This document shows, in pieces, positions 1-21,960 of a stretch of DNA of 21,960 nt. This DNA comes from a virus: positions 1-21,960 of the IMG/VR virus record IMGVR_UViG_3300015360_000217; one strand, written 5' to 3'. Position 1 is the first letter of the stretch; each line of letters opens with the position of its first letter. Position numbers and translations under genes: made by a program. The notes under the pieces are model-generated. The model saw only the letters and a program-made list of their open reading frames with translations, did not search any database and had not been told where the DNA came from.

Positions 1-198
<198 letters not shown>

Positions 199-305
199 TG
201 TGCGAGGTACATGGTCCTGGATACGAGGTACATAGTCCTGGTACTCGAAGTCCGATGCTCCAGGTACGATGCACATATTCCCCGGATCCGGACCTATAAA
301 CCCTG

Positions 306-345
306 GATCAAAGTGGTGTACACATACCGGAGTACTATGTACAAT
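306..345 (+). promoter_or_regulatory. Promoter-like module A upstream of the TerS-like gene
   Basis: A -35-like TGTACA (317-322) is separated by 17 bp from TACAAT (340-345), a good -10 hexamer. Upstream lies GATCAAAGT (306-314). The 18-mer GATCAAAGTGGTGTACAC (306-323) recurs with one change before the capsid gene (7375-7392), where the same 17-bp spacing leads to a perfect TATAAT. An inverted repeat (ACATA at 322-326, TATGT at 336-340) lies in the spacer. Transcription would begin near 352, just ahead of the ribosome binding site GAGGAG (355-360). Confidence 0.6.
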
Positions 346-366
346 GTACGTAGTGAGGAGTCATAC

Positions 367-699
367 GTGCACAAGGTTGTAAAAGTTCAAAGTCCCGCAG
401 ACATGGCACTTGCTTTAGTGCGTACGGAGTTCCCGAATTACCACCCTCTGCTATCTTTGACCAGACTGGCGCATAGAGAGGACGTGATACAGGACCCTCG
501 TCTAGAGTTAGAAGTGCACAGGGCTATAATGCCTTATGTAGTGCCCAAATTGTCTTCGATCGAAGTCAAGTCCGAAGTAAATGAAGTCCGTAGAGTGATA
601 GTCTCGTTATTTGAGCAGATCACACTGCCCAACGGCTCTATAGTGGATGTTGAAAAACCTCTAGTCACTGATGTGACAGATCTAGTACCTCTTGATTAA
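367..699 (+). CDS. Small terminase-like DNA-packaging protein (putative)
   Basis: A 110-residue protein if started at GTG 367, chosen because GAGGAG (355-360) lies six bases upstream and a promoter-like site precedes it. The frame is open back to the window edge, so starts at ATG 337 or ATG 211 are possible, but the upstream stretch is decayed repeat DNA. The central part (PNYHPLLSLTRLAH, then a charged segment, then HRAIMPYVVPKLSSIEVK) resembles a pattern I associate with small terminase or packaging-associated proteins, in which a 'hPL...A' helix is followed by 'H..lA.Y..PKL.S.EV'. Such a protein would bind a packaging site on the phage DNA and hand it to the large terminase; a repeat array lies directly upstream. 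The assignment is by pattern only. A diverged piece of the upstream repeat (gaagtcaagtccgaagtaaa, 563-582) sits inside the gene and encodes EVKSEV. Confidence 0.45.
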   Translation: MHKVVKVQSPADMALALVRTEFPNYHPLLSLTRLAHREDVIQDPRLELEVHRAIMPYVVPKLSSIEVKSEVNEVRRVIVSLFEQITLPNGSIVDVEKPLVTDVTDLVPLD

Positions 700-709
700 A
701 GGCTTCAAT

Positions 710-2659
710 ATGACCGTCCAAGTCACCAGTCTCAAGAATTTCCCCCAAACCTTGACTTCGGTTCCAGGCGCGCCGTTCGTGCTGGGCCCTTTCAAGACGG
801 CCAGGTTTGAGATCAATACGATCACAGCTGAACTCTTGAATCTGGACCTTCTGAGGTTCATACAGGCTGAACTGGATATATCAACGCCGGACCTCACCCC
901 CGCACAATTGGCGGCGCTTGCTACCCAAGCCGAAAGTGTGGGCGTTGACTGGGGTAACACCGCAGCAGTCAATACGACGCGCATGAACGCAGCGCTGGCT
1001 CGAAGAGGGCTGGTCACGCTCACGCGACCGGGGCAGTACATGTTCGGTGGTCCGGGCATCGGCAGCTTGCTCATTCCAAGCAACACCACGCTCATTTGCG
1101 CGGAAGGGGTGGAGTTGATCTGCGCAAACCAGACTCATCAGCCGCTAATTCGCAACACCAACTCTTTTGATCCCGGCACTGCTGCTACTGGGTCTATTGC
1201 GTACTCTGGCGGCGGGTGGGGCTTGCGCGGCACCGTCACAGCAACTGGAATTCAACTGAAACACCCGGTTGGAAGCTGGATTGGTGTACTGAATCTGGAC
1301 CTGTCCAATCAAGCCAACCGCAGCTATCAGGGCGTGTACCAAGTCACGGCTGTTGGCACGAATACGATCACCTACGAAATGGTGGACACGCCGCCAAGCG
1401 GCGGTAACAGCACATCGGGTGCGATCATTTACCCGGCTGACACAAACATACGCATCATTGGCGGCATGTGGGACGGCAACGACGTCGGGCAAACCGGCAG
1501 CCCGTACAACGACGGCGATCCGAACCATTGGGTTCAAACGCTCCGCAATACACAGAACACCATTGTCCAGGGGTGCTCCTACCGTCGTGGGCTGTCATGG
1601 ACAGTGGGCTCCAACAATATTCGGGACGCCACGTACCGTGACCTCTACGCTGATCTCTACACCGACGGTCTTGGTACAGCCAACGCGATATTTCAGGGTA
1701 CTGGCGGCGCACGCAATGTCCTGATTGACGGTGTTAGCGGCACTTCCGACGACAATCTGGTTGCGTGGTCACTTGACGCGGTTGGTAGCTGGACTTACCA
1801 AAACCATTGGAACGGGGATGTTTACAATCTCCGCATCAAGAATGTCAACAGTTCGGCAAACAACGCGGCCATTATCAAGCTGTGGGGAAACACCAACGCA
1901 CGCTATCACTCGGTCTTGATCGACGGCGTTACTGGCAGGGCCAACACCGAAGGCGCTGTAGGTGTGGACTGCGGGTTTACTCAAACTTCGATGCTGAATA
2001 CCCGAGGCGGGAAGCTGACAATCAAGAACGTTGCGGTCGCCTGCCCAGGCGCACCAGTTACTGTCAGAAGTGACGGAGACTGGGATCACATTGAGATTGA
2101 CCAAGTGCAGCAAAAGCGAGCTGGTTCGGCGGCCGCCCCGCTAGTCCAGATATTAAAGCGTTCAGGCGGCACGGTTCAGACCATCCGGCGACTGGACATC
2201 AAAAACCTGTCGTGGTCAAACCCCGGCAGCGTCTTGAACCGGACAACCTGCATTGTTGAAATTAGCGACACCAATATCTTTGACCTGAATATCTCGGGCA
2301 TTCCGCAAGCTCGAATTAACGCGGTGACGGGTCTTGTTAACTTCATTGGTGTGGAAGGCGTGGTTGATAGAGCTGTCGTCACCGGCTTGAACGGTATTGC
2401 CAACGCAACGGGTGATATGACCCTTGTACGTTGCGCGAACACGGTAGCAGGCGCGCTTGGTCAGCTAACGCTGCGAGACTCCACCTTCACTGCCTTTGAC
2501 GCTTCGGGTGGATTGGCTCTCCAGACCGCAGCCGGGAAAGTCACCAAGGTGCGGCTTGACAACAATACGTTTACCAACGCCCGTGCTGGACATGTGTCAG
2601 GCGTTCTGAGAGATGGCACAGGGATGACGGTGGACACAATCAACATCACTACCGCTTAA
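710..2659 (+). CDS. Tailspike / tail fibre with right-handed beta-helix (pectate-lyase-like)
   Basis: A 649-residue protein starting at ATG 710, with AAAGG (698-702) seven bases upstream, overlapping the stop of the preceding gene; the frame also has a TTG at 692. The first ~75 residues look like a short virion-attachment region. From there the protein follows the pectate-lyase-superfamily plan: VDWGNTAAVNTTRMNAALAR (about 85-105), a 'PGQYMFGG' turn, then many short beta-rungs with repeated N-I-R-I, V-L-I-D-G-V and L-R-I-K-N-V motifs and paired Asn/Asp/Gly residues to about residue 610. This is the fold of phage spikes that bind or cut capsule or O-antigen polysaccharide. No catalytic residues can be named with confidence. 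Base composition is more GC-rich than that of the terminase and connector genes. Its place between the TerS-like gene and the large terminase is unusual and suggests a mobile receptor-binding cassette. Confidence 0.75.
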   Translation: MTVQVTSLKNFPQTLTSVPGAPFVLGPFKTARFEINTITAELLNLDLLRFIQAELDISTPDLTPAQLAALATQAESVGVDWGNTAAVNTTRMNAALARRGLVTLTRPGQYMFGGPGIGSLLIPSNTTLICAEGVELICANQTHQPLIRNTNSFDPGTAATGSIAYSGGGWGLRGTVTATGIQLKHPVGSWIGVLNLDLSNQANRSYQGVYQVTAVGTNTITYEMVDTPPSGGNSTSGAIIYPADTNIRIIGGMWDGNDVGQTGSPYNDGDPNHWVQTLRNTQNTIVQGCSYRRGLSWTVGSNNIRDATYRDLYADLYTDGLGTANAIFQGTGGARNVLIDGVSGTSDDNLVAWSLDAVGSWTYQNHWNGDVYNLRIKNVNSSANNAAIIKLWGNTNARYHSVLIDGVTGRANTEGAVGVDCGFTQTSMLNTRGGKLTIKNVAVACPGAPVTVRSDGDWDHIEIDQVQQKRAGSAAAPLVQILKRSGGTVQTIRRLDIKNLSWSNPGSVLNRTTCIVEISDTNIFDLNISGIPQARINAVTGLVNFIGVEGVVDRAVVTGLNGIANATGDMTLVRCANTVAGALGQLTLRDSTFTAFDASGGLALQTAAGKVTKVRLDNNTFTNARAGHVSGVLRDGTGMTVDTINITTA

Positions 2660-2704
2660 GAGCGACCGCCCAGCAACACACAAGCCCGCTGCCTGGGCCG
2701 GCTC
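2660..2704 (+). other. Stem-loop after the tailspike gene
   Basis: GCCCAG (2668-2673) pairs with CTGGGC (2693-2698 as CTGGGC), and GAGC (2660-2663) pairs with GCTC (2701-2704) outside it, giving a two-part stem directly after the stop codon. No T-run follows (next bases are TACATC), so it is not a standard Rho-independent terminator. It may protect or process the 3' end of the tailspike message, or be chance. Confidence 0.35.
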
Positions 2705-2825
2705 TACATCACGCTATGCAATCGTGAATTTCACAGCTAGTAACCAATTTTACAACAGTGACATAAGTCACATCATCTGCTGATTAAATCCACTCGGGCG
2801 TAAGCTCATTCACCTAGGAACTACC
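2705..2825. other. Intergenic leader with two short palindromes
   Basis: This 121-bp gap holds GTGAATTTCAC (2724-2734, five-base arms) and GTGACATAAGTCAC (2758-2771, five-base arms), 34 bp apart start to start. Both have the form GTGA...TCAC, which is compatible with dimeric protein binding. I see no clear -35/-10 pair. AGGA (2816-2819) is the ribosome binding site of the next gene. Confidence 0.35.
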
Positions 2826-3293
2826 ATGTCAGTTTTCATTCGTTCGCTTATCAACACCTCGCAAACTATCGATGCGGTGGCCCTCCCTGCATTCGCACTT
2901 CAGGAGCGTGGCAATGTCACCTCAGCCATTCAAACGGCCTCTGACCAACGAAAGATCAACCTGTGGGCTGGCTCTGTGGACGTTCGCACCACTCAATCGT
3001 TTCTCGAGTACGTGCCAGTCACCACCGACGTGATCGCTCTGCCTGCTTATGCCGAGGACGTGAGCATCGTGCCTGCCGGCACGATTGCGGCGCTCACTCT
3101 CACTCTCCCGCTGGCGCCTCGTGACAGGCAGCGCCTGAATGTGACGTTCGACACCATCGTCACTACGTTGACCATGCAAGTGGCCACCGGCAGCTCGCAC
3201 ACTCTGCGAGGTGCGTTGACTGCGGCTACTGCTCGAGGATTCGCCACCTGGATGTACCGCGCCAGCAACAAGGTGTGGTATCGCATAGGCTGA
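2826..3293 (+). CDS. Probable virion-associated (decoration or fibre-tip) protein
   Basis: A 155-residue protein with AGGA six bases before ATG 2826. The N-terminus is repetitive in Thr/Ala/Val with little charge. The C-terminal ~60 residues (LTLPLAPRDRQRLNVTF, then TIVTTLTMQV, then WMYRASNKVWYRIG at the end) match a pattern I know from C-termini of phage tail fibre and capsid-associated proteins: 'lPl.P.dGqrv.V.f...iTtLTv....' closing with 'W.Y.a....WyriG'. This suggests a small beta-sandwich virion protein. It is the second gene after the tailspike and shares its GC-rich codon use, so the two may be expressed or assembled together. The exact role is not known to me. Confidence 0.5.
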   Translation: MSVFIRSLINTSQTIDAVALPAFALQERGNVTSAIQTASDQRKINLWAGSVDVRTTQSFLEYVPVTTDVIALPAYAEDVSIVPAGTIAALTLTLPLAPRDRQRLNVTFDTIVTTLTMQVATGSSHTLRGALTAATARGFATWMYRASNKVWYRIG

Positions 3294-3297
3294 TCCA

Positions 3298-3501
3298 ATG
3301 AGCCTCGTCACGGTCGTACGAAGTTTGGTAGGGGTGACTGTTGAGTTGCCCGGACCAATTTACATACGACCGTGGCACTTCGTGGAGTTGGAAGAGTTAT
3401 CTGACCCAATGCGAATAAGACTCAGGGAGTTACAAGCGTCAAGAGTGATCCAGCTAGGGCAAGTCCTAGATGGATCACCTCTTTCGTCTGTGAAGGTATG
3501 A
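3298..3501 (+). CDS. Small hypothetical protein, 67 aa
   Basis: Not assigned to a named family. The start ATG 3298 lies four bases after the previous stop, with AGG (3287-3289) eight bases upstream. The gene ends in an ATGA overlap with the next gene, which supports it as a real member of the operon. The product has a short beta-rich half (LVTVVRSLVGVTVELPGPIY) followed by an acidic-basic helix (VELEELSDPMRIRLREL) and a beta-like tail. Similar small 'strand-proline-helix' proteins occur among structural genes of other phages, which would fit a minor virion or assembly role, but I cannot name a function. No signal peptide or membrane segment is visible. Confidence 0.55.
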   Translation: MSLVTVVRSLVGVTVELPGPIYIRPWHFVELEELSDPMRIRLRELQASRVIQLGQVLDGSPLSSVKV

Positions 3502-3785
3502 CATCCGAAAGCCAAACCATGAGCCCTGGTGTTATGGAACGACATATACAGACCATCCTCATTTCGATAGTAACTGGCTCGCTTATTTTTGCGGCTACTT
3601 ACTTCTATACCGATAACAAGGATAAGGCCTTGGCCAAATCCCAATTGGAGGTGCTCACAGTTCAAGTATTGGAGATGCGAGCTGACGTCAAATCTCTACA
3701 GTTAAATGTAGTCCGTCCAGACGAGCTGCGTGATCTACAGAGGCGTGTGCTAGACCTTGAAAGGGCTATTAAGACCCCAAGGTGA
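3498..3785 (+). CDS. Single-pass membrane protein with coiled coil (holin-like candidate)
   Basis: A 95-residue protein starting in an ATGA overlap with the previous gene; ATG 3519 and ATG 3534 are alternative in-frame starts. Residues 13-17 (MERHI) lead into one hydrophobic segment of about 20 residues (TILISIVTGSLIFAATYFYT). The rest is charged and heptad-like (SQLEVLTVQVLEMRADVKSL, then ELRDLQRRVLDLERAI), predicting a coiled coil. A short N-terminus, one membrane span and a coiled-coil tail are seen in many small phage membrane proteins, including pinholin or holin candidates and spanin-like proteins. No lysis enzyme is visible nearby, so holin is only a candidate. The gene ends 23 bp before the large terminase. 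Confidence 0.6.
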   Translation: MTSESQTMSPGVMERHIQTILISIVTGSLIFAATYFYTDNKDKALAKSQLEVLTVQVLEMRADVKSLQLNVVRPDELRDLQRRVLDLERAIKTPR

Positions 3786-3808
3786 TAGTCAAATCACATG
3801 CTTAGTCA

Positions 3809-5230
3809 ATGACCATAGAATTCAAGCTTTATCCCAAGCAGCAACGGGCTCTAATGTCGTCTGCTCAGGAGATCCTTTACGGGGGAGCCGCGGGATCTGG
3901 TAAGAGTTACATGATGCGTGTACTTGCGATAGTACTATGTATGGAGATCACCAATATCAAGGTGTTTCTGTTTCGAAGAATGTATAAGGAACTGTATATC
4001 AATCACGTATACAGTCCTGATGGGTTTTTACAGATGATGAAGCCATTCATGGACTCTGGCGAAGTAGTCTTCAACAAGTCGGATGGTGTATTTAACTTCA
4101 CATTCAATGGTGCTCAGATATATCTCTGCCATGCGCAGCATGAGAATGATATAAACGGTTATCTGGGCGCTGAAATTCACTGCTTGCTAATAGACGAGGC
4201 TACGCAGTTCACAGAGAAGATGATTCGCTTTATTCGTACGCGTGTACGTTTAGGTGGATTACAGATACCTGAACGGTGGAAGGCTCTTTTACCCAAGATC
4301 ATATATGGCACTAACCCTGGAGGAATCAGTCACAGCTATTTTAAGCGTGGATTCGTAAGCCACGGCGAGGGTCACGTATATAAGGCCCCTATCCAGGATG
4401 GAGGCATGTTACGCGAGTATGTGCCGGCCAAATCTCGTGAAAACGTCATCATGCTTCGCAATGACCCTAATTATGATCAACGGATCATGGGTCTAGGTGA
4501 CGACCGATTAGCTCTTGCATACCTCGAAGGTAACTGGGACTTGGAAGAGGGTGCAGCGTTCTCTGATCTCTGGGATACAAATGTGCACATAGTACAGTCC
4601 CTAGAAGTACCTAGAACATGGCGGATCGACAGGTCCCACGATTATGGTTATTCAGCTCCAGCGGCAACCCTCTGGTGGGCAGAAAGTGATGGTACTCAGG
4701 CCATTATCAACGATCGCAAGGTTGCCATACCTAGAAAATCCATTATCCTGATCTCTGAACAGTATTTTGCGGATAAAGAGGACAAGGGTTTACGTCTACT
4801 GCCCAATGAATTGGGCCTTAAAATGTACGAGCACGAGGCCATGAATGGTTTACGCGCTCGTACAGAAGCGGGTCCAGCCGACACATCCATATTTGACAAA
4901 GATCGAGGAATGGCGTCCATTCACGATCAATACGTACAGAAGGGTATTCGCTTTACGAAAGCTGACAAACGCCCAGGATCTCGTGAGAGAGGTTTTGTGC
5001 TTGTTCGTCAAATGCTTAAGGCGGCTGCCACCCGTAATTTTGAAAACCCTTGGCTACTGATAATGCGTACATGTGTGCATACAGTATCCCAATTGCCTGA
5101 ATTACCCATCAGTGCCGAAAATGCTCAGGACGTTGATACCAACTCCAATGATCACATTTACGATGGGATCAAATACCGAGTGCTGAAGAGCATGCTTACG
5201 GCTGGTCCATCTGAGGTAAATGGTACTTAA
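3809..5230 (+). CDS. terL: Terminase large subunit (TerL)
   Basis: A 473-residue DNA-packaging motor and nuclease. Residues Q11-Q12 sit where an adenine-binding motif is expected. Walker A is GGAAGSGKS (25-33), Walker B is LLIDEA with D129 and E130, and the coupling motif is GTNPGG (167-172). The C-terminal half is the RNase H-like nuclease: HDYGYS gives D278 as a metal ligand, GPADTSIFD supplies a central acidic cluster, and NDHIYDGIKY near the end gives D448 and D452. The start has no strong Shine-Dalgarno; a four-codon ORF (ATG 3798, MLSQ) ends in an ATGA overlap with ATG 3809 and may couple translation, though this may be chance. TerL cuts concatemeric DNA and pumps it into the prohead through the portal encoded directly downstream. 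Confidence 0.97.
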   Translation: MTIEFKLYPKQQRALMSSAQEILYGGAAGSGKSYMMRVLAIVLCMEITNIKVFLFRRMYKELYINHVYSPDGFLQMMKPFMDSGEVVFNKSDGVFNFTFNGAQIYLCHAQHENDINGYLGAEIHCLLIDEATQFTEKMIRFIRTRVRLGGLQIPERWKALLPKIIYGTNPGGISHSYFKRGFVSHGEGHVYKAPIQDGGMLREYVPAKSRENVIMLRNDPNYDQRIMGLGDDRLALAYLEGNWDLEEGAAFSDLWDTNVHIVQSLEVPRTWRIDRSHDYGYSAPAATLWWAESDGTQAIINDRKVAIPRKSIILISEQYFADKEDKGLRLLPNELGLKMYEHEAMNGLRARTEAGPADTSIFDKDRGMASIHDQYVQKGIRFTKADKRPGSRERGFVLVRQMLKAAATRNFENPWLLIMRTCVHTVSQLPELPISAENAQDVDTNSNDHIYDGIKYRVLKSMLTAGPSEVNGT

Positions 5231-5237
5231 ATTTATC

Positions 5238-6605
5238 ATGGCTAAAAAATTATCAGAATTCGCCCATCCGCAGTACATGTACCATCTGCCGGATTACCAG
5301 AAGATTCGTGATTGCTACAATGGCGAGAGAGCTGTTAAAGCCGCCAACGTGGCCTATCTGCCTAAGCTGAAGGCCCAGTCTGAAGAAGATTATAGGAACT
5401 ACTTGACCAGGGCCCTATTCTTTCCGGTCACAGGTAAGACTGTCACAACCATGGTTGGATTGGCCACAGTGAAGCCTCCGAAAGTAGTAGCTCCGGATCT
5501 GATGGCCCCCTACTTCAAGGATTCTGAATCAGGCTACCAGTTCAGCGAATTCTATGTCACCACCCTACAAGAGATGGTGCTGATGGGCCGATATGGCGTG
5601 TTGATAGACGCTCCTGAGCTGGTTCAAAGCCAGCCCACCCTATGCCCGTACATTGCTGAGAACATAATTAACTGGGACACTGACGAGATAGGTCAGCTAA
5701 CCATGTTGCTATTGCGTGAGACTCGTAATGTCCGTTTGCAGGGTGAATTCTCAACTAGTGTTGAAGTGCAGTACCGCCACTGTTATCTGGACGCCTCAGG
5801 GATATACACTGTTGAAGTTCTGGACGAAGATCTCAAACAGATAAAGCCCTCGATTCAACCTACTTTCACCGGCTCGGTCATAGACTTCATTCCCTGGGTC
5901 ACATTCGGAGCCTCTGGGGCCCACATCGGAGTGGATAAGCCTCCAATGCTGGATATTTCGACCATCAACATATCTCACTATTTAACCAGTGCTGATCTGG
6001 AGTGGGGGCGCCACATAGTCGGACTGCCCACACCTATTGTGTCGGGCGTTGACTCCAGTACCCAGCTGTCTATAGGTGGGACCGCTGCCTGGATTTTGCC
6101 AGTAGTAGAGGCTAAGGCTTATTATCTGGAATTTCAAGGCTTGGGTCTCAAATCACTTGAGATAGCCATGTCAGACAAGATCAGTCTCATGTCAGCTATG
6201 TCGGCTAGATTAGTGGACAACTCCACTCGTGGGTCTGAAGCGGCTGAGACAGTGCGACTTCGCTACATGAGTGAGTCGGCTGGACTCATCCATATAATAG
6301 GTTCAATCGAAACCGGCTGCATGATATTGTATAACATGCTGGCCAAATTGCTGAAGACCACCGAAGTAACCATACAATTCTCCAAGGAAATCCTGGGCAT
6401 AGGGGTGACGTTCAGGGATCTCAAAATCCTATTTGAGGCCTACCTGACGTCATCTGTCAGTAAAGAGACCCTGGTATACAATCTGCGGCGACTGGATGCA
6501 ATTGATCCAAATCGCAGTGATGAAGAAGAAATGAGTGCAATCAAGGAGCCACCAACGCAGACTCCGACGACTTCGAATGCACCGAAACCCGCTGCCACAC
6601 CGTAA
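5238..6605 (+). CDS. Portal protein (DUF4055 type)
   Basis: A 455-residue protein from ATG 5238, eight bases after the terL stop. ATG 5220 (six more residues, overlapping terL) is also possible, but its GAGGT lies only two bases upstream. The order is typical of DUF4055 portals: PDYQKIRDCYNGERAVKAA near the N-terminus, a YLP motif, 'YLTRALFFPVTGKTVTTMVG', then 'PPMLDISTINISHYLTSAD' followed by the 'GLPTPIVSGV' strand and a helical stretch with AETVRLRY. A Pro/Thr-rich, disordered tail ends the protein (PPTQTPTTSNAPKPAA). The portal forms the dodecameric ring at one capsid vertex, docks TerL and later the head-tail connectors. Its place between TerL and scaffold supports the call. Confidence 0.88.
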   Translation: MAKKLSEFAHPQYMYHLPDYQKIRDCYNGERAVKAANVAYLPKLKAQSEEDYRNYLTRALFFPVTGKTVTTMVGLATVKPPKVVAPDLMAPYFKDSESGYQFSEFYVTTLQEMVLMGRYGVLIDAPELVQSQPTLCPYIAENIINWDTDEIGQLTMLLLRETRNVRLQGEFSTSVEVQYRHCYLDASGIYTVEVLDEDLKQIKPSIQPTFTGSVIDFIPWVTFGASGAHIGVDKPPMLDISTINISHYLTSADLEWGRHIVGLPTPIVSGVDSSTQLSIGGTAAWILPVVEAKAYYLEFQGLGLKSLEIAMSDKISLMSAMSARLVDNSTRGSEAAETVRLRYMSESAGLIHIIGSIETGCMILYNMLAKLLKTTEVTIQFSKEILGIGVTFRDLKILFEAYLTSSVSKETLVYNLRRLDAIDPNRSDEEEMSAIKEPPTQTPTTSNAPKPAATP

Positions 6606-6624
6606 CCTCAATGAAAGATTCATC

Positions 6625-7350
6625 ATGGGCCTGAAATACCAGATTACCGCACTTACTGAAGTGCCCGAAAACGTCCGTAGTCTTTACAAACCTGAGGGCG
6701 CCATATTCGTACTGGATGCAGACGATGTCGTGCCAAAAGCCAGGTTGGACGAGTTTCGCACCAACAACATCAGCCTGACCCAGCAACTCGACAGGTTGAA
6801 GGACGTGGACCCTGTCAAGTACGCCGACCTGATCAAGCTGCAACAGGACGTGGAAGAGGGCCGACTGATCAAGGAGGGCAAACTTGAAGAGGTGGTCACC
6901 TTGCGTGTTACCAATATGCGCAAGGAACTCGAAGGCCAGTTGACCGGCGCGCAGACCCAGTTGACTCAAGCCAATGCCCAGCTGGCCGTTCTGATGATTG
7001 ACAATGCCGTTCGCCAAGCTGCAGTCAAGAATGGTGCACTGCTCACGGCCTTTGATGATGTAGTACTGAGGGCTCGAGCCGTGTATAGCATGGACAAGGG
7101 TCAACCCGTGCCCAAGGACGATAAGGGACAGGTCATCTACGGCAAGGACGGTCAAACCCCCATGGCCGTGGAGGACTGGTTGGTGACTCTCAAGAAGAAC
7201 GCGCCTCACCTCTTCGCTGGATCCCAAGGTGGTGGAGCTGGTGGTGGCCGAGGACCTCTGCCAGGTGTGGATGCATCCAAGATGACGCCGGCCCAGAAGA
7301 TATCCTACGGCTTGCAAAACGCCATCATGGCCAAACTCCCTGGGGATTGA
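6625..7350 (+). CDS. Capsid scaffolding protein
   Basis: A 241-residue acidic, helix-rich protein. I chose ATG 6625, preceded by GAAAG (6613-6617), rather than the longer frame that overlaps the portal gene. The N-terminus has the scaffold-like pattern EVPENVRSLYKPEGAIFVLD, then LDEFRTNNISLTQQLDRL. Residues about 45-140 form a long coiled coil rich in Gln, Leu and Lys (QLTGAQTQLTQANAQLAV). The C-terminus is a Gly-rich linker (GGGAGGGRGP) and a short helix (KMTPAQKISYGL). Scaffolds line the inside of the prohead and leave or are digested before packaging. Its position just before the capsid gene supports the call. GC-rich codon use matches the capsid gene, as expected for an abundant protein. 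Confidence 0.82.
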   Translation: MGLKYQITALTEVPENVRSLYKPEGAIFVLDADDVVPKARLDEFRTNNISLTQQLDRLKDVDPVKYADLIKLQQDVEEGRLIKEGKLEEVVTLRVTNMRKELEGQLTGAQTQLTQANAQLAVLMIDNAVRQAAVKNGALLTAFDDVVLRARAVYSMDKGQPVPKDDKGQVIYGKDGQTPMAVEDWLVTLKKNAPHLFAGSQGGGAGGGRGPLPGVDASKMTPAQKISYGLQNAIMAKLPGD

Positions 7351-7374
7351 TTTAGGATCTCCTGGAATATTCAC

Positions 7375-7414
7375 GATCAAAGTAGTGTACACTAGTCCTA
7401 GAACTAGTTATAAT
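7375..7414 (+). promoter_or_regulatory. Promoter-like module B upstream of the capsid gene
   Basis: TGTACA (7386-7391) and a perfect TATAAT (7409-7414) are spaced by exactly 17 bp. The 18-mer GATCAAAGTAGTGTACAC (7375-7392) matches module A at 306-323 with one difference. The spacer holds the near-perfect palindrome ACTAGTCCTAGAACTAGT (7391-7408; 16 of 18 positions symmetric), a candidate operator. Transcription would begin near 7421, giving a leader of about 135 nt. This would add capsid transcript on top of read-through from upstream genes. Confidence 0.7.
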
Positions 7415-7458
7415 GTATACATGCGCGTAGATTCTGGGGTCCAGGTCTAGTAGCTAAG

Positions 7459-7507
7459 TCATGGTCCAGTTCCCGGAGGGTTCTGGGCCATGGAGTAGCA
7501 CCTCCGG
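7459..7507 (+). ncRNA. Predicted H-type RNA pseudoknot in the capsid-gene leader
   Basis: Stem 1: CATGGTCCAG (7460-7469) pairs with CTGGGCCATG (7483-7492), ten pairs including one G-U. Its 13-base loop contains CCGGAGG (7473-7479), which is perfectly complementary to CCTCCGG (7501-7507) just downstream, forming stem 2 of seven pairs. Connecting loops are 3 nt (7470-7472), 3 nt (7480-7482) and 8 nt (7493-7500). No T-run follows, so it is not a Rho-independent terminator. Stem 2 ends 38 bases before the GGAG ribosome binding site, so control of capsid translation, mRNA stability or 5' protection are possible roles. Confidence 0.5.
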
Positions 7508-7555
7508 TGGGGGTATCGCAATAGATTCCAATCCTTCACCCTATCGGAGCCTCAG

Positions 7556-8485
7556 ATGCCCTCACTTACCCTCGTCGAAGCTGCTCGGATCCAGCAAAAC
7601 CCGCTGATCCAGGGCGTTATCGAATCCATCGTGACCGTCAACACGATGTACCAATTCATGCCCTTTGACCAGATCGTGGGCAATGCGTTGCTCTACACCC
7701 GTGAAAACGCGATTGGCGGCGTGGCCCCGATCGGTATCGGCGGCGGCAGCAACAGCATTCCAGCTGCAGCCAAGACCCCGGCCACCTTCACGCCGGTTAC
7801 CACCCCGTTGAAGGCTATGATCGGCGACGCCTTGGTCGACCACTTCATCGCGACCACGATGGGCAACCAGAACGACCAGCAAGGTATTCAGATCGCCTCC
7901 AAGGCCAAGGGCTTGGGCCGTGAGTACCAACGCCAGTTCATACTGGGCGACAGTGCAGCCGACCCGCTGGAATTCGACGGGCTGGCCAAACTGATGCCGG
8001 CGTCACAAGTGATTGCGGGTGGCTCGGCTGATCTCTCGTTCGACTTCCTCGACCAACTGATTGACCTGGTGAAGGCCAAGGACGGTGCTGTCGACTTCAT
8101 GATGATGCCCGACGTCGCTCTTCGCAGGTACCGCGCCTTGCTGCGGGCTCTGGGTGGGGCCAGTGTCAACGACGTGAAGCTGATGCCTGATGGCACGCAA
8201 GTCGATACCTACCGCGGCATCCTCATGTTCCGCAATGACTGGATTCCGGCTACTGCGGGTGCCACTCGCACTACCGACATCTATGCAGGATGTCTGGACG
8301 ATGGCTCTCGCAAGGTAGGTATCGCGGGCTTGACCAGCCAAGTGCAAAGCGGCATCTTCATCTCCCACGTGGGTGAGGCCGAACTGTCGAACGACATCAT
8401 CGACCGCTTGCGCTTCTATGCCTCCATGGCCGTCTTCAGCGAGCTGGGTATCGCCAAACTGGAAACCGTCAAGGTCTTCGGTTAA
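7556..8485 (+). CDS. Major capsid protein (HK97-fold type)
   Basis: A 309-residue protein with GGAG (7546-7549) six bases before ATG 7556. It follows the scaffold, precedes the connector genes and shows codon use of a highly expressed gene (ATA almost absent for Ile), all as expected for the major head protein. The N-terminal helix (LVEAARIQQNPLIQGVIESI) resembles an N-arm. The stretch 'MYQFMPFDQIVGNALLYTRE' followed by a Gly-rich loop fits the E-loop region, and 'VDFMMMPDVALRRYRALLRA' followed by 'YRGILMFRNDWIP' fits the P-domain core of small HK97-fold capsid proteins. No protease domain is fused, which agrees with a separate scaffold. The gene has its own promoter and structured leader. 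Confidence 0.9.
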   Translation: MPSLTLVEAARIQQNPLIQGVIESIVTVNTMYQFMPFDQIVGNALLYTRENAIGGVAPIGIGGGSNSIPAAAKTPATFTPVTTPLKAMIGDALVDHFIATTMGNQNDQQGIQIASKAKGLGREYQRQFILGDSAADPLEFDGLAKLMPASQVIAGGSADLSFDFLDQLIDLVKAKDGAVDFMMMPDVALRRYRALLRALGGASVNDVKLMPDGTQVDTYRGILMFRNDWIPATAGATRTTDIYAGCLDDGSRKVGIAGLTSQVQSGIFISHVGEAELSNDIIDRLRFYASMAVFSELGIAKLETVKVFG

Positions 8486-8511
8486 CCCCTAGCCGCCGGC
8501 GAGAGTCCACT

Positions 8512-9060
8512 ATGGCGCTCGTAGTCAATACTAGTCCGTTTAATCCTGCATGTAACTCGTACGCGAGTTTAGCAGGCATGGCGGATTACGTATTGACTAG
8601 GGTGCCTAGTGCGGCTACCGTCACAGCTTGGGATGGTCTTGCGGCCGATAAAAAGGCTATGTATCTGGTCAATGCCACCCGATCCATAGACACTTATGTC
8701 GAATGGATTGGCGATAGATATAGTCGTGATCAAAGGCTAGATTGGCCACGTGTCAATGCCTTTGATGACGGCTTTCTCTTGGATCAAATCACATTTCCTC
8801 CAGAGGTGGTAGAGGCCACTTACGAAATGGCCCTCTGGATGATGGCTAATTCAGGTGAGGTCTCGGTTGATCAGTCGTCATCTTATGACGCCATAAAGAT
8901 CGGCCCTATCACCATAGACTTTAATCAGCAAGCACTGGGCAGTGCTAAGCAGTATTTCCCTGATATTGTTGCAGCCTTGATAAGGGGCTTAGGCTCCATT
9001 GGCAATCCTGAGTTACCTGGTCAGTCCACTCTGAAAATAGCCAGGTTGCAACGGGTGTAA
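8512..9060 (+). CDS. Head-tail adaptor (DnaT-like / gp6-like connector)
   Basis: A 182-residue protein; GAGAG (8501-8505) lies six bases before ATG 8512. The order of motifs matches the phage family annotated 'putative DnaT-like ssDNA-binding protein', now usually seen as a head-tail adaptor: N-terminal MALVVNTSPFNPACNSYASL, then 'MADYVLTRVPSAATVTAWDG', 'KKAMYLVNATRSIDTYVEWIG', 'DQRLDWPRVNAF', and 'FPPEVVEATYEMALWMM'. The protein should bind the portal as the first connector ring. Position directly after the capsid gene supports this. The name 'DnaT-like' should not be read as a replication function. Confidence 0.78.
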   Translation: MALVVNTSPFNPACNSYASLAGMADYVLTRVPSAATVTAWDGLAADKKAMYLVNATRSIDTYVEWIGDRYSRDQRLDWPRVNAFDDGFLLDQITFPPEVVEATYEMALWMMANSGEVSVDQSSSYDAIKIGPITIDFNQQALGSAKQYFPDIVAALIRGLGSIGNPELPGQSTLKIARLQRV

Positions 9061-9063
9061 CAC

Positions 9064-9459
9064 GTGACACTTAAGTCCACCATTCTGGCTGCCATCAAGA
9101 CAGTTGTACCTGCCTTACAAGATTTAGCCATAGTTGTAAGTTACATTGATCGTTCGGCCCCTGTTTACGTCCCAGGTAGCCAGCCTACCTACCCCGTAAA
9201 CAGCCTGAATCTGTCCATAGTAATAGTCAAATTCACTACCAAAGAGGTGGATGGGGATAGAATACAGGCCTCAGACTGGTTAGGGGTAGTGATACCTGAT
9301 ACTAGTGCAATTAATCCACCCAAATTCAATGCCAATGATCTTATTCGTGTGCCAAGTGGATTGAAGCTGGCCGCTGGTGACTATCGAATAGTCGACGATA
9401 ATAAAGTGTTGGTAGGTGACACAACAGTTCTGCATCAGTTACAGCTTAGAAAGTTATGA
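9064..9459 (+). CDS. Head-closure / neck protein (putative)
   Basis: A 131-residue protein starting at GTG 9064, three bases after the previous stop, so translation is probably coupled. It is beta-rich with a short N-terminal helix (LKSTILAAIKTVVPAL) and a C-terminal strand series (LAAGDYRIVDDNKVLVGD, then HQLQLRKL). Similar small beta-barrel head-closure proteins lie at this position in siphophage genomes, between the adaptor and the HK97 gp10-like protein. I infer the role mainly from position and secondary structure; no diagnostic motif is visible. It ends in an ATGA overlap with the next gene. Confidence 0.55.
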   Translation: MTLKSTILAAIKTVVPALQDLAIVVSYIDRSAPVYVPGSQPTYPVNSLNLSIVIVKFTTKEVDGDRIQASDWLGVVIPDTSAINPPKFNANDLIRVPSGLKLAAGDYRIVDDNKVLVGDTTVLHQLQLRKL

Positions 9460-9833
9460 TCTACGTTACTTCGATTTCGTCTGATTGGCCATCTAGAAGG
9501 CAATTAGACGAAATCGCAGAAGCGGGTTTCAAAGAGATAGCTGGTAACATTTTTCGTGCGTCAGTAAAACTGTCACCAGTATACAGCGGGGCATTCAGAG
9601 CTAGTTGGCGGATCTCATTCAATCAACCTAGAGAAGATGTGACAAAGGGTAGACCCCCACCAAATCCTATTAGAGGCGCGGCATTTAGATGGCCTAAAGG
9701 ATTTAAGCTGGGCGATATGATAGTGATATCCAACAATCAACCCTATGCCGAACTGATTGAATACGCTGGATGGTCTAATCAGGCGCCTTACGGGGTACTT
9801 AGAGTTGCAATAGCCAGTGTGACATTCAAGTGA
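9456..9833 (+). CDS. HK97 gp10-like neck / tail-completion protein
   Basis: A 125-residue protein in an ATGA overlap with the preceding gene. It shows the HK97 gp10-like signature: 'AGNIFRASVKLSPVYSGAF' followed by 'RASWRISFNQP' (the usual 'SPVdTGafRaSw'), then 'MIVISNNQPYAELIEYAG' and 'SNQAPYGVLRVAI' (the usual 'v.NnlpYA..lEyG.S.qAP.G'). Proteins of this family join the head connector to the tail or close the tail top. Neighbours on both sides are connector genes. The ending GTGA overlap with the next gene points to tight translational coupling. Confidence 0.82.
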   Translation: MIYVTSISSDWPSRRQLDEIAEAGFKEIAGNIFRASVKLSPVYSGAFRASWRISFNQPREDVTKGRPPPNPIRGAAFRWPKGFKLGDMIVISNNQPYAELIEYAGWSNQAPYGVLRVAIASVTFK

Positions 9834-10246
9834 AATATGATGCAGTTCAGCAGAGTATAGAGGAGTTCGTAAGGACGAACTGGACTGCTACGGCTATTCA
9901 ATATGACAATGTAGCCTTTAATTCGGATATTTACACTGAGTATCTACAACTCACTGTGGTTTTTGGTGAAGGCCATTCAAGGGCTGTCACCAAAGGCTGT
10001 TACCGACAAGTAGGTTTACTATTGCTTTCGGCCAGAACTAAGCCAGGAATAGGCTCTAGTAGGAAACTACAATTAGCCAGGTTGGCCGCTGAAATGGTTA
10101 TCTCTACAGTTGTACAACCAGTCCCACCTCTGGTGGCCCCATCAGTAAATCTAAAGACCCCTGATCTATTTAACGATAATCAGGAGCGTCATGGTTGGGT
10201 AATGGCTCAAGTAAGTTGCCCGTTCTACTACGATTTGGAGTACTAA
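9830..10246 (+). CDS. Tail terminator / completion protein (DUF4128-like)
   Basis: A 138-residue protein starting at GTG 9830 in a GTGA overlap. The pattern 'VQQSIEEFVRTNWTATAIQY' with 'DNVAFN' and 'EYLQLTVVFGEG', then 'GCYRQVGLLLLSARTKPGIG' and a helical 'RKLQLARLAAEMV', matches the alpha/beta tail terminator fold of DUF4128 / gpU-like proteins: an N-terminal helix, a 'P...N..F' strand, a 'G..R..G.l.v.v..p.g.G' hairpin, then a helix. Terminators cap the finished tail tube and dock it to the head. The tail tube gene follows after one base. Confidence 0.72.
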   Translation: MKYDAVQQSIEEFVRTNWTATAIQYDNVAFNSDIYTEYLQLTVVFGEGHSRAVTKGCYRQVGLLLLSARTKPGIGSSRKLQLARLAAEMVISTVVQPVPPLVAPSVNLKTPDLFNDNQERHGWVMAQVSCPFYYDLEY

Positions 10247-10247
10247 C

Positions 10248-11573
10248 ATGTCATCAGCCGATCTCGTCTCCCTGCGTTACATTGAAGAAATCACCATTGG
10301 GGTTACACCCAACAACTCTGTCAGGTCCGTAGGGACTCTCACAGCCACGGCCAACTTCGCCAATGCCGAAACTGTCACTGTGGCCGGACGGGTCTATACG
10401 TTCCAAACCACGTTGACCAACGTTAATGGCAACGTGAAAATAGCCGCCAGCCTGACCCTTTCGCTGCTCAACCTGCTGCGAACCATTAACCGCTCGGGTG
10501 GTGTCGTAGGTACGGATTACGCAGCGGCCACTGTCAAGCATGCCGCGCTTGAAGCCACAGCCTCCACTGCCACTACCCTGTCCATCAGGGCTATCTTTGG
10601 CGGTACCGCCGGCAATGCTCTAGGCACCACTGAAGCCGCCGCCAACGCCTCATTCGGTGCAGCCACCCTGACTGGCGGCTCTAATTCCAGTGTCACGGCT
10701 TGGAAGCCCCTGCGATTCACTGGTGAGTCCCTGAATTTCAACATCGAGAATACCAAGACCGCTGAAGTGAGGTCTGACCGCACCGAGACAGACCTCGTGC
10801 AGACCTCGGCGTCTGGTGGAGGCGATGTGAATGTGGAGCTGTCCTTTGCTACATTTAAGGATTGGCTCGAAGCCGTCTTGTGCGGTGCTTGGACTGGCTC
10901 GCCTACTGAGGTGATTCAGAATGGATCCATCCTCCATTCTTACACGGTTCAAAAACAGTTTCAAGACATGTCGGTGCCCCAGTTCCACACGTATCGAGGC
11001 ACGTGTGTCGAGAGTCTTAACCTCTCAATGGAAATTGGCAAGATCGTTGAGGCGTCATTTGGGCTGATGTCATTTGGCTTGGACCCTGTTACAGGTATTT
11101 CGGAAGCCCAAATAGGTGGCTCGACATTCGGAGCGGCAACCTCTACGACTCCGATGAACGCTGTCACCAACCTGCAAGATTTCAGTATCGATGGCGTGCT
11201 ATTTTCAGGGTGCATCAGCAGCCTCAAATTGCAGATCAAGAACAACCTTCGGGCCATCCAGTGCATAGGATCTTTGACACCTCGTAATATGAAGCTGGGC
11301 ACTATTGAAGTAACCGGCGACATGGAGTTCTACTTCAACGAGGGCAGTAATTATCTCAAGTTCGTTCAAGGTGTGGAATTCGATTTTGGCTTCGCACTTC
11401 AGGATAGTGCGGGCAATCGATACGGTTTCACCCTGCCTCGTTGCAAGTTCGAGACGGGTGAAGTCGTAGCTGGAGGTCGGAACACTGACGTCATGTTTAG
11501 CGCTAAGTGGCGCGCCCTCTATGACACTGATTCTGGCCTTGTTATGCAACTGTCGTCAACTGCGGCGACTTAA
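10248..11573 (+). CDS. Major tail tube protein with an inserted domain
   Basis: A 441-residue protein; GGAG (10237-10240) lies seven bases before ATG 10248. Residues 1-25 (LVSLRYIEEITIGVTP) and residues from about 150 (WKPLRFTGESLNFNIEN, then EVRSDRTETDLV and GDVNVELSF) together form the usual start of a siphophage tail tube protein ('lryv.E.t.G.tP.....W..LR.tgesL......t..S.EI.sDR'). Residues about 26-148 are an extra Thr/Ala-rich beta domain placed between the two halves of that motif (ETVTVAGRVYTFQTTLTNVN, then AGNALGTTEA and LTGG). The remainder is beta-rich as expected for a tube subunit. Abundant expression is suggested by its GC-rich codons. Confidence 0.85.
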   Translation: MSSADLVSLRYIEEITIGVTPNNSVRSVGTLTATANFANAETVTVAGRVYTFQTTLTNVNGNVKIAASLTLSLLNLLRTINRSGGVVGTDYAAATVKHAALEATASTATTLSIRAIFGGTAGNALGTTEAAANASFGAATLTGGSNSSVTAWKPLRFTGESLNFNIENTKTAEVRSDRTETDLVQTSASGGGDVNVELSFATFKDWLEAVLCGAWTGSPTEVIQNGSILHSYTVQKQFQDMSVPQFHTYRGTCVESLNLSMEIGKIVEASFGLMSFGLDPVTGISEAQIGGSTFGAATSTTPMNAVTNLQDFSIDGVLFSGCISSLKLQIKNNLRAIQCIGSLTPRNMKLGTIEVTGDMEFYFNEGSNYLKFVQGVEFDFGFALQDSAGNRYGFTLPRCKFETGEVVAGGRNTDVMFSAKWRALYDTDSGLVMQLSSTAAT

Positions 11574-11588
11574 CTAATAGAGAACCTC

Positions 11589-11975
11589 ATGTTCCATTTT
11601 GATGCTGACCTTCAATCTATCGACAACGGGGTTTGGGCCGAATGGTCTGGATCCAAGTTTCTGGTAGCCCACATATCCAACATGAAGTTTCAGAAGCTGC
11701 TGGCTCGTTTCCAGCAGCCTCACAGGAAGAAGTTGGAGGCCGGAACCCTGGACCCTCAGGTCAATCGGGACATCCTGTGCAAGGCTATGGCTGAAGGGAT
11801 TCTGCTGGACTGGGCCAATGTGACCTCGGTGTCTGGATCCACCACGTCATTCAGTTCCCAGAACGCCTTTCACGCACTGCAGCGCGATCCCGAATTCCGC
11901 GATTTCGTGGCGGAGTTCGCAGCTCAGATGGCTAACTTCCGAGCCGAGGAAGTGGAGGACATGGGAAAGCCCTGA
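11589..11975 (+). CDS. Tail assembly chaperone, short form (lambda gpG-like)
   Basis: A 128-residue protein lying between tail tube and tape measure genes, the standard position of the G chaperone in lambda-like tails. The C-terminal codons ATG GGA AAG CCC TGA contain the slippery heptamer GGGAAAG, the same heptamer used by lambda G-T. Ribosomes that do not slip end here. The N-terminal half is basic and mixed alpha/beta (FLVAHISNMKFQKLLARFQQ); the C-terminal half is helical and acidic (FRDFVAEFAAQMANFRAEEV). Such chaperones coat the tape measure protein during tail assembly and are not found in the finished virion. Confidence 0.88.
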   Translation: MFHFDADLQSIDNGVWAEWSGSKFLVAHISNMKFQKLLARFQQPHRKKLEAGTLDPQVNRDILCKAMAEGILLDWANVTSVSGSTTSFSSQNAFHALQRDPEFRDFVAEFAAQMANFRAEEVEDMGKP

Positions 11976-12307
11976 GGGCCTGGATTTCGTGGCAAGTTCA
12001 ATGGGCTCCACAGGCTGCTAAGTTACTGGAGATAGAGCAGGCCACTGGATCCACGCCTCAGGCCCTGGCTGATGAGCCTACGATGTACGGCACTTGTGTA
12101 GAGATAGTGTACGCTTACAATGTCCTTGCATCTAAACGTACGTCGGGGCTTGCGTCCAACCCTATACAGTTATCGGAGATAGAGGCTTATTTACGGATAT
12201 ACGGCCAGCCCTCCATACCTGTGGATGTGTTCATTGATTTGATAGGTATAGCAGATTTGAAATATCTGGAATTGACCAATGGCAACGAATCTCCAGGTAA
12301 ACGCTAG
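11589..12307 (+). CDS. Tail assembly chaperone, -1 frameshifted long form (gpGT-like)
   Basis: A -1 slip at GGGAAAG (11963-11969) joins residue K127 of the short form to a frame that is open from 11969 to the TAG at 12305, adding 112 residues (239 in total). The added part starts ALRAWISWQVQWAPQAAKLL, continues with an acidic helix, then 'MYGTCVEIVYAYNVLASKR' and 'LSEIEAYLRIYG'. I checked every codon between 11969 and 12083: no stop. The ORF seen from ATG 12083 alone has no ribosome binding site and is best read as the T part of this fusion. The T region overlaps the tape measure start by 29 bases. In lambda the T part recruits tail tube protein while the G part binds the tape measure. Confidence 0.88.
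11963..11969 (+). other. Programmed -1 ribosomal frameshift site GGGAAAG
   Basis: G GGA AAG is in the right phase (X XXY YYZ) for simultaneous slippage of the GGA and AAG codons into the -1 frame, and lies two codons before the zero-frame stop. Just downstream are a small hairpin GCCC-TGA-GGGC (11969-11979) and a longer-range pairing GCCTG (11978-11982) with CAGGC (12011-12015), eight bases after the site, which could stimulate slippage. Confidence 0.87.
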
Positions 12308-15152
12308 TACGCAGCAGGCTGTAGGGGCCTTCAACGCTCTAGCCAACTCGATTTCGCGTGCTCGAGGCCAGTTTAGCGGTCTTGGTGGCTCGATGGCCCA
12401 AAATACCAGTACTGCATCCAGATATGCCGGGTCTGTAACAGCCATTAATTCAGCATTCACCAATCTGACGTCCATTGCAGGTGGCGCCCTCAACGCCATT
12501 CGCAATCTAGGTGCGGGTGTCCAGCTGGTCTTTGGAGCCATAATAAAGGAGCTGGATAGACTGCAAGGCTTCAACGCTATCATGTCTGTGTCGACCACGT
12601 CCGCAGACGCCGTAGCCGCCTCGTACAACTTTCTGAGAAAAACCGCAGACCGTCTGGGCGTCCAGTTTGAATCATTGACGTCTAACTATGCCAAGTTAGT
12701 GGCCGCACTGCCTCCAGGTATAGAGGGCCTCCGTACCGCTGAGAAGGTATTCATGGGCGTGGCTATGGCGGCTCGTACCTTGCACTCCACTAGCGTGGAT
12801 ACGCAATTGATGTTTTATGCGGTAACTCAAATAGCCTCTAAGGGCATAGTGTCAATGGAAGAGCTTCGTCGCCAATTGGGTGAGAAGCTTCCAGGTGTCA
12901 TACAAATAGCCGCTAAATCCTTAAACACCTTGCCTGAAACCTTAGAGGCAGCTATTCGCAAAGGCATAGTCTCCTCTGAAAAATTCCTACCTATATTCGG
13001 TGACGGTCTGATTAGGACATTTGCGGAATCCTCAGAGAAGGCCTCCATCAGCGTGTCTGCGGCGATCGCCAGACTCACCAACGTGTGGGTAGACTTTGTA
13101 AAGCATATACTGGATTCAGGGGCCGGAGACTCCGTAGTAGGCATATTTGACGCCCTACGTGAGAAGCTTAATGATCCGTATTTGATTGAACGCTTTGCCA
13201 TACTGATTAGGCAACTGTCAGACCGATTTGCGGAGTTCATAACGAATCTCACGGCTGACGATCTGCGTAATGGGTTTGACGCGGCCTCAAAGGCCATTGA
13301 GGCTGCCGTAATCGTAATTGGCAAGCTTATTGAAGGGCTCACTTGGGTCATCAATAATTCGGCTAAAGCTGGAGCCATCATTGGGGCTTTAGGTGGAGGT
13401 GCTGTAGGCGCTTTAGCCGGCCCATATGGATTGGTATTAGGTGCTGGTGCAGGGGCCGCTGCTGGTGCCTATGCAGGTAGCGCCCTGGCTCCGACAGCCT
13501 CACAAATTCAGGATCGTGCAACTGCCAATGTGGCGGGTGAAGAGGCCCGCAGCGCTCAGAAATTAGAGCAGGAGATGCTTAAGTTCACTCAGCTCATACC
13601 TCTATTGCAGCAATTCAAGGGTATCAAGGATTCAAAAGGTTTAGACAACCTCTTCAAAGCCCAAAATCTGAACTCTAAGACCCTGTCCGATTTGAACAGA
13701 ATTCTTACAGGTAAAGAGTTCCGTACAGATGCTGAGAGAGCTCAGGGTGTAAAAGACTACGCCAAATTTGGAACCGTAGTTGGACCTCAAACCCACACTC
13801 TGGACGATGTACTTACCACAGGTCAGGGTAAGAAGAAGCCATCAGGCAAACCCCCTGAGCAAAGGTCCCTTGAAGATTCAGAGATGAGGGCCTTAGGCTT
13901 AAATACTAATACTCAGAAGGAGCTGGGTAACTATTTGACATTGCTGAAGGGTGGCAAGTTGAATATGGATCAGTACTCCCAAGCAGTTCAAAGCTTGATA
14001 GCCAAGCAGCCTTATCTGATAGCTTATCAGAAAGAGGTGAAGGATGTTCAATCTGAACTTAACAAGGCTACATCTGATCACATAACATTTATCCTCAGGC
14101 AAGTCAGTGTCAAAGAGGATCTGGCTAATCACTTGGAAGACGAATTGCGTATGGCTTCAATGAGTGGTAATGCCTTGCAATTGGAGTCCCAGGTATTAGG
14201 TGAGATAAACCGTCTTAAGGCCGTAGGCTACGAGATGACTAGTCTTGAAGTAGAAGCCTTGCGAGAGAAATTTAGGGTCATCAATGAGACTCGCAAGATC
14301 ACTAGCTTGGAGGATCAAATCAAGTCCTCTACGCTTGATAAGAACCAATCTCAAACTGACACCTTAAAGGCCTTGGGTAATCTAGAGCTCAATCAGCCTG
14401 GATTTGGCCAGGCTCAAGCCCAGGACTATCTAACCCAGCAGAACCCCTCATTGTTTCAGGGTACCCAAGAAATAATGGAGGTACAGAAGAGGGCCGCGCA
14501 AGATATGTACTCGTTTATCGATGGCTTACGACGCCAGGATTATATAAGCGAGAGCACCACCGCTCAAATGAAGCTGAGAGTTAATATAGAGAGCCAGGCC
14601 GCTCAACTATCTAATTACTCCACATTCTTCGGCAATATAGCTGTACTCCAGTTATCAGGGAGTAAGAAGCTATTCCAGCTCGGCAAGGCCGCTGCAATTT
14701 CACAGGCCTTAATAGACGGGTATGCAGCCATTCAGAAAGCTTACGCAAGTGTGCCGTATCCGTTCAATATAGCCGCGGCAGCCAGTACGGCTGTAGCCGT
14801 ATATGCCAACGTGCAGAAAATTAGATCCACTCAACAAGGGTTCATGGATGGAGGTTACACCGGAAACGGTCCACGAGGCTCCACGGCTGGGGTTGTTCAC
14901 GGCCAGGAATTCGTGGTTAACTCAAGTGCCACAGCTAAGAATAGGGCGGTTTTAGAGGCTATCAATAGAGGCGAGTCTGCATCCAGTCAAGAGGATAGTA
15001 AGGGTGGAATAGTTATACATAATTCACCTGTCTTCCATATAGATGCGCGTTCCGATCAAGCATCTATCATGCAGAATGTGCACTCTGCACTTGCCACTAA
15101 CAACGTGCAGCTAGTGGATAAACTACAAAGAGCTCGCATGCTTCCTGTTTAA
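12279..15152 (+). CDS. Tail tape measure protein
   Basis: At 957 residues this sets tail length (very roughly 0.15 nm per residue, about 140 nm if the family rule holds). ATG 12279 lies inside the end of the chaperone T frame, with no strong ribosome binding site, so coupling is likely. The region about 90-260 contains the tape-measure N-terminal signature (FESLTSNYAKLVAALP, then IASKGIVSMEELRRQLGEKL and PGVIQIAAKSLN). Residues about 364-405 are a glycine-zipper-like hydrophobic block (AGAIIGALGGGAVGALAGPY) that may insert in the host membrane. The middle is long coiled coil. The C-terminus has the common 'FMDGGYTGNGPRG...VVHGQEFVVN' segment, probably bound by tail-tip proteins. No lysozyme or peptidase domain is visible. 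Confidence 0.95.
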   Translation: MATNLQVNASTQQAVGAFNALANSISRARGQFSGLGGSMAQNTSTASRYAGSVTAINSAFTNLTSIAGGALNAIRNLGAGVQLVFGAIIKELDRLQGFNAIMSVSTTSADAVAASYNFLRKTADRLGVQFESLTSNYAKLVAALPPGIEGLRTAEKVFMGVAMAARTLHSTSVDTQLMFYAVTQIASKGIVSMEELRRQLGEKLPGVIQIAAKSLNTLPETLEAAIRKGIVSSEKFLPIFGDGLIRTFAESSEKASISVSAAIARLTNVWVDFVKHILDSGAGDSVVGIFDALREKLNDPYLIERFAILIRQLSDRFAEFITNLTADDLRNGFDAASKAIEAAVIVIGKLIEGLTWVINNSAKAGAIIGALGGGAVGALAGPYGLVLGAGAGAAAGAYAGSALAPTASQIQDRATANVAGEEARSAQKLEQEMLKFTQLIPLLQQFKGIKDSKGLDNLFKAQNLNSKTLSDLNRILTGKEFRTDAERAQGVKDYAKFGTVVGPQTHTLDDVLTTGQGKKKPSGKPPEQRSLEDSEMRALGLNTNTQKELGNYLTLLKGGKLNMDQYSQAVQSLIAKQPYLIAYQKEVKDVQSELNKATSDHITFILRQVSVKEDLANHLEDELRMASMSGNALQLESQVLGEINRLKAVGYEMTSLEVEALREKFRVINETRKITSLEDQIKSSTLDKNQSQTDTLKALGNLELNQPGFGQAQAQDYLTQQNPSLFQGTQEIMEVQKRAAQDMYSFIDGLRRQDYISESTTAQMKLRVNIESQAAQLSNYSTFFGNIAVLQLSGSKKLFQLGKAAAISQALIDGYAAIQKAYASVPYPFNIAAAASTAVAVYANVQKIRSTQQGFMDGGYTGNGPRGSTAGVVHGQEFVVNSSATAKNRAVLEAINRGESASSQEDSKGGIVIHNSPVFHIDARSDQASIMQNVHSALATNNVQLVDKLQRARMLPV

Positions 15153-15154
15153 CC

Positions 15155-15763
15155 ATGTCTATCATCCAAATACCTCCGGACTTGTTAGTACAGGAACTCA
15201 TTTGGGGTCAGCTGCGTAATGATGTGGTATCAAGGAGTATGTTCGGATCGCAGACCATACAGATTACGGAGCCTTGGTGGACAGCCAAACTCTCGTTTGG
15301 GCCTGTAAACGAGTTCTCAGCTGATGAGTTATACACTCTCGTGATGGCTCTCGAAGGTCAAAAGAATCAATTAGCCCTGTGGAATATGGCTAGGCCTGTA
15401 CCTCTGGGATCCATGAGGGGTTCGCCAGTGCTATCTGGGGCCATAGTTGAAGGCGTCACGGTGTTACCTGTTACGGGTGGCACGGCCAATAGCTCTCTTC
15501 GTGCTGGTGACATGCTTGGCATAGGCTCTGGACTTACCCAGCAAGTGTGCATGGTGCAGGCCCCTATCACACTTAATGGTTCAGGTGCGGGGTCCGTGCA
15601 AATTCTACCTGCGATACGCAATCCGTTCCCAATATCCACTGCCATAGTGTATGACAAGCCTAAGGTGCTCTTCCGTCGAGTCGATAACAAGGTGGAATGG
15701 GTTTACTCCACCATAAACGTATCTGGCTTCTCGATGGACCTAATCGAGGATCCTAGAACATGA
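15155..15763 (+). CDS. Distal tail / minor tail protein
   Basis: A 202-residue protein starting two bases after the tape measure stop, without its own clear ribosome binding site. It begins with the layout seen in distal-tail proteins after tape measures: 'IQELIW'-like segment, 'SRSMFGSQTIQITEPWWTAK' (strand, then Trp-containing strand), 'LYTLVMALEGQKNQLALWNM' and a 'LRAGDMLGIGSG' beta turn, then 'ILPAIRNPFP'. This corresponds to a ring protein that joins the tube end to the tip. In lambda the equivalent slot is gpM/gpL. It overlaps the next gene by ATGA. Confidence 0.68.
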   Translation: MSIIQIPPDLLVQELIWGQLRNDVVSRSMFGSQTIQITEPWWTAKLSFGPVNEFSADELYTLVMALEGQKNQLALWNMARPVPLGSMRGSPVLSGAIVEGVTVLPVTGGTANSSLRAGDMLGIGSGLTQQVCMVQAPITLNGSGAGSVQILPAIRNPFPISTAIVYDKPKVLFRRVDNKVEWVYSTINVSGFSMDLIEDPRT

Positions 15764-16335
15764 CCCTCTCAGCTTTACAGCTGGCCGAGCTGGTGCGACC
15801 TGCACCTAAGGTAGTGTATTTCATGGAGTTACAGTTCACTACTGGAGTCCAGTACCTTAGCACTTGGAACAGAAACTTCACTTGGAATGCCCAGTTGTGG
15901 ATAGGTCTAGGTGGACTGGTCAGTGTAACTGAGATAACCGAATCTGAAAGTGTAGCCAGCAATCCCCTGTCATTTAATCTAAATGCCGCGGATCCATCGT
16001 GGATTGCTCTGGCCGTAGGTAATGACACTGTATACAGACGTAGATTAGCCCTGCTTTATATGTGTCCACTAGGTGATGACGGTCAACTAGTAGGTGCACC
16101 CCAGCTGTGCTGGCGAGGCCGAATGGATGCAGTGGCTGCAGGTATAGGCAATAACAGTGCGTCCATCAGTCTGAAGTGCGAAACGGCCTCCTTTGCATTC
16201 AAGCGGAGACCCTCGTTACGGATCAATGCTATTCAGCAAAAATTGACTTATCCTACAGACACAGGCTTTGATTATCTATCTGACTTAATAGATAAGCCTC
16301 AATTGTGGCTATCAAAGTTATTCCAGACCAAATGA
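15760..16335 (+). CDS. Tail tip assembly / hub protein (minor tail)
   Basis: A 191-residue protein in an ATGA overlap with the previous gene; GAGGA (15746-15750) is nine bases before the start. The pattern 'VVYFMELQFTTGVQYLSTWN', 'TWNAQLWIGLGGLVSVTEIT', 'LSFNLNAADPSWIALAV', then 'RRRLALLYMCPLGDDG' and 'LCWRGRMDAVAAGIG' follows a tail protein type found between the distal tail protein and the NlpC/P60-like or DUF6950 protein in many siphophages of proteobacteria: a 'W.G.G.l..i..i.E' strand, an 'L.f.ls' strand and a 'G.md' strand. It is the positional counterpart of lambda gpL. The C-terminus (LIDKPQLWLSKLFQTK) is short and basic. Confidence 0.65.
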   Translation: MTLSALQLAELVRPAPKVVYFMELQFTTGVQYLSTWNRNFTWNAQLWIGLGGLVSVTEITESESVASNPLSFNLNAADPSWIALAVGNDTVYRRRLALLYMCPLGDDGQLVGAPQLCWRGRMDAVAAGIGNNSASISLKCETASFAFKRRPSLRINAIQQKLTYPTDTGFDYLSDLIDKPQLWLSKLFQTK

Positions 16336-16694
16336 TTTTAGCAGAGTACATACACTCTAAATTGGACTTACCCTTTGCTTGGGGATCCAATGATTGTGTC
16401 ACATTCGTGCTAGGTTGGGTGGAGATACATACAGGTTGCAACCATAAATCCAGCTTGCAACCCTGGCTTTCGGAGATTGAGGCTGTTAAAGCCATTAAGG
16501 CCGCTGGTGGCTTACTCCACAAGTGCAATGAATTATTCAAGCCCGTTAACCCTTTAGCGGCTGTAGACGGGGATATTGCTTTAATAGATCGAACCGTATA
16601 TCTATTCAGTGGACCCAACATAGTGGGCCCAGGTAGTAGTGGATTAGTTTTCGATGATCGAATGAGGGTCAAATGCGCTTGGTCATATTCTTAA
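16332..16694 (+). CDS. DUF6950-type tail protein (NlpC/P60-like cysteine motif)
   Basis: A 120-residue protein starting at ATG 16332 in an ATGA overlap with the gene before; GTG 16305 (nine more residues) is possible but has no better ribosome binding site. It has the family pattern 'ILAEYIHSKLDLPFAWGSND' with the Cys directly after Asp (WGSNDC, Cys about residue 22), 'VLGWVEIHTG', 'AVDGDIALIDR' and a C-terminal 'SSGLVFDD...CAWSY'. The invariant W-G-x-x-D-C resembles the catalytic Cys region of NlpC/P60-like peptidases, and in lambda the gpK counterpart at this position is such an enzyme. Whether this short protein is active is not visible; no clear catalytic His is seen. It overlaps the tip protein gene by 22 bases. 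Confidence 0.7.
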   Translation: MILAEYIHSKLDLPFAWGSNDCVTFVLGWVEIHTGCNHKSSLQPWLSEIEAVKAIKAAGGLLHKCNELFKPVNPLAAVDGDIALIDRTVYLFSGPNIVGPGSSGLVFDDRMRVKCAWSYS

Positions 16695-19690
16695 GTCTGG
16701 CGTTACTGTCAGCACCAGCCTACGCCGACCCTGTGTCGTTGGTCACGGCCGTGTACGCCTTTTTCGTAGCTTTGACGGTTGTCGAGGTGATAGCCTTAGT
16801 CGCTGTCACCATATCCATTGCCACTACGGTTTATGGATCCAAGCAAGCCAAAAAGCAGGGTAGACGGGTTGGGGCCGGGGCCGTAGCTGAAGACCGATTT
16901 GCCACTCAGGTAACCAACGAGTCACCTCACCTGTATATATATGGCCGAGCAAGGGTCCCAGCCAGAATAGTAGCGGTGCTTACATCTGGAGCTAAGGACG
17001 AATTTAAGCATATCGTCTGTGTATTTGCCTCTCACGAATGTGATGCATTCGAGGACATATTCATAGATGGTAAGTCCTTAGGGGTCCTGGATGCTAGTGG
17101 CTTCCCTACATCAGGTGACTACGTTAGGACCGAAACCAGCTCTCGATCCCAAACTGTATCAGGGGACTCAGGTATAAAGTTTCTGAGCTTCACCCCTTCC
17201 GACCCACCCCTCTGTGTAACGACGGTCCAGAATGAGGATATCGGCTGGAATAATCAGCAGACGTTAACCCAATCAGTTCATTACACATGGAATTCTGGTG
17301 ACAACTTTATAACTGTACTGATTGATCAGGCAGGCCCTATCGAGGTTAGTGCTAATTCAGTGTCTAGCAACTCGGGCGTGAGAGTGCTGAGAAAATTGGG
17401 CCTCCCAAATCAAACCGTGGAATCTGTTACCAACTCTGAATTAGGTTCTTTATGGCCTTCTACAGCTGTGTTAGCCGACCATACTTACGCCATTGTCAGA
17501 ATAAACCTCAATTGGCCTGAATTTCAGCGAGGCCTTCCGTCCATTGACGCCTTGCTTCGAGGTAAGAAGCTTTATGATCCACGTACGGACACTTCGTACT
17601 GGAGCCGCAACAATGCATTGGCCACCTATGATTACCTAATAGGCCCAGTGTGCCAGGTGTCTTCTTCAGATATACCTCTAGCTGATCTTATTACCAGTTC
17701 TAACACATGTGATGAGGTCATACTTCCAGTTGGATTCGGAGGTCCTTCACTGATTAGAGCCCGATACACCTTTGATGGGTTGGTCAATAGTGATAGAGAT
17801 CCAAATGAGATATTAGAAGCCATGGCTGAATCCATGGCCGGATTCATAGATGCCACAACTTGGTCCATAACAGCTGGCAAGTACGTGGCCCCGGTTCTAA
17901 CCCTCAATCAGACTGATGTCGTAGGATCCTTAACCATAAATCCGGCCTTTTCGGACGCCAGTATAAGTAATGGCGTGAAAGGCCGATTCGTATCCCGTGC
18001 GGCTAATTACTTAGAGACGGAATTTAAGCCGTATCAAGACGCTGTCTACCGGGCTGCAGATGGTTATGACGTATACTTGAACCGTAACTATGAATTTACG
18101 GATGAACTATCTCGTGTACACAACCTAAACGCTATTTTAATTGAGGACATCCGTAACGGCTTCACAATTGCGGCTGAATTCAGCCATAAAGCATGGGGCA
18201 TCAAGGTTGGGCAGAGAGTGGCTATCAATATGCCATTCTTCGGGATACCTGATAACAAGGTATTCAGGGTGATTGATAAGTCGTATGGGTATAAATCCCA
18301 AGTAACCCTGACACTTAAAGAGGACGATGCCAGTATATGGGATCAATCTCCCGCTGTATTGGTGGATGCCACGCCCAATAGCAATCTGGCCAACCCGTTC
18401 TACGTAGCCCCTATTACAGGTTTGACTGGAATTAGTAACACATCTACTCTGCTGAAGAGTTCGGATGGCTCCATATCTGCTAGACTCCTGATGACTTGGA
18501 CTGCTGCAGTTACAGCGTCTGTATTCAATGGTGGAGAAATAGAGTTGGAGTGGTCCCAAGTAGGTGATACAGTGTGGACCGGCATTACTTTATCAGGTAA
18601 CTCCACCAGCGGCTACTGTGACAACGTAGTAGATGGGTATTTCTACACCGTACGCATACGTGGCGTTAATCCGTACCAGAATGTGAAGGGTGATTGGAGA
18701 ACCCACCGTCTGCAGGCCATAGGTAAATCAGCCTTGCCGGCCAACGTTGCTGGATTCACGTTTGCAAAGGTCTTTAACGGTATACAATTCACCTGGAACC
18801 CTTTAGCTGAGGTGGACTACAGTCGCAGCATTATCCATATTGAAGCTGTATGGAGCAATGCTACACCCCCTCTATTCGCCGGTCCAGGCAACAAATTCTT
18901 ATGGTACTACCCTGGGCCAGGCACTTTTACGGCCTTGATCAAACATGAAGACACCTCTGGCAACCGCAGTGCCACAGCTGCTCCAGTGACATTTACAGTC
19001 TCTATTGACAGCCTATTGTCTAGAGCTGAGAAGCCCGATATAATACTTGAGCTAGAGATCATCCTTGATGAGCAATCCGGTATAGGTGCTCGCGCCACTG
19101 CTTACGGTATAACCACTGAGAAGAGTGCTTACGATAACTCTATAACAGGCTTAGTGACGTATTTGAACAGTCTCTCACCTGCCTATACAGACCTTAATAC
19201 CGACACTGTCATAGTGGGTACAGCATTACGTACAGCCTTTTATAATGTACTCATAGCCCGCCAGGCTTTACTGAATAAGATAGCTGAAATAGCTGGCACG
19301 CGGGCCGTGTGGAACGGCGTAGGTAGTGTGCCTGCAAATATCGCCACAGCCGGAGATTCACCTGCTAACCCAATTCTAAATAGCGACCTGGTAGTTAATG
19401 CCAATGGATCCTTAAATGCGGGTTCTGGTGCACCTAATTTGGGCAGTATAGCCGGTCAGATAACATCCGGACAATTTAGCGATGACTTCTTCATCCTCAA
19501 CGCCGATGGGGACAATATCACAGTTGAAATGCGCTGGAATAGGACTGCCGGAGGTTGGGCGTCCATATACTGGGATGGCGTTAATATGACCACCAATAAG
19601 CCATTTATACCTCAACAGCTAGGCATTAATCAGATAGAAGCTAGTCTGCCCGCAACCCCCTTCGCTTATCAAGTTTGCATTGTACCATGA
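16673..19690 (+). CDS. Tail tip attachment protein, J-like, with signal-peptide-like N-terminus
   Basis: A 1005-residue protein; GAGGG (16664-16668) lies four bases before ATG 16673. Residues 1-19 (MRLVIFLSLALLSAPAYA) look like a cleavable signal peptide with an A-Y-A cut site, and residues about 28-54 form a second hydrophobic segment. From residue 65 the protein is J-like: RVGAGAVAEDRFATQVTNES, 'LYIYGRARVPARIVAVL', a baseplate-hub-like core with the 'YDPRTDTSYWSRNNALATYD' motif (a 'YDPR...w..NpAlv..d' motif typical of gpJ), then fibronectin-type III-like beta domains from about 600 to 790. The last ~165 residues contain a helical stretch (YNVLIARQALLNKIAEI) and a beta-rich end that likely contacts the receptor or fibre. 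It overlaps the glycosyltransferase gene by ATGA. Confidence 0.88.
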   Translation: MRLVIFLSLALLSAPAYADPVSLVTAVYAFFVALTVVEVIALVAVTISIATTVYGSKQAKKQGRRVGAGAVAEDRFATQVTNESPHLYIYGRARVPARIVAVLTSGAKDEFKHIVCVFASHECDAFEDIFIDGKSLGVLDASGFPTSGDYVRTETSSRSQTVSGDSGIKFLSFTPSDPPLCVTTVQNEDIGWNNQQTLTQSVHYTWNSGDNFITVLIDQAGPIEVSANSVSSNSGVRVLRKLGLPNQTVESVTNSELGSLWPSTAVLADHTYAIVRINLNWPEFQRGLPSIDALLRGKKLYDPRTDTSYWSRNNALATYDYLIGPVCQVSSSDIPLADLITSSNTCDEVILPVGFGGPSLIRARYTFDGLVNSDRDPNEILEAMAESMAGFIDATTWSITAGKYVAPVLTLNQTDVVGSLTINPAFSDASISNGVKGRFVSRAANYLETEFKPYQDAVYRAADGYDVYLNRNYEFTDELSRVHNLNAILIEDIRNGFTIAAEFSHKAWGIKVGQRVAINMPFFGIPDNKVFRVIDKSYGYKSQVTLTLKEDDASIWDQSPAVLVDATPNSNLANPFYVAPITGLTGISNTSTLLKSSDGSISARLLMTWTAAVTASVFNGGEIELEWSQVGDTVWTGITLSGNSTSGYCDNVVDGYFYTVRIRGVNPYQNVKGDWRTHRLQAIGKSALPANVAGFTFAKVFNGIQFTWNPLAEVDYSRSIIHIEAVWSNATPPLFAGPGNKFLWYYPGPGTFTALIKHEDTSGNRSATAAPVTFTVSIDSLLSRAEKPDIILELEIILDEQSGIGARATAYGITTEKSAYDNSITGLVTYLNSLSPAYTDLNTDTVIVGTALRTAFYNVLIARQALLNKIAEIAGTRAVWNGVGSVPANIATAGDSPANPILNSDLVVNANGSLNAGSGAPNLGSIAGQITSGQFSDDFFILNADGDNITVEMRWNRTAGGWASIYWDGVNMTTNKPFIPQQLGINQIEASLPATPFAYQVCIVP

Positions 19691-20955
19691 TCTCAGTCTT
19701 CACACCTGTCCATGCAAAGGCCGCGCCATTTTTACAGGCGACGTACGAATCCCTATGTGCTCAAACATTTGCGGATTGGGAATGGGTGGTGGTCACCAAT
19801 GCGGGCGGATGTATACCTGAAGACATAGCAGCTGATTTGCGTGTGAAGATATTCCCAGCGGACGATGATCAAGGTTACCCTCACAACTTTATCGGCAGAC
19901 TGAAGGGCTTTGCCTGTAGTAAGGCTACGGGCGAGATACTTGTAGAGCTGGATGCGGATGACTTACTGACCTCCAATGCCTTGCATGAGATTAGCCTGGC
20001 TTTTCAAGACTCTGCCGTGGCCATGGTCTACTCCAACAGTGCTGAATTTAAGGATGGTACGTGGGAGCCCAATACTTACTCTGAGCACTTTGGGTGGAGA
20101 ACCAGGCCCTTCTTCTATAAGGGGCACGCTCTTATTGAGATGCTGGGCTGGCCAGTGAGTGCCCAAATGATGAGGCAAATTTTCTGGGCGCCGAATCATG
20201 TCAGGGCTTGGAGGACTTGTGCGTATCACGCACTGGGCGGGCACAATCAGACCATTAAGACGGGTGATGACCACGACCTGTGCTGTAGGTTCTACATTGC
20301 CCACGGCGAGCGCGGCGTCAAGCACATTGACAAGTGTCTGTATGTATACCGAGTCCACGCTGAGAACTCCTGTGCAACGGCCAACGGAGAGGTGCAATTG
20401 CAAACGGCTGCCAACTACATGCGATATCGAGTTGATATGGCTATTCGGTGGGCCCACGACAAGGGTTTAGACCTCATAGACATTGGGGGCAGACTGAACG
20501 CTTTGCCAGGGTTCACCACCGTAGACCTGTTTGATGCTGACATTACAGCAGATTTGAATGGTAAATGGCCGTTCGAAGACAGTACTGTAGGAGTCCTTCG
20601 TTGCTCACATGTGTTAGAGCACTTGAAGGACCCTGTGCACTCCATGAACGAGGCATTCAGAGTGCTAGCCCCAGGTGGTTGGATGTTTATTGAAGTACCC
20701 TCTACGGATGGGCGAGGGGCCTTCCAAGACCCTACGCATGTGTCCTTTTGGAACTCTAATTCCATGTGGTACTATACAAGTGAAGAGTTCTCTCGCTTTG
20801 TGCCTGCATTTAAGGGTCGCTTCCAAAACAGCCTAACAGTCAACTATTTCCCAGGTCAATTCGAGCAGGATCACAACATAGTAGTGGTACAAGCCGACTT
20901 GATTGCTGTAAAAGGCAGCTACGCCCTTCGGCCCGTTGGACAAGTGCTGATTTAA
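19687..20955 (+). CDS. Fused glycosyltransferase (GT2) and SAM methyltransferase-like protein
   Basis: A 422-residue, two-domain protein from ATG 19687, in an ATGA overlap with the tip gene (a TTG at 19675 would add four residues). Residues 1-~225 form a family-2 glycosyltransferase: ISVFTPVHAKAAPFL start, 'LCAQTFADWEWVVV' acceptor of the Rossmann strand, 'GEILVELDADDLL' with the D-x-D metal motif at D89-D91, and TGDDHDL (192-198) where the catalytic acid is expected. Residues about 261-385 resemble class I methyltransferases: a degenerate glycine motif (LIDIGGRLNALPGF, lacking GxGxG), 'TVDLFDADITADLNGKWPF', then 'CSHVLEHLKDPVHSMNEAFR', 'VLAPGGWMFIEVPS' and 'DPTHVSF'. This is the 'vLEHl.dp...l.e..RvLkPGG' pattern. 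The substrate is unknown. Overlap with the tip gene and adjacency to the fibre suggest it acts during late assembly. Confidence 0.85.
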   Translation: MISVFTPVHAKAAPFLQATYESLCAQTFADWEWVVVTNAGGCIPEDIAADLRVKIFPADDDQGYPHNFIGRLKGFACSKATGEILVELDADDLLTSNALHEISLAFQDSAVAMVYSNSAEFKDGTWEPNTYSEHFGWRTRPFFYKGHALIEMLGWPVSAQMMRQIFWAPNHVRAWRTCAYHALGGHNQTIKTGDDHDLCCRFYIAHGERGVKHIDKCLYVYRVHAENSCATANGEVQLQTAANYMRYRVDMAIRWAHDKGLDLIDIGGRLNALPGFTTVDLFDADITADLNGKWPFEDSTVGVLRCSHVLEHLKDPVHSMNEAFRVLAPGGWMFIEVPSTDGRGAFQDPTHVSFWNSNSMWYYTSEEFSRFVPAFKGRFQNSLTVNYFPGQFEQDHNIVVVQADLIAVKGSYALRPVGQVLI

Positions 20956-20956
20956 T

Positions 20957-21960
20957 ATGGCCACCCTATACGTCCGTAATGCGGCAAACACTGCCTGGAT
21001 AACCATTGGCGGTGCGCAAGGTCCTCAAGGATTCCAAGGCCCCCAAGGATTCCAAGGGTTTACGGGTGTCCAGGGTCCACAAGGTATTACGGGTAACCAA
21101 GGCTCTCAAGGTTTGATTGGTGTCCAAGGCTCGCAAGGTCAGCAGGGCACGGGTGAAGAGGGTCCACAAGGTACTCAAGGTAACCAGGGCCCTCAGGGCC
21201 AGAGTGGTAACCAGGGCTCGCAAGGTCAGCAGGGCACGGGTGCACAGGGTCCACAAGGCACTCAAGGTGACCAAGGCTCTCAAGGTCTGATTGGTGTCCA
21301 AGGCTCGCAAGGTCAGCAGGGCACGGGTGAAGAGGGTCCACAAGGTACTCAAGGTAACCAAGGCCCTCAGGGCCAGAGTGGTAACCAGGGCTCGCAAGGT
21401 CAGCAGGGCACGGGTGCACAGGGTCCACAAGGTAACCAAGGGGCCCTTGGGGCTACAGGTATAAATTACAGAGGTAACTGGGCTAACACTGCCTACGCGG
21501 TGAATGATGCCGTCGCCTCTGCTGGAACCACATATATTTGCATACTGGCTCACACTAATTTCGTACCTCCAAACGCCACTTATTGGAACGTCCTGTCTTT
21601 GCAAGGGACTCAGGGCTCTCAAGGTAATCAGGGCAACAATGGCAGCCAAGGCAACCAAGGCCAGACCGGCCAGCAAGGCTCGCCTGGACAACAGGGTAGC
21701 CAGGGCCTTAAAGGTACCCAGGGCAACAATGGCAGCCAAGGTAACCAAGGTCAAACCGGTCAGCAAGGCTCGCCTGGACAACAGGGTAGCCAGGGCCTTA
21801 AAGGTACCCAGGGCAACCCAGGCTTTCAAGGCAACCAAGGTCAAACCGGCCAGCAAGGCTCGCCTGGACAACAGGGTAGCCAGGGCCTTAAAGGTGCCCA
21901 GGGCAACCCAGGCTTTCAAGGTACCCAAGGCAACGCCGGAAGCCAGGGTAATAATGGACC
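20957..21960 (+). CDS. Collagen-like (Gly-X-Gln) tail fibre protein, 3' partial
   Basis: The frame from ATG 20957, one base after the previous stop, stays open to the window edge: 334 whole codons plus two bases, so the gene continues. A short head (MATLYVRNAANTAWITIGG, residues 1-19) may attach to the tip. It is followed by Gly-X-Y triplets, most with Gln in the third place (GPQ, GFQ, GSQ, GNQ), broken by GTGEEG and similar. Residues about 168-216 leave the triplets: YRGNWANTAYAVNDAVASAG, TYICILAHTNFVPP and YWNVLS, a carbohydrate-binding-like module (family 5/12 type). Triplets then restart. Such repeats form trimeric collagen-like rods in phage fibres. No strong ribosome binding site is seen. 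An antisense frame over the same bases is a shadow caused by the repeat composition. Confidence 0.88.
   Translation, partial: MATLYVRNAANTAWITIGGAQGPQGFQGPQGFQGFTGVQGPQGITGNQGSQGLIGVQGSQGQQGTGEEGPQGTQGNQGPQGQSGNQGSQGQQGTGAQGPQGTQGDQGSQGLIGVQGSQGQQGTGEEGPQGTQGNQGPQGQSGNQGSQGQQGTGAQGPQGNQGALGATGINYRGNWANTAYAVNDAVASAGTTYICILAHTNFVPPNATYWNVLSLQGTQGSQGNQGNNGSQGNQGQTGQQGSPGQQGSQGLKGTQGNNGSQGNQGQTGQQGSPGQQGSQGLKGTQGNPGFQGNQGQTGQQGSPGQQGSQGLKGAQGNPGFQGTQGNAGSQGNNG
21072..21432 (+). repeat. Tandem 174-bp duplication within the collagen-like gene
   Basis: Two nearly identical 174-bp units lie head to tail: for example 'ggctctcaag' starts at 21101 and again at 21275, and 'gggtccacaagg' at 21247 and 21421. 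Only a few substitutions separate them (such as TTT/TCT in the codon after CAAGGT). 174 is 58 codons, so the duplication keeps the frame and lengthens the rod. Confidence 0.9.
21631..21930 (+). repeat. 90-bp tandem repeats within the collagen-like gene
   Basis: Units beginning at 21631, 21721, 21811 and 21901 share the core 'cagcaaggctcgcctggaca' (starting near 21671, 21761, 21851). The period is 90 bp (30 codons, ten triplets), so frame is kept. The copies are almost identical at DNA level, which points to recent expansion or ongoing homogenisation. The fourth copy continues past the window. Confidence 0.9.

What the first reader, a model, noticed from the sequence alone, without database searches (positions are those of the whole stretch)
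19687..21960. Glycosyltransferase-methyltransferase fusion coupled to a collagen-like fibre
A single protein combines a GT2 domain (D-x-D present) and a methyltransferase-like domain, is translationally coupled to the tip gene (ATGA) and stands one base before a Gly-X-Gln fibre gene rich in Ser, Thr, Asn and Gln. Glycosylation of phage virion proteins by phage-encoded enzymes is known in some actinobacteriophages. A plausible but untested system is sugar addition followed by O-methyl capping on the fibre or the tube insert, to evade antibodies, block self-adsorption or alter host range. Modification of host surface sugars is the main alternative.
Basis: inference. Interest (0 to 1): 0.65.

Follow-up and report, generated by a model that had tools for sequence, protein, structure and literature searches.

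The report
Sugar-and-methyl enzyme paired with collagen-like fibre
This phage gene makes a two-part enzyme, predicted to attach a sugar and then methylate it, and across many phages and bacteria its relatives sit beside genes for collagen-like proteins, so it most likely decorates the phage's own collagen-like fibre.

Summary
In detail: window 19687-20955 encodes a 422-aa GT2 glycosyltransferase–class I methyltransferase fusion, overlapping the tip gene by ATGA and ending one base before a Gly-X-Gln collagen-like fibre gene. The fusion belongs to a large family in phages and bacterial chromosomes (Streptomyces, Frankia, Thiothrix, planctomycetes, Bacteroidota). The adjacency is not a window accident. 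In 37 bacterial genomes, 32 of 39 family members lie within 6 kb of a Pfam Collagen hit, against about 0.2 expected. Of 66 scorable cluster representatives, 41 have a collagen-like gene within 1.5 kb, on either side. All nine long virus records examined (≥115 kb) carry collagen genes. Cyanophage S-CRM01 has both; 7 of 8 related cyanophages without the enzyme lack collagen. Chromosomal copies have collagen but no phage tail, so the collagen-like protein is the best-supported substrate; a tube target has no support. Sugar, acceptor residue, methylation and benefit are untested. Most phage collagens have no such enzyme, and a freshwater T4-like clade keeps it near sugar genes, leaving a polysaccharide role open there. 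Known analogues: SgtA–BclA3 of Clostridioides difficile and glycosylated mycobacteriophage virions. New variant of a known kind; the most novel lead is a linked putative hydroxylase (DUF6445).

The parts
19687..20955 (+). GT2-methyltransferase fusion gene, 422 aa
   Evidence: intact ORF; Pfam GT2 + Methyltransf_11; full-length homologues in phages and bacteria; AF2 model pLDDT 96.3, pTM 0.93
19687..20451 (+). GT-A glycosyltransferase domain (about residues 1-255)
   Evidence: Pfam PF00535; Foldseek best K4CP chondroitin polymerase; profile search best K4CP residues 376-612, E 7.8e-23
19945..19962 (+). E-L-D-A-D-D metal/nucleotide-sugar motif (residues 87-92)
   Evidence: E87, D89, D91, D92 in 86/86 homologues
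20266..20271 (+). D194-D195, candidate catalytic-base region
   Evidence: both invariant in 86/86; catalytic role inferred from GT2 family knowledge
20452..20955 (+). class I SAM methyltransferase-like domain (about residues 256-422)
   Evidence: Pfam PF08241/PF13489 above cut-off, seen in 66 and 55 of 86 homologues; PHROG 6636 methyltransferase
20476..20526 (+). SAM-binding loop and second acidic residue (IDIGGRLNALPGFTTVD, residues 264-280)
   Evidence: residue 265 D or E in 86/86, D280 86/86; glycine loop partly degenerate
20617..20739 (+). E311-H312 and P338-S-T-D-G-R-G-A-F-Q-D-P-T-H351 motifs of the methyltransferase domain
   Evidence: E311, H312, P338, S339, G344, D348, P349, H351 invariant in 86/86
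20957..21960 (+). collagen-like fibre gene, G-X-Q type, cut by the contig end
   Evidence: Pfam Collagen 3.5e-40, PHROG 5073 tail fiber 4.8e-73; triplet counts
21482..21565 (+). CBM_5_12-like insert between collagen blocks
   Evidence: Pfam 2.8e-4, 21.3 bits, below the curated cut-off 26.2: weak
16673..19690 (+). tail tip/fibre gene overlapping the enzyme by ATGA
   Evidence: PHROG 5616 tail fiber 2.2e-45
19388..19687 (+). C-terminal ~100-aa domain of the tip, a separate 183-187-aa gene in L004-L006, directly 5' of the fusion in the window clade

Best explanation
The gene encodes a dedicated modifying enzyme for the collagen-like fibre encoded right after it. Shown: a two-domain protein with a conserved GT-A/GT2 domain and a class I methyltransferase-like domain, belonging to a family that keeps company with collagen-like genes in phages and in bacterial chromosomes. 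Inferred: late in infection the tip, enzyme and fibre are made from one overlapping gene set. The GT domain takes a sugar from a host nucleotide-sugar and puts it on hydroxyl side chains (Ser/Thr most likely) of fibre chains before the triple helix closes. The methyltransferase domain then methylates that sugar, or less likely the protein, capping it. A glycosylated, partly methylated triple helix would be stiffer, more hydrated and less open to proteases, and its surface chemistry would differ for adsorption or antibodies. Which benefit matters is not known.
For: Homologues lie beside collagen-like genes: window clade 0-10 bp downstream in most members; 41/66 scorable clusters within 1.5 kb and 13 more within 8 kb, upstream in 25 and downstream in 15, with at least 5 changes of side on the tree. 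Bacteria: 32/39 within 6 kb of a Pfam Collagen hit, 0.19 expected. In the fetched flanks of window-clade contigs no other window gene apart from tip parts is conserved (one tail protein also in L046), while the pair is. Nine of nine long virus records (115 kb or more) hold collagen genes; S-CRM01 has enzyme and collagen, 7 of 8 cyanophages without the enzyme have none. Active-site residues conserved, confident model, GT-A fold neighbours K4CP, TarS, SpsA. Precedent: SgtA, encoded immediately upstream of bclA3, adds beta-O-GlcNAc to Thr (and Ser) of collagen-region peptides (PMC7157674).
Against: Association is not activity: no mass or glycan data exist. Most G-X-Q phage collagens have no such enzyme within the stretches examined, so the modification is optional, and Gln-rich Y positions are common in phage collagens generally. 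Some adjacent collagens have little Thr at Y, so no single acceptor residue is indicated. The T4-like freshwater clade has no collagen gene nearby and has DegT, GT1, epimerase and hexapeptide-transferase genes within a few kb. The methyltransferase glycine-rich loop is partly degenerate. Counts of relatives are not independent events, and the collagen hit list was cut, so 0.19 is approximate.
Confidence: 0.63

Rival explanations
1. The enzyme modifies host surface polysaccharide (or a phage-directed glycan) to block superinfection or change the receptor; proximity to the fibre gene reflects a shared role in adsorption.
For: GT domain resembles polysaccharide and teichoic-acid enzymes (K4CP, TarS, TuaG). 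In T4-like freshwater relatives the gene lies near DegT aminotransferase, GT1, epimerase and hexapeptide-transferase genes; L040 has RmlD just upstream.
Against: Chromosomal homologues lie next to collagen-like genes; none of the inspected bacterial neighbourhoods looked like a polysaccharide locus (by eye, few loci). The long T4-like records also carry collagen genes elsewhere. No membrane segment or lipid-carrier enzyme was seen beside it in the window.
Confidence: 0.15
2. The fusion modifies another virion protein, such as the tip whose C-terminal domain is co-conserved with it, or the tail tube, as in mycobacteriophages Che8 and Corndog.
For: Translational overlap with the tip gene; a ~100-aa tip domain precedes the fusion in many members of the window clade. 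Phage-encoded glycosylation of capsid and tail tube is reported (Freeman 2023, quoted in PMC12619734).
Against: Outside the window clade collagen remains linked although the surroundings differ; bacterial chromosomal copies with secreted collagen-like proteins have no tip gene beside them.
Confidence: 0.1
3. One domain is catalytically dead: a plain collagen glycosyltransferase with a structural methyltransferase-like domain.
For: SAM-loop glycines vary (267: G/C; 268: G/A) and solved methyltransferases match only weakly (best E 3.1e-5).
Against: Residue 265 (D/E), D280, E311, H312, P338, S339, G344, D348, P349 and H351 stay conserved across phages and bacteria, which a dead domain would not need.
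Confidence: 0.12

Closest known systems
SgtA-BclA3 of Clostridioides difficile spores
   Same: A glycosyltransferase encoded immediately upstream of a collagen-like protein; metal-dependent; initiates O-glycosylation of the G-X-Y region (PMC7157674).
   Different: SgtA is not described as a methyltransferase fusion; spore coat, not virion; acceptor triplets are GPT, here mostly GXQ with scattered Thr/Ser. Sequence relation to SgtA was not tested.
BclA of Bacillus anthracis/cereus exosporium
   Same: Collagen-like surface stalk densely glycosylated (PMC10050317).
   Different: The glycan is an oligosaccharide ending in anthrose, built by other enzymes; no GT-MT fusion beside the gene is reported in the text read.
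Virion glycosylation of mycobacteriophages Che8 and Corndog
   Same: Phage-encoded glycosyltransferase acting on virion proteins; a Che8 glycosyltransferase model is among the BFVD matches (rank 28).
   Different: Targets there are capsid and tail-tube C-termini (as quoted in PMC12619734), not a collagen fibre; the source paper was not available to read.
Mimivirus collagen modification (hydroxylation and glycosylation)
   Same: A virus that modifies its own collagen (PMC8968730; PMC9546862, listed).
   Different: Hydroxylysine chemistry in a eukaryotic giant virus; different enzyme architecture (general knowledge).
Synechococcus phage S-CRM01 gp90
   Same: Full-length family member (40.9% identity); the phage also carries collagen-like genes.
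   Different: The enzyme lies about 50 kb away from its collagen genes; annotated only as methyltransferase/glycosyl transferase.

Membership tests
GT2 glycosyltransferases (GT-A fold, PF00535) | Pfam profile above the curated cut-off and D-x-D motif | tested here: met
   41 bits vs cut-off 23.3; E87/D89/D91/D92 invariant in 86 homologues
GT2 glycosyltransferases (GT-A fold, PF00535) | GT-A three-dimensional fold | tested here: met
   AF2 pLDDT 96.3; Foldseek matches K4CP E 7.5e-14, TarS, SpsA
Class I SAM-dependent methyltransferases | Pfam Methyltransf_11/23 above cut-off | tested here: met
   35.3 vs 21.2 and 34.0 vs 27.0 bits
Class I SAM-dependent methyltransferases | glycine-rich SAM loop plus acidic residue after strand 2 | tested here: inconclusive
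   acidic residues 265 and 280 invariant in kind, loop glycines variable
Dedicated collagen-like-protein glycosyltransferase (SgtA-BclA3 type) | gene beside its collagen-like substrate gene, conserved across relatives | tested here: met
   41/66 clusters within 1.5 kb; 32/39 bacterial copies within 6 kb
Dedicated collagen-like-protein glycosyltransferase (SgtA-BclA3 type) | sugar transfer to the G-X-Y region | not testable with these tools
   needs enzyme assay or glycoproteomics
Dedicated collagen-like-protein glycosyltransferase (SgtA-BclA3 type) | sequence homology to SgtA itself | not tested
   SgtA sequence not fetched
Phage virion glycosylation (Che8/Corndog type) | glycan present on virion protein | not testable with these tools
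   no virion available; metagenomic record
Host-polysaccharide-modifying phage GT (seroconversion type) | located with flippase/membrane GT genes or sugar-synthesis genes | tested here: not met
   window neighbours are tail genes and a collagen fibre; only the T4-like clade has nearby sugar genes

The most novel reading that the evidence does not exclude
The fusion is one component of a prokaryotic collagen-modification system shared by phages and bacteria. It would consist of a predicted Fe(II)/2-oxoglutarate hydroxylase (DUF6445 with an H-x-D ... H ... R pattern, or 2OG-FeII_Oxy_3), a GT2-TPR glycosyltransferase and the GT2-methyltransferase, acting in turn on G-X-Q/T collagen: hydroxylation, glycosylation, methyl capping. 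This would parallel animal collagen lysine hydroxylation and glycosylation. The window phage carries the minimal, enzyme-plus-fibre form.
Probability: 0.33. Interest if true: 0.82.

Novelty: new variant of a known kind. Interest (0 to 1): 0.62.

Why it matters
Collagen-like fibres are common on phages and bacteria, most of which lack the hydroxyproline that stabilises animal collagen; how they are finished is mostly unknown. A single fused enzyme that follows collagen-like genes across several bacterial phyla and many phages gives a concrete candidate for prokaryotic collagen glycosylation, and a two-gene pair small enough to express and assay directly. If true it also offers a simple way to make glycosylated recombinant collagen.

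Tried and rejected
Gln at Y as a mark of enzyme-linked collagens: rejected as a general mark, because random viral G-X-Q collagens are equally Gln-rich without the enzyme; in Streptomyces enzyme-linked collagens were Gln-rich and unlinked ones were not, but many hits there are spurious GC-rich frames. Tail tube as target: no supporting linkage. Chance adjacency: rejected. Alignment A3 contained one wrong coordinate and was not used. An intermediate DUF6445 profile drifted into GT2-TPR proteins; it was rebuilt from true members. The mycobacteriophage virion glycosylation paper was not held. Papers on glycosylated threonine in collagen stability gave no direct phage data. Searches for earlier reports of this fusion with collagen found none in the held library.

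Full report
What is there. The window is a 21,960-base linear IMG/VR virus record with a siphophage-like late region: terminase, portal, major head, tube, tape measure, distal tail, tip. At its right end lie the tip gene (16673-19690), the 422-aa fusion (19687-20955) and a collagen-like fibre gene (20957 to the end, truncated). No promoter- or terminator-like site stands out between them beyond shuffled expectation.

The enzyme. Residues 3-145 match GT2 and residues 288-335 match Methyltransf_11, both above curated cut-offs. AlphaFold2 on 86 homologues gives pLDDT 96.3 and pTM 0.93 over both domains. Foldseek puts the first half with GT-A enzymes, best the chondroitin polymerase K4CP, then TarS, SpsA and others. 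A family profile finds K4CP residues 376-612 at E 7.8e-23; from general knowledge that stretch holds the glucuronosyltransferase half. In 86 homologues E87, D89, D91, D92, D194 and D195 never vary. In the methyltransferase half D280, E311, H312, P338, S339, G344, D348, P349, H351 and Y362 never vary and position 265 is always Asp or Glu, although the SAM-loop glycines vary. Solved methyltransferases match this half only weakly (a D-glucose O-methyltransferase is among them at E 1.3e-3), so the methyl acceptor cannot be named.

The family. One scan of IMG/VR found 44 relatives at 37-71% identity. The bacterial genome collection gave 213 confirmed, the best 80 kept, 38-68% identical, from Streptomyces, Frankia, Acidimicrobiaceae, Thiothrix and other proteobacteria, planctomycetes and Bacteroidota. 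Nearly all are full fusions. The tree separates actinobacterial and proteobacterial chromosomal clades from phage clades; the window sits in a supported group of 17 that is almost wholly viral.

Linkage to collagen. In the window clade the fibre gene starts 0-10 bases after the enzyme in most members, with a shared N-terminus of the type MAxLKIRNexNTGWYxxGaQGPQG. In the fetched flanks, no other window gene is conserved in these contigs except parts of the tip (and one tail protein in L046), and their GC content runs from 0.36 to 0.57, so the pair appears to travel between different phages. If the eight contigs were independent, chance adjacency would be about 1e-7; they are not fully independent. 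Across the whole family, 66 of 87 80%-identity clusters could be scored: 41 have a collagen-like gene within 1.5 kb, 13 within 8 kb, 12 none in view. The collagen gene is upstream on the same strand in 25 and downstream in 15, with at least five changes of side on the tree. The linkage is therefore kept although the order is not.

Bacterial control. In 37 bacterial genomes holding 39 copies, 32 copies have a Pfam Collagen hit within 6 kb against 0.19 expected from random placement. The hit list was cut off, so both numbers are approximate; five of the seven misses show a G-X-Y ORF nearby by direct reading. In Streptomyces only 6 of 81 genomes have the enzyme while 58 have a collagen hit, so the enzyme is an optional companion of collagen and not the reverse.

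Phages where the enzyme is not beside collagen. All nine virus records of 115 kb or more that were checked carry collagen genes elsewhere; the records without any are shorter than 112 kb. The only annotated phage with a full fusion, cyanophage S-CRM01, has two collagen-like genes; among eight other T4-like cyanophages, which gave no match to the fusion, seven have none and P-SSM2 has weak ones. In the freshwater T4-like clade, DegT aminotransferase, GT1, epimerase, hexapeptide-transferase and methyltransferase genes lie within a few kb, which keeps a polysaccharide role possible there.

Counter-test. Of about 95 Gln-rich collagen genes drawn by pattern from IMG/VR, only about three had this fusion or a related glycosyltransferase within the fetched stretch. 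High Gln at Y is thus a general trait of phage collagens and says nothing about this enzyme. The stretches were often short on one side, so the fraction is a lower bound.

How it most likely works. Shown: architecture, conserved active sites, gene linkage. Inferred: the GT domain glycosylates hydroxyl side chains of the fibre before helix closure, and the methyltransferase domain methylates the sugar. The nearest tested system is SgtA, encoded immediately upstream of bclA3 in C. difficile, which adds beta-O-GlcNAc to Thr, and also to Ser, of collagen-region peptides (PMC7157674). E. coli prophage collagens made recombinantly were not glycosylated (PMC3368898), which fits an optional modification. 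Glycosylated threonine as a collagen stabiliser is cited there (Bann 2000, reference 40 in PMC3368898). Shielding against anti-phage responses is reported for glycosylated mycobacteriophage virions (Freeman 2023 as quoted in PMC12619734) but cannot be claimed here.

Unexpected neighbours. Outside the window clade the commonest neighbours are DUF6445 and 2OG-Fe(II) oxygenases. DUF6445 abuts or overlaps the fusion's start in many large phages and lies 82 bases away in Thiothrix; it stands within 1.5 kb in 22 of 87 clusters. Its members share H-x-D-x-Q ... H-(S/A)-A ... A GT2-TPR protein, resembling SunS from memory only, is fused to DUF6445 in several phages and lies 7-83 bases from the fusion in three Streptomyces loci. 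This suggests a larger collagen-modifying gene set of which the window holds the smallest form.

Verdict. Observation confirmed; interpretation partly supported, with the fibre favoured, the tube unsupported and the purpose untested. I found no earlier report of this fusion with collagen in the open literature held, which is not proof of novelty.

Noticed in passing
L021:7360-7989, L162:6999-7979, L058:2839-3825 and others: DUF6445 genes abut or overlap the GT-MT gene in many phages and lie near it in some bacteria; they carry an H-x-D...H...R pattern like Fe(II)/2OG dioxygenases.
   Followed up: partly
L116:9255-10370, L120:9265-10380, L092:9331-10830; fused form in L176:6271-7989: A GT2-TPR protein sits next to the fusion in Streptomyces and is fused to DUF6445 in large phages.
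   Followed up: partly
L026:9877-10470, L143:9239-9850, L162:11700-12287: 2OG-FeII_Oxy_3 genes near the GT-MT gene, in two of the three with collagen-like genes close by: possible collagen hydroxylases.
   Followed up: partly
L040:6088-7026: An RmlD (dTDP-rhamnose pathway) gene directly upstream of the fusion, a hint that the donor may be dTDP-rhamnose in that phage.
   Followed up: no
window 19388-19690; L004:2598-3161, L005:5693-6256, L006:7444-7995: A ~100-aa C-terminal tip domain ending in LGINNISATEPxxPFAxQVW is conserved just before the fusion, as a tip tail in some phages and a separate gene in others.
   Followed up: partly
window 21482-21565: Weak CBM_5_12-like insert in the fibre between two collagen blocks, below the Pfam cut-off.
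   Followed up: no
window 1-205: Left end is an array of a 7-base unit (CGAAGTC, with 22- and 79-base higher-order periods) read as SEVRSPK-like repeats; unexplained.
   Followed up: no
window 692-2659: A 655-aa protein with no PHROG match and only a weak Pfam match lies upstream of the terminase; possibly a beta-helix tailspike, by eye only.
   Followed up: no
L045:8001-8774: A stand-alone GT relative (257 aa, no methyltransferase half) in a phage with a collagen-like gene about 2.3 kb away.
   Followed up: no
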